Below, piece by piece: positions 1 to 64,000 of a DNA stretch of 64,000 bases. The position numbers and the translations under genes were made by a program. Origin of the DNA: Chloroflexota bacterium (GTDB lineage: Bacteria; Chloroflexota; Anaerolineae; Aggregatilineales; J027); contig JABFGB010000001.1 in assembly GCA_013112715.1 (NCBI GenBank), positions 186,001-250,000 on the forward strand, in the 5' to 3' direction. The notes beneath the pieces are model-generated. The model did not search any database and was not told the DNA's origin. It saw only the letters and a program-made list of their open reading frames with translations. Within the stretch, counting starts at the first letter, position 1; each line of letters starts with the position of its first letter.

Positions 1-104
1 TAGATTTAGGCTTTTGCTAGGTCTGCCCCGCAAGTTTGTATGTTATATATAATCTCAGGCCTGAAATTGCATCAATAAGCCTTAATCCCTACTCAAAAAT
101 ACTC

Positions 105-140
105 TCAAAATCTCTCAAAACGAAACCTGAGAGATTTTGA
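105..140. repeat. 12-bp perfect inverted repeat
   Basis: The arms TCAAAATCTCTC (105-116) and GAGAGATTTTGA (129-140) are exact reverse complements around a 12-nt loop. The repeat lies 72 bases before the first supported start codon. It has no T-run, so it does not look like a simple intrinsic terminator. It could be an operator or a hairpin in the leader of the small gene that follows. The rest of bases 1-211 shows nothing I can support. Confidence 0.5.
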
Positions 141-211
141 TAGGCACACCGCGCTATTGTATGAACAACTTGATGGATCGGAAAGAACAACTCCAAAGGG
201 GTAGAATTACA

Positions 212-406
212 ATGAACATTTCTCAAAACTGGCGGCTAAATCCCCAACGGTATACCCTCGAAGGGTCGTCCAATGAACAGGGTGAGGTCACTTTTCCGCC
301 ACGTCCCAATATCGAAAACCGCTCGCCCGAACACTACGAATTTGAACTCGATAGTGATGTCGAGACCGAAGTAACTGAAGCCGTAGCGATTCAGCGAGTT
401 GCCTAA
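212..406 (+). CDS. DUF35 zinc-ribbon-like small protein lacking cysteines
   Basis: 64 aa. The ATG at 212 follows an AAAGGGG Shine-Dalgarno at 195-201; starts further upstream lack one and run into the inverted repeat. The N-terminus (ISQNWRLNPQRYTLEG, then FPPRP) matches the start of DUF35 rubredoxin-like zinc-ribbon proteins, which usually carry two CxxC pairs around the FPPR motif. Here every cysteine is gone: there is none in the protein. It ends 5 bases before a separate gene encoding the OB-fold half normally fused to or paired with this ribbon, so the two are probably co-transcribed and may act together. DUF35 proteins accompany thiolases and HMG-CoA synthase and bind acyl-CoA; that role is known for the family, not shown here. 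The acidic C-terminus is unassigned. Confidence 0.75.
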   Translation: MNISQNWRLNPQRYTLEGSSNEQGEVTFPPRPNIENRSPEHYEFELDSDVETEVTEAVAIQRVA

Positions 407-411
407 TTATT

Positions 412-714
412 ATGAGCGTCCAAACGTCGCCAACGACCTCTCCTACCCCTGTCAAACTCGGCGGCAAAGGTGAGGTCTACAGCTTTACCATTGTGACCGA
501 CCCCCCGGCGGGTTTTGAAGAGCAAGCGCCCTATGTTTTGGCGTTGGTGCGCCTAGCCGAAGGGCCATTGGTAACGGCCCAACTGACCGACCTCGATAGC
601 CCACCACAGATCGGAATGCAGGTCGAAATGGTCACACGCAAACTGAGCACTGAAGGCCCTGAGGGGATTATTATCTACGGCTATAAATTCCGCCCTCTGT
701 TAAATCCAGCTTGA
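412..714 (+). CDS. DUF35 OB-fold domain protein
   Basis: 100 aa. After a Ser/Thr/Pro-rich start of about 15 residues comes a single OB-fold: GKGEVYSFTIV, then YVLALVRLAEGPLVTAQL, then IGMQVEMVTRK and a final YGYKFRP strand. This is the usual C-terminal half of DUF35 proteins, including the buried GxVYSFT and YKFRP segments. It lies 5 bases after the cysteine-free ribbon-like gene, so the normally bipartite protein is here in two reading frames. Partners of this family are thiolase or HMG-CoA synthase subunits in substrate channelling, but none is encoded within the window. A strong terminator follows, so the pair ends the transcript. Confidence 0.85.
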   Translation: MSVQTSPTTSPTPVKLGGKGEVYSFTIVTDPPAGFEEQAPYVLALVRLAEGPLVTAQLTDLDSPPQIGMQVEMVTRKLSTEGPEGIIIYGYKFRPLLNPA

Positions 715-737
715 TTCAAAATCACCCTGAACATTTT

Positions 738-782
738 AAAACTCCGACGTGTATATATTTTGAAGAACACGCCGGAGTTTTT
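738..782 (+). terminator. Intrinsic terminator after DUF35 pair
   Basis: The arms AAAACTCCG (738-746) and CGGAGTTTT (773-781), with CGTGT/ACACG (748-752/767-771) inside and one mismatch, form a long stem. The 3' arm ends in a T-run. It sits 24 bases after the OB-fold stop codon. Confidence 0.75.
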
Positions 783-861
783 GGTTATGCCCCTTTTACC
801 TTTGCGGTTCTTACGGTATCATATTGACGCGAATAGCTTATTTTTGGGAGATAATTTGCTA

Positions 862-1272
862 ATGAAACGTGCTGTTTTGATGATAGTTCCCCTGCTGGTG
901 ATCTTGAGTCTCTCAGCGTGCAGCGGTGATGTTTATAGCCTCGCCTATACCGCCTCCGGGGATGGCACAAACCCCAATGCACTTGTTGAAAATAGTGGAC
1001 AATTTTTGGTCACCGATGACTTAAACGTGGTTGTTCGATTGAACAAACATAACGATGATGTTGAAGTCGAAGCCCGTTTCTATCTACCAGAAGACGTGCC
1101 GTTAGGTGATCCGCTGAAGATAACGGCCAGCAAAGATGTCGGCACGGTGGTACTTGGCTTGGATTATGAAACCCGCCCCGATCAAACTACTGACTGGCCG
1201 CGTGGCACCTATAAAGTAGATATTTTTGTAGATGGCGAGAAATCCGAGACGATCTCTTTTAAAGTCGGTTAA
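862..1272 (+). CDS. Small secreted lipoprotein, unknown function
   Basis: 136 aa. The ATG at 862 follows GGGAG (846-850); a longer reading frame would start inside the preceding terminator and is rejected. Residues 1-18 form a basic, hydrophobic lipoprotein signal ending in the lipobox LSAC, so the mature protein begins at Cys and would be anchored on the outer face of the membrane. The mature part is beta-rich and ends with a pattern resembling an Ig-like accessory domain (WPRGTYKVDIFVDGEKSETISF). I do not recognise the family. It lies between two terminators and is probably monocistronic. Confidence 0.75.
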   Translation: MKRAVLMIVPLLVILSLSACSGDVYSLAYTASGDGTNPNALVENSGQFLVTDDLNVVVRLNKHNDDVEVEARFYLPEDVPLGDPLKITASKDVGTVVLGLDYETRPDQTTDWPRGTYKVDIFVDGEKSETISFKVG

Positions 1273-1303
1273 AGGATTCGCCGTTTCATATGCCCAAATG
1301 TTG

Positions 1304-1328
1304 AAAGCCCATAAAAATTGGGCTTTTT
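1304..1328 (+). terminator. Intrinsic terminator after lipoprotein gene
   Basis: The stem AAAGCCCA (1304-1311) / TGGGCTTT (1319-1326) has a 7-nt A-rich loop and runs into TTTTT. It lies 31 bases past the stop codon. Confidence 0.75.
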
Positions 1329-1519
1329 GCATCTAAATTTTAGGATAAAACTCTCACCCACGAATAAAGTTCTTTAAGGTATACTAGAAGATAAATGGCG
1401 ACCTTTGCATGTATAGCCCCATCTAGCTGTGGAGGTCATATCGAAAACGAAAAAAGGCATTATTTGTTCTATCCCCATTGTTCAGTTTCAAGTCTAACCT
1501 TGTGAGAGGAGTTTTTCGC

Positions 1520-2809
1520 ATGGCTGTTATACAGTCAGCCCCTATTACCGCCCCCAATGAGGCCTATCAGACCGCAATGGCGCAGTATGACCGGGCCGTA
1601 TCGTATCTGAATTTACATGATGGTCTAGTCGAGTTCATGCGTCACCCCAAACGGGAATATACGTTCCATTTCCCGGTACGGATGGACAACGACGAAGTAC
1701 AGATGTTCACCGGCTATCGTGTCCATCACAACACTGTCCTCGGCCCTTCCAAAGGTGGTATTCGCTACGCACCGTATGTCAACATTGATGAAGTACGCGC
1801 TCTCGCCATGTGGATGACATGGAAATGTGCATTGGTTGGCCTTCCCTATGGGGGAGCTAAAGGTGGCGTCATCTGCGACCCCAAAGTGCTTTCTAGACGT
1901 GAAAATGAAGCCCTTACCCGCCGTTTTGCCTCAGAGTTAGCCCCCGTCATTAGTCCCTACAGTGATATTCCCGCTCCCGATATGGGTACCAACGCCCAAA
2001 CAATGGCATGGATGATGGATACCTATTCGATGACAATGGGCTATTCTGTCCCCGGTGTCGTCACAGGCAAGCCCATCAACATCGGTGGGAGTGAAGGCCG
2101 CGAAGAAGCTACCGGACGCGGCACGGTCATCGTCATGGAAGAAGCCCTTAAGCACGCCCAAGACCAAGAAACCGACAAAAACGAAATCAAGGTTGTGGTG
2201 CAAGGCTTTGGAAATGTAGGCTCATTTGCTTCCCTTTATGCCGATGAATTAGGCTATAAGGTCATCGGGGTCAGCGATGTCAGTGGCGGGGTCTATAATC
2301 CCAATGGCCTCGATATTCGTGAACTCTTTAATTACACCCGTCAAGGCAAGATGCTCAAAGATTATATCAGCCGCGATGTGGATCATGTCACCAACGCTGA
2401 ATTGCTAGAACTCCCCTGTGATGTGCTAATCCCTGCCGCAATGGAAGGTCAAATCACCCATAAGAATGCGGATAAAATCCGAGCCAAGCTGATTGTGGAG
2501 GGCGCGAACGGCCCCACCACCACCGAAGCCGACGATATTCTGAACGAACGTGGCATCCTTGTCGTGCCAGACATTCTTGCCAACGCGGGTGGTGTTACTG
2601 TTTCCTACTTTGAATGGGTACAAGACCTGCAAATGTTCTCGTGGGACATTGATGAAATCCGCCGCCAACTGCAACGGATTTTGGTCAAGGCGTTTGACAA
2701 AGTGGCCCAAGTACGTGAGGACTTTGGTACCGATATGCGGACTGCCGCGCAAATTCATGCCATCAAGCGCGTTGCCGACGCCACGATGACACGTGGCTTC
2801 TATCCGTGA
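1520..2809 (+). CDS. gdhA: Glutamate dehydrogenase (Glu/Leu/Phe/Val family)
   Basis: 429 aa, the usual length for hexameric bacterial and archaeal glutamate dehydrogenases. It interconverts glutamate and 2-oxoglutarate plus ammonium with NAD(P) in the cytoplasm. The start chosen is the ATG at 1520 after GAGAGGAG; a reading frame 14 codons longer lacks a Shine-Dalgarno. The substrate domain carries GPSKGGIRY (Lys78), the WKCAL lysine (Lys102) and PYGGAKGG with the catalytic Lys114, then the PAPDMGT motif. The Rossmann domain has the GFGNVGS dinucleotide motif. Cofactor preference cannot be read with confidence. The gene is flanked by terminators and stands alone; a TATACT at 1380-1385 may be its -10 box, but no clear -35 accompanies it. 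Confidence 0.96.
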   Translation: MAVIQSAPITAPNEAYQTAMAQYDRAVSYLNLHDGLVEFMRHPKREYTFHFPVRMDNDEVQMFTGYRVHHNTVLGPSKGGIRYAPYVNIDEVRALAMWMTWKCALVGLPYGGAKGGVICDPKVLSRRENEALTRRFASELAPVISPYSDIPAPDMGTNAQTMAWMMDTYSMTMGYSVPGVVTGKPINIGGSEGREEATGRGTVIVMEEALKHAQDQETDKNEIKVVVQGFGNVGSFASLYADELGYKVIGVSDVSGGVYNPNGLDIRELFNYTRQGKMLKDYISRDVDHVTNAELLELPCDVLIPAAMEGQITHKNADKIRAKLIVEGANGPTTTEADDILNERGILVVPDILANAGGVTVSYFEWVQDLQMFSWDIDEIRRQLQRILVKAFDKVAQVREDFGTDMRTAAQIHAIKRVADATMTRGFYP

Positions 2810-2833
2810 TGCGCTAACCGAATATAAAAAACG

Positions 2834-2862
2834 AAAAAGGACGGGGCAACCTGTCCTTTTTT
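2834..2862. terminator. Bidirectional terminator between convergent genes
   Basis: AAAAAGGAC (2834-2842) pairs with GTCCTTTTT (2853-2861), with GG/CC inside, giving a stem flanked by A- and T-runs. It serves the dehydrogenase on the plus strand and can also act on the converging response regulator gene. Confidence 0.8.
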
Positions 2863-2890
2863 GATTGAATCATGAAAAATCCTTCAATGG

Positions 2891-5089
2891 TTACGCCATA
2901 GTCTGTTCGCTGTAATAGCGGATAAAGCGCTCAATCGCTTCGGGTTCCAACAAACGCCCCGGCGCGGTAATGCTATAACTGCTAGCCCACACCGACCCAT
3001 ATACCTGCGGGTCTTGGCCTAGCGCCTCCAATAAATAGCGATTGGTCTCGCCCATCAAGATGTCCATCATCTCGGCAGGCTGCGCTTTGACAGGAATTTC
3101 GACGTGAACATTTACCCACAACTCCCCCACCCGAACATCCACAAAATCCCAATCCTGCTCGCTAGCGACTTTTTGCAGCCAATAGCCGAGGGGTTCGCTA
3201 TAATCCACTAAGTGGATATTGGGCGCTTGCAATAACCACAAACACGCAAAACCGGCATAGCTTCCCGGCTCCCGCACAGTCGGGCCAGTCTTCACCTCGC
3301 GCAGTCCAGCAGGTGCTTTTAGGTCAGTGGGGCGGCTGTGTTGGGTGGGGACATCTTCCTCGATAATGGTTGCTGTCTGTTCGACCATTTCAGGCGAGGC
3401 TGGCACATGCACTTCATCTGTATGGGCAGTTTTCTCAGGAATCAGCATCAGGGCCTCGGTCAATTGGGCCACCTGCTTGCGAATCATGCGCACAGGCAAA
3501 TCCCCGGAAAATACTAGCGTCAGCGTCAAATCATCCACACTGCGCACACTGAACAACAGGCATTGCCCATAGCCTTCCAGATGCAGATAACGCATTCGGG
3601 TATTATTTTCGCCCTCACGGTGCCATGCCATCAACACCGCTTGAACAATTTCGTGCCATATGTCGCTCGAAAAATTGCCCGTGCGCCCCACTGGATAATC
3701 ATGATGCGTCAGCAAAATCCCCAGCGCCGAGTTCTCTAACGAAAGCTGGGTGAGTTGCAATGCGGCCCGTGCAATCACATCCATCTCCCCCAACATTTCC
3801 TCCACCGCCGCCTCATCAACCGGCAGTAATTCGGTTTCGGGTAGCGTTGCCTCTGAATATTGATCGGGCAGCACCATCGCCTGTGTAACTTCCTCTAGGG
3901 TGGTAGGAACTAACTCAGCCTCATCTATCACCGTCTTCATGCTATCCGTGCCGGTTTTGGAAAGCACCGCATATAAACGTGGGTCTTGGTCACTTTCGGC
4001 TTCGGCAAGGGCTTCCAGCAGTTCCACATTAATCGGGCCAGAATCATGACTTGGCCCTTGCAGCCACTCAATTTCTTCCCGGCTCAACGGGTCGGGGATT
4101 AAATCAAATTCCGGCAGCAGGATGGGCTGAGTCACCGCGAGATAGGGCGTCGTATCATATTCTTTCGGTTCAAATAGGTCGGGGTCTATCGGTTGCAGGC
4201 GCTCTCCCGTTTTTTCTAATAATTCCTCAACCGTTGTTGGGGAGGGATGCAGCGCCTTGAGGAGTTCGCCCAGATAAGCCCGTTCTTCTTTGGTGCGCGG
4301 CTTTAACCATGAGGGCAAAGGCCGAATTTGAGGCTGTCCGCTCTGCTGCGAAAGCTGTTCAATACGCATCAGGACTGTATCCAATGGCGTGGCTTCATTT
4401 TCGGTAATACGCAGTGCCGCCGCCGCCATCGAGCCTGTGTTTTCTCCTACCTCTACCGCTCGAGTGGCTAGCGGACTGCCAACAGATTCAGGTGAGGTGG
4501 GTAGCACCTGTTGACTTTCGTTAGCTTCATGGCCTCCCAAAATCTCCGCGACGACTGCCGGGTCTTGTAACAATTCCAGCACCCGCCCCACCGTCGCACC
4601 TTCATCAATCGGCGGTTCCGGGTCAATCGCTTGCATCATCGCGGCCTCAACCACTGTCTCGATTGGGACAACATTATCTCGACGGATAGAAGATTCATTG
4701 GCCTTGTTGCGTAGATTGGAGTAAAAATCATAGCCCTGTTTAATGGCATGTTCAATCAATTGGGCTAAATCTCGTGCTACATAAGGTTTGTGGGCATATC
4801 CTTGTACATCCAACGCGGGCACACGGTCGGGGTCATTTGGCGTACTACCCGACACAATAACGGGCAAATCCGGTTGGCGCACCCGCATCCCCAAAATGAG
4901 TTCCGCAGGGTCGCCATGTTCAAGGTGCAAATCCACCACCGCAACCGAATACCGTTGTTCATCAAGCGCCGAAAGGGCTGGACGTGAGCGGCCCATGGCC
5001 CGGACATCAAAATCTAACTCCTCAAGAGCTTTTTTTAGCCGCAGAATAAACCCAATATCCGAATCTACAATCAAAACCCGCCGTGTCAT
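2891..5089 (-). CDS. Response regulator with C-terminal Y1 transposase-like domain
   Basis: 732 aa. Residues 1-115 are a CheY-like receiver: VLIVD, phospho-acceptor Asp53 in VVDLH, and Lys101 in AHKPY. Residues about 115-420 are acidic, low-complexity and unassigned. Residues about 440-560 (ARAALQLTQLSLENSALGIL onward) resemble a roadblock/longin-type fold. Residues about 610-732 match the layout of IS200/RAYT-type Y1 transposases: a WLLQAPN strand in place of the usual KYR segment, an EQDWDF helix end, a WVNVHVEIPVKAQPAEMM core, a GETNRYLLEA helix, a WASSYSITAPG strand and a final RYYSEQ helix. The HUH metal motif is changed to NVH (660-662), but the C-terminal Tyr725 and Gln729 positions are kept. 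Inference: a domesticated nucleic-acid-binding output rather than an active transposase. The gene is monocistronic. Confidence 0.8.
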   Translation of the reverse strand: MTRRVLIVDSDIGFILRLKKALEELDFDVRAMGRSRPALSALDEQRYSVAVVDLHLEHGDPAELILGMRVRQPDLPVIVSGSTPNDPDRVPALDVQGYAHKPYVARDLAQLIEHAIKQGYDFYSNLRNKANESSIRRDNVVPIETVVEAAMMQAIDPEPPIDEGATVGRVLELLQDPAVVAEILGGHEANESQQVLPTSPESVGSPLATRAVEVGENTGSMAAAALRITENEATPLDTVLMRIEQLSQQSGQPQIRPLPSWLKPRTKEERAYLGELLKALHPSPTTVEELLEKTGERLQPIDPDLFEPKEYDTTPYLAVTQPILLPEFDLIPDPLSREEIEWLQGPSHDSGPINVELLEALAEAESDQDPRLYAVLSKTGTDSMKTVIDEAELVPTTLEEVTQAMVLPDQYSEATLPETELLPVDEAAVEEMLGEMDVIARAALQLTQLSLENSALGILLTHHDYPVGRTGNFSSDIWHEIVQAVLMAWHREGENNTRMRYLHLEGYGQCLLFSVRSVDDLTLTLVFSGDLPVRMIRKQVAQLTEALMLIPEKTAHTDEVHVPASPEMVEQTATIIEEDVPTQHSRPTDLKAPAGLREVKTGPTVREPGSYAGFACLWLLQAPNIHLVDYSEPLGYWLQKVASEQDWDFVDVRVGELWVNVHVEIPVKAQPAEMMDILMGETNRYLLEALGQDPQVYGSVWASSYSITAPGRLLEPEAIERFIRYYSEQTMA

Positions 5090-5176
5090 GAATTTGCCTC
5101 TAATCGCGTTTCAATAGCTGCACCTCTTAGGATAGCAGAAAACTTTTGCCCCCCGCAACGAGTAGGCAAATAAAAA

Positions 5177-5213
5177 TCCCCCCACCGAGCCTCGACAGCC
5201 ACTAATGGAGGGA
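5177..5213 (-). terminator. Terminator downstream of solute-binding protein 1
   Basis: On the minus strand TCCCTCCA (5213-5206) pairs with TGGGGGGA (5184-5177) with one mismatch, followed by a T-rich run (5176-5169). It lies about 65 bases past the stop of the binding-protein gene. Confidence 0.6.
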
Positions 5214-5228
5214 CTTTTGTGACTTACA

Positions 5229-5258
5229 CCGGGGAGAGGTAAAGCCCCTCATCCCCGG
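5229..5258 (-). terminator. GC-rich hairpin directly after solute-binding protein 1
   Basis: CCGGGGA (5229-5235) pairs with TCCCCGG (5252-5258), and GAGG (5236-5239) with CCTC (5247-5250). There is no T-run of its own. It precedes the terminator at 5177-5213 and may stabilise the 3' end of the mRNA. Confidence 0.45.
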
Positions 5259-5278
5259 CCAAGTTTTATTGGGCTAAA

Positions 5279-7042
5279 TTAGCCGCGAGCAGCCAACTTG
5301 GCAGCCATATCAATGCTGTACGCACCCCAGTGAGCGCCGCCGAACAGGCCGTCGGTCTCAAATGGGCCAGTGTACCATGGCTTGAACAGGCTGAAGCCGG
5401 AGCGCAGGAAGATCGGGGCAATTGGGAATTCACCTTCTTCGCCGAAGAATGCCTCTTCAACTTCCGCATACAGTTGTTCACGGACAGCCGGGTCACTTTC
5501 GCGGGCAGCCTGATCAATCAGGTCGTCCACTTCGGTGCAGGGGCGCATGAAGTTGTAGTCAACATTGCAGGACAGCACGTCATGTACCCAGTTGTTGGCG
5601 TCACCATAGTCAGGACCCCAGCCGAGTGTCCAAGCATTCGGACGATCCTGCGTGGGGGTCTTGGAGTCAACGACTTCCAACAGAACCGAGAATTCGAGTT
5701 GTTCGGTGTTGAACAGCGCGGGATCGCAACCGAGATATTCTTCAGCAGCGGCAGCCCAGAATTCAACCCATGTGCCAGCACCAGTGTAGGCAACGAGGTC
5801 AATGTTCGGGAAGCCTTCGCAGTTGGGATAACCAGCGGCTTCGAGTTGGGCAACCGCGTATTCGGGGTTGAAACCAACACCGACTTCATTGATGGGTGGC
5901 GCACCAGCCATACCGGGCGGGGTGAAGTGAATCATTGGCACACCACGACCACCACGAATTTGTTCCACAAACGCGGCGCGATCAATGATGGCGCTGAAGG
6001 CACGGCGGGCGTTTACATTGTCGAACGGCGCTTTGTCATGAGCATAGCCGAAATAGAACACAGCGAGGTCGAAGATTTGCAAAACTTGTTGAGACAGAAC
6101 TGGGTCGTTCAACACGTTTTGAATTTCAGCAGTGGGTACGCCCGTCGCATCCAGTTGATTGTCAAGGAAGAGGGCATAGGTGGTACCGCCGTCCTCAATG
6201 ATGGTCTGGTTGATGACTTCGATATTGCCGGTGCCGCTGAACAGATCAGCCGGGAGGGCTTCATTACGCATAAACACGCGGCGCACGCCACGAGTAATTT
6301 CGTCAACGAAGTATGGGCCATTGGTGATGATGTTGCCGGGGGCAGTCCATTCGTCACCGAATTCTTCAATGCCTTCCTGCGGCACAGGGCGGATCATCCA
6401 CATGGGGGTCATGGACAGGAAGAAACCAGCGGCGAATTGCAGTTCAATCACGACAGTGGTGTCATCCGGGGCGCTGACCTTGGTGGTGTCGCCAAAAACG
6501 AGGTCGTCAGTTACGGATTCGCTGGCGGTCTGATTGACCACATCGCAACCCGCAATTACGGTCGCCGCAATCGAGCCATAGTAGCTGCCCAAACGAGGAT
6601 CGCAAGCACGCTTGATGCCGTACACAAAGTCACCCGCGACAACGGGCCGCACGACGGTGGCGGTATCGCTGGCCGGGTCCCACTTCATCCAGTTGACATC
6701 GGTGCGGAGGCTGAACGTCCAAGTCAAACCATCGGCGCTGGCTTCCCAAGTCGTCGCCAGTTCGGGGGTAACCGCGCTGGTGATGGGGTCATAGTTGGTC
6801 AGGCCGAGGAACAGGTTTTCAATAGGGGTGATCGAAACAGTGTCAGACGCCAGAACCGGGTCGAGCGAACTAATTTCGCTGCTGTCGGCAGTATCACGGG
6901 TGACAGGTTCATCCTGACGATATTGAGCCGTAATGGTAATCTCGCTGTCGGCGGCGGCGGCAAAGCCGGTCGGCAGCAGAGCAACCACCATCGTCAGCAC
7001 CACGGCGACGACTGGGATCATCCGAAAGACTTTCTTTGACAT
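5279..7042 (-). CDS. Family 5 ABC transporter substrate-binding protein 1
   Basis: 587 aa. The start is the ATG at 7042, 8 bases after AGGAGGA; 8 extra upstream codons are rejected. A Sec signal peptide (MSKKVFR, hydrophobic core, LLPTGFAAA) has no lipobox cysteine, so the protein should be released or held by something other than a lipid. The mature protein is an SBP_bac_5 (OppA/DppA/NikA-like) peptide-binding fold, with SSEISSLDP near the start, ENLFLGLT, a GPYFVDEITRGVRRV segment and an APFDNVNARRAFSAIIDR segment typical of the family. It is the last of six tandem paralogues. No permease or ATPase gene lies in the window. The ligand is probably an oligopeptide, but this is inference from the family. 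Confidence 0.93.
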   Translation of the reverse strand: MSKKVFRMIPVVAVVLTMVVALLPTGFAAAADSEITITAQYRQDEPVTRDTADSSEISSLDPVLASDTVSITPIENLFLGLTNYDPITSAVTPELATTWEASADGLTWTFSLRTDVNWMKWDPASDTATVVRPVVAGDFVYGIKRACDPRLGSYYGSIAATVIAGCDVVNQTASESVTDDLVFGDTTKVSAPDDTTVVIELQFAAGFFLSMTPMWMIRPVPQEGIEEFGDEWTAPGNIITNGPYFVDEITRGVRRVFMRNEALPADLFSGTGNIEVINQTIIEDGGTTYALFLDNQLDATGVPTAEIQNVLNDPVLSQQVLQIFDLAVFYFGYAHDKAPFDNVNARRAFSAIIDRAAFVEQIRGGRGVPMIHFTPPGMAGAPPINEVGVGFNPEYAVAQLEAAGYPNCEGFPNIDLVAYTGAGTWVEFWAAAAEEYLGCDPALFNTEQLEFSVLLEVVDSKTPTQDRPNAWTLGWGPDYGDANNWVHDVLSCNVDYNFMRPCTEVDDLIDQAARESDPAVREQLYAEVEEAFFGEEGEFPIAPIFLRSGFSLFKPWYTGPFETDGLFGGAHWGAYSIDMAAKLAARG

Positions 7043-7102
7043 TTTTAAGCTCCTCCTAGAGAGCATCTTAAAACTTTTTATGTATTCAACTCATCATTGT
7101 CC

Positions 7103-7133
7103 GGGTTTGTCCGGCCTTCTGCCCCGGTAGCAT
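7103..7133 (-). promoter_or_regulatory. Leader block shared by SBP1 and SBP3
   Basis: On the plus strand this block reads gggtttgtccgg, then a variable stretch, then tgccccggtagcatg. The same pattern (gggttggtccgg, variable stretch, tgccccggaaagcatg) occurs at 11503-11534, also about 60 bases upstream of a binding-protein start. The surroundings are poorly conserved, which suggests a protein- or RNA-level regulatory element. Confidence 0.4.
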
Positions 7134-7590
7134 GGGTAGGCGTCGAGTGCGGCTGTTGCTCCTTTCTTAAAACCGTTGGCGCTTGGCTTCCAATGGTTGT
7201 ACAGGCTTACTTGCCAGGACAAGTCAAGGCTACAACCAGTTGGGTTGGGGACTCTTTGTAGAGAAAGGGAGTGTAGTGGGGAATTGGAATGGAAAGAGGG
7301 CAACAAGCTGTCCCTGCAATCCCAAAATGAACTTTCCGTGGCCCCATCAAAATAACTATTTCTCACAAAAGTAGGAAGCACAAGTCCACTAAATTTAAAT
7401 TTGTACTACAGGACTCACTCGATGCTGATATAAATTATAGCGATGTACACCGCTAGAATGCAAATGGTTCGCCACATTAGAGATTTTTAATCTACACCGT
7501 TTTTTAATAAAAGCCCTAATTTAAGCCGTAAATCGAATAATGTGAAGATTTATTTTGGGTCAACCTTACCACCCCAATTAAAGTACAACC

Positions 7591-7629
7591 AATAAAAATC
7601 CCCTCCACCATTCAATAGCTGAGGGGATT
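7591..7629 (-). terminator. Terminator of solute-binding protein 2
   Basis: AATCCCCTC (7597-7605) pairs perfectly with GAGGGGATT (7621-7629). On the minus strand the stem is followed by TTTATT. It lies 47 bases past the stop codon of SBP2. Confidence 0.8.
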
Positions 7630-7675
7630 GCGGGATGGAATCAAACCCACCCGTTGTTATTTTTAGCTGGCTCGG

Positions 7676-9454
7676 TTATTCACCACGCGCTGCTAACTTG
7701 GCCGCCATATCAATGCTGTACGCGCCCCAATGTGGGCCACCAAATAGGCCGTCGCTTTCAAATGGGCCGGTGTACCACGGCTTAATCAAATTGAAGCTGG
7801 TATCCATGAAGATAGGCGCGATGGGGTAGTCTCCCTCTGGCCCAAAGAAGGCTTCTTCAATTTCAGCATACAGTTGATCGCGCACCGATGGATCAGATTC
7901 ACGGGCCGCCTCGTTAATGAGGTCATCCACTTCGGTGCAGGGGCGCATAAACGCATTATCGGCGGTGCAGGATAACACATCATTCACCCAGTTGTTGGCA
8001 TCACCATAATCTGGTCCCCACCCCAACGTCCAAGCGTTGGGACGGTCTTGGGTTGGTGTATCGGCATCAATGATTTCCAACAGCACTGAAAATTCAAGCT
8101 GCTCGACATTAAACAAGGAGGGGTCACAACCGAGATATTCCTCAGCCGCCGACGCCCAAAAGTCCGCCCAATTGCCAGCCCCGGTATACGTTGCCATATT
8201 GACGTTCGGGAAGCCTTCGCAGTTGGGATAGCCCGCTGCTTCCATTTCGGCCTTCGCATATTCGGGATCAAACCCGACACCAATTTCGTTGATAGGCGGA
8301 GCATGAGCCATACCGGGCGGAGTGAAGTGAATCATCGGAATAGCACTGCCACCCAAGACCTGATCAATGAAGGCTTGACGGTCAATCACCGCTCCAAAAG
8401 CCCGCCGTGCATGTTCATTATCAAAGGGGGCCTTGTCGTGACCAAAGGCAAAATAATAGACCGAGAGCGCAAAAATTTGAATCACCTCTTGGGAAAGTTC
8501 GGGGTCCCCCAAAATATTTTGCAGTTCCGCCGAAGGCACACCGGAAGCATCCAGTTGATGATTGAGATAGAGCGAATAGATCGTGCCGCCGTCTTCAATG
8601 ACCTGCTGATTGATAATCTCAATATTGCCCGTGCCGCTAAACAGATCGGCGGGTAGATTTTCATTACGGACAAACACACGCCGCACACCACGAGTCAGTT
8701 CATCTACTAGATAGGGGCCATTCGTTACAATGTTACCGGGGGCCGTCCATTCATCCCCAAATTCCTCAATAACTTCCTGTGGGACGGCGCGGAGCATCCA
8801 CATGGGGGTCATCGAGAAGAAAAAGCCTGCGGCAAATTGCAATTGGACTACGAGTGTCGTGTCATCGGGCGCACTCACGGCAATTGTATCACCATAAACG
8901 AGATCATCCGTCACCGACTCAGTGGGGGTCTGATTAACCACATCACAACCCTTGATGACCTTCGCGGAAATCGTGCCGTAGTAACCGCCGAGACGAGGGT
9001 CGCAGCCGCGTTTAATGCCATACACAAAGTCGCTTGCGACCACCGGACGAACAATGGTGGCGCTGTCACTGGCTGGGTCCCAACGCAGCCAATTAACATC
9101 GGTGCGTAGGTTGAATGTCCACGTCACATTGTCGGGTGCAATCGTCCATGAAGAAGCTACCTCTGGATTGACTGCACTGGTAACCGGGTCATAGTCCGTC
9201 AGACCGAGAAATAGATTCTCGATAGGGGCAATCGAAACCTGATCTGAAGCAATTTGTGGGTCAAGGGAGCTAATTTCGCTGCTTGCCGCCGTGTCACGCT
9301 GCACGGGGACATTTTGGCGATAGAGCGCTACCACTGTTACTTCCGCATCACTAGCAGATGCGAAACCGACCGGCAACATGGCCGTGACGAGTGCCAACAC
9401 CAGTAATGAGGCTGGCATCAGTCTAACAATTCTTTTTACCACTTCTCTATTCAT
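7676..9454 (-). CDS. Family 5 ABC transporter substrate-binding protein 2
   Basis: 592 aa. The ATG at 9454 follows TTCAGGAGA. The signal peptide (MNREVVKRIVR, hydrophobic core, LPVGFASA) again has no lipobox. It shares with its neighbours the SSEISSLDP start, the IENLFLGLTD motif, a WTAPGNIVTNGPY segment and the C-terminal LFGGPHWGAYSIDMAAK block. The hinge and peptide-cleft regions are full length, so it should be functional. It has its own terminator and a long upstream gap, so it is probably transcribed separately from the other copies. Peptide binding is inferred from the family; the paralogues may differ in ligand. Confidence 0.93.
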   Translation of the reverse strand: MNREVVKRIVRLMPASLLVLALVTAMLPVGFASASDAEVTVVALYRQNVPVQRDTAASSEISSLDPQIASDQVSIAPIENLFLGLTDYDPVTSAVNPEVASSWTIAPDNVTWTFNLRTDVNWLRWDPASDSATIVRPVVASDFVYGIKRGCDPRLGGYYGTISAKVIKGCDVVNQTPTESVTDDLVYGDTIAVSAPDDTTLVVQLQFAAGFFFSMTPMWMLRAVPQEVIEEFGDEWTAPGNIVTNGPYLVDELTRGVRRVFVRNENLPADLFSGTGNIEIINQQVIEDGGTIYSLYLNHQLDASGVPSAELQNILGDPELSQEVIQIFALSVYYFAFGHDKAPFDNEHARRAFGAVIDRQAFIDQVLGGSAIPMIHFTPPGMAHAPPINEIGVGFDPEYAKAEMEAAGYPNCEGFPNVNMATYTGAGNWADFWASAAEEYLGCDPSLFNVEQLEFSVLLEIIDADTPTQDRPNAWTLGWGPDYGDANNWVNDVLSCTADNAFMRPCTEVDDLINEAARESDPSVRDQLYAEIEEAFFGPEGDYPIAPIFMDTSFNLIKPWYTGPFESDGLFGGPHWGAYSIDMAAKLAARGE

Positions 9455-9574
9455 GGGTTCTCTCCTGAAAATACTAAAGAATCACGAAAAATTGTACTGG
9501 ATACCCCAATTTGGCACAAAAGGTTCAATTCGTTTAAGATTTTCTCATATAGGGAAACATCCCCAAAAACACAA

Positions 9575-9609
9575 ATCCCCCCGGTGCAGCAAATCTCGCG
9601 CGGAGGGAT
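9575..9609 (-). terminator. Terminator of solute-binding protein 3
   Basis: On the minus strand ATCCCTCCG (9609-9601) pairs with CGGGGGGAT (9583-9575) with one mismatch, followed by TTGTGTTTTT. It is the second of two hairpins after the gene, the same arrangement as after SBP1. Confidence 0.65.
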
Positions 9610-9623
9610 CGGTGGTTAGAGTC

Positions 9624-9667
9624 CCCTACCCTGCCGTCATCATCTACGGGCGATGGCAGGGTTAGGG
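9624..9667 (-). terminator. Long hairpin directly after solute-binding protein 3
   Basis: CCCTA (9624-9628) and CCCTGCC (9629-9635) pair with TAGGG (9663-9667) and GGCAGGG (9655-9661), with one bulged T. It starts 17 bases past the stop codon and has no T-run, so it may protect the mRNA end ahead of the terminator at 9575-9609. Confidence 0.5.
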
Positions 9668-9683
9668 AATCACTTAGTTCAGT

Positions 9684-11450
9684 TTATTCACCACGCGCTG
9701 CCAACTTCGCAGCCATGTCAATGTTGTAGGCACCCCAGTGAGCGCCACCAAACAGACCGTCGCTCTCAAATGGGCCGGTGTACCACGGTTTCACCAATGT
9801 AAAGAACGAACGCAGATAGATTGGGGCAATCGGGTATTCACCTTCTGCGCCAAAGAACGATTCTTCGATTTCGGCATACAGTTGGTCACGCACCGCTGGG
9901 TCACTTTCGGCAGCGGCCTGATTGATCAGGTCGTCTACTTCGGTGCAGGGACGCAGGAAGGCGTTGTCCGAGGTGCAGGATAGCACGTCGTTCACCCAGT
10001 TGTTGGCGTCACCATAGTCGGGACCCCAGCCGAGTGTCCAAGCATTCGGACGATCCTGTGTGGGGGTGTTGGGGTCAACGATTTCCAACAACACGGAGAA
10101 TTCGAGTTGTTCAACATTCAACAACGAGGGGTCACAGCCGAGATATTCTTCAGCAGCGGCAGCCCAGAAGTCCGTCCATGTACCAGCACCCTGATAAGCG
10201 ACCATATCAATCGCTGGGAAGCCTTCGCAGTTGGGATAACCCGCCGCTTCCATTTCGGCAACGGCGTATTCTGGGTCAAACCCAACACCGATTTCGTTGA
10301 TGGCCGGGGCATGAGCCATACCGGGTGGGGTGAAGTGAATCATCGGCACACCACGGCCAGCCAACACCTGTTCAATGAACGCTTGGCGGTCAATGATGGC
10401 GCTGAAAGCACGACGCGCATGAACATTGTCAAAGGGGGCTTTGTCATGACCGAAACCGAAATAGAACACGGTCAGGTCAAAGATTTGCAGCACTTCTTGG
10501 GACAATGTGGGGTCAGACAACACATTTTGGATTTCTGCCGCAGGCACACCGGAACTGTCGAGTTGGCTGTTTTGATACAGCGCATAGATCGTACCGGCGT
10601 CTTCAATCACGGTGGTGTTAATGACTTCTACATTGCCAGTACCGCTGAACAGATCAGCAGGCAGGGCTTCGTTGCGAACATACACACGACGCACACCACG
10701 AGTGATTTCTTGCACGAAGAATGGGCCGTTCGACACGATATTGCCGGGGGCGGTCCATTCGTCACCGAATTCTTCAATGACCTCTTGTGGGACAGCGCGG
10801 AGCATCCACATGGGGGTCATCGAGAAGAAATAACCAGCGGCGAATTGCAGTTCGACCACGAGGGTCACGTCATCAGGGGCGCTGACGGCAATTGTTTCAC
10901 CGTAAACCAGATCATCTGTCACGTTTTCGGCAACCGTTTGGTTGACCACATCGCAGCCCTTAATGACCTTGGCGGAAATCGTACCGTAGTAACCACCCAA
11001 ACGGGGATCGCAGCCGCGCTTAATGCCATAGACAATATCGCCTGCCACCACTGGGCGCACGACAGCGGCGGTTTCGGTTGCCGGGTCATACCGCATCCAG
11101 TTAACATCACTGCGCAGGTTGAAGGTCCATACCAAACCGTCGGCGCTCACTTCCCATGAAGTCGCCAATTCGGGGTTAATCGCGCTGGTAATTGGGTCAT
11201 AGTCTGTCAGACCAAGAAACAGATTTTCAACCGGAATAATCGAAACGCTGTCAGAAATGATCGCTGGGTCAAGTGAGCTAATTTCACTCTGGCTTGCCCC
11301 GTCAATCGTAACAGGCGTATCCTGACGATATTGGGCCACAACGGTAACGGTGGCATCTTCCGCAGCCGCAAAGCCCGTCGGAAGTAATGCAACCACCAGT
11401 GTCAGCACAATCGCTGCGACTGGGATGAGTCGAAAAGTGGATTTAGACAT
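9684..11450 (-). CDS. Family 5 ABC transporter substrate-binding protein 3
   Basis: 588 aa. The start is the ATG at 11450, preceded by AGGAGGGG; 8 further upstream codons are dropped. The signal peptide MSKSTFRLIPVAAIVL with LLPTGFAAA closely matches that of SBP1, and the mature sequences look like the closest pair in the cluster. It has the family 5 binding-protein fold at full length, with ISSLDP, VENLFLGLTDYDP, VHARRAFSAIIDR and the C-terminal HWGAYNIDMAAKL block. There is no lipobox cysteine. The leader shares a conserved block with SBP1. The likely substrate is an oligopeptide or similar compound, by family only. Confidence 0.93.
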   Translation of the reverse strand: MSKSTFRLIPVAAIVLTLVVALLPTGFAAAEDATVTVVAQYRQDTPVTIDGASQSEISSLDPAIISDSVSIIPVENLFLGLTDYDPITSAINPELATSWEVSADGLVWTFNLRSDVNWMRYDPATETAAVVRPVVAGDIVYGIKRGCDPRLGGYYGTISAKVIKGCDVVNQTVAENVTDDLVYGETIAVSAPDDVTLVVELQFAAGYFFSMTPMWMLRAVPQEVIEEFGDEWTAPGNIVSNGPFFVQEITRGVRRVYVRNEALPADLFSGTGNVEVINTTVIEDAGTIYALYQNSQLDSSGVPAAEIQNVLSDPTLSQEVLQIFDLTVFYFGFGHDKAPFDNVHARRAFSAIIDRQAFIEQVLAGRGVPMIHFTPPGMAHAPAINEIGVGFDPEYAVAEMEAAGYPNCEGFPAIDMVAYQGAGTWTDFWAAAAEEYLGCDPSLLNVEQLEFSVLLEIVDPNTPTQDRPNAWTLGWGPDYGDANNWVNDVLSCTSDNAFLRPCTEVDDLINQAAAESDPAVRDQLYAEIEESFFGAEGEYPIAPIYLRSFFTLVKPWYTGPFESDGLFGGAHWGAYNIDMAAKLAARGE

Positions 11451-11502
11451 TTTGGCCCCTCCTGGAGAGCGCAATTTATCTTAAGAATCGAATTTTTTGG
11501 GT

Positions 11503-11534
11503 GGGTTGGTCCGGTCAGTTGCCCCGGAAAGCAT
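11503..11534 (-). promoter_or_regulatory. Leader block shared by SBP3 and SBP1
   Basis: This is the counterpart of the block at 7103-7133: gggttggtccgg and tgccccggaaagcatg on the plus strand, 50-85 bases upstream of the SBP3 start. Two CCGG cores in each copy are separated by about 10 bases. Confidence 0.4.
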
Positions 11535-11896
11535 GTCAAAAGTTGAAATGTTGGTGGCACACCTTTCTCCTGATTGGTAACGTACCTTACATCGGGTGAG
11601 GTTTTACACAACATATACATGGGGGACAGTTTGGAAGTTCAAGGAATTTTTGAGGGAATCGCATCGAGCGAATTCGGTTTCCTAGAAACAAGAGTTGTTT
11701 CCAAACCGCACACACTTCAATTGAATTGCAGGGCAACTCAATGTAATATTGTTAAAAACTCACTGATGCAATTAATGAAGATTATAGGAAGGGTTCACCC
11801 ATTGTCGAGAAATATCAGAGATCTCTAACGTCTCTATGGTTTTGTTAAATCGTCGAACCAGATGCAATTTTCAGACGTACATGCAATTAGAAATGC

Positions 11897-11925
11897 AAAG
11901 AGGGTTTGCCAGGACAGCCCTCTTT
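11897..11925. terminator. Bidirectional hairpin terminator upstream of SBP3 region
   Basis: AAAGAGGG (11897-11904) pairs with CCCTCTTT (11918-11925), followed on the plus strand by further T residues. It is the second hairpin encountered after SBP4 on the minus strand. Confidence 0.6.
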
Positions 11926-11945
11926 TTGCCTCATAAAAGGCAAAA

Positions 11946-11972
11946 GGAGTAGGCGGGTTATGCCCCTACTCC
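11946..11972 (-). terminator. Terminator of solute-binding protein 4
   Basis: GGAGTAGG (11946-11953) pairs perfectly with CCTACTCC (11965-11972). On the minus strand it is followed by TTTTGCCTTTT. It lies about 85 bases past the SBP4 stop codon. Confidence 0.7.
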
Positions 11973-12056
11973 TCATCAATTACAAAATGACAATTCTATG
12001 GCCTGCCTATCTCATAATGAGGTTAGGCTTTATTGTACTGACCACTGGTTTAGTGT

Positions 12057-13823
12057 CTATTCGCCGCGTGCCGCTAACTTCGCGGCCATATCAATCGTAT
12101 AAGATCCCCAGTGAGCACCACCAAACAACCCATCTGTTTCAAATGGGCCAGTGTACCATGGCTTAAAGAGACTGAACGCGGAACTTAGGAACAGTGGCAC
12201 AATCGGATAATCCCCATCCGGGCCAAAAAATGCCTCTTCGATTTCGGCATACAACTGGTCACGCACCGTCGGGTCGGTCTCGCGGGCGGCCTGATTCAAA
12301 AGGTCATCCACTTCGGTGCAGGGTCGCAGGAAATTATAGTCTGCCGTGCAAGACAGCACATCGTTGACCCAATTATTGGCATCGGCATAATCCGGCCCCC
12401 ACCCCAACGTCCACGCATTGGGGCGATCTTGCGTAGGCGTCTCGTTATCAATGATTTCCAGCAGTACCGAAAATTCAAGCTGCTCGGTATTAAACAGGGT
12501 GGGATCGCAACCGAGATATTCTTCGGCAGCGGCAGCCCAAAAATCGGCCCAATTGCCTGCCCCTTGATAGGCGGCAATATTGATATTCGGGAAACCTTCA
12601 CAATCGGGATAGCCTGCGGCTTCTAGTTCAGCAACGGCATAGTCGGGGTCAAAGCCAACGCCGATTTCATTGATGGCCGGGGCATGAGCCATACCGGGCG
12701 GCGTGAAGTGGATCATCGGCACCCCTTGACCGCTGGCAACCTGCTCCACAAATGCTTGCCGATCCACAATCGCGGCAAAGGCCCGACGCGCATGGACATT
12801 ATCAAAGGGCGCCTTGTCATGGGCAAAGCCAAAATAATAGACGCTCAGGGTGAAAATTTGGCGAACCTGCTGCGACAATTCAGGATCAGCCAATACATTC
12901 TGCAATTCCGCTGGGGGCACACCCGCCGCGTCATGCTGATGATTGAGATACAGAGCATAGGCTGTCCCAGCATCTTCAATCACGCTGTAGTTGACCACCT
13001 CAAGGTTGCCGTTGCCGCTGAATAGGTCTAAAGGCAGGGCTTCATTACGCACATAGACCCGCCGCACACCGCGTGTAATCTCATCCACAAAATAGGGGCC
13101 ATTGGTGACGATGTTGCCGGGGGCTGTCCATTCATCGCCATAATCTTCAATGGTTTCCTGTGGGACGGCCCGCAACATCCACATAGGAGTCATGGAGAAG
13201 AAATACCCAGCGGCAAATTGCAGTTCGACCACCACCGTCACATCATCTGGCGCACTGATTTTGACTGTATCGCCAAACACCAGATCATCAGTCGTGGCTT
13301 CGGCACTGGTCTGATTCACAATATCGCAGCCCGCGATCACTTTGGCGGCAACTGAAGAACCATAATAGTTGCCGAGACGACCATCACAGGCCCGTTTGAT
13401 GCCATACACAAAGTCGCCTGCCACCACCGGACGCACAACTGAGGCCGTTTTGCTGGCGGGGTCATAGTGCATCCAATTGACATCCGAGCGCAAATGGAAT
13501 GTCCATGTCAGACCATCTTGGCTCACTTCCCAACTAGTCGCCAGTTCAGGATTGACCGCACCCGTCACGGGGTCAGAATCGGTCAAACCCAAAAACAGAT
13601 TTTCAATCGCGGTAATCGAAAGCGCGTCGCTGGCAATGCCGGGGTCAAGTGAACTGACCTCATCTGGGGATGATGTATCACGAGACACGGGAACATCTTG
13701 GCGATAGAGCGCCGCAATCGTGATAGTGCTGTCGGACGCCGAGGCAAAGCCTACTGGGAACAGCACGACCACCATCGTAAAAATTACAATCAATACGGGC
13801 AACAATCGAATCTTTAAACTCAT
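12057..13823 (-). CDS. Family 5 ABC transporter substrate-binding protein 4
   Basis: 588 aa. The ATG at 13823 lies 8 bases after AGGAGGA; 16 extra codons upstream lack support. Signal peptide MSLKIRLLPVLIVIF, then LFPVGFASA, no lipobox. The mature protein keeps the cluster-wide landmarks: EVSSLDP, IENLFLGLTD, GNIVTNGPYFVDEITRGVRRV, VHARRAFAAIVDR and the C-terminal HWGSYTIDMAAKLAAR. Compared with its neighbours it has a one-residue insertion in NYYGSSVAAK, where the others read YYGTISAK or similar. Two terminator-like hairpins follow. Substrate by family: peptides. Confidence 0.93.
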   Translation of the reverse strand: MSLKIRLLPVLIVIFTMVVVLFPVGFASASDSTITIAALYRQDVPVSRDTSSPDEVSSLDPGIASDALSITAIENLFLGLTDSDPVTGAVNPELATSWEVSQDGLTWTFHLRSDVNWMHYDPASKTASVVRPVVAGDFVYGIKRACDGRLGNYYGSSVAAKVIAGCDIVNQTSAEATTDDLVFGDTVKISAPDDVTVVVELQFAAGYFFSMTPMWMLRAVPQETIEDYGDEWTAPGNIVTNGPYFVDEITRGVRRVYVRNEALPLDLFSGNGNLEVVNYSVIEDAGTAYALYLNHQHDAAGVPPAELQNVLADPELSQQVRQIFTLSVYYFGFAHDKAPFDNVHARRAFAAIVDRQAFVEQVASGQGVPMIHFTPPGMAHAPAINEIGVGFDPDYAVAELEAAGYPDCEGFPNINIAAYQGAGNWADFWAAAAEEYLGCDPTLFNTEQLEFSVLLEIIDNETPTQDRPNAWTLGWGPDYADANNWVNDVLSCTADYNFLRPCTEVDDLLNQAARETDPTVRDQLYAEIEEAFFGPDGDYPIVPLFLSSAFSLFKPWYTGPFETDGLFGGAHWGSYTIDMAAKLAARGE

Positions 13824-14052
13824 TTGCAAGATCCTCCTTAGTTGAATGAATGGGACAGCGTGAGGACTCACTTGCCGTAAAACGGGGTACGCAGATTTTA
13901 TGCAGAAACACGGAGAAAGGTTGTAAAGGTAGAGTTTTTCTGATCTATTATAAAATTTGTCAAAATAGTGAACTTATGGCTAATTCAAGGGGTACTTATG
14001 TAAAATTACCCCTTACCATTTGCGTGCCCAAAAAGTTCAAACAGGTTTCTAC

Positions 14053-14086
14053 AAAAAAAGCCGAGAGGGGCCAGGACACCCTCTCG
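14053..14086 (-). terminator. Terminator of solute-binding protein 5
   Basis: CGAGAGGG (14062-14069) pairs perfectly with CCCTCTCG (14079-14086). On the minus strand it is followed by GCTTTTTTT. It lies 28 bases past the stop codon. Confidence 0.8.
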
Positions 14087-14113
14087 ATAGATTTATTTGA
14101 CTATTTATTCTTT

Positions 14114-15874
14114 TTACTCACGCACGGCCAATTTCGCAGCCATGTCAATAGAATAGGCGATCCAGTGCTGTCCACCAAAGAGACCATCCGTCTCAAATGG
14201 GCCAGTATACCAAGGCTTGAACAGCAAATAATCCGAGCGTAGATATAGCGGAGCCATCGGGAATTCGCCATCCGCGCCAAAGAACGCCTCTTCGATTTCA
14301 GCATACAGTTGGTCACGCACGCCGGGATCGCTGACTGTTGCGGCCTCCGCAATGAGGTCGTCCACTTCCGTGCAAGGCCGTTTCATACGATTCGCAACCG
14401 TGCAGGCCAATACGTCACCCACCCAGTTGTTGGCATCGCCATAATCCGGCCCCCACAACAACGTCCATGCGTTGGGGCGATCTTCGGTTGGGGTATCGGA
14501 ATCCGTGATTTCGAGCAGTACCGAAAATTCGAGTTGTTCGATGGTGAACAAGGTCGGGTCACAGCCGAGATATTCTTCAGCCGAGGTCGCCCAAAATTCA
14601 CCCCAATCCCCTGCCGTCGTATAGGTTACGATGTTGATGTCGGGGAAACCTTCGCAGTCAGGATAACCGGCTGCTTCTAGTTCAGCGGCGGCATATTCGG
14701 GGTCAAAGCCAACACCCACTTCATTGATCGGAGCGGCATGAGCCATACCGGGGGGTGTGAAGTGGATCATCGGCACCCCGCGCCCTTCCTGCACCTGATC
14801 AATAAACGCTTGCCGATCAATGATGGCACTGAACGCACGACGGGCATGGACATCATCAAATGGCGCTTTATCGTGGGCAAAGCCAAAATACGACACGGCA
14901 AGGTCAAAAATCTGGCGTACTTCGTTTTGATACTGTGGGTCAGTCACCACACCTTGCAATTCGGCGTCGGGGATATTGGTCGCGTCAAGTTGATTATCCA
15001 GATACAGCGCGAACTGGGTGCCGAGGTCTTCAATCAACAGGGTGTTCACCACATCAATGTTGCCAGACCCTTGCAAATCGGCGGGTAGAGCTTCATTGCG
15101 GACAAACACGCGGCGCACCCCACGAGTCACTTCTTGGACAAAATAGGGGCCGTTGGTGATGATATTGCCCGGTTGCGTCCATTCGTCACCATAGTCTTCA
15201 ATCGCCTCACGCGGGGTTGGGCGCAGTACCCACATCTGGGTCATCGAGAGGAAATAACCCGCCGGAAATGCCAACGTAATCACCAGCGTCGAATCATCGG
15301 GCGCGGATACTTGGGTGGTGTCTCCATACACCAAATCATCCGTTACTTGGTCAACTGGGCTTTGGTTGACCACACTGCAACCCGCGATGACACCAGCAAC
15401 CACCGTGCCATAATAGCTGGCAAGGCGGGGGTCACAGGCGCGTTTGATGCCAAACACAAAGTCGCCTGCCACAACCGGCCGAATGACGGCGGCGGTGTCA
15501 GCGGTGGGATCATACTGCATCCAATTGACATCGGTACGCAGATTAAACGTCCATGTCAGACCGTCTTCACTCACCGTCCATGAAGTCGCCAATTCCGGCA
15601 CAATCTGATTGGTGATGGGGTCGGAATCGGTTAGCCCCAAAAACAGATTTTCGACAGATGTAATCGAAATCTGATCTGACCCAATGGCGGGGTCAAGCGT
15701 ACTGACTTCGCTGGTCGAGGCTGTATCGCGTTGCACGGGGACGTCTTGGCGATATTGGGCCGTGACGGTGATGGTGCTGTCTTCGGCGGCCACTAAACCA
15801 ACCGGAATGAAGGACACCAAGAGGGTTAGCAGCACAGTCATAACCGTGCCTGCTCGCAAGGTGTTTTTAGACAT
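14114..15874 (-). CDS. Family 5 ABC transporter substrate-binding protein 5
   Basis: 586 aa. The ATG at 15874 follows AAGGAGTT. Signal peptide MSKNTLRAGTVMTVLL, then FIPVGLVAA, no lipobox. It shares the same blocks as the other copies (EVSTLDP, VENLFLGLTD, VHARRAFSAIIDR, HWIAYSIDMAAKLA). It differs most in the first third, and has PTPREAIEDYGDEW where other copies have PQE. Differences are scattered, so the copies have diverged by point change rather than recent duplication. Peptide binding is inferred from the family only. Confidence 0.93.
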   Translation of the reverse strand: MSKNTLRAGTVMTVLLTLLVSFIPVGLVAAEDSTITVTAQYRQDVPVQRDTASTSEVSTLDPAIGSDQISITSVENLFLGLTDSDPITNQIVPELATSWTVSEDGLTWTFNLRTDVNWMQYDPTADTAAVIRPVVAGDFVFGIKRACDPRLASYYGTVVAGVIAGCSVVNQSPVDQVTDDLVYGDTTQVSAPDDSTLVITLAFPAGYFLSMTQMWVLRPTPREAIEDYGDEWTQPGNIITNGPYFVQEVTRGVRRVFVRNEALPADLQGSGNIDVVNTLLIEDLGTQFALYLDNQLDATNIPDAELQGVVTDPQYQNEVRQIFDLAVSYFGFAHDKAPFDDVHARRAFSAIIDRQAFIDQVQEGRGVPMIHFTPPGMAHAAPINEVGVGFDPEYAAAELEAAGYPDCEGFPDINIVTYTTAGDWGEFWATSAEEYLGCDPTLFTIEQLEFSVLLEITDSDTPTEDRPNAWTLLWGPDYGDANNWVGDVLACTVANRMKRPCTEVDDLIAEAATVSDPGVRDQLYAEIEEAFFGADGEFPMAPLYLRSDYLLFKPWYTGPFETDGLFGGQHWIAYSIDMAAKLAVRE

Positions 15875-16202
15875 CTAGGAACTCCTTTTTGAATCGAAAT
15901 GATGTAATTAGGCTGCCAAGTGGCGGGTCAGGCCGACCTATAACGACACCCCCTCCTTATCGTTCGTGTTCCGTGTGAAAAAATAGGCAACCTACACTGG
16001 GAACAAATGTAGGCTGCTGACCAATGACGAGTAGCGTGCTTTCGGATGGCTGATGCAACTCCAACGAAGTGTTTCGTCTACTCACTCTATTTACACCGAG
16101 AGTTGGAAGGGTGTTCGATTTCTAAGAGGGGATTCACCAAAATACTAATTCTTTGAACCTATCCTGCTACATGGGGCTATTGTTAATTCGCAATCAGGGG
16201 TT
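15875..16202. other. 328-base gene-free stretch upstream of SBP5
   Basis: It holds the SBP5 leader and a terminator at 15978-16017 that would stop transcripts from SBP6 and the HEAT gene. No supported reading frame is present. Confidence 0.45.
15978..16017 (-). terminator. Probable terminator after the HEAT-repeat gene
   Basis: On the minus strand CCTACA (16013-16008) pairs with TGTAGG (15996-15991), with GC pairs continuing outward past a mismatch (16017-16016/15988-15987), then TATTTTTT. It is about 190 bases past the HEAT gene stop, so the 3' UTR would be long. Confidence 0.55.
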
Positions 16203-17567
16203 TTAAATACTATGATTTTTTCGTCCCTCCCACTCCTCTACCGCCAAAATTGCCTCTGGTGTTCCAATCTTCCGCAATGCTTTGGCTGCTCTCGAAGAAG
16301 TCGCCAAATCTTTTTGGCTCAAGAAGGGAATTAAATGGGGCACGACCCGTGCATCTCCAATGTTACCCAAAGCATGGATAGCGGATTCACGCATATAAGT
16401 ATCTTGTAAAGCCAAAATCAGCGGTTCTACTGCGCTTGATTCACCCAACCCACCCAAGACATCTGCTGCCTGTCTACGTACCTGATACTCTGGAGCATTT
16501 AAGGCTTGCTTGATACGTTCAGTCGCACGGGGGTCTGAATAGAATCTTAATGCACCAATTGCAGATTCCCTCACGCGCCAATCTTGATTATCTAAAGCAT
16601 CAAGCAATCGGTTAATGAGGCTCACTTCGCCTATTTTCCCCACCGTGTGAGCCACTGTCATTCGCACTCTCCAAGAATCATCATTAAAAGCCGCGAATAG
16701 AGCATCAACAGCGCGAATATCTGGCATTGAATGTAATCCACAGGCACACCACCAGCGCGTCTCTTCATCTGGGTCTTTAAGCCCCACCATAAATGATTCG
16801 AATGCTCGTCTATCTTTGAACTCGTGTAATGACTGTGCGGCAACCCTCCGAACCTCCGCGTCATCATCGTTCATAGCCACAATTAGAGCGTCTACAGCAC
16901 GAGTATCCCTGATGTATCCCAGTGACCTTACTGCCGATTTGCGTACTTTCGCATCCAGGTTGGAAAGGACAGCCATCAAAGGATCAAAGGCTCTTGAGTT
17001 TTTGCTATGACCCAATACAGAAGCCGCCCCTCTTCGGACATATACACTCTCATCTTGTAGACAGGCAATTAAGGGTTCTACGATACGCACATCCCCTGCA
17101 AAAACATAAAGCGCACTTGCCGCCCTTCCACGTCCATATCCATCATAATGTTTAGGGTCGCTTAGTACAGCCATTAGAGCTTGAAAACCCTGCTCACCAA
17201 ACTTCTCGAATGCCCAAGCCCCATCATCATGGGCTTTTGGATTAATGAGGGCCTTTTCAATCAGTGGCTGAATAGCCCTCTCGTCTCCAATTGTTCCCAA
17301 CACTCGTACAATCTCGCTTAACAAAAATCCCCAATCTTCATCCAGAGCAGCAATCAGAGGTTCAACTGCTGGGGTTCCAATCTGAACAAGTGCCGCGATC
17401 CAATCATGGCAAATCCCTAATGCTTTGGATTCATATAGTGCCCCAAGCAATGGCTCAACCGCATCCCGCCCGAACTTTACCAATTCATCACGAGCCGAAA
17501 GCCGCACTGGCTCATCTCGGTTTAGAAAACCCTCGATTAATTGTTGAATCTTCTGAGTTTGATCCAT
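16203..17567 (-). CDS. HEAT-repeat protein (PBS-lyase-like repeats)
   Basis: 454 aa. The ATG at 17567 is chosen because the longer frame would run 77 bases into SBP6. After an N-terminal helix (IQQLIEGFLNRDEPVRLSA) the protein is almost wholly alpha-helical repeats of about 31 residues, such as VEPLIACLQDESVYVRRGAA, AVDALIVAMNDDDAEVRRVA and AVEPLILALQDTYMRESA. I count roughly 12 copies. Such repeats scaffold protein-protein contacts; no lyase active site can be claimed. There is no signal peptide, so it should be cytoplasmic. It starts 22 bases after SBP6, implying co-transcription. Composition and codon use seem a little more AT-rich than in the flanking SBP genes. Confidence 0.85.
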   Translation of the reverse strand: MDQTQKIQQLIEGFLNRDEPVRLSARDELVKFGRDAVEPLLGALYESKALGICHDWIAALVQIGTPAVEPLIAALDEDWGFLLSEIVRVLGTIGDERAIQPLIEKALINPKAHDDGAWAFEKFGEQGFQALMAVLSDPKHYDGYGRGRAASALYVFAGDVRIVEPLIACLQDESVYVRRGAASVLGHSKNSRAFDPLMAVLSNLDAKVRKSAVRSLGYIRDTRAVDALIVAMNDDDAEVRRVAAQSLHEFKDRRAFESFMVGLKDPDEETRWWCACGLHSMPDIRAVDALFAAFNDDSWRVRMTVAHTVGKIGEVSLINRLLDALDNQDWRVRESAIGALRFYSDPRATERIKQALNAPEYQVRRQAADVLGGLGESSAVEPLILALQDTYMRESAIHALGNIGDARVVPHLIPFLSQKDLATSSRAAKALRKIGTPEAILAVEEWEGRKNHSI

Positions 17568-17589
17568 TAGGCGCTTTACCTTTACCTCT

Positions 17590-19347
17590 TTATCCGGCCC
17601 GTGCTGCCAATTTCGCGGCCATATCAATCGTCTGGGCGTTCCAATGTGTGCCACCAAAGAGGGCATCCGTCTCGAATGGCGCGGTATACCATGCCTTAAT
17701 CAAGACAAAATCGGAGCGAAGGAACAGTGGCACAATCGGATATTCACCTCGCACACCAAAGAAACCCTCCTCAATTTCGGCATACAACATCGTTCGCACT
17801 TCTGGGTCGTTGGAGCGGGCCGCCGCGTCCATCAAATCATCTACACTGCTGCACTGCCGCCGAAACCGATTCAGTGCCGTACACGAGAGCACATCCGTTA
17901 GCCAGCTATGCGCGTCGCCATACCCCGGCCCCCACCCCAACGTAAACATATTGGGGCGCTCATCTCCATAAACATCCGGCGCGATGGCTTCCAACAGCAC
18001 CGAAAATTCAAACTGCTCAATCGTGAATAGGGTCGGGTCACAGCCCAAATATTCTTCGGCGGACGACACCAAAAATTCGGCCCATGTGCCTGCCCCGGTA
18101 TAGGTCGCAATGGTGATATTTGGCAGCCCTTCACAGTTGCCATATCCCCCTCGCGCCAATTGATCTTTGGCAAATTCCGGGTCGAAGCCCACCCCGATTT
18201 CATTGATGGGCGGTGCATAGGCAATCCCTGTCGGCGTGAAATGAATCATTGGGATGCCACGTCCGCCGCGCACCTGATTGATAAAGGCTTGGCGGTCAAT
18301 GATGGCACTAAACGCCCGCCGCACCTGTACATTGTCAAACGGCGGCTTGTCTTGGATGAACCCAAAATAGAACACCGACAGATCAAATACTTGCCGGACT
18401 TCACCCTCAAAATCAGGACTCGCCAAGACATTTTGCAACTCTGCCGGGGGAACACCCGCCGCGTCAATCTTGTTATCAATATAGAGCGCAAACGACGTGC
18501 CTTGATCTTCAATTACAAGTTGCACAACCCGCTCCAAATTGCTGCGATACCCAAACAGATCATTCGGCAAGGCATCGTTTCGCACAAACACCCGCTGCAA
18601 GCCGCGTGTCAATTCTTGAATAAAAAACGGCCCATTCGTGACAATGTTGCCGGGGGCTGTCCATTCATCCCCATAATCTTGAATGACTTCCGCCGGAACA
18701 GGTCGCAGCATCCACATCGGCGTCATGGCAAAGAAAAACGCTGCCGGAAATTGCAGGGTGATTTCGAGGGTCTGCTCATCTAATGCCCGTACCTTTATCG
18801 TATCGCCATAGACCAAATCATCCGTTAGGCCATTGGCAGGCGTCTGATTGATGATGTCGCATCCAGAAATGACTTTCGCCGCTACCGTCCCATAATATCC
18901 ACCGAGGCGCGGATCACAGGTTCGTTTGATGCCATACACAAAGTCATCCGCCACGACTGGGCGTACTACTCCGGCGGTTTCACTGGCCGGGTCATACCGC
19001 ATCCAGTTGACATCCGAGCGTAACTGAAATGTCCACACCGTCCCGTCGTCATTCACGACCCATGACTTGGCAAGTTCTGGCACAACTTCATTGGTAAACG
19101 GGTCAACGTCGGTCAGACCCAAAAACAGGTTCTCAATCGGGGTCAACGATACCGTATCGGAGGCCAAAGCCGGGTCAAGTGTGCTGATTTCTGAACTCAC
19201 CGCCGCATCCAACGTTACCGGAACATCGGCTTGATATAACGCCACAATCGTGACGCCAGCATCCTCAGCCCCACTCATCCCCATCGGCCCACCCAACCCA
19301 ATGGCGATTGAGCCTACTAATCCCATTATCCATAGTCGCCGTCGCAT
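17590..19347 (-). CDS. Family 5 ABC transporter substrate-binding protein 6
   Basis: 585 aa. The ATG at 19347 follows AAGGGGCGAGG. It has a short signal peptide rich in Gly and Met (MRRRLWIMGLVGSIAIGLG), without lipobox. It is the most divergent copy of the six: it reads LERVVQLVIEDQGT, has DVYGDERPNMFTLGWGPG where others have TQDRPNAWTLGWGPD, and LFGYRSN where others have LFSGTGN. Key family blocks remain (EISTLDP, IENLFLGLTD, VRRAFSAIIDR, THWNAQTIDMAAKLAAR). It is first in transcription order of the tandem array and is followed at 22 bases by the HEAT gene, with no terminator between, unlike the other five. Confidence 0.92.
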   Translation of the reverse strand: MRRRLWIMGLVGSIAIGLGGPMGMSGAEDAGVTIVALYQADVPVTLDAAVSSEISTLDPALASDTVSLTPIENLFLGLTDVDPFTNEVVPELAKSWVVNDDGTVWTFQLRSDVNWMRYDPASETAGVVRPVVADDFVYGIKRTCDPRLGGYYGTVAAKVISGCDIINQTPANGLTDDLVYGDTIKVRALDEQTLEITLQFPAAFFFAMTPMWMLRPVPAEVIQDYGDEWTAPGNIVTNGPFFIQELTRGLQRVFVRNDALPNDLFGYRSNLERVVQLVIEDQGTSFALYIDNKIDAAGVPPAELQNVLASPDFEGEVRQVFDLSVFYFGFIQDKPPFDNVQVRRAFSAIIDRQAFINQVRGGRGIPMIHFTPTGIAYAPPINEIGVGFDPEFAKDQLARGGYGNCEGLPNITIATYTGAGTWAEFLVSSAEEYLGCDPTLFTIEQFEFSVLLEAIAPDVYGDERPNMFTLGWGPGYGDAHSWLTDVLSCTALNRFRRQCSSVDDLMDAAARSNDPEVRTMLYAEIEEGFFGVRGEYPIVPLFLRSDFVLIKAWYTAPFETDALFGGTHWNAQTIDMAAKLAARAG

Positions 19348-19409
19348 AACCTCGCCCCTTTATTTCTACGATGCCTCTCATTTATTGTACGAATTCATAA
19401 TCCGTGTAC

Positions 19410-19440
19410 AAAATAAAATACCCGCTGGAGGCGCAGCGGG
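19410..19440 (-). terminator. Terminator of the signalling/membrane operon
   Basis: CCCGCT (19421-19426) pairs with AGCGGG (19435-19440). On the minus strand the stem is followed by TATTTTATTTTG. It lies 31 bases past the stop of the membrane protein. Confidence 0.7.
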
Positions 19441-19471
19441 CTGAATTTTTGTCAGATTTAATGTGTTTTGG

Positions 19472-20557
19472 CTAGGCGGTTGGCTGGCTGGAATTGCGAA
19501 CATGGGCATCTGGATAACTACCAAAAAGGCTCCGCAGCACTACCTGTGAAACATAAGCAACCGTCGCCGCAGCCAAGACCGGCCCCATCCACAGCAACAG
19601 CCAAAACACATAACGGGGCATGGTGATAGTCAAGCGCCAGATTTCAATCGTCCAATTTCGATAATTCGGCAGCAGCAAATGTAGAGCGTGCCCCTTGCCC
19701 AACTCTGGCTCATACATCGTCAGCACTTGATAAATCATGACCAATACCAACAAGTGGATCATCACACCAACCGCCGAACTATAAATGATGTCCGGCTGTA
19801 ATCGCTGCAAATATTTACGTCCAAACCGGATGCCGACCCATGCCGCCACCAGCATATTAGTAAGGGGATTCACCAGTGAATCAATGTACAAAATGCCTGC
19901 CGTTCGTCCGCCTGTCGCTTCGACACCGGGAGCAAGATCAATATCGCGGATATTCAAGATTGCCAACCGCAAAAACAGCAGGGTCATAGGCAGCAGTGCT
20001 GCCACCACCACCGTTGTCCCATCTATTTTGGGCTTTGGCATGAAGTCTGAAAATGCACCGCTGGATGTGAAACTCCCCGTCACCACCGCCAACCCGACCA
20101 TCAATCCACCTAACACCATGACCATGACAAAAAAGGCCGGATAGGTCGGCAGCGCTTTGAAATAAAAAATATCGAGGATTTCGGTAAAGGCCTCGTGCCC
20201 TACATCGGGAAAATAACCAATCAGGATCATCCGCATCCCGACAGCAATTTCATAACCCAACACGGCACTCCAGACTGTTGAGGCGTGATAACCGGGGCGG
20301 TCTTGCCATAATAGTCCACAGATAAAAGCGCCGATATAGCCGCCAGCCCAGATGCCCAGCACCAACCAAATGGCCTCGCGCATATTATCGGGCAAATTGA
20401 CGATACCATAGCCGGGGAAAAAATCATTCAGCCGCTCTAGGGCCACGCCATTGAGTAGGGTGGCAACACCGAAGGTGATCCATGCCGTAAAGGTCAGTAC
20501 CCACAAATCAAGCCGAAACAGTCGGGAGGATAGAGATATTTTGGATTCGGTTGTCAA
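19472..20557 (-). CDS. Multi-pass membrane protein, unknown function
   Basis: 361 aa with about 8 predicted hydrophobic segments, beginning at residues ~17-36 (WVLTFTAWITFGVATLLNG) and ending at ~316-345 (VFWLLLWMGPVLAAATVAYVS). I do not recognise a family. No catalytic motif stands out; a charged loop (NIRDIDLAPGVEATGGRT) separates the middle helices. The start is TTG at 20557, the only initiation codon before the first helix, and its Shine-Dalgarno is poor. It follows the receiver gene at 30 bases and so is probably the last gene of a four-gene signalling operon. It could be a sensor, transporter or target of that system; this is inference from position. Confidence 0.7.
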   Translation of the reverse strand: MTTESKISLSSRLFRLDLWVLTFTAWITFGVATLLNGVALERLNDFFPGYGIVNLPDNMREAIWLVLGIWAGGYIGAFICGLLWQDRPGYHASTVWSAVLGYEIAVGMRMILIGYFPDVGHEAFTEILDIFYFKALPTYPAFFVMVMVLGGLMVGLAVVTGSFTSSGAFSDFMPKPKIDGTTVVVAALLPMTLLFLRLAILNIRDIDLAPGVEATGGRTAGILYIDSLVNPLTNMLVAAWVGIRFGRKYLQRLQPDIIYSSAVGVMIHLLVLVMIYQVLTMYEPELGKGHALHLLLPNYRNWTIEIWRLTITMPRYVFWLLLWMGPVLAAATVAYVSQVVLRSLFGSYPDAHVRNSSQPTA

Positions 20558-20587
20558 ACGTCGTTCTCAATTCATGATGTAGGCAGT

Positions 20588-21079
20588 TTAAGCCGGAGGT
20601 GTTTTCTTTTCTTGCCGAATCTTGATTTCGGCTTTCGCCTCTGCTGCTGCTTCGGCCTTTTCTTTGGCAGCAATCTCTTGACGTTTATTTACCACCTCGT
20701 CCAAGATTTTCCGCAGTTCAGGCATAGCAGGCAGGGGCTTATACATGAGTTTATCGGCCTGTGCTTGCGTAATGGCTTCGCGCTCGTCATCCGGCGACAG
20801 ACGATAGGCCGTAATCAAAACAATCGCCACATTTCTAAGGATTGGGCTTTTGCGCAGACGGCTGCCAACTTCTGGCCCACTGGCTTCTGGCAAACGAATA
20901 TCCAAAATCGCCAGTTCAGGCAGTTCGCCATGTACACGACCTTGATCTACCGCATCAATCCATGAGATTGCTTCGGCTCCATCCACAAATGCAACGCCCT
21001 CAATGCCCCATAATTCAAACATTGCAAGGAGGACATCATAAATATCCGGTTCGTCCTCAACCACCATCCACGTTCGCAA
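20588..21079 (-). CDS. Single-domain response regulator with basic/acidic tail
   Basis: 163 aa. It starts with TTG at 21079, after GGGGAG. It is a CheY-like receiver with acidic pair Glu8/Asp9/Glu10, phospho-acceptor Asp60 in AILDIRLPE, Thr in ITAYR and the KPLP lysine near residue 113. After residue 135 the tail is a Lys/Glu/Ala-rich helix (AAKEKAEAAAEAKAEIKI) and not a DNA-binding domain. It is therefore a relay or protein-interaction regulator. It resembles the receiver at 22479-22904 in its TWM(V/L)VEDE start and Asp60 spacing, suggesting duplication around the kinase gene between them. Confidence 0.88.
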   Translation of the reverse strand: MRTWMVVEDEPDIYDVLLAMFELWGIEGVAFVDGAEAISWIDAVDQGRVHGELPELAILDIRLPEASGPEVGSRLRKSPILRNVAIVLITAYRLSPDDEREAITQAQADKLMYKPLPAMPELRKILDEVVNKRQEIAAKEKAEAAAEAKAEIKIRQEKKTPPA

Positions 21080-21101
21080 TGTTCACAACTCCCCTTATGA
21101 A

Positions 21102-21120
21102 TTTTTAGGAAATTTTGCTT
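21102..21120 (-). repeat. 19-bp near-repeat upstream of receiver gene, copy 1
   Basis: TTTTTAGGAAATTTTGCTT on the plus strand differs at only 2 of 19 positions from the sequence at 23101-23119. It lies 23 bases upstream of the TTG start of the receiver gene. Confidence 0.45.
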
Positions 21121-21177
21121 AAATCATACCATCAGTGATGTTCTCAGCAAGTGTCACCGTTTGAGACTGGTTAGAAC

Positions 21178-22446
21178 CTACGCCGCTTCATCATACTGTG
21201 CAATCGGAAACGCCATAATAAAGGTCGTCCCTTGACCGGGCATACTCGCAACACTTAATGTCCCGCCATGTGCCTCCGTGACGGCTTTGGCAACAAACAA
21301 CCCCTGCCCCAAGCCGCGTGGATCAATCACTTTACCATCGGGAGTACGGGCCTCCCCACGATAAAAGCGGTCAAAAATGTGCGGTAAATCGTGGTGGGAA
21401 ATCCCAACACCCGTATCCTCGACTTTGACCAACACATATCCATCACGCACCGCCCCAACCTTGACAATGATCTCACCACCGGGCAGGGTGTATTTAATCG
21501 CGTTATCAATCAAATGCCCCAATGCCCACAGCAGCCGTTTTTCATCGCCCAAAATCAAGGCACTTTCGGGATGCGTGACCATCACTGTGACCTGTAAATC
21601 GGCTTTTTTCAATCGCTGGTCAAGTCCTTGCAGCACATTAAACACCTGATTGGGCAGTTGCACCAATTCACGTCGTACCGCAAAACTGCCCCCGCCAATT
21701 TCGGATAGGTCAAGCAGTTCGACCACCATTCTATCCATTATGGCAACATTCCGCCCTATCGCCTCCAAAAATTTACGATTTGGGGGTTTGCCCTCTGGCA
21801 AATTCAGCATGACATCGCTCATGCCCTTGATGGCCGTCAAGGGTGTGCGCAGTTCATGCGACATCTGCGTCACGAATGAATCTTTGAGTCGTTCGGCAAG
21901 GGCATCTGAGGTCACATCACGCAAAACCATGACTGTTCCGAGGAATTCACCTGACTCGGAAAACACCCGTGCCAAGCGTACCCCCAGCAGCCGATCATTG
22001 ACCTGAACCCGCTGCGGATCACCTAACGGCTCTACCTGTCCGGCAAAAGTGGTGTCGCGCTCAAACGTCACGTACTCTTTAAACAACTGACCGAGTGGAC
22101 TGTCCCAAAAATGACGTGTGCTGCCAATCATATCGCGGGCGGCTTCGTTCATCAGCACAATCCGTCCGTCCGGGCTTTGCATCACCACACCTTCATCCAA
22201 CGTCGCCAAAACCCCCGTCAGCCGTGCCAATTCGATATTTTGGGTTTTGACCCGCTGCTGCACCGCATGAAGATGGGCCTGTGCGCCGCGCAAGGCTTCG
22301 GGGTCAACCAAAATCTTGTGCCGATGACTCAAGTTCAGATATAACCGCTTAAAAAATGTGTCTGTGACATTAGCAAGGTCACTCACCACACGCATAAAAC
22401 CGCGCAGTTCTTGTGCGCCAGCGTCAGGGGTTGTCTGGTTTGACAA
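21178..22446 (-). CDS. PAS-domain sensor histidine kinase
   Basis: 422 aa. TTG at 22446 follows AAAGGAG with 7-base spacing. The N-terminal 70 residues are helical with no membrane segment, so the kinase is cytoplasmic. Residues about 75-180 form a PAS domain (LATLDEGVVMQSPDGRIVLMNEA). The HisKA helix has His197 in FVTQMSHELRTP. The HATPase_c domain shows N-box (HLIDNAIKY), G1 (VEDTGVGI), F-box (IFDRFYRG) and G2 (GLGQGLFV). It is flanked by two single-domain receivers, 32 bases after the first, so they are its likely partners. The signal is unknown; PAS suggests a small ligand or redox. Confidence 0.93.
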   Translation of the reverse strand: MSNQTTPDAGAQELRGFMRVVSDLANVTDTFFKRLYLNLSHRHKILVDPEALRGAQAHLHAVQQRVKTQNIELARLTGVLATLDEGVVMQSPDGRIVLMNEAARDMIGSTRHFWDSPLGQLFKEYVTFERDTTFAGQVEPLGDPQRVQVNDRLLGVRLARVFSESGEFLGTVMVLRDVTSDALAERLKDSFVTQMSHELRTPLTAIKGMSDVMLNLPEGKPPNRKFLEAIGRNVAIMDRMVVELLDLSEIGGGSFAVRRELVQLPNQVFNVLQGLDQRLKKADLQVTVMVTHPESALILGDEKRLLWALGHLIDNAIKYTLPGGEIIVKVGAVRDGYVLVKVEDTGVGISHHDLPHIFDRFYRGEARTPDGKVIDPRGLGQGLFVAKAVTEAHGGTLSVASMPGQGTTFIMAFPIAQYDEAA

Positions 22447-22478
22447 CAGCCACTCCTTTCAGGAGGTCGTTCATACCG

Positions 22479-22904
22479 CTACGACGAATGTTGCGGCGGC
22501 TCATACTTCTTTTCTAGGACTTCCGTGATGATCTTATGAAACCGATCAAAATCTGGTAGCGGCTTAAAGATAATCCGATTCACGCCATCATTCGTCCGCA
22601 TTTCTTCTTGCTGACCTTCAGAAAGCTGAAAAGCGGTCATCAGGATAATGGGAATTTTGCCCAATTTTTCAGACTTCCGCATCCGTTGAGCAATCTCATT
22701 GCCATTTGGCCCCGGCATACGGATGTCACTGAGCAGAAACTCTGGTAGATCACCCCCAAAGGTGCCATTGTCTACACTGTCAATGAATGCAACCGCATCC
22801 CGACCATTCGAAAATTCTAAGACCTTGTGCCCCCAAACCTGAAACATCACTTTCACAACGTTTCGGATGTCTATCTCATCTTCCACCAACATCCACGTAG
22901 ACAA
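22479..22904 (-). CDS. Single-domain response regulator
   Basis: 141 aa with TTG at 22904, set by AGGAGG at 22911-22916 with 6-base spacing and by similarity to the start of the sister receiver. A longer frame of 33 codons has no Shine-Dalgarno. Receiver landmarks: Glu8/Asp9/Glu10, Asp60 in LLSDIRMPG, TAFQ and FKPLPD. There is no output domain, only a short tail ending in PPQHSS. It is first in the operon with the PAS kinase and second receiver, and is likely to act by protein contact. Confidence 0.88.
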   Translation of the reverse strand: MSTWMLVEDEIDIRNVVKVMFQVWGHKVLEFSNGRDAVAFIDSVDNGTFGGDLPEFLLSDIRMPGPNGNEIAQRMRKSEKLGKIPIILMTAFQLSEGQQEEMRTNDGVNRIIFKPLPDFDRFHKIITEVLEKKYEPPQHSS

Positions 22905-23100
22905 TCGCGCCCTCCTGAAAAAATCGCAATGTGCTTCATCAAAGTCGCTCCCGTATCCGATTTCCATTCTCCCCGTTGTCCGAAAAATGGTAACAGTGAG
23001 CAACTATCCTATGCAACTATTCGTTTGATGATTTTGAATACAGTCTGATTTCTGTATGCTTTGATTATTTTAATTCAATTTTCACCCAAACGTTCCTAAA

Positions 23101-23119
23101 TTTTTACGAAATTTAGCTT
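23101..23119 (-). repeat. 19-bp near-repeat upstream of receiver gene, copy 2
   Basis: TTTTTACGAAATTTAGCTT differs from the copy at 21102-21120 at 2 positions. It overlaps a perfect 8-bp inverted repeat CTAAATTT (23096-23103) / AAATTTAG (23109-23116) with a 5-base loop. It lies about 195 bases upstream of the TTG start at 22904. Confidence 0.45.
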
Positions 23120-23294
23120 TTATAAAAAATGGGCGCGTCGCAAATCGGTATGTAGAAACTGATGATTTTCTTTCGGCGTAACACTTTCCCAGCTTTGTGA
23201 TACTAATTCATGAGCAATACTCCGCACCTCCTATACTCTCACTAGATAAGGAAAGCTATCGTGACCCAAATACTACACTTGTTGGAGAGTCTCA

Positions 23295-23924
23295 ATGTTT
23301 GAAACTTCAACCCTCATGACGTTTCTAGCCGCAGCCATCGCCATTATCCTTGCGCCGGGACCCGCCCAAGCATTGGTTTTTTCGCGCAGCATCAGTGATG
23401 GGAAAAAATCGGGCATTATGACGGCGTTCGGCCTCAATGTCGGCACGATCTTTCACTCTATCGCAGCAGCACTCGGCCTATCCGCAATATTGGCGACGTC
23501 AGCATTAGCCTTTGAAACTGTGAAATACCTCGGGGCAGCCTACCTGATTTATCTCGGCATCCGCGAACTGCGTACCCGAAATCTATCTCATACCCAAGCA
23601 GTACCTTCCAGCGCAAAACCCACCCAAGCCTTTACAAAAGCGGTTTTCACTGGCGTTTTGAACCCAAAGGTGGCGTTGTTTTTTCTGGCTTTCCTACCCC
23701 AGTTTGTTGACCCACAGCGCGGCCCGGTGTTCGTCCAATTCCTTGTGCTTGGCTTGATCCTTGCCTCACTGGATACAGTGTATGAATCGGTGTTGGCTGT
23801 TTTGGTGGGTAGCCTCAGTGATCACCTGCTGCATAACACCCGTTTTACTCTATGGCGTCAGCGTATGACCGGAGGCATTCTGATTGGGTTGGCGGCGCGT
23901 CTGGCGCTAGTACAGCGGGAATAG
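23295..23924 (+). CDS. LysE/RhtB family amino-acid exporter
   Basis: 209 aa with about six membrane helices. The ATG at 23295 follows TTGGAGAG. The family signature is the N-terminal AAAIAIILAPGPAQALVFSRSISDGKKSGIMTAFG region, in which the APGP turn and the following Gly-rich loop are typical, and KYLGAAYLIYLGIRELR in the third helix. These proteins export small amino acids or homoserine lactones with a proton gradient. The actual substrate cannot be told from sequence. The gene stands alone, with a divergent signalling operon upstream and an 87-base gap to the next gene. Confidence 0.92.
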   Translation: MFETSTLMTFLAAAIAIILAPGPAQALVFSRSISDGKKSGIMTAFGLNVGTIFHSIAAALGLSAILATSALAFETVKYLGAAYLIYLGIRELRTRNLSHTQAVPSSAKPTQAFTKAVFTGVLNPKVALFFLAFLPQFVDPQRGPVFVQFLVLGLILASLDTVYESVLAVLVGSLSDHLLHNTRFTLWRQRMTGGILIGLAARLALVQRE

Positions 23925-24011
23925 CGCTGTAGCCAAAATCCACTAATCCCCAAATCCGCCAGTCATGTTACACTCCCCATCAACCGTATCCAATGAAAGA
24001 ATGGATGTCAC

Positions 24012-24578
24012 ATGGCAAAAGTGCATGACGAAATTACCCCCTATCTGCGCGAACTGGTGGAGCAGCAGCACATCTTTTTTGTTGCAACCGCCCCTCTTTC
24101 TGGCGAAGGTCACATCAATTTGTCCCCCAAAGGATTAGACTGCTTCCGCGTCTTGTCGCCGCACAAGGTAGGGTATCTGGATTTAACAGGCAGTGGCAAT
24201 GAAACCTCCGCCCACCTGCTCGAAAATGGCCGCATCACCTTGATGTTCTGCACCTTTGATGGCCCCCCCAATATCATTCGCTTTTATGGCAAAGGCCGCG
24301 CCGTCATCCCCGGCACACCCGAATGGGATGAGCTAATTCCCTATTTCGGCACAAGCCTTCCCGCCATTCGTCAAATCATTGTGGCCGATATTGACCGTGT
24401 GCAAACCTCCTGTGGTCATGGCGTGCCCCTGATGGAATTTGTTGCCGAACGTGATCTCATCCAGCGTTGGGCCGATACCAAAGGTGAAGGCGGCCTTGAA
24501 ACCTATCGCCGTCAGAAAAACACCCAAAGCATTGACCAGCTACCCACGCCACTTTTTGCCCAACAGGAAAATGTATGA
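24012..24578 (+). CDS. Pyridoxamine 5'-phosphate oxidase-family protein
   Basis: 188 aa. It has the split beta-barrel flavin-binding fold of the PNPOx-like family: IFFVATAPLSGEGHINLSPKG, VGYLDLTGSGNETSAHL and FYGKGRAVIP. This branch (SPKG and LDLTGSGNET) is different from true PdxH and usually binds FMN or F420 in oxidoreductases of unknown substrate. The start at 24012 is the first Met before the helix KVHDEITPYL. Its stop overlaps the next gene's start (ATGA), so the two flavin-fold proteins are translationally coupled. Confidence 0.85.
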   Translation: MAKVHDEITPYLRELVEQQHIFFVATAPLSGEGHINLSPKGLDCFRVLSPHKVGYLDLTGSGNETSAHLLENGRITLMFCTFDGPPNIIRFYGKGRAVIPGTPEWDELIPYFGTSLPAIRQIIVADIDRVQTSCGHGVPLMEFVAERDLIQRWADTKGEGGLETYRRQKNTQSIDQLPTPLFAQQENV

Positions 24579-25087
24579 CCGTCACCGTTGATGATTTCCG
24601 CGCTGTCATGCGCCAATGGCTTACTGGGATTACTATCGTCACCGCCTATTCACGTGAATTAGGTCGTGCGCGAGGCATCACCGTGAATTCATTTACCTCC
24701 GTATCCTTTAACCCCTTGCTCGTGTCGATCTGCCTTACTAAATCCACCGAGACCGCCCAAGCCGTCCTCGATTCCGGCGCATTCGGCGTCTCAATTCTAT
24801 CCAGCGAACAGGGCTATCTCTCGGTTCGTTTTGCGGGAATGGACCCCGATTTCCCCGCCGACCTCGACCGATTTACCGGTGTCCCCACCCACACTGCGAT
24901 TACCCGTTCGCCTCTGTTGACCAATGGCCTCGGCTATTTAGATTGCAAAGTATGGGCCGTGTATGATGGCAGCACTCACCACATAATCGTTGGGGAAGTT
25001 GTAGCGGCGGCCTTAAATCCATCCACCCCCCACGAGCCGCTCCTGTATTATAATCGGGTGTATCGGCAGTTGATGCCCCCGGAATAA
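24575..25087 (+). CDS. Flavin reductase domain protein
   Basis: 170 aa, full length for flavin reductase-like (FMN-binding split barrel) proteins. Landmarks: FRAVMRQWLTGITIVTAY, GITVNSFTSVSFNPLLVSICL and FGVSILSSEQ, then HHIIVGEVV near the end. Members reduce FMN with NAD(P)H or act as a bound flavoprotein for a partner oxygenase. The ATG overlaps the preceding stop codon by four bases (ATGA). No monooxygenase gene is next to it; its likely partner is the PNPOx-like protein upstream. Confidence 0.9.
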   Translation: MTVTVDDFRAVMRQWLTGITIVTAYSRELGRARGITVNSFTSVSFNPLLVSICLTKSTETAQAVLDSGAFGVSILSSEQGYLSVRFAGMDPDFPADLDRFTGVPTHTAITRSPLLTNGLGYLDCKVWAVYDGSTHHIIVGEVVAAALNPSTPHEPLLYYNRVYRQLMPPE

Positions 25088-25091
25088 ACCA

Positions 25092-25676
25092 ATGGATAGC
25101 GTTTACACCCCAGATGAGCAGTACCAATTGTTGACAACAGCACGGGCAACACTTGAGGCGGTCACACAAGGAGCGGCCTTGCCTAGCCTCAATTTGCACG
25201 ATTTTTCACCCGCCCTCCAAGCTGAACGTGCCTGTTTCGTCACGTTGACCTATGCCCACTCTGGTGAATTGCGCGGCTGCACAGGTACATTAGTCGCCCG
25301 CAGCCCACTGATCTGGGAAGTTGCCTATACCACCCGCCAGACCGCCCTAAATGACCCGCGTTTTTATCCCGTCACCCCCGACGAAGTGCCCCATGTGCAT
25401 ATTGAAATCAGCATCCTCACACCGATGCAGCCCTTACCCTACACCACCCCCGCCGACCTCATAGCAAAATTACGCCCCAGTGTGGATGGCGTCATCTTGC
25501 AACTGAATGAGCACCGCGCCACTTTTTTACCACAGGTCTGGGATCGTGTGCCCGACCCCGCCACTTTCCTAAACATGCTGTGCGACAAAATGGGGGTTGC
25601 GCCGGATACATGGCAGCACATTCCTTTGCAGGTCTTTACCTATCAATCCATCGTTGTCGAAGAGCCTCACCCCTAG
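25092..25676 (+). CDS. amrA: AMMECR1 domain protein (AmmeMemoRadiSam protein A)
   Basis: 194 aa. It carries the AMMECR1 hallmarks: ACFVTLTYAHSGELRGCTGTL, DPRFYPVTPDEVPHVHIEISILTP, VDGVILQLNEHRATFLPQVWD and the C-terminal LCDKMG. In many bacteria and archaea this domain occurs with a Memo-like dioxygenase and a radical SAM enzyme, whose joint function is unproved. Neither partner is in this window, so it is an orphan locally. It begins 4 bases after the flavin reductase and probably belongs to that operon. Confidence 0.93.
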   Translation: MDSVYTPDEQYQLLTTARATLEAVTQGAALPSLNLHDFSPALQAERACFVTLTYAHSGELRGCTGTLVARSPLIWEVAYTTRQTALNDPRFYPVTPDEVPHVHIEISILTPMQPLPYTTPADLIAKLRPSVDGVILQLNEHRATFLPQVWDRVPDPATFLNMLCDKMGVAPDTWQHIPLQVFTYQSIVVEEPHP

Positions 25677-25900
25677 ATTTATCATCTTCCAAACCAAATC
25701 GCCTCATATCTCCCTTAATCCTTTTGGTCTCCCTGTCCCTTCAGTGGACAAGGGAATTTTATTCCTCGGCTCAACTTTCGACCTATCAATCCACAATCAC
25801 CCACCGTTCGCCCTATTTCAGCACTCTGTACTATTGCAGCCCATCCCACATCCCTTTAAAATCGGCTTGTAATGTTTGTCACAAGTTAGGATTAGTGCCA

Positions 25901-26857
25901 ATGTCGAATGTTCGGAGTTCATCCCATTGGGTCGCACGCCTACCCTTCATCATGCTGGTGGCGCTAATGCTCACCGCATTGTTGGTTGCGTGTGGCGATG
26001 AAGATGAACCTGCTCCTACTGAAATTGTGGTGATTACGGGCGAACCAACCATAACAAGTACGCCAACTGTTGTCCCCACCATCAATGAAACCGAAACCAT
26101 CGCTGCAATTTTGGAGTCCGCCAACGCCACCGCGACGACCCAGCAGCAGATTATTGATGCCCAAGCCACCCAGTTAACCCTTGTCACGACCCAACAGGTC
26201 GAAGGGGGCCAGCAAGGTGATGCGCCAACGGTTGACCCTGCTATCGCCGTAACACAGACCTATCAGGCCAGCCTACCGACCTCGACCCCAACTGCGACGG
26301 AAACTGCTTTACCTAGTATCTTCCCAACGCCGCAAATTGAGCAGGTGATTGTGGTCGAGCAGGTTTTTGAAGGTGGGCGCATGTTCTGGTTCCGTGAGAG
26401 CCATAAAATTTGGGTGGTCTATGGCGTAGATACTGCCGACCCCGGCAAGATTGTCGTTGACCCGACACAGGGCGAATGGCTTTGTTACGACGATACTTTT
26501 GTGGATGGCGAACCGGAACTCGACCCCGCGATGGAACCGCCCGCCGACTCCGCCACCACTTCGACTTTCGTCTCGGTCTATCCGCAGGCCCGTGTCCAAC
26601 AGCCGATTCGGGGTTTTGGCAAATTGTGGCGCGAACACGCTGAACTGCGCGACCATTTAGGCTGGGCACTCACCGCCGAAATTGAACACAACACCCGCCG
26701 CGAGTATCTGGCAGGGGGTACAGTACAAAATGGCGCGTATGTCCCCGGCCCCGGTGAATGGCGCGTGGGATCGTTCTTCAACGCGACCTATATTTTCCTA
26801 GAGAAAGAACTGGGTGCCGCCTGCCCAACTGGGACATGGCGTATGCGTCAGGGCTAA
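25901..26857 (+). CDS. Lipoprotein with Thr/Pro-rich linker
   Basis: 318 aa. The ATG at 25901 begins a lipoprotein signal with lipobox LVAC (MSNVRSSSHW, hydrophobic core, ALLVACGDE). A 107-codon longer frame overlaps amrA and is rejected. The next part is a negatively charged, Thr-rich helix (ETIAAILESANATATTQQQI), then a Ser/Thr/Pro linker, then a folded C-terminal region of about 160 residues (FEGGRMFWFRESHKIWVVY, then a VRQP-like turn, GFGKLWREHAELRDHLGW and GEWRVGSFF). I recognise no known fold in this region beyond similarity in style to other secreted Anaerolineae proteins. A terminator follows. Confidence 0.75.
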   Translation: MSNVRSSSHWVARLPFIMLVALMLTALLVACGDEDEPAPTEIVVITGEPTITSTPTVVPTINETETIAAILESANATATTQQQIIDAQATQLTLVTTQQVEGGQQGDAPTVDPAIAVTQTYQASLPTSTPTATETALPSIFPTPQIEQVIVVEQVFEGGRMFWFRESHKIWVVYGVDTADPGKIVVDPTQGEWLCYDDTFVDGEPELDPAMEPPADSATTSTFVSVYPQARVQQPIRGFGKLWREHAELRDHLGWALTAEIEHNTRREYLAGGTVQNGAYVPGPGEWRVGSFFNATYIFLEKELGAACPTGTWRMRQG

Positions 26858-26882
26858 AGCGGAGAAATCTTACATCTCGTAG

Positions 26883-26910
26883 GGGCGACGTCTAAGACTC
26901 GCCCTTTTCG
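26883..26910 (+). terminator. Terminator after lipoprotein gene
   Basis: GGGCGA (26883-26888) pairs with TCGCCC (26899-26904), and GTC (26890-26892) with GAC (26896-26898), then TTTTCGTTTT. It lies 25 bases past the stop. Confidence 0.75.
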
Positions 26911-26931
26911 TTTTATTCGGTTTGCAAACTG

Positions 26932-27201
26932 CTAACGGCGATCTTCAATTACCCATTCTGATAAAGTCGGCGTCCCTTGAAAGGCTTGGGATATTTCATC
27001 TGCCATCAATTCCAAATCGGCATCGCTATCATCACTCGTATTAGGCCATGACGCCACCAAATCACCCAATGCGGCCCTTAGCGCATCCTTATCCAAAATT
27101 GACTTGACAATCACCTCCACTTGCTGCCCCTCTGCCAATTCTATTGGTTCTAGGAGGCGCAACTGTCCGTGTTCATAAACCGCTTGTACAGTTTGTATCA
27201 T
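26932..27201 (-). CDS. DUF104 (AF2212-like) antitoxin-like protein
   Basis: 89 aa. The start MIQTVQAVYEHGQLRLLEPIELAEGQQVEVIVK matches the DUF104/AF2212-like antitoxin pattern (AVYENGxLxPLEPxxLxEGxxVxV). The C-terminal half is acidic and not conserved. Its ATG overlaps the stop of the gene before it (ATGA), so the two are one operon. DUF104 proteins are usually followed or preceded by a PIN-domain ribonuclease; here there is none next to it. It may be an orphan antitoxin or may pair with a distant toxin. Confidence 0.7.
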   Translation of the reverse strand: MIQTVQAVYEHGQLRLLEPIELAEGQQVEVIVKSILDKDALRAALGDLVASWPNTSDDSDADLELMADEISQAFQGTPTLSEWVIEDRR

Positions 27202-27452
27202 TTTTTCACACTCCTTCGCTCACGCCTGACCTCGGCTAGTGCTTCATCAATCACTCGGTTGACTTCTTCCTCAGACATCTGAGATGCTTGCTCTTGTACA
27301 GGCCGCATCAACTCGTCAATCTTCTGAAGATTTTCGGCAGGCACAACCCACCAACGGACACCGCGCCGTTCTCGAATATAAAGTTGAAGTTGGTGTAATT
27401 CTTCAGGCGTCATTTCATCCACCACCCGAAAAACCGTCTGCATATCGGTCAT
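27198..27452 (-). CDS. Small charged protein paired with antitoxin-like gene
   Basis: 84 aa. The ATG at 27452 has AAGGG about 9 bases upstream. The protein is basic and helical with RERRGVRWWVVPAENLQKIDELM in the middle and an AEVRRERRSVKK tail. I do not recognise the family. Because it is small, basic, and overlaps the DUF104-like gene by four bases, it may be a second antitoxin-like part or an atypical toxin; nothing in the sequence decides this. Confidence 0.55.
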   Translation of the reverse strand: MTDMQTVFRVVDEMTPEELHQLQLYIRERRGVRWWVVPAENLQKIDELMRPVQEQASQMSEEEVNRVIDEALAEVRRERRSVKK

Positions 27453-27563
27453 GATTTAAAACCCTTCTCACCCTTATAACCATCACCCATAATGATAGCA
27501 TACACGCCACTAGGAAGGGGGTTTCCCTCTTGTATCCCTCATCAGAAATCTAGAATTATAGAG

Positions 27564-28823
27564 TTAAATAGAGCACACACAACGGAGACCCAAATAGGGA
27601 TTCTCACTACCAATTCCACTCCAGTGACGGTCCGCTGCACGAAGGAAGCCGTCATGACTGTTGAATGCACTACCCCGCACTACACGATAATTATTGCCAT
27701 TAATATCAATTGAATCGGTACCCCATTTCGTCAGGCACCACTCCCACACATTCCCTGCCATATCCAGCACCCCAAATGGGCTGACCCCTTTCGGATATTG
27801 GGTCACGGGTGTGGTTTGTCTAACATCACTATCCCTAAAATTGCATATTGCCTTATCGGGCGTTTGATGTCCCCAAGGATACTTGCGTCCATCATCCCCT
27901 TGTGCAGCCCTTTGCCATTGTTGTTCCGTCGGCAGCATAATTTTGTAGCCTGTCCAATTACTCAACCAGAGGCAAAAGGCTACAGCGTCATACCAACTGA
28001 CATCCGTGCGCGGCAAATCATCTCCTTTAAATCTAGTCGCTCTGGGTTGCAGCCTTCCACGTCGCCAAGCTCGTGCCTCTGTAGAATAATCCCACCATGC
28101 CCCTTCTACGTACCCATCCTGCGCCCTTACAAACACCTCATATTGAGCATTGGTTATCGGATATTTCGCCATCAAAAATGTCGGAACTTCAAATATGCCC
28201 CCTTTTGTACCGGGCGGATTATCACGGCTTGCATCCTCCAATATCACCTTGCCCTCCGGAATCTCGCACCATTCAAAGGGCTGTGGCAGAATATCCCATA
28301 CTTCAATTTTCTTGGGTTTTGAGGGAATGGCCTTTTTATTATTCCGTCGTTCCAATTCAGCTTCCAGTGCCCCGATAATATCCGCGATGTTTTTCAAAAA
28401 TGGCCGCCCCGCATCCAATTCCGGCGCATGATAACGGGTAATCTGTTTTAAATCGGGGAAATCTTGCAAATCTTTCCCGTTAGGCATCTTCGCCCCTTTG
28501 ATGCAAATCGGCGCGACCAGTTTGCCCTGTTCCAACGCAATCGCAATTTCCAGCCGCACATAATCGGTTTCATCACGCGCCGCCCGTTCGCGCAGGTGTT
28601 CCAACCACTGCGGCCCGATAATCACAATCACCACTTCCGATTCCAACACTTTTTCGCGGATGAACTCGGCAAAATCCGTAAAATACGGCATGTTGCTCAA
28701 ATCCATAAACACCCGTTCATCGTCATACCCATTGGCGATAAACCAATCACGGATACGTTCTACAAAATCGGGGTGGTCGGCGCGGCGGTAGCTAATAAAT
28801 AGGGTCGGTTTCTGAGTCGCCAT
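27564..28823 (-). CDS. TIR domain fused to formylglycine-enzyme-like domain
   Basis: 419 aa with ATG at 28823 (10 upstream codons dropped). Residues 6-115 are a TIR domain: TLFISYRRADHPDFV, VFMDLSNM, ESEVVIVIIGPQWL and YVRLEIAIALEQGK, in which Glu92 sits where NAD-cleaving TIRs have their catalytic Glu. Residues about 190-419 are an FGE/sulfatase-modifying-factor-like (C-type-lectin) domain: MAKYPITNAQYEVFV, DLPRTDVSWYDAVAFC, LPTEQQWQRAA, SPFGVLDMAGNVWEW, RVVRGSAFN and GLRCVCS. The two active-site cysteines of true FGE are not seen near RGSAFN, so it is not a sulfatase activator. Such TIR-FGE fusions occur in bacterial conflict or signalling systems; function here is inferred. Confidence 0.88.
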   Translation of the reverse strand: MATQKPTLFISYRRADHPDFVERIRDWFIANGYDDERVFMDLSNMPYFTDFAEFIREKVLESEVVIVIIGPQWLEHLRERAARDETDYVRLEIAIALEQGKLVAPICIKGAKMPNGKDLQDFPDLKQITRYHAPELDAGRPFLKNIADIIGALEAELERRNNKKAIPSKPKKIEVWDILPQPFEWCEIPEGKVILEDASRDNPPGTKGGIFEVPTFLMAKYPITNAQYEVFVRAQDGYVEGAWWDYSTEARAWRRGRLQPRATRFKGDDLPRTDVSWYDAVAFCLWLSNWTGYKIMLPTEQQWQRAAQGDDGRKYPWGHQTPDKAICNFRDSDVRQTTPVTQYPKGVSPFGVLDMAGNVWEWCLTKWGTDSIDINGNNYRVVRGSAFNSHDGFLRAADRHWSGIGSENPYLGLRCVCSI

Positions 28824-29146
28824 AAATAAACAAACTCCATCGGCGCAGGACACAAAATCGCAATAGCTTAATAATACCCAATAATCACCGAGTTGAGATG
28901 ACTACGATGGTTCTCATGCTGCCTCACCCGTTTTTCAAGCTAGATTCAGCACGGCGGCTTTAGCCCCGTGTGATAATAGGCCAACCTATATAAACCGCCC
29001 GCTCCCCATCTTATCAAAATTTACCCATGTTAACGGTCAATTATGGCTATTTCCCATATTCGATGACATCACTTGACAAACGCACCCCGTTTAAGAGCAT
29101 CCACTGGGTCGAATTTATGCCCACACCACAGAACACATTTTCGCAT
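28824..29146. other. 323-base gene-free stretch between two minus-strand genes
   Basis: No reading frame I would support. The plus-strand text is AT-rich and has no clear hairpin with T-run. It should carry the promoter of the TIR-FGE gene and the 3' UTR of the metalloenzyme gene. Confidence 0.4.
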
Positions 29147-30070
29147 TTAACTAATTCCCAGCACGCGCAAAATCCCCGGCGTAATATCCATCAACGAAGT
29201 GAAGTTCTCCGCGAATTCATGTCGTTTTTCGCCAATCACCACCGTCGGGACGAGGTTTTCGCTGTGCCGCCGATCCCCCTGCACTTCCATATTGCCATGA
29301 TCGGACGTGATAATGATTAAACCCTCATCATCAAGCCATTTTCCGAGCAGTCCTTCCATGACTTTATCAAATCGCTCCATGAATTTGACGGCATCCTCAA
29401 ACGGCCCGCGATGCCCAATTTCATCCGTAATCCATGTGCTAAAAAACGTAAAATCGCGCTGCCAAGCCAGTTTCGCCAATCGCACCCCCGCCTCTTCCGG
29501 TGCATAAACTGGCGCATCGGGATAGCCCAAATACTCCCGCCAACCCTCCCCCGTCCAATCCGGCGCAATGGCTTCCCCCGCATGGTAATGCCGTTCTGTC
29601 AATAACGACAACCCTGCCGACATCAGCGCAATCTGATAACTGGATGGGATACGTTTGCCGCTTTCAATACCCTTAAAAAATCCCGGCGGATAGGGGTTAA
29701 TCAGCGCCGCCGTGCGGTTGTGGGCCACCAGTGTCTTAAACAGATTACCCTGCTGCAAAATCTCCCGAATCGGCGGATTTGGCTTGGGGCCATAGTGTTC
29801 GCCAATCTCGGCTGGCACATTCCGCCCCGTAAAAATGGTCGCCTGTCCACTGGCACTTTGCGGCCTGCCAGAGACCCCAAACTGGGCATCAGTGGGGATA
29901 AAAATGGCCCGTTCGGTCTCGGTGCGCGGCGTGTCGCGTAACCAGCGTCTTCCCCCCGCCAAACGATGCAAGGTTGGGGCATTGATAACCGCGAATGGGT
30001 TGATCGCTGGGTCATCATCGCCCAAGCCAATGCCATCAAGAAAAATCAGGAGGATATGTGGTGTCGGCAT
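29147..30070 (-). CDS. Alkaline phosphatase-superfamily metalloenzyme
   Basis: 307 aa. HILLIFLDGIGLGDDDPAINPF at the N-terminus carries the first metal-binding Asp of the alkaline phosphatase/phosphoglycerate mutase fold. SGQATIFTGRNVPAEIGEHYG contains a Ser in the place of the nucleophile (ASGQA). TWITDEIGHRG and IIITSDHGNMEVQGDRRHSENLVPTVVIG give the other Asp/His ligands. It resembles cofactor-independent phosphoglycerate mutases, but it is shorter (usual length about 400-510) and lacks the inserted transferase domain, so a phosphatase or phosphodiesterase is more likely. There is no signal peptide. It is transcribed away from the secreted-protein gene that starts 58 bases upstream. Confidence 0.85.
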   Translation of the reverse strand: MPTPHILLIFLDGIGLGDDDPAINPFAVINAPTLHRLAGGRRWLRDTPRTETERAIFIPTDAQFGVSGRPQSASGQATIFTGRNVPAEIGEHYGPKPNPPIREILQQGNLFKTLVAHNRTAALINPYPPGFFKGIESGKRIPSSYQIALMSAGLSLLTERHYHAGEAIAPDWTGEGWREYLGYPDAPVYAPEEAGVRLAKLAWQRDFTFFSTWITDEIGHRGPFEDAVKFMERFDKVMEGLLGKWLDDEGLIIITSDHGNMEVQGDRRHSENLVPTVVIGEKRHEFAENFTSLMDITPGILRVLGIS

Positions 30071-30127
30071 GTTCGTGTTACACTCGGATAGAAAATTTGG
30101 CTACTATAATTTGGGAGGAAACTACTG

Positions 30128-31249
30128 ATGCGTCCCCCTCTAAAAAATCTCTGGCGATTGACGGGAATCGGCTTGTGTGTGGTGTTTATGCTAGTTTTGA
30201 TGGTATCTGGCACGTATTCCACCCGCGCTCAAGATGCCCCTACCCCCACCACGACGACTGAACCGCTGCCCCAACCAAGCCCGATGGCGGCAACCCCCAC
30301 TTCGGATGCCCCGCCCCTTTCGACCAGTCAACTCGCCCTGTTATCACAAATAGACGCGGCGAACCTTGACCAATCTAACTGGCAGACCTATCGCGTGGTC
30401 AGCTTTAATAATGTCAGCTTTGTCGAAACCCTGACCAACCCCGCCGATGGCAGCATCTTATCACAACGCCAAGAGGACACGAATAGTCTAATTACTACCG
30501 ATGTGCAAGGCGACATCCGCACACCCAATCACCTCCGTAGTGTCCTTATGACCGTCGAACGCATTGAACGCAGCAGTTTTTCGGCGGGTACTCCCATCAC
30601 CGAACAATATACATTGGTGGCCGAGGTGCGGTACATCAACAATCGCCTGTATGTGCAAGCCCTACGCACGGGCGGATCGGAAAGTTTACCCGCCATGCCC
30701 CCCGCTGGTTGGACGGACATCACCGATAACCCCAACCAATTCCCGGCACTGGCAGCGATAAATCTGCGTCAATATGTGCCCAGTACGACCCAAACACCGG
30801 GACTTAATCCCTTGACAACCACCGATTGGGTTAGTGTAGTCCAAAACACCCCCCTGCGTGATTTGATTGCTGATATTCGCCTTGAACAGCCCGAAACATT
30901 TTTGGAAGGCCCATTTGCTGGACAGACCTTTAATAAAATTATCGTTCAGCTAGACCCAGCGGCGGTGATGCGGGCCGCGTTTGCCAATCGGGCCGATGCC
31001 GAAGTATTGATCGCGGTGTTCGTCAACGAAGGGGTAGACATGTCACTGACGATCTGGCTGGATCAGGCCAATTCACGGCGGGTACGCGAGCAATATGTGT
31101 TTGTAATTCAGGGCAACCCAACACCGGAATCGTTTGGCTATGCCCCCGGTGATATTGGCGAAGGCAGCCTGATTAACGCCATATTCTCGTCGGAGAGCGA
31201 TTTGACCTATACGGCGAATGTGCCAGTGAATATCCAAGTGCCACAATAA
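30128..31249 (+). CDS. Secreted protein of unknown function (LolA/LppX-like style)
   Basis: 373 aa, ATG at 30128 after GGGAGGA. Signal peptide MRPPLKNLWRLTG, then a hydrophobic core and YSTRAQDAP, no lipobox. A Thr/Pro-rich linker (residues ~38-65) is followed by a beta-rich domain: YRVVSFNNVSFVETL, VERIERSSF, YTLVAEVRYINNRLYVQAL, then a second half with FNKIIVQLDPAAVM and VDMSLTIWLDQANSRRVREQYVF. The half-barrel pattern, with one half on a bound molecule and the other on WLD... residues, recalls LolA/LppX-type lipid carriers, but I would not claim this. It is divergent from the metalloenzyme gene, with a TATAAT at 30105-30110 just before the Shine-Dalgarno. Confidence 0.75.
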   Translation: MRPPLKNLWRLTGIGLCVVFMLVLMVSGTYSTRAQDAPTPTTTTEPLPQPSPMAATPTSDAPPLSTSQLALLSQIDAANLDQSNWQTYRVVSFNNVSFVETLTNPADGSILSQRQEDTNSLITTDVQGDIRTPNHLRSVLMTVERIERSSFSAGTPITEQYTLVAEVRYINNRLYVQALRTGGSESLPAMPPAGWTDITDNPNQFPALAAINLRQYVPSTTQTPGLNPLTTTDWVSVVQNTPLRDLIADIRLEQPETFLEGPFAGQTFNKIIVQLDPAAVMRAAFANRADAEVLIAVFVNEGVDMSLTIWLDQANSRRVREQYVFVIQGNPTPESFGYAPGDIGEGSLINAIFSSESDLTYTANVPVNIQVPQ

Positions 31250-31345
31250 ATTGAAACCCGTTTTTAACAGTGGATTAGTGGCATTTCTGTGGGTTTCATA
31301 TACTATAATACAGGCGATTATCGAATCAACAGAGGCGTAGAGACG

Positions 31346-32926
31346 ATGGCAGGCGAAGTCATTTTAATTGTAGACGACGGGCGTGAAAGCCGCGATTTTA
31401 TTGTGGATTATATCCTCAAGCCTAATCAATTTACCCCCCTGATTGCCCGCAATGGCCTAGAGGGGTTGGAGATGGCACGCCAGCATCGCCCTGACTTAAT
31501 CCTGCTCGATTTGCAGATGCCCAAAATGAATGGGATGCAAGTCTTGGACGCCCTCAACGAAGAAAGCATAGACATCCCCGTTATCTTGATGACCTTTCAT
31601 GGCAATGAGGAAATCGCCATTGAGGTTTTTCGTAAGGGGGTACGGGATTACGTCAAGAAGCCCTATACCGTCGAAGAAATGGTCGCCGCCATCGAACGCA
31701 GTCTAAGCGAAGTACGTTTACGTAAAGAAAAAGATGCCCTGACCGAACGCCTTATCGCTGCCAATACTGATCTCAGTCAGCGTATCCGCGAACTCAACGC
31801 ACTTTATAATGTCGGCAAGAGTGTGACTGCCCTCACCAGTATTGATGAATTACTCCCCAACATCCTCCGCGCCGCCACTGAAGTGACAGGAACGGAAGAA
31901 GGCAGTCTGCATTTGATTCAAGGCGAGGAACTCATTTGCCGGGCCATCAAACAACCTGACGAATCCAATATTCGTGCCGTCTACCAAGCCAGCAAAAATC
32001 GTTTTGCATGGCATGTCATTCAGCATGGTCAACCACTCGTGGTAACGCCACAGGAATTAGCCCCCTTACGCCAGAAAAATCCAGCCCTCCCTGTCGCGGC
32101 GCTCTACAGCCCACTAACGTTAGGAAGTCGTGTGATTGGTGCATTGGGGGTAGGGAATATGCGGGAAAATGCACAACCTTTCCGCAAACAAGATGCGGCC
32201 ATGTTAAGTGCCCTCTCCGACTATGCCGCCATTGCAATTGAAAATGCCGCCAATTTTGCTGAACTCTCCCAATTCAAAGACCAAGAGATGAATTCCGTAT
32301 TGGTGTCATTGGAACAGGTCATTTCTCCCAATTTGATTGAGCGCCTGCTAACGGATAATCCTCAGGAGGCACTTCAGCCGATGCGTGGGGAGATCAGTGT
32401 TTTGGCGGTTGATTTGCGTGGCTACCCTATGTTGATAGATCACGTTCAGCCGAGCCAACTGGTCGAATTAATTAATCGCCATTTCAGCCTTCTAACCGAC
32501 ATTGCTGCCGAGTATGGTGGTACCCTCGATCGTGTATCGGGGGATGGCGGTCTCATCTTTTTCAATGCTCCTCAGCCGCAAGCCCAACATGAGCTTTTGG
32601 CAGTCGAGGCCGCTTTGCAATTGCAGCATCGCATCGAGACCAATAAACTCGGTCCCGACAGTATTCGGTTTGGAATCGGTTTGCATGTTGGGGACGCGGT
32701 CATTGGTACCATGGGGGTTTTGAATGGTGTGAACTACACTGCCGCTGGTAAAGAAGTGTTGTTGGCTCGACGCCTGCAAGAACAGGCCCGCCCCGGCCAA
32801 ATCTTGATGTCCGATCAGATGGTAGCCCGCCTCGGTAAACGCATCCAAGTCAATTTGCTGGGGGAAATGGCAGTTCGAGGCCAGCAAGCGCTCGTGAAAG
32901 TTTATGAATTGCTGGGCCTTGCATAA
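31346..32926 (+). CDS. Receiver-GAF-nucleotidyl cyclase-like regulator
   Basis: 526 aa; ATG at 31346 (19 upstream codons dropped). Residues 4-125 are a receiver with Asp55 in LILLDLQMPK and the KKPY lysine. A coiled coil (DALTERLIAANTDLSQRIRE) links to a GAF domain, residues ~160-310 (YNVGKSVTALTSIDELLPNIL onward). Residues ~348-526 follow the class III cyclase plan: VLAVDLRG with metal Asp356, SGDGGLIFFNAP with metal Asp400, and GLHVGDAVIGTMG. But the substrate and transition-state residues are changed: Lys to Arg396, the purine-selecting Asp to Lys469 (YTAAGK), and the Asn to Leu472. Cyclase activity is therefore doubtful; it may bind a nucleotide only. A TATAAT at 31304-31309 lies upstream. 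Confidence 0.88.
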   Translation: MAGEVILIVDDGRESRDFIVDYILKPNQFTPLIARNGLEGLEMARQHRPDLILLDLQMPKMNGMQVLDALNEESIDIPVILMTFHGNEEIAIEVFRKGVRDYVKKPYTVEEMVAAIERSLSEVRLRKEKDALTERLIAANTDLSQRIRELNALYNVGKSVTALTSIDELLPNILRAATEVTGTEEGSLHLIQGEELICRAIKQPDESNIRAVYQASKNRFAWHVIQHGQPLVVTPQELAPLRQKNPALPVAALYSPLTLGSRVIGALGVGNMRENAQPFRKQDAAMLSALSDYAAIAIENAANFAELSQFKDQEMNSVLVSLEQVISPNLIERLLTDNPQEALQPMRGEISVLAVDLRGYPMLIDHVQPSQLVELINRHFSLLTDIAAEYGGTLDRVSGDGGLIFFNAPQPQAQHELLAVEAALQLQHRIETNKLGPDSIRFGIGLHVGDAVIGTMGVLNGVNYTAAGKEVLLARRLQEQARPGQILMSDQMVARLGKRIQVNLLGEMAVRGQQALVKVYELLGLA

Positions 32927-32961
32927 TAATCTGTCCTAACTGTGGGTCTGGTATTTAACAG

Positions 32962-33245
32962 GGTGAATCGTCACCGAGGGTGTCTGAGTAACACCTGTCG
33001 CCGACTGCGAGTATGTTTAGTTGGCAGTCACGACAATCGGGTTGTTCTGCAAATTCCGCAGTTGAAAACGTGTCAATAAGGCAGGAGCATAGTAGACAGG
33101 GCGGCAAACACCGTCTTAACCTCTCCAGTGATACTGCCATTTCAACGGTAGTGGTAACGCAGTAACTGATGAAATCCAACACCACCCCCTGACCAGTGAG
33201 GGGGTAGCAGTGGGCCTATTTTCAGCCCTCCTCGCGGGTGGGAGG
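32962..33245 (+). ncRNA. Candidate structured noncoding RNA (unidentified)
   Basis: Successive stems can be drawn: GGTG/CACC (32962-32965/32972-32975), GGTGT/ACACC (32979-32983/32991-32995), GACTGC/GCAGTC (33003-33008/33024-33029), CTGC/GCAG (33047-33050/33058-33061), ACCCCCT/AGGGGGT (33184-33190/33199-33205) and CCTCC/GGAGG (33227-33231/33241-33245). The run is GC-rich compared with the AT-rich DNA beyond 33300. I could not match it to RNase P, tmRNA, SRP or 6S RNA. The strand is uncertain. It could also be the leader of the kinase gene downstream. Confidence 0.3.
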
Positions 33246-33406
33246 TGGGGTACAGTCATCCGTCAAAATGTCGCCACTGCCACTTCAATCGATAGTTCGC
33301 GGCTATCTGAAACCAAACTTTAATAGGGCTTTATTAAGAAAAAGTTGAAGTATAGAAAACAAATGATCATTGTTACGAGCGATGGCCCCCTTTCTAGAGC
33401 GAATTG

Positions 33407-33702
33407 TTATCAACAGAACAGCCAGCAAATAAATCAGCGGCGAGTTGCTTCCGTTAAGATGTCGAGGAGTAAGAGCAACCTACCCACAGTCTAATAATGG
33501 TGATACCTGAGATAATTGTTGATTGGGTGAGAATTCTCCACAGCCTATATCTCGGCTAGCTGATTTCTGAAATATTCCTGAAAAAACTATAACTTATCCC
33601 AAACATAAAGAATAAAGGTAGAATTCATACTATAATTCAGCTAGAATTTGTTTAACTCATCTTTTGTTAATCTTGGCATGTAGCGAGTGGATATTTTCCA
33701 CA
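33407..33702. other. DnaA-box-like cluster in AT-rich region
   Basis: Three sites match the DnaA consensus TTATCCACA at 8 of 9 positions, all in the same orientation: TTATCAACA (33407-33415), TTCTCCACA (33534-33542) and TTTTCCACA (33694-33702). Weaker 7-of-9 matches occur at 33480-33488 and 33594-33602. The region between 33560 and 33670 is strongly AT-rich. This resembles an origin or a DnaA-regulated promoter, but dnaA, dnaN and gyrB are not in the window. Confidence 0.35.
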
Positions 33703-33739
33703 GACCTGTGAAGACAGGAAACAAGTTTAGGAGGTTTCA

Positions 33740-35266
33740 GTGACAGAGCTTGCAGTGGCCCCTGTGCCAACATCACCAGAAATCACTGCGCCTGAAACAA
33801 CAGAACAAGCGGCTGTTGCAGAGTATTCGCAAAGCCAATTTGTTGAGGAGGTTCGCACCGAGCGTTTATCACTACTCTGGAAAGCGACGCTGGCTTTTGC
33901 TTTCGCAGTTATTTGGATTGTCGTCGTTATCACCCAAGAGGTTGGCGAATCAGCGGCCAGTATTTTCATCGCCATCGCCACTATTTTGGTCAGCAGCGGC
34001 CTTACCTCGCAGTTTCTCAAAAAAGGGCGATATGAGTGGGCCACCTATAGCTACGTTATCGGCCTCATTTTCACAGTCGCCGTCTTGATGGTGTTTGATA
34101 ATGAAGACACCCAAACGCTTGTGCCTTTCTTGGGTATCCTCGTCATTTTCATCGCGGGGACACTCATGTCAGCCCAAGCACTGTTCGCTATGCTCGCGCT
34201 AAGTTTTGCCGCGATCATAGGCATCCCCTACCTCGGAACTGGCGATTTTGTGATGAACAACGGGGTAGTATTTGCCCTCATTCTCATGACGTTGACCGCC
34301 GCGATTTCGGCCCAAACCAGTGGTGAATTATATGGCATTGCTGAATGGGCACTTGGCAGTTACCGCAAAGAACGCGAAACCGCCGTGAAATTGCATGAAA
34401 GCCGATTAGCGGTTGAAAAGAGCCTTTTAAAACAGCAAAGTCTTACTATGCAACTTCGCCATTTAAATGCCGATTTGGATCGAGCACGTGAAGCTGCGGA
34501 AATCGCCAAGCAGTTTCGGGGTCAGTTCCTTGCCAATATGAGCCATGAATTGCGAACTCCTCTCAACGCAATTATCGGTTTTAGCGATACCATGCTCAAC
34601 TTCCCGTTGATGTATGAAGGGGTAGAACTCCCCCCTGAATATCGCAAAGATATGAATCAAATTTACACCAGCGGCAAACACCTCTTGAGCATTATCAATG
34701 ACATTCTCGACCTCAGTAAAATTGACGCCGGACGGTTGGAAGTCGAAATTCAACCTGTCGAATTGGAGCCAATCTTCAAAGGCGTGCTTTCAACTGCGGT
34801 TGGATTGGTTGGCGGCAAGCCTGTCAAATTGCTGCGAAGCACCCCCGACCCACTACCGATGGTTGTGGCCGACCCTATTCGTTTCCGTCAAGTTTTGTTA
34901 AATTTATATAGTAATGCGGCCAAATTCACCGACGAAGGTTCGATAACCCTTTCGCTCGAAGCTGAACCTAATCGCGTAATTGTCGCCGTCACAGATACGG
35001 GTGCCGGTATCGCCAAACATCAACAAGACTTGATCTTTGAGGCTTTCCAACAAGGGGAAAGTGGCCGTAAGCAACAGCGACAGGGTGCCGGACTTGGTTT
35101 GGCAATTTCACGCCAGCTTTTGAACTTGATGGATGGAGCCATTTGGGTAGAGAGTGAGTTAGGCAAAGGCTCAACCTTCTATGTCGCTCTCCCCCGCTAT
35201 TTCGCACCCGGCTCAGACGCGGAGTGGGTCGAAGTTGAGACTGCTCCCGCCCAAGCAGCACAATAA
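33740..35266 (+). CDS. Membrane-bound sensor histidine kinase
   Basis: 508 aa. GTG at 33740 follows AGGAGG (33729-33734). Six hydrophobic segments span residues ~46-68, 71-92, 100-120, 127-145, 147-165 and 172-192, with very short loops, so the sensor is likely in the membrane itself. A coiled coil leads to HisKA with His269 in FLANMSHELRTPLNAIIGFSD. HATPase_c shows NLYSNAAKF (N-box), VTDTGAGI (G1), IFEAFQQGESG (F) and GAGLGLAIS (G2). It is followed by two receiver genes at 12 bases and by overlap, forming a likely operon. Confidence 0.93.
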   Translation: MTELAVAPVPTSPEITAPETTEQAAVAEYSQSQFVEEVRTERLSLLWKATLAFAFAVIWIVVVITQEVGESAASIFIAIATILVSSGLTSQFLKKGRYEWATYSYVIGLIFTVAVLMVFDNEDTQTLVPFLGILVIFIAGTLMSAQALFAMLALSFAAIIGIPYLGTGDFVMNNGVVFALILMTLTAAISAQTSGELYGIAEWALGSYRKERETAVKLHESRLAVEKSLLKQQSLTMQLRHLNADLDRAREAAEIAKQFRGQFLANMSHELRTPLNAIIGFSDTMLNFPLMYEGVELPPEYRKDMNQIYTSGKHLLSIINDILDLSKIDAGRLEVEIQPVELEPIFKGVLSTAVGLVGGKPVKLLRSTPDPLPMVVADPIRFRQVLLNLYSNAAKFTDEGSITLSLEAEPNRVIVAVTDTGAGIAKHQQDLIFEAFQQGESGRKQQRQGAGLGLAISRQLLNLMDGAIWVESELGKGSTFYVALPRYFAPGSDAEWVEVETAPAQAAQ

Positions 35267-35278
35267 AGGTAAGACATT

Positions 35279-36085
35279 ATGCGGATTATGTACGTCGAAG
35301 ACAACGCGGTAAATCTTGAACTGGTGCGCCGCATCGCCCGTCTCGGTGGGCATGACGTTGTTTCGTTCAGCAACGGTAAAGATGCTCTGGATGCGCTACA
35401 AACCGATACCGCGCATTTGATCCTCATGGATATTCAACTTGAAGGCGAAATGGACGGCATTGAAGTTGTGAAGCGGATGCGAGCCAGAGGCGATCAACGT
35501 CCCGTGATTGCCATTACCGCCTATGCCATGCGCGGCGACGAGGAACGTATCTTGGGAGCGGGTTGTAACGATTATTTGCCCAAGCCTCTGCCCATTAGCC
35601 AATTCATCACGTTGTTGGCAAAATATGATCCTTCCAACATGCAGCCTCAAGCCAAACCCGAACCTGCTGTCGCTGCTGCCCAAAAACCGGTCACATCTCA
35701 ACTGACCCTGCCCAAAACTCACCCGGCTGTGGCAGCCAGCACCGTAACACCCGCTGCGTCAGCGGTTCCAGTCGCTCCGGCAGTGCCAGCAGCTACACCT
35801 ACACCGCCGACTCCAGCACCAACACCACCACTGGCACCAACAACCTCGACCACACTGGTTGCCGCTGCACCTGTCACACCATCCGTTCCAGTGACACAGA
35901 CTCCGACTGCACCCGCTGCCCCACCGACAGGGGGAACGCCTGCTGCACCCAACGGAGACCCTACCACATCATCGGCGACGGAATCTGTCGTTGAGACAGT
36001 CGTTCAAGTTGCCCCTGTACCGCCGAACACCCAACCCGTTGCTTCGGCCCCAAAGATGGAGCACAGCGATGACAAACCCGGATGA
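35279..36085 (+). CDS. Response regulator with Pro/Ala/Thr-rich tail
   Basis: 268 aa. Residues 1-118 are a receiver resembling those linked to hybrid kinases: YVEDNAVN, Asp51 in LILMDIQLEGEMDG, AITAYAM and DYLPKPLP. From ~125 to the end the chain is disordered, alternating Pro, Ala, Thr and Val (VPVAPAVPAATPTPPTPAPTP), with no output domain. The tail may be a flexible linker or surface-like region. It begins 12 bases after the kinase stop codon, so it is its probable partner. Its 3' end overlaps the next receiver gene by 17 bases. Confidence 0.88.
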   Translation: MRIMYVEDNAVNLELVRRIARLGGHDVVSFSNGKDALDALQTDTAHLILMDIQLEGEMDGIEVVKRMRARGDQRPVIAITAYAMRGDEERILGAGCNDYLPKPLPISQFITLLAKYDPSNMQPQAKPEPAVAAAQKPVTSQLTLPKTHPAVAASTVTPAASAVPVAPAVPAATPTPPTPAPTPPLAPTTSTTLVAAAPVTPSVPVTQTPTAPAAPPTGGTPAAPNGDPTTSSATESVVETVVQVAPVPPNTQPVASAPKMEHSDDKPG

Positions 36086-36656
36086 GACCAATAGTTCCTC
36101 TGCCCCCAAAGCAGAGGAAACTTCTCCACCCGTTGCAAAGGCTGAAGCCGAAACCCCAGCGACCACTCAGCCTAAGCCAGCTACGCCCCCGCGTATTTGC
36201 GCCCTTGTGATTGACGATGAACACGCCAACCGGGATTTTTTGATGCGACTCTTGCAGCAAGCCAAATTTGAAGTTCAAGGCGCGGGTCTCGGCTCAAAAG
36301 CCTTAGAAATAGTAGGGCAACTGGGGGATAACATCAAGTTGATTATGTTGGATCATCAACTGCCCGATCAATCGGGGATGGAACTATTGGCAGCCCTACG
36401 CCCTTTGTTGCCCGAAGCGCGGATTGTGATGGCGACCATGCACGACGAGCCGGGCATGATGCACAAAGCCTTTGGTGGTGGATGTAATGCCTTTTTGGTT
36501 AAACCACACGGATTTATGGAATTATTTAAGTTGGTTCAAGGGATAACCACTGACCCGACGTGTTTGCAGAAATTAGATGGCTTAATTTTTGATATTCATG
36601 GCCCCCGCCGTTATCGTGCGCCCAGCGTTACCCCCACGCCTAATCCGAACCCTTGA
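36069..36656 (+). CDS. Response regulator with disordered N-terminus
   Basis: 195 aa. The ATG at 36069 lies within the last 17 bases of the preceding gene; a frame starting at 35991 would add 26 codons of unlikely sequence. Residues 1-40 are Pro/Ala/Glu-rich. Residues 42-160 are a receiver (ALVIDDEHANRDFLMRLL, Asp95 in LIMLDHQLPDQSG, VKPHG). The C-terminus is short (RYRAPSVTPTPNPNP) with no DNA-binding domain. It completes the kinase and two-receiver operon and converges on the STAS-like gene at a 3-base gap. Confidence 0.87.
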   Translation: MTNPDETNSSSAPKAEETSPPVAKAEAETPATTQPKPATPPRICALVIDDEHANRDFLMRLLQQAKFEVQGAGLGSKALEIVGQLGDNIKLIMLDHQLPDQSGMELLAALRPLLPEARIVMATMHDEPGMMHKAFGGGCNAFLVKPHGFMELFKLVQGITTDPTCLQKLDGLIFDIHGPRRYRAPSVTPTPNPNP

Positions 36657-36659
36657 GGA

Positions 36660-37085
36660 TTATCGCTCGGCTACGCGCTTGCCCCGCCGCAGATTTTGGA
36701 GAAATGTTACGGCTTCGGCGGAATTCTGAAAAAATTTGACCTGTTCACTATGCTCGGTAATGACTAACAGCACTTCCAATCGCTGTTGCCCCTGCACACC
36801 TCCCAAAACCCCCACGCCCCCAATACGCGGATGGTACAATGAGACGGCCAATTCGCGTAAGATATTGGGTGTTACCGGGCCAAGATTACTCGCATCCAGC
36901 AATACATAGCAGGTATCCTCTTGGTGATCGAAAAAATCCGTCAGCCAGCCGACTAGCGCCATGCCTGCTCGTTCACCAAGTGGGCCTTCAAGCGACACCC
37001 TTAATAACCAATCGAGCTGGTGAGAAATGGTATACTGACCATCGGTGAAGCTACGTTTCATCAAGCCGGTGGAATTGGTCGCCAA
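36660..37085 (-). CDS. STAS-like / SpoIIAA-like small protein
   Basis: 141 aa. TTG at 37085 is preceded by AGGAG at suitable spacing; the next Met (37061) lacks a Shine-Dalgarno. The fold pattern is a SpoIIAA/STAS-like domain: LLRVSLEGPLGERAGMALVGWLTDFFDHQ, then CYVLLDASNLGPVTPNILRELAVSLYH, then QQRLEVLLVITEHSEQVKFFQNSAEAVTFLQ. A clear phospho-acceptor Ser in the usual DxSG motif is absent, but LLDASNLG is in the same place. It may be an anti-sigma-factor-like antagonist or a regulator of the adjacent two-component proteins. It is convergent to them and not obviously co-transcribed. Confidence 0.7.
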   Translation of the reverse strand: MATNSTGLMKRSFTDGQYTISHQLDWLLRVSLEGPLGERAGMALVGWLTDFFDHQEDTCYVLLDASNLGPVTPNILRELAVSLYHPRIGGVGVLGGVQGQQRLEVLLVITEHSEQVKFFQNSAEAVTFLQNLRRGKRVAER

Positions 37086-37245
37086 TGTCCTTAACTCCTA
37101 CGTTCAAGGATAGCTACGTTAATTTTTTTATTATCACACAATTCAAGTTCGTTTGAATTTTTTTACATGAATTTTTCAGAATTCATAAATTCTTGCAGGT
37201 TCGACCATGCTTAATTTCTTATTTCTCAATCTTTGCGAGTGAGCT

Positions 37246-38352
37246 ATGTACACGACAACCCTTCAACTGGATCAGGCAACATGGGATGCGTTTGTGGCGT
37301 CCCACCCTCGTGCCCATTTTTTGCAACTCAGCACGTGGGGAGTCTTTAAATCCGGTTTCGGCTGGACAGCCCAACAAGTGGGACTGTTAGATAAAGATAA
37401 CGGCAAATTGATTGCTGGCGCACAAATCTTATACCGTCGCCTGCCCTTCCGTTTGGGCAGCATGGCCTATATCCCATTTGGGCCATTGGTAAATTGGGAG
37501 GACATTAGTCAGGTCAAAGCCCTTCTAAAACTCATTGACCGCGCTGCCCGCCAGCATCGTGCCGTGTTTTGCAAAATTGAACCCGGTTATGAAGTACCAC
37601 CAGAATTATTAAAAAAGTTACGCCACCGCCCTAGTCCGCAAACTGTACAACCCCCGCGCACCGTTGTGCTTGATATTGGTGGACGTGATGAAAAGGGCGA
37701 GGTCATGACCAGCGAAAAAATTCTAGCGCGAATGAATCAAGGCACCCGACGCAATATCCGCAAAAGCGAGAAGTTTCAAATCAATGTGCGGGAAGGCAGT
37801 CGCGCCGATGTAGACAGTTTCAATCACCTGATCCAAACGACCTCCGAGCGCCACAAATTCGGGGTACATGTGCCGGAATATTATGAGCAGGTCTATGAAC
37901 TGCTGATTGAGCAGAAAACCACCCCCTCCCCTATCAAAGCGGCCCTACTGATGGCAAGTTATCCCGACGAAACCACAGGTCAAACCAAAGACCTTGCTGG
38001 AATTTTTGTCTTTGCACTGGGCAAGCGCAGTTGGTACCCCTATGGCGCAAGCAGCAATGAAGAACGACAGCGCATGGCTCCCTATGCGGTACAGTGGGCG
38101 GCGATTGAATGGGCCAGAAAACAAGGCGCGACCACGTATGATTTATATGGCATCCCCGACGAAAATGAGGCTTACTTGGAACGGCATTTTGAAGAACGTG
38201 AGGACGGCCTATGGGGGGTCTATCGTTTTAAGCGGGGTTGGGGTGGGCGCGTGGTCCGTACCGTCGGCGCGTGGGATCGGGTGTATAATCCGCTGTTGTA
38301 TTGGGGGTATCGTACCTACCTTTATTTTCGGCAGCAAAATACAACCGATTAG
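37246..38352 (+). CDS. FemA/FemB-family peptidoglycan bridge aminoacyltransferase
   Basis: 368 aa; ATG at 37246 after GCGAGTGAG. Two GNAT-like halves typical of FemABX are seen: an N-terminal HPRAHFLQLSTWGVFKSGFGW and FGPLVNWED, and a C-terminal SSNEERQRMAPYAVQWAAIEWARKQGATTYDLYGIPD containing the conserved W-x-x-I-x-W and YDLYGIP segments. It uses aminoacyl-tRNA to add residues to lipid-linked murein precursors in related bacteria. Its presence supports a cell wall with peptide cross-bridges. It is the first gene of a probable operon of four genes (gaps 25, 21 and 5 bases). Confidence 0.93.
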   Translation: MYTTTLQLDQATWDAFVASHPRAHFLQLSTWGVFKSGFGWTAQQVGLLDKDNGKLIAGAQILYRRLPFRLGSMAYIPFGPLVNWEDISQVKALLKLIDRAARQHRAVFCKIEPGYEVPPELLKKLRHRPSPQTVQPPRTVVLDIGGRDEKGEVMTSEKILARMNQGTRRNIRKSEKFQINVREGSRADVDSFNHLIQTTSERHKFGVHVPEYYEQVYELLIEQKTTPSPIKAALLMASYPDETTGQTKDLAGIFVFALGKRSWYPYGASSNEERQRMAPYAVQWAAIEWARKQGATTYDLYGIPDENEAYLERHFEEREDGLWGVYRFKRGWGGRVVRTVGAWDRVYNPLLYWGYRTYLYFRQQNTTD

Positions 38353-38377
38353 TTTACTTACAAATTGAGGAGCAAAT

Positions 38378-39712
38378 ATGCCGCCAAAAGTAGGCACTAA
38401 ATGGAAAGAGTTTTTGCATTTTCTTGACTACCGGGTTTTGCCAATTGCAGCCATAATTCTCCTAGTTGCTTTTGCCTATTTTGTAGCTGTCAGTGTGGGT
38501 CGTGCTGTTGAAATTACGAAATGTCCCGATAATGAAGATTGCCGTACCAATGAGGCTGGTCTTGTCCTAAGTTTTATTGAAGGTGTCTCGGTCATTATTG
38601 GGCTAGGAATTGCACTCGCAACAGCCTATGGCATCCGAAAAATCGCCAATACGCAGGAGGAATTTGAAACCTTAAGAGCCAAAGTGGAGGCGGTCACAAA
38701 AAATCAAGATTCTTGGGAAGAAACAGTCCGGCGAAGTTATGCCCAAAATCAGCGATCCTATGAAGAATCACTGGTCGCCGTCAAAACGGATACAGCGCAA
38801 CAAGTAGCTCAATTAGTCCAGATTATCCAACTCATGCAGCAAGCCACCTATGAAATGCTGCTTAGAAATTATGGTCAAGTCTATTATTTTGTGAACAAAG
38901 TTTTGGAATTAGACGCCAACAATCGTTATGCGCTGTATTTGGCTGGGTGGGTGGAAATTCACTATATTAACAACGAGCTAGATAATGCGATCAAACATTT
39001 AGAAGAATTGGTGAAACTAGACCCAGAATGGCACTCGGCGCGGGCAGGCTTGGGTGTGGCGTTACGCCGCAAGGCCAAAGACTTACAGCGACAGAAAGAC
39101 GGTAATCTCACCGCTAGGATCAACACCTACTACGATCAAGCCGAACGCCACCTACGCCGCGCCCTTGTAGCCGATGACCGCCTGACCGACCCCAATCAAG
39201 AATCTTATTGGGGACCATTAGGTGGCTTATATCGAGACACAAAACGTTTCGATAAAGCCATTGATGCTTATGAGCAAGGCTACAGTATAACCCCCAAATC
39301 GTCATACCCTGTCGGCAATTTAGCTACCCTTTATTTATGGAAAGCCAAGCAACAGGGTGAAACTCATGACTGGGAAAGTGGGGCGTTAAACCAAGCAAGG
39401 CAAGCATTTGAAAAGACCCTTGCATTTGCAAACGCCGAGTTGCTCAGGTCACCGGGGGATTATTTTAACTTGATGGATATTGCAATGGCTGAAACTGCCC
39501 TTGCCAAAGACACTGCGGCAGAGAGTTTGCGAGTCGTCTTGCAATTGGACAACCCTACCAATTTGCTGCGTGTGTCCCTAGACGGCTGGAAATTTCTAAG
39601 TGAACATTATCCCGATAAGAGTGACCGTGACCGAAATGTTCATCAGCAAATCCAAGCCGCGATTGACGAATTAAATGCGCGAATTGGCAACGTGGACGAA
39701 TCGCCCACCTAA
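38378..39712 (+). CDS. Membrane-anchored TPR protein
   Basis: 444 aa; ATG after GAGGAGC. Two membrane helices (residues ~19-40 and ~66-87) flank a short external loop with two Cys (KCPDNEDC). A coiled coil (LRAKVEAVTKNQ) leads to TPR-like helices: YGQVYYFVNKVLELDANNRYALYLAGWVEIHY, LDNAIKHLEELVKLDPEWHSARAGLGVALRRK and RFDKAIDAYEQGYSITPKSSYPVGNLATLYL. It would display a cytoplasmic protein-binding scaffold at the membrane. It lies between FemAB and a kinase-like gene, so may bring them together. The partner proteins are unknown. Confidence 0.82.
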   Translation: MPPKVGTKWKEFLHFLDYRVLPIAAIILLVAFAYFVAVSVGRAVEITKCPDNEDCRTNEAGLVLSFIEGVSVIIGLGIALATAYGIRKIANTQEEFETLRAKVEAVTKNQDSWEETVRRSYAQNQRSYEESLVAVKTDTAQQVAQLVQIIQLMQQATYEMLLRNYGQVYYFVNKVLELDANNRYALYLAGWVEIHYINNELDNAIKHLEELVKLDPEWHSARAGLGVALRRKAKDLQRQKDGNLTARINTYYDQAERHLRRALVADDRLTDPNQESYWGPLGGLYRDTKRFDKAIDAYEQGYSITPKSSYPVGNLATLYLWKAKQQGETHDWESGALNQARQAFEKTLAFANAELLRSPGDYFNLMDIAMAETALAKDTAAESLRVVLQLDNPTNLLRVSLDGWKFLSEHYPDKSDRDRNVHQQIQAAIDELNARIGNVDESPT

Positions 39713-39733
39713 TATTTTCAGGGAGAATCTTAA

Positions 39734-40594
39734 ATGTCCGATTCAACACCTCCATTCCTGTTTGGCAATTACACGCTTGGGCCAGCCATGGGCGACGGTG
39801 ACATGGGAACCGTTCATAAGGCTCAGAATGTGCAGACTCAAGAAGTTGTAGCCCTTAAGGTTTTGGACAAGGTAGACACCAGCCGTGAAGGATTGCGCGG
39901 CGCGGCAGTCGAATTAATTGAATTTGCCGCCAGTCTGTCCCATCCCCAATTACACCCCATCTCCCAAGCCGTTGAATCGGAAGATGGTCGGCTGGGCATT
40001 GTAATGCCAATGGCGACAGCCCGTTCCGTGAATCGTTATTTAGTGGAAGGCAAAACTATCCCCCGTGCATCGGCTGTTAAGGTCATCACCCAAATCGCCT
40101 CGGCTCTGCATTTTTTACATGAACAAGAAGTGGCACATGGCAGTGTAAAACCGACTAATGTGTTGTTGGATGCACAGGGCAACGCCACCCTGTCCGATTT
40201 GCCCATGACCCATTTGCGTGAATTAGGGTTGATCCCCAAAGCGCCCAGTTTGATGCAACAGTTTTATATGGCGCCCGAAGTGGTATATCATGCCTCGCCG
40301 GAACCCCAACACGACGTTTTTTCATTAGGGGTGCTGGCCTATCATTTGTTCACAGGGCGCATCCCATTTGATGATCCCGAACCCCTAGCCCGTAAAAAGA
40401 TTTCACCAGAGGGTCTGCCGCCAATTCTTGTACCTGTGTTTTTGCGTGCCATGACCCCGCGCACCCGTCTGCGCTATCCAAGCATCGCAGCCTTTATGCA
40501 AGATTTTCAAGGTGCGGGCAATGGCCGAATTGACCCTGAAACCGAACGTCTATTTCGCCTTTCCGATGAACCCGAATCACCAGACGAGCCATAA
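39734..40594 (+). CDS. Pseudokinase (Ser/Thr kinase-like)
   Basis: 286 aa; ATG at 39734 after GGGAGAATC. The fold is that of a Hanks-type kinase: Gly loop GDGDMGTV, VVALKVLDK with Lys42, HxxHPQL, SALHFLHEQEVAHGSVKPTNVLL, LSDLP, MAPEV and DVFSLGVLAYHLFTG. The HRD motif is HGS (135-137): the catalytic Asp is Ser137. The DFG motif is DLP (155-157): the metal-binding Asp remains but FG is lost. Lys42 and the APE motif stay. It is therefore likely a pseudokinase or a nucleotide sensor, without a transmembrane or PASTA domain. It is coupled to ppx 5 bases downstream. Confidence 0.88.
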   Translation: MSDSTPPFLFGNYTLGPAMGDGDMGTVHKAQNVQTQEVVALKVLDKVDTSREGLRGAAVELIEFAASLSHPQLHPISQAVESEDGRLGIVMPMATARSVNRYLVEGKTIPRASAVKVITQIASALHFLHEQEVAHGSVKPTNVLLDAQGNATLSDLPMTHLRELGLIPKAPSLMQQFYMAPEVVYHASPEPQHDVFSLGVLAYHLFTGRIPFDDPEPLARKKISPEGLPPILVPVFLRAMTPRTRLRYPSIAAFMQDFQGAGNGRIDPETERLFRLSDEPESPDEP

Positions 40595-40599
40595 TTAGA

Positions 40600-42168
40600 A
40601 TGCTGAGAAAACTTCAAAGCCTCGAAACAATTGACCTTACCTATTCCCGTCCCAAGCGTATGGCGGTGATTGATGTTGGCTCCAACAGTTTCCGCTTAAT
40701 TGTCATGGATTACGTACCGGGCACATGTTTTCAATTGAGCGATGAAATCCGCGAGGTGGTACGTTTGGGGTCAGGCCTCTCTGAAACCAAAGTGCTGCGG
40801 GCAACACAGGTTGAACTCGCGGTCAACACCATGAAAATGTATGCCGCATTTTGCAAGGCTGCGCGTATTGACGATGTACGGGTTTGTGCCACCGAAGCCG
40901 TCCGCCTTGCTAACAATCACAATGCTTTTTTGAACCGCGTCCGCAACGAAACAGGCCTCGAAGTTCGCATCCTGTCCGGTGAGGAAGAAGCCTATTATGG
41001 CTATCTGGCGGCGGTTAATAGCACCACCCTAACCGATGGTTTTGCGATGGATTTGGGTGGGGGCAGTCTCGAAATCACCCATATTCAAAATCGCCAAATG
41101 CGTGAATCGGTCAGTCTGCCGCTGGGGGCGATTCGAGCAACGGAAGATTATTTGACAGGCGACCCGATTGACCCCAAATCCGCCGAAAAGTTGGATAAAG
41201 CGGTGCGAAAAACGGTAGCTGAATTGGGATGGTTTCGTGCCGCGGCGGGCAACACACTGATTGGGCAAGGGGGCACACTGCGCAATCTGGCCCATATTGA
41301 CCAGCAGACTCAAAATTACCCGCTGGACGAACTGCACGGCTATCACCTTTCTACGAAGGGCCTCAAACAAATCTTCGACCAACTGCTCCCCTTAACTGTG
41401 CAGCAAAAACGGCGCATCCCCGGCATGAAAGATGATCGGGCCGACATCACGACGGCTGGTTGTATTGTGATTCGCGCCGCTGTTGAAGCCGCTGGGTTTG
41501 ACAGTGTGACTATTTGCCATCAAGGGATGCGCGAAGGGGTGTTTTATGAGCATTTTTTGCACGACACACCCAATCATTTATTTGAAGATGTGCGCCGCGC
41601 TTCTATCTATAACCTTGCCAATCTGTATCATTTTCAACAGCCCCACGCCGAACATGTGGCGAAACTCGCACTGCAAATTTTTGACCAGATTCCACCCGAT
41701 ATTTTGGTCTGCACCCCGGCTGACCGAGAACTCTTGTGGGCAGCCTGCATTTTGCACGATATTGGCGTGACGGTGGATTACAACGACCATCACAAACACA
41801 GCTTCTATTTGGTGCTGAACGCGGGCCTGCCCGGATTTAACCACCGTGAATTGGTGCTGATTGCCCTGATGACCCGTTTCCATCGCAAAGGGCCTGTTAC
41901 CATCAACGGGTATGGGGCACTGTTAGAAAAGGATGATGACCAAAAATTGCTGCAAATGACGGCCTGCTTGCGTTTAGCCGAACAACTAGACCGCAGCCGC
42001 GATGGGGTGGTTCATGAAGTGCGCGTCCACATCGGTGAGCGGTTTGCTCAACTGGAATTATTAGTAGGCGGGGATGGTGTTGTGGCGGAATGGAGCGTGC
42101 TGCGCCATGCCGATTTTTTTACCAAAGCCTTCGATAAAGCATTGGAAATCGTGACTACCCCGGTTTAA
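40600..42168 (+). CDS. ppx: Ppx/GppA phosphatase with C-terminal HD-like domain
   Basis: 522 aa. MAVIDVGSNSFRLIVMDYVPG (residues 21 on), EIREVVRLGSGL, ATEAVRLANN, GEEEAYYGYLAAV, AMDLGGGSLEI and LPLGAIR are the exopolyphosphatase/pppGpp phosphatase signatures. Residues ~330-522 form an HD-like region with WAACILHDIGVTVDYNDHHKHSFYL and TRFHRKG. This matches long-form Ppx. It hydrolyses polyphosphate or pppGpp. It is the last gene of the FemAB-TPR-pseudokinase operon. The stop codon TAA overlaps that of the convergent gene (shared TTAA at 42165-42168). Confidence 0.93.
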   Translation: MLRKLQSLETIDLTYSRPKRMAVIDVGSNSFRLIVMDYVPGTCFQLSDEIREVVRLGSGLSETKVLRATQVELAVNTMKMYAAFCKAARIDDVRVCATEAVRLANNHNAFLNRVRNETGLEVRILSGEEEAYYGYLAAVNSTTLTDGFAMDLGGGSLEITHIQNRQMRESVSLPLGAIRATEDYLTGDPIDPKSAEKLDKAVRKTVAELGWFRAAAGNTLIGQGGTLRNLAHIDQQTQNYPLDELHGYHLSTKGLKQIFDQLLPLTVQQKRRIPGMKDDRADITTAGCIVIRAAVEAAGFDSVTICHQGMREGVFYEHFLHDTPNHLFEDVRRASIYNLANLYHFQQPHAEHVAKLALQIFDQIPPDILVCTPADRELLWAACILHDIGVTVDYNDHHKHSFYLVLNAGLPGFNHRELVLIALMTRFHRKGPVTINGYGALLEKDDDQKLLQMTACLRLAEQLDRSRDGVVHEVRVHIGERFAQLELLVGGDGVVAEWSVLRHADFFTKAFDKALEIVTTPV

Positions 42169-42827
42169 TCTTCGCGGGGCGGTACTTCACCAAATTGGGT
42201 TTGTTCGACCAGCGAATAGAATGAATGGGTCAATTGACTAGCGTCGGTTTCCCCCTCTGCCAATGCCTTATGATTGGCAACTTCAAAATCAGCATGGAGC
42301 CGTTCGATTAAGCCGACTTGAAAACTGGCGGGTTCAACCGAGAACAGTGCCAATAGGCTGGTATGCTGGCCGCGCACAAAACATAGCCATGCACCACTAT
42401 CGAGTTCGATACTGCGTACCGCCGCATTGAAAATTTCGGCTGTGGCGGAAGCATACACCTCCAACATAGGGGTCACCAATTCCGGCTCAACCGCAAAATC
42501 CCCAACCGTCTCAAGCGGCATTCCAGAGTGGTTGCTATAGACACTTAGACCGACTGGCATGGATTCAAAGCGACGGCGTATTTCAAGAGTGTCCTCACCA
42601 TCCGCAATAGCATCGCGCCAACCCGCCGGATCAGACTCGGCAATCATCTGGGCCACTAGCAGAATTTGGCGCTGATACCGATCATATAGCCGCAAAAATT
42701 GAGCACGATTGAGTTCGCCTGCCGCAAATTCTTGGGCAATGCGCGACATTTTTTTGTGGACATCGCCGATAAAATTCTGCCCGCGTCGAATTTCATCATT
42801 GCGGCGGTTTCTGTCATCGAGTGTCAT
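42165..42827 (-). CDS. Coiled-coil protein with roadblock-like C-terminus, unknown
   Basis: 220 aa. The N-terminal 75 residues are charged and helical (DDRNRRNDEIRRGQNF, then FAAGELNRAQFLRLYDRYQRQILL). From ~125 the pattern VGDFAVEPELVTPMLEVYASATAEIFNAAVRSIELDSGAWLCFVRGQ HTSLLALFSVEPA resembles a roadblock/LC7-like fold, of the kind seen also in the middle of the regulator at 2891-5089. I do not recognise a family. The start at 42827 is the first ATG. It is convergent with ppx. No signal peptide, so probably cytoplasmic and a GTPase or kinase adaptor if the fold is right. Confidence 0.62.
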   Translation of the reverse strand: MTLDDRNRRNDEIRRGQNFIGDVHKKMSRIAQEFAAGELNRAQFLRLYDRYQRQILLVAQMIAESDPAGWRDAIADGEDTLEIRRRFESMPVGLSVYSNHSGMPLETVGDFAVEPELVTPMLEVYASATAEIFNAAVRSIELDSGAWLCFVRGQHTSLLALFSVEPASFQVGLIERLHADFEVANHKALAEGETDASQLTHSFYSLVEQTQFGEVPPRED

Positions 42828-42870
42828 TCAATAGCATCCCAACCTAGAATTGTTTTGTGTGGATTATAAC

Positions 42871-42901
42871 AAAAACACTCCCACGAACGAGCATGGGAGT
42901 G
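42871..42901 (-). terminator. Terminator of mutS2
   Basis: CACTCCCA (42876-42883) pairs perfectly with TGGGAGTG (42894-42901). On the minus strand it is followed by TTTTTGTT. It lies 26 bases past the mutS2 stop codon. Confidence 0.85.
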
Positions 42902-42926
42902 CCTTTTCATCAAAATTTTGGAGAAC

Positions 42927-45332
42927 CTAGTGCTGCGATACCAGATGCACAATCGTGACGCCCTCACCGCCTTCTTTGTCATTGCCACTCATATGTTTGG
43001 ACACGAGGGGATGGCGGCTGAGTTCTTCACGGATGGCTTTCCGCAATGCTCCAGTGCCCTTGCCGTGAATGACCCGCACAAATGGCAACCCCGCCATATA
43101 TGCGGCATCCACGTAGCTTTCGACTTGGGGAACAGCATCTTCAATCCGGCTACCCCGCAAATCCAATTCCAAACCGGGTGATTTGCCGCGATCAAATTGC
43201 GTGCTGGGGCCGTCATAGAGTTCTGGCATCGCGGTACGCTTTTCCTTCTTGCGCTCTTTAGCCGTGCGGCGTTCTAACTCATTCGGCTTGGCGCGAATCC
43301 GCAGCCGTCCAACCAACACCTCAATTTCATCGGGGGTGATTTCGGTAATCTTGCCCTCGGCTTTGAGGTTGGGCAACCAAACCATTTCATCCAAGCGGAA
43401 CTGCTGCACTTCACCATTATTCGGTTTTTCAACCGGGTCAGGCGTTTTCAGATAATCCGCCGGGGTGATGGTACGGGCTTGCTCTGCCAATTGACGAATG
43501 GCATCCAACGGCTGGCCTGCCCCTTCCAATTGACGCTGCATCCGTCGAACCTCACGGCGCAAATCTTCAAGATCGGCTTCGGCTTGTTCCTTCGCTTCAG
43601 CCAAAATCTTGCGGCGCTCCTGTTCGATATTCTCGACTCGATCCACCAGTTCGAGGCGCAGGTTATCAATCTCCGCTTCTTCTTCTTGTTTACGGCTCAA
43701 TAGATGGCGGATTTCATCTCGGGTCTTTTGAATTTCATCTAGCAGGTCATCCACTTTCAAATCTTCGGTGGCGACCATGCCCCGTGCTTGCTCAATAATG
43801 TCGGCGGGAAGTCCCAACCGTGAGGCAATCGCCAACGCATTCGAACGTCCGGGGATACCGACCATCAAGCGGTACGTTGGGGCTAGGGTTTCAAGATCGA
43901 ATTCGACGCTGGCATTTCGCACGCCGGGGCGTTCATACCCAAAGGCTTTCAATTCAGGATGATGGGTCGTCACAATCGTTGTGACTCCCCGCTCCAAGAA
44001 ATGAATCAGGAGAGACCGTGCCAATGCCGACCCTTCGGATGGATCAGTCCCTGCACCAAGTTCATCCAAAATCACCAGCGAACGTGGATTCGCCAATTTC
44101 AAAATCTGGATGATGTTGGTCATGTGCGAGGAGAATGTACTGAGCGACTGCTCAATGCTCTGTTCATCACCAATATCTGCATAGACATCTTCAAAAACGG
44201 ATAAGGTCGTCCCTTGTGCAGCAGGCAGATGTAAACCGCACTGGGCCATCAGGGTCATAAGCCCTATCGTCTTGAGAGCTACTGTCTTGCCACCTGTGTT
44301 CGGGCCAGTGATAATCAACATAAAGGTGTTGTCATCGAGTTCGACATCCGTCGGCACAACCTTGTGTTGATCTAGCAGGGGATGACGTGCAGCGAACAAC
44401 TGAATTGTGCCGCCGGGGTGCTTGGAATTCGTCATATCGGTGCGGAAGGCTACAAGGTGCGGCTCGGTAGCATCCAGCGACTCGGCATATTTAGCACGGG
44501 CAAAAACCAAATCTAAATAGGCCAATACCTCAACGGTATGCGAAATTTTATCCGCCGACTCCCCCACCATTTCAGATAAGGCGGCGAGAATACGGCGGAT
44601 TTCATTTTCTTCTTCAATTTGCAGTTCCCGGTAGCGGTTATTGAGTTCGACGGTGGTCAATGGCTCAATAAATAAGGTTGCCCCGCTGGAACTCTGGTCG
44701 TGGACTACGCCGGGGATACGGCCCTTGTGTTCAGCCTTCAGCGGAATGACATAACGTCCATTCCGTTGGGTGACAATCGGTTCCTGTAAATATTTGGCGT
44801 TGGCTTGGCTGGTGGCGATATTGGTGATTTTGCTGTGCAGGCGGTCAAATGAAATACGGAGTTCGCGGCGAATGGTGGCGAGTTTGACACTGGCAGAATC
44901 AAGAATCATGCCTGTGTCATCCAGCACCCGTCCAATTTCGTTCTGCACCGCCGTACATTCTTCTAAGGTATCCACAATCGCCGACACCAGTGGAAATTGA
45001 CTGCCCAGTTTACCAACCGTGCGTTTGAGATTGGTGGCACGGCGCAAGGTGCTGCGAATATTCAGCAGGGTCGAGGCCTCAAGGACAAAACCACGCCGAC
45101 AGGACAGAGCGGCTTCACGCACATCCGTCACGCCACCCATATGCGTTTCGGGTTTGGCAAGCAGCAAAGCCCGCGCTTCAGTGGTTTCACGTTGCAGTTC
45201 ACGTGCTACTGACAAATCTGGAGTAGGGGTCAGGTTCAGAGCCAATTCACGGCCCCCTGAAAATGACGTATACTGCGCCAGTTTTTCTAGGATTTTCGGA
45301 AGTTCAAGTATGTTAGCAGATTTCTCGTTCAT
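42927..45332 (-). CDS. mutS2: Endonuclease MutS2
   Basis: 801 aa, close to the family norm of about 785. Residues 1-320 are the core/lever region (ILELPKILEKLAQYTSFSGG, then VHDQSSSGATLFIEP). Walker A is GPNTGGKT (343-350); the Walker B and signature regions read LVILDELGAGTDPSEGSALARSLLI. A coiled coil (LLDEIQKTRDEIRHLLSRK) precedes a C-terminal Smr nuclease domain with LDLRGSRIEDA and HGKGTGALR. MutS2 suppresses recombination or resolves collided ribosomes in bacteria. The gene has a strong promoter 77-105 bases upstream and a terminator, so is monocistronic. Confidence 0.97.
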   Translation of the reverse strand: MNEKSANILELPKILEKLAQYTSFSGGRELALNLTPTPDLSVARELQRETTEARALLLAKPETHMGGVTDVREAALSCRRGFVLEASTLLNIRSTLRRATNLKRTVGKLGSQFPLVSAIVDTLEECTAVQNEIGRVLDDTGMILDSASVKLATIRRELRISFDRLHSKITNIATSQANAKYLQEPIVTQRNGRYVIPLKAEHKGRIPGVVHDQSSSGATLFIEPLTTVELNNRYRELQIEEENEIRRILAALSEMVGESADKISHTVEVLAYLDLVFARAKYAESLDATEPHLVAFRTDMTNSKHPGGTIQLFAARHPLLDQHKVVPTDVELDDNTFMLIITGPNTGGKTVALKTIGLMTLMAQCGLHLPAAQGTTLSVFEDVYADIGDEQSIEQSLSTFSSHMTNIIQILKLANPRSLVILDELGAGTDPSEGSALARSLLIHFLERGVTTIVTTHHPELKAFGYERPGVRNASVEFDLETLAPTYRLMVGIPGRSNALAIASRLGLPADIIEQARGMVATEDLKVDDLLDEIQKTRDEIRHLLSRKQEEEAEIDNLRLELVDRVENIEQERRKILAEAKEQAEADLEDLRREVRRMQRQLEGAGQPLDAIRQLAEQARTITPADYLKTPDPVEKPNNGEVQQFRLDEMVWLPNLKAEGKITEITPDEIEVLVGRLRIRAKPNELERRTAKERKKEKRTAMPELYDGPSTQFDRGKSPGLELDLRGSRIEDAVPQVESYVDAAYMAGLPFVRVIHGKGTGALRKAIREELSRHPLVSKHMSGNDKEGGEGVTIVHLVSQH

Positions 45333-45408
45333 ATTACCATGTTCATTAAAAGCTATCGAAACGTAATGATGGCGCAGGATGGCTCAGGAGGTCATCAACT
45401 GTTGCTAG

Positions 45409-45437
45409 ACTATAGTAAAAATCTCCGCGTCTGTCAA
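45409..45437 (-). promoter_or_regulatory. Sigma-70-type promoter of mutS2
   Basis: On the minus strand TTGACA (45437-45432), a 17-base spacer and TATAGT (45414-45409). It is a perfect -35 and a 5-of-6 -10 at ideal spacing. The start of transcription would be about 70 bases before the start codon. Confidence 0.75.
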
Positions 45438-45496
45438 TCACCACTTGGCCTATTTAAGACCATTTACCCAGCCTGCGCACATTTTTGCTCAATTTC

Positions 45497-47221
45497 TCAT
45501 GCGGCGACCCCTTCACGCATTTCCATATAGGCGTGGTAGTTCCCCTTAAAGACACTCAGATGCCCATCTTCCAATGACCAGATTTGTGTCGCCAAGCGGT
45601 CTACGAGATAGCGGTCATGGGTCACCAACAGAATTGTGCCGTCAAAACTTTCCAGCACTTCTTGGAGGGCTTCCTGTGCGGCGATGTCCAGATGATTCGT
45701 CGGTTCGTCCAACAGTAGCAAATTTGCACCATCAAGGGCCAAGAGTGCCATTGCAAGTTTAGCGCGTTCGCCACCGCTTAACATCCCCACTTTTTTAAAC
45801 ACGTCCTCGTTGCGGAATAGGAATTTCGCCAAGTGATTACGCGCTTCGCTGGTTCGCATGAACTTATGGTTGATGAGTTCATCCAAGACCGTGTAATCGG
45901 GATTGAGGCTGTCATGAGCCTGAGCGAAATAGCCAATTTTCAGGCTTGCGCCAAACTCGATATGTCCTTCTAGCGGAGCCAACTGCCCCATCAAGGTTCG
46001 CAGCAGGGTCGTCTTGCCCGTGCCATTCCCCCCAATAATCGCGGCACATTCGCGGCGCAGCAACACCAAGTCATCGCTGGTAAACAAGGGGCGTTCTGGA
46101 TACCCCACTAGCAAATCACGACTACGCACTACAATGTCGCCGCTGCGATGGGTCGTCGTCAGGCGCATGGTCAATTTTGGCAGGCGCGGGGTCGGTTTGC
46201 GAATGGCTTTGATGGCTTGTTCGGCCTCTATCACCGTAAAAGGACGCACGCCACCAATGCCCAATTCTGACCACTGGGTACTTGCCAAGAAATTGACGAG
46301 GCCGACTTCCTGAATCGCCACTAGATCACGACTAAGCCGACGCAATCGCCCTACTGCCATACCATTCGTCGAAGCACGAACGATATTGCGCTTGATATAG
46401 TCCATTTCTTTGGCAAGGCGTTCCATCTCCTGTTCATATATCTTATCGGCATATTCGATGCGTGCCTGTCGTTGCTGGGCATAGGCGCTGTAATTGCCGC
46501 GATAGACCTCAATCCCGACCCGACTCATTTCCCAAATGGTCGAAACGACCCGATCCAGAAAATAACGGTCATGACTAACGATGAGCAATGCCCCCTGCCA
46601 CATCCGCAGGCACCCTTCTAGCCACTCGACGGCTTCCACATCCAAATGATTGGTCGGCTCGTCCAAAATCAGCAAATCGGGCTGTTCCAATAGGAGGCGA
46701 GCCAATAGTGCGCGGGTCTTCTGTCCCCCGCTAAGATGGGCCAGCGAAGCTTCATAGAGGCTGTCATCAAAACCCAGTCCATGCAAGGTCTGCTCAATCC
46801 GCAGTTCATAATCATAGCCACCAGCGTGTTCAAATTCGGCCTGCAACCGCCCATATTTGTCCAGCAGTTCTTCGGAATAATCCTCGGCCATGCGCTCCTC
46901 AAGATCACGTAACCTTGATTCCATCGCCCTCAGGTCGTCAAACACGGTCAACATTTCTGAATAGACCGTATTATCATGACCCGCAAAGGCTTGCATGGCC
47001 TCTTGATGCAAATAGCCAATCCGTAGTCCACTGACCGTATGCACATGTCCAGTGGATGGGGGTGTTAGACCGTTGAGGATAAATAATAATGATGTTTTGC
47101 CAACTCCATTTGGCCCGACCAAGCCGATTTTGGCATTGGCTGGAATCGAAATATGGATACCACTAAAAATGGTAGTCGCGCCGAAGCTGAGGCTAAGATC
47201 ATGTGCAGATAAGATGGACAT
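45497..47221 (-). CDS. ABC-F family ATP-binding protein
   Basis: 574 aa; ATG at 47221 after AAGGGG. Two ATP-binding domains in one chain with no membrane segments: Walker A GPNGVGKT (36-43) and GGNGTGKT; signatures LSGGQKTRALLARLLLEQPDLLILDEPTNHLD and LSGGERAKLAMALLALDGANLLLLDEPTNHLD. The linker between them holds EMERLAKEMDYIKRNIVRASTNG, fitting the P-site tRNA interaction motif region. ABC-F proteins act on the ribosome, in translation rescue or antibiotic protection. The long leader with a potential small ORF and alternating hairpins is of the type seen for regulated members. Exact subfamily not assignable. Confidence 0.93.
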   Translation of the reverse strand: MSILSAHDLSLSFGATTIFSGIHISIPANAKIGLVGPNGVGKTSLLFILNGLTPPSTGHVHTVSGLRIGYLHQEAMQAFAGHDNTVYSEMLTVFDDLRAMESRLRDLEERMAEDYSEELLDKYGRLQAEFEHAGGYDYELRIEQTLHGLGFDDSLYEASLAHLSGGQKTRALLARLLLEQPDLLILDEPTNHLDVEAVEWLEGCLRMWQGALLIVSHDRYFLDRVVSTIWEMSRVGIEVYRGNYSAYAQQRQARIEYADKIYEQEMERLAKEMDYIKRNIVRASTNGMAVGRLRRLSRDLVAIQEVGLVNFLASTQWSELGIGGVRPFTVIEAEQAIKAIRKPTPRLPKLTMRLTTTHRSGDIVVRSRDLLVGYPERPLFTSDDLVLLRRECAAIIGGNGTGKTTLLRTLMGQLAPLEGHIEFGASLKIGYFAQAHDSLNPDYTVLDELINHKFMRTSEARNHLAKFLFRNEDVFKKVGMLSGGERAKLAMALLALDGANLLLLDEPTNHLDIAAQEALQEVLESFDGTILLVTHDRYLVDRLATQIWSLEDGHLSVFKGNYHAYMEMREGVAA

Positions 47222-47291
47222 TGCATAATACCCCTTGTAAACAAAATGACAATACTAAAAAAGCCGATGCCGACGGTTTTGTTGCCAAAGG

Positions 47292-47401
47292 GGTGCAGCG
47301 CACACCATTTAGGTGTGAGGGTGTATGGGAGATAGGGAACATAAAACACATGCAGCACGATGTCAGCAACAAAAAAGTCAGCCCAAACTGGGTGGGTTGG
47401 G
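47292..47401 (-). promoter_or_regulatory. Candidate attenuator in ABC-F leader
   Basis: On the minus strand a hairpin CCCAA/TTGGG (47401-47397/47386-47382) is followed shortly by a T-run (47376-47371). Further down, two mutually exclusive stems share bases: GGTG/CACC (47292-47295/47303-47306) and CACACC/GGTGTG (47301-47306/47312-47317). Alternating stems plus a T-run between promoter and start codon suggest transcription attenuation. This is inference; folding was done by eye. Confidence 0.4.
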
Positions 47402-47402
47402 T

Positions 47403-47489
47403 TCACTTACCTTGCGACATCGGGTGACACGGGCTTTGTCCTTTCCTATTGGCGGCAGAAAGTCTGGGGAGGTAGATATTACCCGCCAT
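47403..47489 (-). CDS. Possible 28-aa leader peptide before ABC-F gene
   Basis: ATG at 47489 reads MAGNIYLPRLSAANRKGQSP and eight more residues (ending SQGK) before TGA at 47403-47405. GGGAG (47498-47494) stands 4 bases upstream, but the predicted transcription start falls at about 47492, so the site may lie outside the RNA, making the ORF leaderless if the promoter is right. The stop codon falls just before the first hairpin of the candidate attenuator. It could be chance: a 28-codon ORF is not rare. Confidence 0.3.
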   Translation of the reverse strand: MAGNIYLPRLSAANRKGQSPCHPMSQGK

Positions 47490-47498
47490 GACACTCCC

Positions 47499-47528
47499 AT
47501 TGTAGAAGATATTGAGGATGGTTGTCAA
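47499..47528 (-). promoter_or_regulatory. Candidate promoter of the ABC-F gene
   Basis: On the minus strand TTGACA (47528-47523), an 18-base spacer and TACAAT (47504-47499). It gives a leader of about 270 bases before the ATG. Within this 447-base gap the rest (47529-47668) holds only the start region of the gene on the other strand. Confidence 0.6.
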
Positions 47529-47668
47529 TCATTTTGATTTTTTTAGAGGTCAGAATAGGTCGAAAGTCGGATATTTTTCCCTACCCCCCAAACTTCGGTG
47601 TCTATCGTTGAGAAGGGCATTTCATTATACTATGAGAAGAATATGGACAGAGAAAAGGATTTGACCCT

Positions 47669-49522
47669 GTGGCCTATATTTATGTTTGTGCTGCTCCCGG
47701 TGACCAATTACCTGCTGAACATTTGGCGGGTCAACTGCGGCAGATGCAGCATTCCGTTTTTTTAAGTGGGCAGCCGCCAGTGGCATGGCAAGAAATGCAG
47801 CGCCAAATCGCCGCCTGTCAGATGATGATGGTGGTCATGAGTCCCGAAGAAGTAGCGACAGGCTATTGTCAGCCGCAAATCGGCGAAGCAGTCCGATTGA
47901 ATAAACCTATTCAGCCCGTTATCATGCGTCCGGTGGCCCAACTGCCCCTGATGCCCAATCAACTCCCGCCCATTGATATGACACAGGGCCTTACCCCACC
48001 TGCCGTAGCCGCATTGCAAACAGTGACCAGCCGGATCAGCCGTGCCCCCGCCCCACCCCAGAAATCGGGCCGGAATATGGTCGTATGGGCAGTAATGGCA
48101 GGCATCGGGGGTCTATTCTTGCTGGTGGTGTGCATCGTTGCAGCCCTCCTGTTGATGGGAGGCGATGATAATAAAGGAAACAACAATGACGGCGATCAGG
48201 TTGCTGGTGATTTAACCGGACTGACCATCGCCAACAACGTCGAGACCAGTCAAGATCAGCAAACATGGCAAGCGGCCCCCAACCGATTTGTGTTAGCGGA
48301 GGGAGATTCCATCCGCACTAATGCTACCGGACAAGCGTTATTGACTTTTTTTACCGGAGATGAAACTGAAGTTGCTCCCAATACGGAACTAACAATTGAA
48401 GTCATGCAGGGTGAAGCCGAGGGCGATAATCAAATTCAATTAAACGTATTGGTTGGTCAAGTCACCAACCGCATTGACCGTACACTCAATTCCAATTCGC
48501 GTTATGAAGTGAAAACTCCCTCCGCCGATGCCGCCGTGCGAGGAACGGTTTATACAGTCAAGGTCGAACCCGTCACGGGTCGTTCAACCTTTAGCGTGGA
48601 AGAGGGCGTTGTGGCCGTCACCGCACAGGGCCAAACCCAACTCGCCCAAGCTGGATTTGAAATCGTTGTGGAACCGGGTCAGCCACCCTCACCGCCGCGC
48701 CAACTACCGACCCCCACCCTCTCGTTTACGCCATCCCCGACGGCTGCTACGGCCACCTCAACCGTAACGGCCAGCCCAACTACACAGCGGCCTGTCGTTG
48801 TGCCAACTACTGCGCCCGTCTCCACCGTCGGCGTGACACCCCTCCTCACCATTACAGGGCCGGGAATCAACGCCACTTTTAACGCTGGTGATGTCATCGC
48901 CGTCACCGGAAATGTACAAGGGATTGCATCGGGTCAGAATATTTTGGTGGAATTACTGTTAACCACCAGTGCTAGTGCGATTGCCTCAAACAATGCCGTC
49001 GTCCAGACCAATGACATTGCGGCGCTTACCCGCTGGCAAACCACACTGACTATACCTGCCAATCTCGGCAGCGGGACACTGCGTATTCGAGCGTCCTATG
49101 CCCAAGCAGGGCTGGCGCAGGGCATTTCGGTTCAAGTGGTCGGGGCGGTCATTCCTACCCCCACTACCGCGCCAACGTTTACCTCAATCCCTAGCCCGAC
49201 ATCGGCAGCAGCCTTTATTCGGATTGGCTCGCCCAAGAGTGACGAAATCATCTCACCGGGTAGCTTTACCTTAGTCGGTGAAGCAGGGGGTATCTTCGAA
49301 AACAGCTTCACCCTGCAAATCTTTGTGAACGGGCAGATAGTCGCGCAATATCCTATCACTTTTAGCACACAGGAAGTCGGCGGGAGTGGCCGCTTTTCAG
49401 TGAGCATTGATAAAGTGCCTGTTCAACCCGACACGCAAGCCCAATTGTATGCAGTGGCGTTCTCGCCCCGTGACGGCTCGATTTTGACGGAGACCTCACT
49501 CATTCCGGTGACGTTTAGATAG
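47669..49522 (+). CDS. TIR-like/FecR membrane protein
   Basis: 617 aa, GTG at 47669 after AAGGA. Residues 1-115 resemble a TIR domain (YIYVCAAPGDQLPAEHLAGQL, VAWQEMQRQIAACQMMMVVMSPEE, YCQPQIGEAVRLNKPIQPV). The residue where the NADase Glu should be is Gln70. One membrane helix (~137-163) precedes residues ~180-345, a FecR domain (VLAEGDSIRTNATGQALLTFF, TPSADAAVRGTVYTVKVE). After a Ser/Thr/Pro linker come two Ig/Gmad2-like beta domains (ITGPGINATFNAGDVIAVTGNVQG; IRIGSPKSDEIISPGSFTLVGEAGG). It is probably a scaffold with cytoplasmic TIR-like and extracellular FecR parts. Monocistronic. Confidence 0.82.
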   Translation: MAYIYVCAAPGDQLPAEHLAGQLRQMQHSVFLSGQPPVAWQEMQRQIAACQMMMVVMSPEEVATGYCQPQIGEAVRLNKPIQPVIMRPVAQLPLMPNQLPPIDMTQGLTPPAVAALQTVTSRISRAPAPPQKSGRNMVVWAVMAGIGGLFLLVVCIVAALLLMGGDDNKGNNNDGDQVAGDLTGLTIANNVETSQDQQTWQAAPNRFVLAEGDSIRTNATGQALLTFFTGDETEVAPNTELTIEVMQGEAEGDNQIQLNVLVGQVTNRIDRTLNSNSRYEVKTPSADAAVRGTVYTVKVEPVTGRSTFSVEEGVVAVTAQGQTQLAQAGFEIVVEPGQPPSPPRQLPTPTLSFTPSPTAATATSTVTASPTTQRPVVVPTTAPVSTVGVTPLLTITGPGINATFNAGDVIAVTGNVQGIASGQNILVELLLTTSASAIASNNAVVQTNDIAALTRWQTTLTIPANLGSGTLRIRASYAQAGLAQGISVQVVGAVIPTPTTAPTFTSIPSPTSAAAFIRIGSPKSDEIISPGSFTLVGEAGGIFENSFTLQIFVNGQIVAQYPITFSTQEVGGSGRFSVSIDKVPVQPDTQAQLYAVAFSPRDGSILTETSLIPVTFR

Positions 49523-49613
49523 GAGACGCTATTGCGCGAAAGGGTTTGATTTTTATAGAATCGAGATGTGATCTGTGCGGAATTTCGCCGCCACTCTATT
49601 GATGGATGTGTGC

Positions 49614-50852
49614 ATGGACTCAATTTCTCTACTACATCAAGCATTTCCGGAGATGTCACGTGAAGCCGTGCATCAACTGAATCTCCTCGCACGGGTCAAA
49701 TCCTATCCCGAAGGGGTCGTGTTGTGCGCCGAGGGGGCTTATGAAAACACTTTCTATCTCATCATGGATGGTGAGGTGGAAATTCTGAAGCAGTTTGACG
49801 CGGCGGGTGGCGAAAGATTTATCCGGCATCTAAACACCGGTGAATTTTTTGGCGAAATGTCCATTATTGTTGATGGCCCACGCACAGCGACTGTCCGCAC
49901 CACCCAACCGACGACAGTCCTTGAAATTGACCGTGATTCGATTATGAGAATGCTCCGTACTAGCCCAGAGATGGCCTTGTCTATGGTACGGACGACGATT
50001 GACCGCCTGCGCATGAATGACCGTCTGCAAATTGAGGAAATGCACCGCGCCTATGAAGCCTTGCAGCGTCTGGATCGGGCCAAACTCGATTTTATTCAGG
50101 TCGCCGCACACGAATTACGCACCCCCATTACCATTATTCGTGGCTATCGGGATGTACTTTCCTCTCATCCCGTCGTGAAAAAAGATACGGATTTGTTGCG
50201 TATCATCAACGGCATGGGGGAAGGCACTGAGCGCATGTTTGAAATCGTCAACAGCATGTTGGATGTCAGCAAAATTGACAACCAAACCCTGCAAGTCGCC
50301 TTTGTGCCCGTTTTGCCGCGCATGGTTTTTTCCGAGACCCTCCATACCTTCGAAAAAGCCTGTGCCCAACGTAGCATCACCATTCGCCAGCATCACCAAA
50401 AATCTCCCACGGTACCTTTTATTCATGGTGATCCGGTGCTGCTGAATAAAGTGTTCTACCAACTGCTATCCAATGCCATCAAATACTCACCGGACGGCTC
50501 GGTGATTGATGTCATCACCCGTGAGGCAATGGACGCCGAATTAGGCCATTGTTTTGAAATCATCGTCGCCGATCATGGCATTGGTATCGCGGCTGAACAG
50601 ATGCCCTTCATCTTTGAAAAATTCTATCAAGGCGGAAATGTCAGCCTGCATTCTTCCAGTAAAACTGCCTTTCGTGGAGGGGGTCCCGGTCTGGGATTAG
50701 CGATCTCCAAAGGCATTATCGAGGCGCATGGTGGCAAAATTGAGGCTGACAGTCCCGGACGAGACGAAAAGTTGTGTCCGGGAACCACTTTCCGTGTGCT
50801 CTTACCTGTCGGAAAACCCGAAGAATCGCTCAAATCGCCAAATGGCGGGTAA
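49614..50852 (+). CDS. Cyclic-nucleotide-binding-domain sensor histidine kinase
   Basis: 412 aa from the ATG at 49614; the frame is open back to a GTG at 49575 after GAGAT and an ATG at 49602, so the true start may be 4-13 codons upstream. Residues ~5-125 form a CRP-like nucleotide-binding domain (YPEGVVLCAEGAYENTFYLIMDGEVEIL, GEFFGEMSIIVDGPRTATVR with a PRTA-type cyclic nucleotide loop). There follow HisKA with His166 in FIQVAAHELRTPITI and HATPase_c (QLLSNAIKY, ADHGIGIA, IFEKFYQGG, GPGLGLAIS). There is no membrane segment. It would link cAMP or another nucleotide to phosphorelay; no receiver gene is adjacent. Confidence 0.9.
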   Translation: MDSISLLHQAFPEMSREAVHQLNLLARVKSYPEGVVLCAEGAYENTFYLIMDGEVEILKQFDAAGGERFIRHLNTGEFFGEMSIIVDGPRTATVRTTQPTTVLEIDRDSIMRMLRTSPEMALSMVRTTIDRLRMNDRLQIEEMHRAYEALQRLDRAKLDFIQVAAHELRTPITIIRGYRDVLSSHPVVKKDTDLLRIINGMGEGTERMFEIVNSMLDVSKIDNQTLQVAFVPVLPRMVFSETLHTFEKACAQRSITIRQHHQKSPTVPFIHGDPVLLNKVFYQLLSNAIKYSPDGSVIDVITREAMDAELGHCFEIIVADHGIGIAAEQMPFIFEKFYQGGNVSLHSSSKTAFRGGGPGLGLAISKGIIEAHGGKIEADSPGRDEKLCPGTTFRVLLPVGKPEESLKSPNGG

Positions 50853-50998
50853 ATTTTCGCGGTTGTTGTGTTAAAATGTACAATTGCGCCTTAACCCCAG
50901 TCACGTTGCATAATGTAAACTGGGCGCTTGTCAATTGATGTCCCCACGCTACAATAACGTAGCTAAAAATTTAAACCGAACCGAACGGAGGAACTTCT

Positions 50999-52327
50999 GT
51001 GCGTAAGTTTGTCTTTTCATTATTCTTAATTTTGGTCTATGCCCTGAACTTTGCAGGATTGAACATTAAATCCGCTGCGGCACAGGACAGCTTGGAACTC
51101 GTGTGCAGCGCCCCCGCCAATGGGGCCGAGTTAGAGTATCTGCCCGCAACTGTCGTGCTCCGCTTCAGCGCCGACCTTGCCGAAGGCACAGCCGTCTTTG
51201 TAGCTGATGAGGCAACCAGCGCCCGTGTTGATGTTAGTGGCAGTCTCGTCGTCGAAGGTGCTATTGCAACGGTGGGTGTTGATACCTCCAGCGATCCTGA
51301 CAGCGAAGGCGGTGATGCTGACACGGCCTACCTCGAAGCTGGCAAGGCCTATGAAGTATTCATCGTCACCAAAGTGGATAGCAAAGCAACCCGCTTCACC
51401 ATCACCTTCAGCATTGCCGAAGGCGTGACCGAAGTCCAACCAATGGCGTTGAACGACTGTGAAGATGGTGACGTGAATGGCGACGGCGTGGATGATAACG
51501 CGGCCATGATGCCAACTGCCGAACCCACCGAAGAAGCGACTGCTGAGGCCACTGAGGAAGCCACCACCGAACCAACTGAAGTTGCTACCGAAGAAGCTAC
51601 CGCCGAACCTACCGAAGTCGCTACCGAAGAAGCTACTCCTGAGGTCACTGAAGAAGCCACTGCCGAACCAACTGAGGAAGCGACTGCTGAGGCTACCGAA
51701 GAAGCTACCGCCGAACCTACCGAAGTCGCTACCGAAGAAGCTACTCCTGAGGTCACTGAAGAAGCCACCGCCGAACCAACTGAGGAAGCGACTGAAGTCG
51801 CCACTGAAGAAGCCACCCCTGAATCCACACTGGCCGAGCCTCAACCGTATACGGCTGGTACTGTGAATTTCACCGTCAGCGTCCCGGCTGGTTATGCTGT
51901 AAAGACTGACGAAAACTTCTTTGTGCTGCCAGTTGTGGTGGCTGCCGCCGATGAAGCAACGGTTGATGCCTATCTTGCTAACCCAGACGCCGTTCAGGGG
52001 TTTGCGGTGATCTTCACGACCTTTACCAGTGCCGACCTTGCCAGTTTTGGTCTGGCAGCAGAGGCTACGCCTGCCGACATTATTGCCGCGCTCGTCCGTG
52101 CCGACTCCACACCCAGCGAACCCGTCGAAGCCTCCGTTGCGGGTGCGCCAGCTCTAAAAGTAGACTTCACCAACGCCACCTCTGGCAAGAGCGGAACGTT
52201 CTATTTGGTATCATTTGAAGGCGGCAATTACCTGTTGATTCAAGGGAGTGCTGCAACCGCCGACTGGCCCAACTACACTGCGACCTTTGAAGAAGTGGTG
52301 GCCGCCATCGCCGTCACTGCCGAATAA
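50999..52327 (+). CDS. Secreted protein with Glu/Ala/Thr repeat linker
   Basis: 442 aa; GTG at 50999 after GGAGGAAC. Signal peptide [28 protein letters not shown], no lipobox. Residues ~35-165 form a CopC/Ig-like domain ([23 protein letters not shown]). Residues ~172-280 are a low-complexity run built from EATxEPTEEAT units with a 36-residue repeat. Residues ~285-442 resemble PsbP-like/lipoprotein domains ([24 protein letters not shown]). The linker is acidic and likely extended. Such linkers hold folded domains away from the cell. A terminator follows. Function unknown. Confidence 0.78.
51584..51798 (+). repeat. 108-bp tandem repeat inside linker
   Basis: Two adjacent copies (51584-51691 and 51692-51798) are almost identical over 108 bases, equal to 36 codons; one silent T/C difference is seen. 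It encodes the [19 protein letters not shown] section. Partial shorter units flank it. It is in-frame, so length changes would preserve the protein. Confidence 0.85.
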
Positions 52328-52346
52328 ACACTCAATCAAAAACATT

Positions 52347-52378
52347 AAACCGCTTGGAGATTCTCTAGGCGGTTTTTT
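52347..52378 (+). terminator. Terminator after secreted repeat protein
   Basis: AAACCGC (52347-52353) pairs with GCGGTTT (52369-52375), then TTT. It lies 20 bases past the stop codon. Confidence 0.8.
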
Positions 52379-52513
52379 GTTTCCTCTGTATTATCAAATT
52401 CTGCACGAACAAAATATGACTTTTTACCTTTTTTCCCAACCACCCTACTAATTTTGTTGCAACCCATTTAAAAATTAGTACAATCATACTCATCTTGTGG
52501 AAATCAGCGGTGA

Positions 52514-53485
52514 ATGATGCTCAAGCGCCAATATCTTGGATACATGATTTTGGGGCTGGGGTTGATTCTTCTCATCATTGTCTTACTATCGCCGCAAACG
52601 GAATCAGCCAACAGTCGGAGCACTTTACATTCAGATGAATGGGTAAAACCATTTGCTCTGTCTGTAATGTGTAATGACGAAGACTGCCCACCTAATTTCC
52701 CGGCTAAGATTCCACCTGCCACAGATTTTTCCCCCAAAATGAGTTTCGCTGGTGAATTTGATTGTATCAAGTGTCATGGTGATGGCATTACAACGGACAT
52801 TCATTTCCTCGTATCACCACAAGAAATGACTCACCAGCTACAAGTCCGCTTCCTTGCCATTAGTAAGCGCGTTTTTGCCTTGCAACCATCCCAAAACAGC
52901 AGTCAATATCAAACGCTGATGGATGGTTATATGCAGATTCATCAGCAACACATATTGGAACATCCCGTTTCCGATCCAGTGGAGGTTGGTAACGCGCTAC
53001 GTCTGCTGACGACAGTCGAAAATCTCATTAGCGAAGTCGAGAATCCGAGTCACTGGGCTGAAATCAGGTCTTTACCATTTCGCGGGGTTCACGATGCCGC
53101 CCCTCCCGTAAAACACGATAAAAAATGTGGACTTGAGGGAGACTGTCGGCAGTTCATCCAAATTATCAAACCACCTGCTTCATCTCCAGAGAAGCATGTT
53201 AGTGACACGCCAATTCTGCCCATTGAAATCAGATGGTCTGTTTCACGGCGTGGGCCTCCTGCCTTCTCTGCATTAATATCATCTAATACAAGGAGACTGC
53301 AACCATTAATTTATGGGCGGTCTTCTTTTGTTTTAGGACCATCCGTCATTATCCCCATATGTAGTTTTTCTCAATGTCCATATCGAACAAAGGAGCAGCC
53401 TATCGAGCGAACAGTGGTAAAGGAAGTCGGTGTTTTAGGTTTACATGTCACGACATCGAAACATCTGGAGAAAAGTTTACGATGA
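52514..53485 (+). CDS. Membrane-anchored monoheme cytochrome c-like protein
   Basis: 323 aa. One N-terminal membrane helix (YLGYMILGLGLILLIIVLL) holds the rest outside. CIKCH (Cys84, Cys87, His88) is a single c-type heme site; a CNDEDC motif lies shortly before it. After ~residue 200 the sequence becomes Ser/Pro/basic and not conserved in style (GPPAFSALISSNTRRL, CPYRTKEQPIERT), so the C-terminus may be degraded or read from a frameshifted region. Its TGA overlaps the ATG of the decaheme gene (ATGA at 53482-53485), so they are coupled. It may pass electrons to or from that protein. Two adjacent ATGs at 52514 and 52517 are possible starts. Confidence 0.75.
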   Translation: MMLKRQYLGYMILGLGLILLIIVLLSPQTESANSRSTLHSDEWVKPFALSVMCNDEDCPPNFPAKIPPATDFSPKMSFAGEFDCIKCHGDGITTDIHFLVSPQEMTHQLQVRFLAISKRVFALQPSQNSSQYQTLMDGYMQIHQQHILEHPVSDPVEVGNALRLLTTVENLISEVENPSHWAEIRSLPFRGVHDAAPPVKHDKKCGLEGDCRQFIQIIKPPASSPEKHVSDTPILPIEIRWSVSRRGPPAFSALISSNTRRLQPLIYGRSSFVLGPSVIIPICSFSQCPYRTKEQPIERTVVKEVGVLGLHVTTSKHLEKSLR

Positions 53486-55638
53486 AAATGTACCGTTATT
53501 TTATTGTGCTTGGGTTGCTGCTCATCGCAACAGCCCTCGTAGTCGGCGTACAAGCTCAAGATGGTGGGCAGGAAAACCCGCAAGGTGAACCCCCAACTTT
53601 CTTGCGCGAGTATTACGATCAATGGGTGGCGTCCCCCCATGCTGATGTTGAAGCTGCGGCTTTCCATCGTTGGGATGAAGATGGTGTGGTTGAAGTTGAC
53701 TGCGCCCAATGTCACTCCACCCCCGGTTATGTTGATTACCTCGGCGGTGATGGATCGCCCGCTGGTACGGTTGAAGTCGCGCCGCCAGTTGGCACCGTTG
53801 TGAACTGCGATGCCTGCCACAATCCCGTAGCATCAAGCCTCACAACCGTCAGTTTCCCATCAGGTGTTGAAGTTACCAATCTGTCCGACTCAACCCGCTG
53901 CATGGTTTGCCATCAAGGACGTGCCTCGGGTCTAAGGGTAGAACAATCGATTACGGACGCTGGTCTGACCGACCTCAATACGGTCAGCGCCGACCTGCGT
54001 TTCATCAACATTCATTACTATGCCGCCGCTGCAAGCCTCTATGGTTCTGAGGTACATGCTGGGTACGAATTCCCGGGTAAGAGTTATCAACCCCGTAACA
54101 ACCATGTACCGGAATATGACACCTGTATTGAATGCCACAACCCGCATACGCTTGAACTCAAAATTACTGAATGCGCCGCTTGCCATGAAGATGTTGAGAG
54201 CGTCGAAGACCTCGCCGACGTGCGTATGAACGGTTCGCTGCACGATTATGATGGTGATGGCGATTTGGAAGAAGGCATCAAGGGCGAACTTGACACCTTG
54301 AAAGAAATGACGTATGCCGCTATTCAAGCCTATGCCACTAATGTTGCTGGCAAAGCCATCATCTATGATGAAGCCCGGTATCCCTACTTCTTCGGTGATG
54401 CGAATGCCAATGGCACCATTGATGAAGATGAAACCAACTATGACGCTTGGACAGGCTTGCTGCTGCAGGCGGCCTATAACTATCAGGTCACAATCAAAGA
54501 CCCCGGTGGTTATACTCACAATCCTAAGTATCATATCGAACTGCTGTACGATACCCTTGAAGCCCTCAATACTGCGATGGGGGTTGACGGTGGTGGCGTA
54601 GCGGCCCAAGTCCGTAATGACCCCGGTCACTTTGATGGGACAGCTTTGCCCTTCCACTATTGGGATGCCGAAGGTGAAGTCCCCGGCACCTGTGCTCGCT
54701 GCCACACTGCTGGTGGCTTGCCCACCTATCTAAAGAACGGCACTAACATCGCCGTCCCACCGTCCGCTTCACTCGAATGCTCTACTTGCCATAACGCCAT
54801 CCCAGACTTTACGGTGTATGAAGTTGCCGAAGTGACCTTCCCCAGCGGGGCAAAGGTTTCGTTTGAAGAAAATGACCCCAATAACCTCTGCATTAGCTGC
54901 CATCAGGGTCGTGAGTCCACCGTTAGCGTCAACCGCGCCATTACTGCAGCTGGTGTAGGTGATGATGAAGTATCTGATGCGCTTACTTTCCGTAACATCC
55001 ACTACTTTGCGGCTGGTGCAACCTTCTTCGGTGGTGAAGTGCAGGGCGCCTATCAGTATGACGGCAAAGAATACAATGGTCGTAATGAACACGTTCGCAG
55101 TTTCAATACCTGCAACGAGTGCCACGAACAACACCAACTGACCATTCAGTACGACCTCTGTATTGACTGCCATGAAAGTGTCGAAGAACCAGAAGACGTT
55201 CTCGCTATCCGTATGGAAGACGAAGACGTGGACCCAGTAGACTATGATGGTGATGGCAACACGGACGAACCCATCCGTGACGAAATTGCCACCTACCAAG
55301 AAGCGCTCTTGGCAGCTATCCAAAGCTACGCCACCAATACCATTGGTACGGCAATTGCCTATAGCCCAACTTCCTATCCTTACTGGATGATTGACTTGAA
55401 TGGTAATGGTGTGGCTGATCCCGAAGAAGCCAACCGGGATAATCGGTATGTAACGTGGACACCTAACCTGCTCCGCGCCGCCTACAACTATCAATACTCC
55501 GTCAAAGACCCCGGTGTGTTTGCTCACAACCCAGACTACATCCTACAGGTCTTGTACGACAGTCTTGAAGCCATTGGTGGCCCAGATGCAGTAGCGACGT
55601 TCACCCGCGCTCCTGTCAAGGTAGCCGAAGACGACTAA
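53482..55638 (+). CDS. Decaheme c-type cytochrome built from two five-heme halves
   Basis: 718 aa; ATG at 53482 after GGAG, overlapping the previous stop. Signal peptide MKMYRYFIVLGLLLIATALVVG and QAQ, no lipobox or later membrane helix. Ten CxxCH sites: first half Cys74, 109, 140, 215 and 231; second half Cys404, 433, 470, 544 and 560. The spacing of the halves is nearly equal, and matching text (TVSFPSGVEV/EVTFPSGAKV, CMVCHQGR/CISCHQGR, FINIHYYAA/FRNIHYFAA, AAYNYQVTIKDPG/AAYNYQYSVKDPG) shows internal duplication. Many His and acidic residues can serve as distal ligands. Such proteins carry electrons to outside acceptors. A terminator follows. Confidence 0.93.
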   Translation: MKMYRYFIVLGLLLIATALVVGVQAQDGGQENPQGEPPTFLREYYDQWVASPHADVEAAAFHRWDEDGVVEVDCAQCHSTPGYVDYLGGDGSPAGTVEVAPPVGTVVNCDACHNPVASSLTTVSFPSGVEVTNLSDSTRCMVCHQGRASGLRVEQSITDAGLTDLNTVSADLRFINIHYYAAAASLYGSEVHAGYEFPGKSYQPRNNHVPEYDTCIECHNPHTLELKITECAACHEDVESVEDLADVRMNGSLHDYDGDGDLEEGIKGELDTLKEMTYAAIQAYATNVAGKAIIYDEARYPYFFGDANANGTIDEDETNYDAWTGLLLQAAYNYQVTIKDPGGYTHNPKYHIELLYDTLEALNTAMGVDGGGVAAQVRNDPGHFDGTALPFHYWDAEGEVPGTCARCHTAGGLPTYLKNGTNIAVPPSASLECSTCHNAIPDFTVYEVAEVTFPSGAKVSFEENDPNNLCISCHQGRESTVSVNRAITAAGVGDDEVSDALTFRNIHYFAAGATFFGGEVQGAYQYDGKEYNGRNEHVRSFNTCNECHEQHQLTIQYDLCIDCHESVEEPEDVLAIRMEDEDVDPVDYDGDGNTDEPIRDEIATYQEALLAAIQSYATNTIGTAIAYSPTSYPYWMIDLNGNGVADPEEANRDNRYVTWTPNLLRAAYNYQYSVKDPGVFAHNPDYILQVLYDSLEAIGGPDAVATFTRAPVKVAEDD

Positions 55639-55661
55639 ACTGAGGGCAACTCAGTCATTCC

Positions 55662-55696
55662 AAAAGCGGTATCGCCCAAGCGGTGATGCCGCTTTT
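55662..55696 (+). terminator. Terminator after decaheme gene
   Basis: AAAAGCGG (55662-55669) pairs with CCGCTTTT (55689-55696), with further partial pairing inside; a T-rich stretch follows. It lies 23 bases past the stop. Confidence 0.65.
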
Positions 55697-55775
55697 GATT
55701 TCTCATAATTTGTTTGCTTGGATTCAGAATGCGATGTAATGTTTTAGTCAGACTTCCGGCATGAAGGATCAAGGC

Positions 55776-56048
55776 ATGAACCGAGAATTAGTCTTTAGCA
55801 TGTTTCAGGTGGATGAGGCGGGAATTATTCGCACGCCCGGCCCATTTGAAGGGCAATATCTCTACATCCCCTATTTTTGGTATTTGCACATCAGCGGCTA
55901 TCGTGAAGACGTGCGAGATGGCATCATCACTTTTCAGATACGCATGGAAGATCACGCCCAATTCCCAGAATTGGCGAATCAGGATGTAGTACGGCTGAAA
56001 CAGCAAGAAAATGGGATGATTGTAGAAATATCTGAATTTACAAGCTAG
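55776..56048 (+). CDS. Small protein of unknown function
   Basis: 90 aa; ATG at 55776 with AAGGA (55764-55768) is preferred over the ATG at 55761. The sequence is compact and beta-rich (VDEAGIIRTPGPFEGQYLYIPYFWYLHISGYREDV, then ITFQIRMEDHAQFPELANQDVVRLKQQENG). I do not recognise the family. It starts the operon with the arabinofuranosidase gene (14-base gap). It may be an accessory or regulatory protein. Confidence 0.65.
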   Translation: MNRELVFSMFQVDEAGIIRTPGPFEGQYLYIPYFWYLHISGYREDVRDGIITFQIRMEDHAQFPELANQDVVRLKQQENGMIVEISEFTS

Positions 56049-56062
56049 AAAGGACAAAAAAA

Positions 56063-57550
56063 GTGATTGAAACTACTTTATCTGTTCAGAGTGATAACCC
56101 TATTGGGACTATCTCACCGCGTCTTTACGGGCATTTTGCCGAGCATCTAGGCCGCTGCTGTTATGGCGGGTTATGGGTTGGAAAATCCAACACCGACATC
56201 CCCCACTATGATGGATTTCGTGCCGATGTCGTCGACGCCCTCAAAAAATTACCTGTGCCCATGCTGCGTTGGCCGGGAGGCTGCTACGCCGATCATTACC
56301 ATTGGCGGGATGGCATTGGCTCGTTGGAACAGCGTGCCGTCCGGCTAGGCATGTCTTGCGGATTACAGGTCGAAGACGACAATAGTCTCGGCACACACGA
56401 ATTTATCAACCTATGTCGTATGTTAGGAGCAGAACCCTATCTCGCGGGGAATGTCGGCAGCGGCTCCGTACAAGAACTCTGCGATTGGGTTGAATATTGC
56501 AACAGCAGTGTTCGGACAAGTCTTGCAAGAGAACGAGCCGCCAATGGGTCGCCTCAACCTTTTGGTGTGCGGTTATGGGGAGTCGGTAACGAAAATTGGG
56601 GATGCGGGGGCAATTATGACGCCGAAACGTATGCCAAAGAATATCGCCGCTATGCTACCATGCTGCGCCATGTTGACCCCAATGCCGAACTGGTCGCCTG
56701 TGGACAGGAAGACGAATGGAATATCCTGTTTCTTGAAACCAACCGTCGTCACCTTGATTTGATGGATCACCTCTCTATCCATCGGTACTGGATACAAGGC
56801 GGGCCAGAAATCGAATTCTCCGAAACACAATACTACACGTTATTGCATGAAGCCCACGCCACTGAGGATTTTGTCCGCCGTACCGCTGAATTTATTCACC
56901 AGCATCTCGGCAGTCAGCGCCATCGTATTGGCGTCGCTTTGGACGAATGGGGGGTATGGCATCCTGAAGCACGGACTTGGGGGCCAGATAACGAAAATCA
57001 CCGCACACCGATTACCTATGAACAGGCTGGCACATTGCGCGATGCGTTGGCGGCGGCAATCGCCCTCGAAGGCTTTCACCGTCAATGTCATGTTCTCACA
57101 CTGGCAAATCTCGCCCAAATTGTGAATGTGCTTCATGCCCCGATTATGACCGATGGCGCGGCGATGTGGGTGACACCCACCTATCATGCCTTGCAGCTTC
57201 ACACACCTCATATCGGCGCAACTGCCCTACCTGTCGAGATTGTCCACAGTGCCACACTACCCGGTCAGACCAGTGCGGTCACAGCGACGGCCTCCATGCA
57301 AGCAGGCAAACTAGCCGTGACCCTCATCAATCGCCATTTTGATCAACCCGCCTCCGTTCAACTCACCACTCCCACTATCGCCCATGTAGGCGATGCGGTT
57401 TTATTGACCGCCGAGCAGCCCAACGCCGTTAATAGCAGCAATCATCCGAACCATGTCAGTCCGGTAAAAATGGCAGTTCATGCGGATGGGACAGGCTGTT
57501 GGCGCGTTGAACTGCCACCCCATGCGATTGCGACCATTCAATTTAGATAG
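56063..57550 (+). CDS. abfA: Alpha-L-arabinofuranosidase (GH51)
   Basis: 495 aa, standard for GH51. GTG at 56063 follows AAAGGACA. It has the (beta/alpha)8 fold with YGHFAEHLGRCCYGGLWVG, RWPGGCYADHYHWRDGIG, LWGVGNENWGCGGNYDAETY (acid/base Glu177) and VALDEWGVWHPEA (nucleophile Glu295), then a C-terminal jelly-roll (AVTLINRHFDQPASVQL). No signal peptide, so the enzyme is cytoplasmic and acts on imported arabino-oligosaccharides. No transporter gene for these is adjacent. The operon has a small protein upstream and an uncharacterised gene downstream (9-base gap). Confidence 0.96.
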   Translation: MIETTLSVQSDNPIGTISPRLYGHFAEHLGRCCYGGLWVGKSNTDIPHYDGFRADVVDALKKLPVPMLRWPGGCYADHYHWRDGIGSLEQRAVRLGMSCGLQVEDDNSLGTHEFINLCRMLGAEPYLAGNVGSGSVQELCDWVEYCNSSVRTSLARERAANGSPQPFGVRLWGVGNENWGCGGNYDAETYAKEYRRYATMLRHVDPNAELVACGQEDEWNILFLETNRRHLDLMDHLSIHRYWIQGGPEIEFSETQYYTLLHEAHATEDFVRRTAEFIHQHLGSQRHRIGVALDEWGVWHPEARTWGPDNENHRTPITYEQAGTLRDALAAAIALEGFHRQCHVLTLANLAQIVNVLHAPIMTDGAAMWVTPTYHALQLHTPHIGATALPVEIVHSATLPGQTSAVTATASMQAGKLAVTLINRHFDQPASVQLTTPTIAHVGDAVLLTAEQPNAVNSSNHPNHVSPVKMAVHADGTGCWRVELPPHAIATIQFR

Positions 57551-57559
57551 GGTAATTTT

Positions 57560-58714
57560 ATGGGTAATTTACCGACTGTCGCCGACATTGAGCAAATTAG
57601 TGCCCTAGCCAATCCCGTCATCCGCAATTTGCAGATTACGCTGTGCTATCACGAACTAGCAAAAGCGATGACTGCCCGTACTGGAATTAGCGCTAATTGG
57701 TGTATTTTTGCGACATGGGCCTCCAAACAAGCAGGCCAGACCATTCGTAAGCAAGATTTTGCACGCACCTTGGAGGGGATTTCACTCACCGCCCCAGTTG
57801 TACCGGATATAACTGCAGCGGCAAGGGCTTTCGGCTCCAAACGCAACGACGGCGAGATTCGGCAGTCGGTTTTGGATGTATTAAATCCCCTAGCCGCACT
57901 TGATCGAGCCAGTGATGCGGTGGGGCGTGGCAACAAAAAAGTCTTTGAGGAAATTGGACGCGAATTCGCACGGTTCTATGATACGTGTCTCAATGATTCC
58001 GTTTTTGATGCCGATAAAATCGCGCTTTTTGGTGAATCACTGCGCCCCGGCGAACCACCGGAAGGTCAGCAATATCTGCGGCAGGCGTTCACCCTTTATT
58101 ATCAAGCCTTCTTTGAAAATGACCTAAAAACACGCGCCGAAATGATGCTGCTGGCGAATATCATGATCGGTTTCCATGAGCAAACCCGCTTGCAGCCGGA
58201 AATCGCCGAGGCCATGAATGCCGCGTTGATTGACCGCAGGGAATTTCGACGGCAGTTGCTCAATGCCCTGTTTCCCAATCGCGGCTGGCTTGCTCAGTTG
58301 CGCCTATTTTTTAAGCAGTTGTTAGGCAGGCCCAGTCCACTTGATCCGCTACTAGACAGCCTCCTAGCCGAAGCCCGCCGCCAAGCACATCTCGTCATTA
58401 CCAAATATCTGATGACCATCGAACTGCCACATGGCCTGCTGCGTCTTGGTGAGGATGTTCCCGCCGAATTTCCAACCTCATTACAGCAGCTTGTTTTGCT
58501 TGATCTCGTGAGCCTACTCGAAAAAATTGACCCTACGCCAAACAGCACCCATGAAAGTCGTGCAGTGGATTGGGCGCTGTTACCAGATCGGTTGCATTTT
58601 ATTGTGGACATGTTCCGTTGCTATCACGAATCCGCCGACTTATTTGACCCACCCTTTACGGCGGCCCAAGTCGAAATTTTGAAGGCAGGTCGCTTACCGG
58701 ATGGACGGCTGTAA
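57560..58714 (+). CDS. Helical protein of unknown function
   Basis: 384 aa, mostly alpha-helical. ATG at 57560 with only a short spacing from the abfA stop. Landmarks: IRNLQITLCYHELAKAMTARTGISANWCIFATWASKQAGQTIRKQD, then GREFARFYDTCLNDS, RQAFTLYYQAFFENDLKTRAEMMLLANIMIGFHEQTRLQPEI and, at the end, LPDRLHFIVDMFRCYHESADLFDPPF. I do not recognise the family; the FHEQTRLQP motif is distinctive and may hold metal ligands. No signal peptide or membrane span is clear. Position suggests shared transcription with abfA but no metabolic link is evident. Confidence 0.72.
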   Translation: MGNLPTVADIEQISALANPVIRNLQITLCYHELAKAMTARTGISANWCIFATWASKQAGQTIRKQDFARTLEGISLTAPVVPDITAAARAFGSKRNDGEIRQSVLDVLNPLAALDRASDAVGRGNKKVFEEIGREFARFYDTCLNDSVFDADKIALFGESLRPGEPPEGQQYLRQAFTLYYQAFFENDLKTRAEMMLLANIMIGFHEQTRLQPEIAEAMNAALIDRREFRRQLLNALFPNRGWLAQLRLFFKQLLGRPSPLDPLLDSLLAEARRQAHLVITKYLMTIELPHGLLRLGEDVPAEFPTSLQQLVLLDLVSLLEKIDPTPNSTHESRAVDWALLPDRLHFIVDMFRCYHESADLFDPPFTAAQVEILKAGRLPDGRL

Positions 58715-58718
58715 ATAA

Positions 58719-58745
58719 AAAGTCACCCCACAAGCAGGTGACTTT
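58719..58745. terminator. Bidirectional terminator between convergent operons
   Basis: AAAGTCACC (58719-58727) pairs perfectly with GGTGACTTT (58737-58745). On the minus strand it is followed by TTATTTAC, on the plus strand by CATAAC, so it is stronger for the minus-strand operon, whose last stop is at 58827. Confidence 0.75.
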
Positions 58746-58826
58746 CATAACGGTTGGATTACCTTGAATATTGTCGGCTCATTTAAAGGCGGGTCGTTAG
58801 ATGGGGTTGGTGATACTAACCCACGC

Positions 58827-59129
58827 CTATAGTTGCAGGTGGGAACGTCCACGAATGACTTTCTGCTTGTAATTGGTGACATATTTGAGCAAGTTCGATT
58901 TCAAATCATCCCACTCTGGTGAGGCCATAATCTGGCGCATGGTCTGTAAATCATCCGTCATCGCCTCAACCACAATTTGCGGGCTTTTTTCGCCATACAT
59001 GGTGTACCATGCTTCGATTGGCATCACCCCCAATGTAGTAAGGCGCGGCGCGAATTCCTGCACCATGAATTCAAAATGTTCCTGATCATGACCGGGTTGA
59101 ATGTCCCAACTCAACAGCAGCTTAATCAT
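58827..59129 (-). CDS. Small alpha/beta-barrel-like protein, unknown function
   Basis: 100 aa. It begins MIKLLLSWDIQPGHDQEHFEFMVQEFAPRL and continues ITTLGVMPIEAWYTMYGEKSPQIVVEAMTDDLQTMRQIMAS, a ferredoxin-like alpha/beta pattern of dimeric stress-responsive barrel proteins. I do not recognise a named family. Its ATG follows the stop of the metallo-hydrolase gene by only 4 bases, so the two are one operon. Role unknown. Confidence 0.68.
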   Translation of the reverse strand: MIKLLLSWDIQPGHDQEHFEFMVQEFAPRLTTLGVMPIEAWYTMYGEKSPQIVVEAMTDDLQTMRQIMASPEWDDLKSNLLKYVTNYKQKVIRGRSHLQL

Positions 59130-59133
59130 CCAG

Positions 59134-59772
59134 TTATTCCTTGACGCTTAACAACACCACCTGTGTTTGTTCTGGCAAGCTCCCCGATGTCACCCGTAAG
59201 GTTTCTTCGTACAGCGGGGTGCTGACCCCCATCTCTTTGAGAAAGCGGTCAACCGGGTCTAATGATAACACAGTCTGTTCGGTTTTGTAGTGCATCGGCA
59301 CCACCAAACTGGGTTCAAGTAAACTAATCACCTCAGCGGCTTGGCTGGAATTGAGACCCCCACCGCCACCCACCGGAACAAGTGCCACATCAATATGCCC
59401 CAGCGCGTCAATTTCAGATTGATTGGGAATGTGGTCAAGATCGCCTAAATGTGCGACCGTAACCCCCTGAAAATCCATCACATATACCACGTTATAGCGC
59501 GGCGGGTCGCTTTGCAGATTGTGCATTGCCGCGCCAGTGATAAACACTCCCCCAATTTCATACTCCCCCGGCCCAATCAGAGCATATTTATAGCCCTGCA
59601 CGGTCTCCATGTTATTATGGCCCGGTGAATTGTGGCTTACGGTGACAATATCAGCTTTGAGACGCGGTTGGTTATAGCCAATAACGGCAGCATCGAATGG
59701 GTCAGTTACGACTGTCGCTTTGTTGCGTTCGGTCAAACGAAAACAACTATGTCCATACCACGTAATATCCAT
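59134..59772 (-). CDS. Metallo-beta-lactamase-fold hydrolase (UlaG-like)
   Basis: 212 aa. Family landmarks are the N-terminal ITWYGHSCFRLTERNKATVVTDPF, SHNSPGHNNME (a variant of the usual HxHxDH metal motif), GGVFITG, VAHLGDLDHIPN and VVPMHYKTEQ. The middle metal motif differs from the classic form, so the metal set or chemistry may differ; similar members are called UlaG-type or MBL-fold proteins. No signal peptide. It is first in its two-gene operon with the small barrel-like protein. Confidence 0.85.
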   Translation of the reverse strand: MDITWYGHSCFRLTERNKATVVTDPFDAAVIGYNQPRLKADIVTVSHNSPGHNNMETVQGYKYALIGPGEYEIGGVFITGAAMHNLQSDPPRYNVVYVMDFQGVTVAHLGDLDHIPNQSEIDALGHIDVALVPVGGGGGLNSSQAAEVISLLEPSLVVPMHYKTEQTVLSLDPVDRFLKEMGVSTPLYEETLRVTSGSLPEQTQVVLLSVKE

Positions 59773-59901
59773 AAACGCCCCTTTTCAACCTAGTGCCGCT
59801 GGACAAATCAAGACATATGTTCGACATAACCCATCTATTATAGCGCAGAAACCCTAACTTTCAAGATTGAGCGTGACCGCCCTCTATCCAAAAATGCTGT
59901 C

Positions 59902-59930
59902 TTGTTGTGAGCAAGAGTGCCCACTATACT
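59902..59930 (+). promoter_or_regulatory. Possible promoter of the SPFH-like gene
   Basis: TTGTTG (59902-59907), 17 bases, TATACT (59925-59930). The -10 is good (5 of 6), the -35 is weak (3 of 6). It would start transcription about 38 bases before the ATG. Confidence 0.4.
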
Positions 59931-59974
59931 AGGTTTTAGAATGCCAAGTTTTTAGTTGTTTTGAGGTTTGTTGA

Positions 59975-61090
59975 ATGACCGCACCACCTGAACCGGAGCC
60001 ACAGATGCCCCCTAGCCCCTTTATTCGGCTGCTACAGGTTTGGGGCACGTTTTGTGCAATCGGTGTAATTGGAGGGCTGCTGGTCTATGTTATTGGCAAA
60101 AGCCTCACGGACAGCGGCATTATCGAAGGTTTTTTTGCCCTCCTTGCCATCGGATTCGCCATCTTGGGTTCAGCAGCGGCCTTTTCACCTATTAAGCTCG
60201 TCTATCTCGCAGGTGAGGCCGACCAATGGCACTTACTGCTAGGATGGGATGACCGACTCATTGGATTTTTGCCCAGCGGGATGGTGCGGATTAAACCTGT
60301 TCAACAGACCCGCAAATGGAAGCGCATTCACCCCCTTGTGATTAAACACGATATGCAGGTCTACACAGGTAGCCGTGATTTATTTGATGTCCATTTCAAA
60401 GTAGTGCTCACGGTCAATCCATATGGCGTTCAATACATGGATGCCCAGATGCTCTACGACCAATACCCAGATGGCCTGATTGCCTTAGTCATCAGCACCA
60501 TTGAAGACATAATCGTGCGAAAAATGCGCAGTATCCATTCCTTTGTACAGGTTACCGAGGAACGTTCGATTGAAGGAGCGATTATTCATTCCATCAATAC
60601 TGGACTGGAGATGTTAGCGGCGCGGGGGGGCGCGGTGGTCGCCGAACAGACCTTTGTGGACATCATGATTCCCAAAGAGGCATTGGCCCAACGCCTCCGC
60701 ACCCGTTCGGATTTGATTGAATTACAGGTGATTCGTAATGCCGCACATGAAATGGGTATCCCCCTCACCGAATTATTGGTGCAGCAGGTCTTAAGCAAAC
60801 TCACCAGCCCGCAGCGTGCCACCCGTATCTCGCAGCAAGAGGTTATGGCAGCCCTTGAACTTATTAGTCGTCAGCAGCATTCCCACGCGCAACCGACTTT
60901 TGTCGCGCCGGAGCCACCCCCTATCCCACCACCACCCGAAAACGAGTTTGTGGCTGACGACACAGGGCCAATGGCATCCGAACCCGCGAAACCCACCACT
61001 TACATTGAAGGGGCATATCGCTATTCGGATGACAACGACCCCGACGCGGATGACAACCGACCCACCCGCTATATCTCGCCGTTTGATTAA
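59975..61090 (+). CDS. SPFH/band-7-like membrane protein
   Basis: 371 aa; ATG at 59975 after GAGG. Two membrane helices at residues ~28-46 and ~52-74 are followed by a band-7/SPFH-type region (GMVRIKPVQQTRKW, VYTGSRDLFDVHFKVVLTVNPYGVQY, RKMRSIHSFVQVTEERSIEGAI) and a helix-rich part (IPKEALAQRLRTRSDLIELQVIRNAA). The C-terminus is Pro-rich and acidic. SPFH proteins organise membrane microdomains; this protein has the oligomerising coiled part but a short stomatin signature, so assignment is by pattern. The stop codon overlaps that of the next gene on the other strand (shared TTAA at 61087-61090). Confidence 0.75.
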   Translation: MTAPPEPEPQMPPSPFIRLLQVWGTFCAIGVIGGLLVYVIGKSLTDSGIIEGFFALLAIGFAILGSAAAFSPIKLVYLAGEADQWHLLLGWDDRLIGFLPSGMVRIKPVQQTRKWKRIHPLVIKHDMQVYTGSRDLFDVHFKVVLTVNPYGVQYMDAQMLYDQYPDGLIALVISTIEDIIVRKMRSIHSFVQVTEERSIEGAIIHSINTGLEMLAARGGAVVAEQTFVDIMIPKEALAQRLRTRSDLIELQVIRNAAHEMGIPLTELLVQQVLSKLTSPQRATRISQQEVMAALELISRQQHSHAQPTFVAPEPPPIPPPPENEFVADDTGPMASEPAKPTTYIEGAYRYSDDNDPDADDNRPTRYISPFD

Positions 61091-62715
61091 CGCACCGGGG
61101 CAAGATAGTAGAAATTCTCGCCTTCCCAGCCCTCACTCATCCAACCAATGCGTTCATCGGGCAGGCGTACTTCCCACCATGTATGCCCACCGCCGCATAA
61201 CGGCCCGCCTACAATTGTAATCATCGTCAGGCGGGGCACTTCATAAATGACCGTGCCATTGGGATGGGCTTGGCGGAAACGCACCCCCACCTCAACAATC
61301 GCCACATCGCCCCATGATAAGCGACTGGGTTTGGCATCGGCACAAATGAGGCGTCCGTTTTCCCCAAACGCCCCCGCCGAAAGAATGAAATAGGCATCAG
61401 CTAAAGAAGCATCAACTTTTGAAAGCTGACGGCTTTGCATAACCCACCCGCTCTTGGCATCATCCGAAACAACGGGTATCCACGTGGCGTAGTTTTCATA
61501 GTCACACACGGCATCCCCTACCCCAATCGTAAACAGTTGACCCGGACCAAAATTATCGCCGGCGGGAGCACTGGTCGAGTTCGGTTCAGATTGAAAGGTC
61601 AGGGATAGCGCTTGTTGGGTAACGGTCACTCGATCACCGGGGCGGAACACATTCGGCAGTTGGCCCGTGCAGCTTTCGCCAAAACTAGCAGTGGCCCGCA
61701 TATAATCCAAATAATATTCTTTGCGCTGACCAAAAACCTCCGACATCCAACCCGTCGTGCCGTCCTCTAGTTGAACCTGCCACCATGTATTGGTGTTACC
61801 ACACTCCGGCCCACCGATGATTGTCATTTTTTGGCCCAATGGCAGACCAAGAATCACTGCTCCTTCCGGTGGGCTTTCGCGCAGATTGACCGTCGGTTGG
61901 GGCAAATCTTCCCGAATCATGACTTGCTCACCCACCCGTAGAAAACTCGGTTGCGAGTCTTCGCATATTTTTTTGCCGACCCGCGCTCCATGTGGCTCCA
62001 AGAAATAATAGGATTCCGTACCGAGCGATTCCGAAGCCCAACCAATCGTCGCATCCGGCAGCAGCACTTCATACCATGTATGCCCACCGCCGCACAACGG
62101 CCCATCCAAAATGCCTATCTCTGTACCAGCAGGCAGGGTGGTAATAATCTCGCCATCCACTGGCCGAGTACGCACGTTCAGCGGTGCGGGTACATTTTGG
62201 GACACAATCGCTCGCCCATTGATCTGCATGAACGTCGGTTTACCATCGGCACAGGCGGCTATCCCCAGCGCAAAATACGTCATGCCCACTGGGATTTCTA
62301 CCGGGTCTTGCGAAAGGGACGGTGTTTCGGTTTGACGACTCTCGGCTTTAGGAATCAGAAAATAGCCCTCAAAACTCCCCAGCGACTCTGCCGCCCAACC
62401 CTGTAGGCCATTATCAAGTTCGACTTGATAGAAGGTGTAGCCGGAGTCACATTCCGGGCCACCAATGACCGTCATCCCTGTTCCCGCTGGCATAACCTGT
62501 AAAATGATGCTGTTGGGTGTGGGGGCTTGGCGCAAATTTAAGGGTGCGGGCACTGTCTCGGCGACAATCGCCTCCATCCCTACAACCAACTGCGACGGTT
62601 TCCCGTCAGCACAAACAGATGTTGGCGTCTGGGCCATTACTGGGTGAATGGGAAGTGGTAAAAATGTGACAGCAAGCAACATCAGCAAAAAAATAGGCAA
62701 GAAAGGTCGGTTCAC
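61087..62715 (-). CDS. Secreted protein with five SH3-like repeats
   Basis: 542 aa. GTG at 62715 follows AAAGGA; a TTG at 62736 has no Shine-Dalgarno. Signal peptide VNRPFLPIFLLMLLAV, PLPIHPVMAQT. Five repeats of about 90 residues follow, each starting with (C)ADGKPS or similar and ending in GWMSE..YYL, for example CADGKPSQLVVGM..LNLRQAP..MTVIGGPECDSGYTFYQVELDNGLQGWAAES. This is the pattern of bacterial SH3b domains, which often bind cell-wall components. The fourth repeat is least regular. No catalytic domain is attached. Confidence 0.87.
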   Translation of the reverse strand: MNRPFLPIFLLMLLAVTFLPLPIHPVMAQTPTSVCADGKPSQLVVGMEAIVAETVPAPLNLRQAPTPNSIILQVMPAGTGMTVIGGPECDSGYTFYQVELDNGLQGWAAESLGSFEGYFLIPKAESRQTETPSLSQDPVEIPVGMTYFALGIAACADGKPTFMQINGRAIVSQNVPAPLNVRTRPVDGEIITTLPAGTEIGILDGPLCGGGHTWYEVLLPDATIGWASESLGTESYYFLEPHGARVGKKICEDSQPSFLRVGEQVMIREDLPQPTVNLRESPPEGAVILGLPLGQKMTIIGGPECGNTNTWWQVQLEDGTTGWMSEVFGQRKEYYLDYMRATASFGESCTGQLPNVFRPGDRVTVTQQALSLTFQSEPNSTSAPAGDNFGPGQLFTIGVGDAVCDYENYATWIPVVSDDAKSGWVMQSRQLSKVDASLADAYFILSAGAFGENGRLICADAKPSRLSWGDVAIVEVGVRFRQAHPNGTVIYEVPRLTMITIVGGPLCGGGHTWWEVRLPDERIGWMSEGWEGENFYYLAPVR

Positions 62716-62796
62716 CTGTCTATTTCCTTTACCCAAAAAGTGAATATACCTATAAGATTAAGCGTCTTTTGGTAGGATGCCAAGTCAGCAAAAAAC

Positions 62797-62825
62797 TTGA
62801 CTTCGACGGCACAGTTAGGTACACT
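62797..62825 (+). promoter_or_regulatory. Promoter of tRNA-Gly
   Basis: TTGACT (62797-62802), a 17-base spacer, TACACT (62820-62825). The transcription start would be near 62832, leaving about 9 bases before the mature tRNA. Confidence 0.7.
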
Positions 62826-62840
62826 ATTGAACAGTGAAAT

Positions 62841-62911
62841 GCGGGTATGGTGTAGTGGTAACACAACAGCTTCCCAAGCTGTTGACACGGGTTCGAGTCC
62901 CGTTACCCGCT
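62841..62911 (+). tRNA. tRNA-Gly (CCC)
   Basis: 71 nt. Acceptor stem GCGGGTA (62841-62847) pairs with TACCCGC (62904-62910); D arm GTGT/ACAC; anticodon loop TTCCCAA gives anticodon CCC (decodes GGG); T arm CACGGGTTCGAGTCCCGT. Discriminator T; no CCA encoded in the DNA. Confidence 0.97.
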
Positions 62912-62915
62912 CTAA

Positions 62916-63545
62916 TTAAAGCATCAACACCTCAGTTGGTGCTTTTTGATTCTCAGCGCGACTCCACCGGGCCAGCAGCATCAACGACCAGCAGTTGACC
63001 GCAAAATGGGCCGCCATTGGCATCCACAAACTCCCATGCCAATTTGCCAACAGCCCCAATCCCACCCCTGCCAACGCCGCATAGATGAAATAAAGCCGTG
63101 TCATCGCATGAAGCACCCCAAAAATCAGTGCCGTTAGGATCAGACCCAACGTCGGTTGCATCGCCCCCCGAAAGAAAATCTCCTCCGGTACGGCAGCGAT
63201 CAAACTCAAGGCAATGGCGTGCCAGCCGTAAATAGATTCCAATTCGAGCGCTTGGGCGATTTTTCGCCGGATCGCGGCAAACCCTTCGATATACCGTCCA
63301 CCATACCACATGCCAAGTGCAAACACCGTGCCAATGAACAGACCGATTCCCATGCCCTGCCATGCCGCGAATTTGCCTGCAAACCATGCCGTCCAGATAT
63401 TCTCATTTTGGACAATCCCCACCCATAACCCAGCCACTGTAATAAGCAAGCCTCCCAAAAAACCACCATAAAGCAGCAGGCGCATCGGGCCAGTGCGTGG
63501 TTGGGGAACCGGTAAATAGGGCGTGGGATAAATGGATTCGTGCAT
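62916..63545 (-). CDS. CPBP-family intramembrane metalloprotease
   Basis: 209 aa; ATG at 63545 (25 upstream codons dropped, weak Shine-Dalgarno). Six or so membrane helices. Motif set of the CPBP/Rce1-like family: EE in AVPEEIFFRGAMQ, FGVLHA (FxxxH) and AAHFAVN (HxxxN), which bind zinc. Members cut prenylated or signal-peptide substrates in the membrane, sometimes for bacteriocin immunity. The C-terminal codons are inside the tRNA terminator. No neighbour suggests a substrate. Confidence 0.88.
   Translation of the reverse strand: MHESIYPTPYLPVPQPRTGPMRLLLYGGFLGGLLITVAGLWVGIVQNENIWTAWFAGKFAAWQGMGIGLFIGTVFALGMWYGGRYIEGFAAIRRKIAQALELESIYGWHAIALSLIAAVPEEIFFRGAMQPTLGLILTALIFGVLHAMTRLYFIYAALAGVGLGLLANWHGSLWMPMAAHFAVNCWSLMLLARWSRAENQKAPTEVLML
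62918..62948. terminator. Terminator after tRNA, overlapping CPBP gene end
   Basis: AAAGCA and CAAC (62918-62928) pair with GTTG and TGCTTTTT (62935-62947) with one mismatch. It follows the tRNA by 6 bases and lies within the last codons of the minus-strand CPBP gene. Confidence 0.75.
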
Positions 63546-63792
63546 TATTTTTCGATGTCCAAAGATGAGTATTTCAGCCTTTTTCAACCCTACCCGATTC
63601 ATGGAACAGAATCTATCCACAAAATGGGCTATTCATCGGATTTCAATTCCAAACAAAACCTAGACAATTTAGGCGTAAAGTTTTTAAGGCGTTGGTCGGT
63701 ATAGGCTATATGAATAAAGATTGCGTTGAGGCGAGATCGCTTTTGTGCCAATAGCACAATCTTTGATCGTTTAAGCATTGGAGGGAATCCAT

Positions 63793-64000
63793 ATGGCAAC
63801 CAAGCATAGTAAATTCTGGATGGGAGCATTTTCTGCGCTTGCAGTAATGGTCTTTGTCTTCGGTAGTATTCTTGTCGTACCTGTTCCCACCGTGGCGGCA
63901 CAGGATGGCGGCGACGATGATGAAATTGATGTGCTCATTGAAATTGTCGGGGTGGTCGAATCCATTGAAGATGACGAGATCATCATTGATGGCTATGTCA
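63793..64000 (+). CDS. Secreted protein, partial (runs off the window)
   Basis: 69 codons are visible. ATG at 63793 after GGAGGG (63780-63785). Signal peptide MATKHSKFWMGAFSALAVMV, then FGSILVVPVPTVAAQ. The mature part starts with an acidic patch (DGGDDDEIDV) and a repeat-like beta segment (IEIVGVVESIEDDEIIIDGY), typical of DUF5666-type beta-strand repeats. The remainder is outside the window. The 247-base gap before it contains its promoter; none is clear. Confidence 0.7.
   Translation, partial: MATKHSKFWMGAFSALAVMVFVFGSILVVPVPTVAAQDGGDDDEIDVLIEIVGVVESIEDDEIIIDGYV

Follow-up and report, generated by a model that had tools for sequence, protein, structure and literature searches.

A conserved receiver-Roadblock protein family of Anaerolineae with a C-terminal, apparently non-catalytic Y1 transposase-like domain

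The window (the whole stretch of 64,000 nucleotides of Chloroflexota DNA analysed here) contains an uninterrupted open reading frame of 732 codons at 2891-5089 on the minus strand. Pfam searches, AlphaFold2 modelling and comparison with relatives showed that its 732-residue product consists, from the N- to the C-terminus, of a receiver, an acidic linker, a Roadblock/LC7 domain, a second linker, and a domain resembling the Y1 transposases (TnpA) of the IS200/IS605 type. On balance, and with some reservation, we favour the reading that this is a conserved receiver-Roadblock/LC7-Y1-like family in which a non-catalytic Y1 fold forms part of a dimeric regulatory adaptor. The original prediction for this gene had the outline right (a receiver and a Y1 fold), but its residue details and its description of the domain as decayed did not stand, and the Roadblock/LC7 domain at about residues 441-552 had been missed. 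The features of the gene are as follows.

2891-5089, minus strand: whole gene, 732 residues (ORF list; relatives with the same architecture).
4736-5089, minus strand: receiver, residues 1-118, with D9/D11, Asp53 and K101 (Pfam Response_reg, E 1.9e-9; alignment; residue check).
3770-4735, minus strand: low-complexity acidic linker, residues 119-440, net charge -41 (charge calculation; dN/dS 0.09-0.11).
3434-3769, minus strand: Roadblock/LC7 domain (MglB-like), residues 441-552 (AlphaFold2 match; Robl_LC7 in relatives; strong conservation).
3269-3433, minus strand: variable linker from the Roadblock to the Y1-like domain, residues 553-607 (pLDDT <50; dN/dS).
2906-3268, minus strand: Y1 (IS200/IS605 TnpA)-like domain, residues 608-728, its catalytic residues lost (profiles; structure match).
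3110-3118, minus strand: HUH-motif columns, W658-V659-N660 (alignment with HUH-intact TnpA).
2975-2989, minus strand: family-conserved W-A-x-x-Y, residues 701-705, corresponding to 'lW..sY' of TnpA (W and Y columns invariant).
2924-2926, minus strand: catalytic-tyrosine column, Phe722 (alignments; residue check).

When the window protein was searched by itself, Pfam Y1_Tnp (PF01797) matched residues 634-724 with 21.4 bits (cut-off 23; E 2.8e-4), and NCBIfam transpos_IS200 scored 25.5 bits, which is below its curated cut-off of 55. Taken alone, the Y1_Tnp score of the window sequence is suggestive. PF01797 matched 20 of 21 members singly (best E 1.3e-19), and several relatives passed the Pfam cut-off. 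A family profile (A1), made from the aligned C-terminal domains of 21 relatives, matched the solved IS200 TnpA structures 2f4f (E 2.4e-20) and 2ec2 (E 1.8e-19), Deinococcus 2fyx and ISDra2 (E about 1e-15), and IS608 (E about 2e-11; 2.2e-11); in this search of solved structures nothing besides TnpAs came below E 0.06. An AlphaFold2 model of residues 437-732, computed with 30 relatives, contained two largely confident cores and a disordered linker between them (pLDDT <50), the relative placement of the two domains not being confident (pTM 0.45). The C-terminal core matched TnpA in Foldseek (E 5e-7) and was superposed onto it by VIA-align with Z 14.1 (3.1 A, 108 residues), in agreement with the predicted Y1 fold. 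Since the A1 profile and the AlphaFold2, Foldseek and VIA-align comparisons all match TnpA, the Y1_Tnp similarity is not due to chance. As judged from aligned profiles and a predicted structure, the C-terminal domain was shown to descend from an IS200/IS605-type Y1 transposase fold.

To locate the catalytic residues, we used HMM alignments and a MAFFT alignment with HUH-intact TnpAs of Chloroflexota. W658-V659-N660 occupy the HUH columns of the window protein, and a residue check placed Phe722 in the tyrosine column and Tyr726 at the position of the Gln (+4). The predicted catalytic loss was thereby confirmed at other residues than those named: the 'NVH' at 660-662, read as the HUH motif, lies two residues downstream of the true columns, and Tyr725 and Gln729, regarded as a kept catalytic pair, are three residues off. 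An intact HUH was present in none of about 95 family sequences (38 and 59 further ones, the second set including two repeats of contigs from the first). The commonest forms in the HUH columns were Y-u-Q, Y-u-Y and F-u-Y, and the tyrosine column held Phe in 44 of the 59 sequences of the second set; in the comparison set of 15 Chloroflexota TnpAs, HUH was kept in all 15 and Tyr in 14. The first His is kept by a few family members (HVE, HLV, HLQ), and most members of f32, a large family, have Tyr in the tyrosine column and Gln in the second HUH column. These alignments indicate that the family has lost the metal-binding HUH pair and that most of its members have lost the nucleophilic Tyr. An active nuclease was considered and rejected by the column analysis, the window protein having W and N in the two His columns and F in the Tyr column. 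The protein is encoded by one copy in its genome, and no PF01797 match over threshold was found in that genome.

In comparisons of the window gene with four relatives, the dN/dS of the Y1-like domain was 0.042-0.055, close to that of the receiver and the Roadblock domain. The linkers gave 0.06-0.38, the variable linker (residues 553-607) being highest in most comparisons. Decay of the domain was rejected on these values, which correspond to strong purifying selection, and the W and Y columns of W-A-x-x-Y are invariant in the family alignment. The same ORF was found at 95-97% identity in close genomes and at 78% in a more distant one; the whole-protein scan of the genome collection yielded near relatives only, and distant ones were obtained by searching genome by genome. 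When 298 Anaerolineae genomes were searched with loose criteria, further members came up in many other genera. The fused ORF (at least 420 residues, domain E <=5e-23) was present in 137 of 397 genomes of Anaerolineae (Chloroflexota), the class covered by the distribution search, according to a hand count of rows; homologues with the receiver fusion, which the original prediction had proposed to look for in Chloroflexota, are accordingly widespread in this class. Internal stops were absent from nearly all the long ORFs with the Y1-like domain. A plasmid search with the Y1-like domain gave zero matches. In an unrooted tree with several long branches, a 100/99 branch parted the family, together with its short paralogues, from the HUH-intact TnpAs and a set of Clp-linked proteins; the branch to the window genus, whose Y1-like domain is strongly diverged, was long (2.05 changes per column). 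On these sequence comparisons, we regard the proteins as an old conserved family of Anaerolineae with a Y1-like domain under strong purifying selection.

The N-terminal receiver with Asp53 was found as predicted: Pfam Response_reg matched the window protein with E 1.9e-9, the phospho-acceptor Asp53 is present, and the alignment showed that Asp9, Asp11 and Lys101 are retained as well. Phosphorylation control of the window protein is plausible from these residues. Many members have degenerate receivers: families f2 and f32 have lost the acidic pair, and f2 has lost the Lys as well. No histidine kinase was recognised adjoining the window gene. The first modelled core was superposed onto MglB/Roadblock with Z 14.0 (AlphaFold2 and VIA-align; 2.5 A, 112 residues). 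Pfam Robl_LC7 gave no match in the window protein and weak matches in receiver-Roadblock relatives (E 0.001-0.006), and the loci examined contained no recognisable Ras-like GTPase gene. Elsewhere in the genome there are a small Ras/Roc-type GTPase ORF (G000:C43:2714-3091; L123) and two stand-alone Roadblock proteins (G000:C6 and C4; L125 and L126), which are possible partners of the Roadblock domain.

The net charge of the Y1-like domain was -10 in the window protein and averaged -1.7 over the family, as against a mean of +5.9 in HUH-intact TnpAs (p 5e-8 by the Mann-Whitney test, in which related sequences are counted singly). Within the window lineage and the order containing it, the domain is mostly acidic, down to -17, whereas HUH-intact TnpAs range from +3 to +9. 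Net charge is a crude proxy for nucleic-acid binding; for the window lineage, the acidity of the domain makes plain nucleic-acid binding less likely, a consideration with less force in f32, where the domain is mildly positive (+1 to +5). TnpA and Roadblock proteins are known as dimers in their families. The domain charge and the degenerate receivers of many members lead us to favour a dimeric adaptor, and we infer that the protein would act as such in regulation. The receiver may be phosphorylatable in some lineages and is probably a constitutive pseudo-receiver in others; it would alter how a Roadblock dimer and a Y1-like dimer are arranged, and the Y1-like domain would dock on a protein partner and cut no DNA. 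The Y1 fold may thus have been retained as a structural, docking or dimerisation module.

The main rival to the adaptor is a Y1-like domain that no longer cuts but has retained binding to single-stranded DNA or RNA hairpins, perhaps at polA or its transcript. TnpA recognises hairpins, its fold is kept, the gene adjoins polA in most relatives, and the f32 domain is mildly positive; the strong acidity of the domain in the window lineage and in the order to which it belongs weakens this reading, and receiver-Roadblock proteins without a Y1-like domain are found at polA too, so the location needs no such domain. We consider hairpin binding possible but doubtful. Of the original proposal of a domesticated single-strand DNA or RNA binder, the domestication holds up, and the net charge makes the binding less likely in the window lineage. 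The domain could also be supposed to be a decayed relic, now drifting, of a transposase that had landed at the 3' end of a gene for a response regulator, as the loss of both catalytic sites and the long branch to the window genus would allow. This can practically be discarded in view of the dN/dS of 0.04-0.055, the invariant W and Y columns, and the presence of the domain in 137 genomes within long ORFs, nearly all of these without internal stops. It is very unlikely that the domain remains enzymatically active through a shifted or atypical active site (HuQ-like variants, a displaced Tyr): the Tyr and Gln of most f32 members and the first His of HVE, HLV and HLQ would fit such a site, but two His ligands and the Tyr occur together in none of the members checked, the tyrosine column is Phe in most of the second set, and the window protein has W, N and F.

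Among the roughly 95 members checked, about 64 (26/38 and 38/59) have polA as the next gene downstream on the same strand, with about 7-500 nt separating the two. Several families of the class share this pair but differ in the genes upstream of it, and in some members one or more genes intervene. This linkage suggests a pathway touching DNA replication or repair in most lineages. It could also reflect shared gene order only, the protein being unrelated to DNA polymerase I, a view that concerns the polA inference alone and is compatible with the adaptor reading. Intervening genes in some members, and the absence of immediate linkage in the window genus and its neighbours and in families f4 and f5, speak for shared gene order; against it are the preservation of the pair over families with different upstream genes and the 26 of 38 adjacencies, whose binomial chance under random placement is negligible, although that null ignores shared descent. 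We give shared gene order a substantial chance, if somewhat short of an even one. That a dead IS200/IS605 fold was domesticated as the output of a Roadblock response regulator working with DNA polymerase I, where it might, for example, recognise lagging-strand structures or dock on the replication or repair machinery under signal control, seems unlikely. The polA of the window genome is on another contig, flanked by unrelated genes and without the family gene beside it, and polA was not adopted as an explanation of the window gene; with the linkage missing in the window's own lineage, it cannot by itself explain this gene.

Shorter receiver-Roadblock proteins that lack the Y1-like domain are encoded immediately before polA in further Anaerolineae families, which suggests that the Y1-like domain was added to, or lost from, an older gene at this place. 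Receiver genes of this kind were located at L136 4242-5048, L137 4348-5247, L139 352-1152 and L153 4233-4991, the L136 gene also having a Roadblock domain.

With the IS200/IS605 TnpAs (2f4f, 2ec2, ISDra2 2xm3, IS608 2vhg), the family shares the fold, the order of secondary-structure elements, the 'lW..sY' strand and a core of about 120 residues. Unlike them, it has no HUH, mostly Phe for Tyr and, in the window lineage, an acidic domain, and the window-type protein is fused to a receiver and a Roadblock domain, is present in a single genomic copy, and has a conserved place in most relatives. TnpA-REP proteins (RAYTs; PMC8266576, PMC6006769) share the Y1 fold and are likewise host genes and not insertion sequences, but they retain HuH/Y, whereas the present family is without both and has signalling domains in addition. 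In RAYTs, the known domesticated Y1 transposases, the nuclease is kept; here the fold appears to have been kept and the chemistry discarded. The Roadblock fold is shared with MglB-type Roadblock/LC7 proteins (Z about 14), but in the present family it follows a receiver and precedes a Y1-like domain. An N-terminal receiver is also found in response regulators with unusual output domains; in the family, unlike in those, no DNA-binding HTH or enzymatic output was recognised, and many members have lost the acidic pair and the Lys. The phylogenomic survey of TnpA-Y1 (2018) uses the HuH/Y core to define its family and nowhere mentions a response regulator or receiver in its text (PMC6006769). A review of recruited mobile elements showed no such case among the terms searched (PMC8987985). 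As the original prediction had stated, no described family with the receiver-Roadblock-Y1-like architecture was found in the open-licence literature, though reports elsewhere are possible. The family would thus represent a dead Y1 fold joined to signalling and Roadblock modules, spread over a large bacterial class and often located beside polA.

A second set of HUH-less Y1-like genes, encoding 135-172 residues, was observed at L109 7052-7516, L111 7284-7742, L115 7584-7988 and L116 7209-7724. Each adjoins a ClpC/ClpE-like ATPase gene, and 'PDRVY' stands in the HUH columns where these were read. As the four sampled proteins nest within the HUH-intact TnpAs, they probably represent an independent domestication, and since they lost the HUH pair in an unrelated context, this loss alone says little on function. 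The receiver-Roadblock-Y1-like family and this apparently independent loss together offer an experimentally testable example of a transposase fold recruited as a regulatory module.

The window gene lies downstream of genes that we take, from their sequences by eye, to encode ABC-type substrate-binding proteins, and is convergent with what is presumably a glutamate-dehydrogenase-like gene, named from its sequence without a search. Scanning for promoters and terminators yielded nothing informative. The upstream region (window 5279-13830) contains four tandem paralogues of about 590 residues, by eye of the ABC-type (peptide/solute) substrate-binding kind. Short HUH-less paralogues of the Y1-like domain (about 170-195 residues) are present in f32 at L084 7974-8525, L085 7971-8513 and L102. 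The surroundings of the L084 and L085 paralogues include response regulators, a putative histidine kinase, a TPR gene and an Mrr-type nuclease-like gene, the last three annotations coming from L085.
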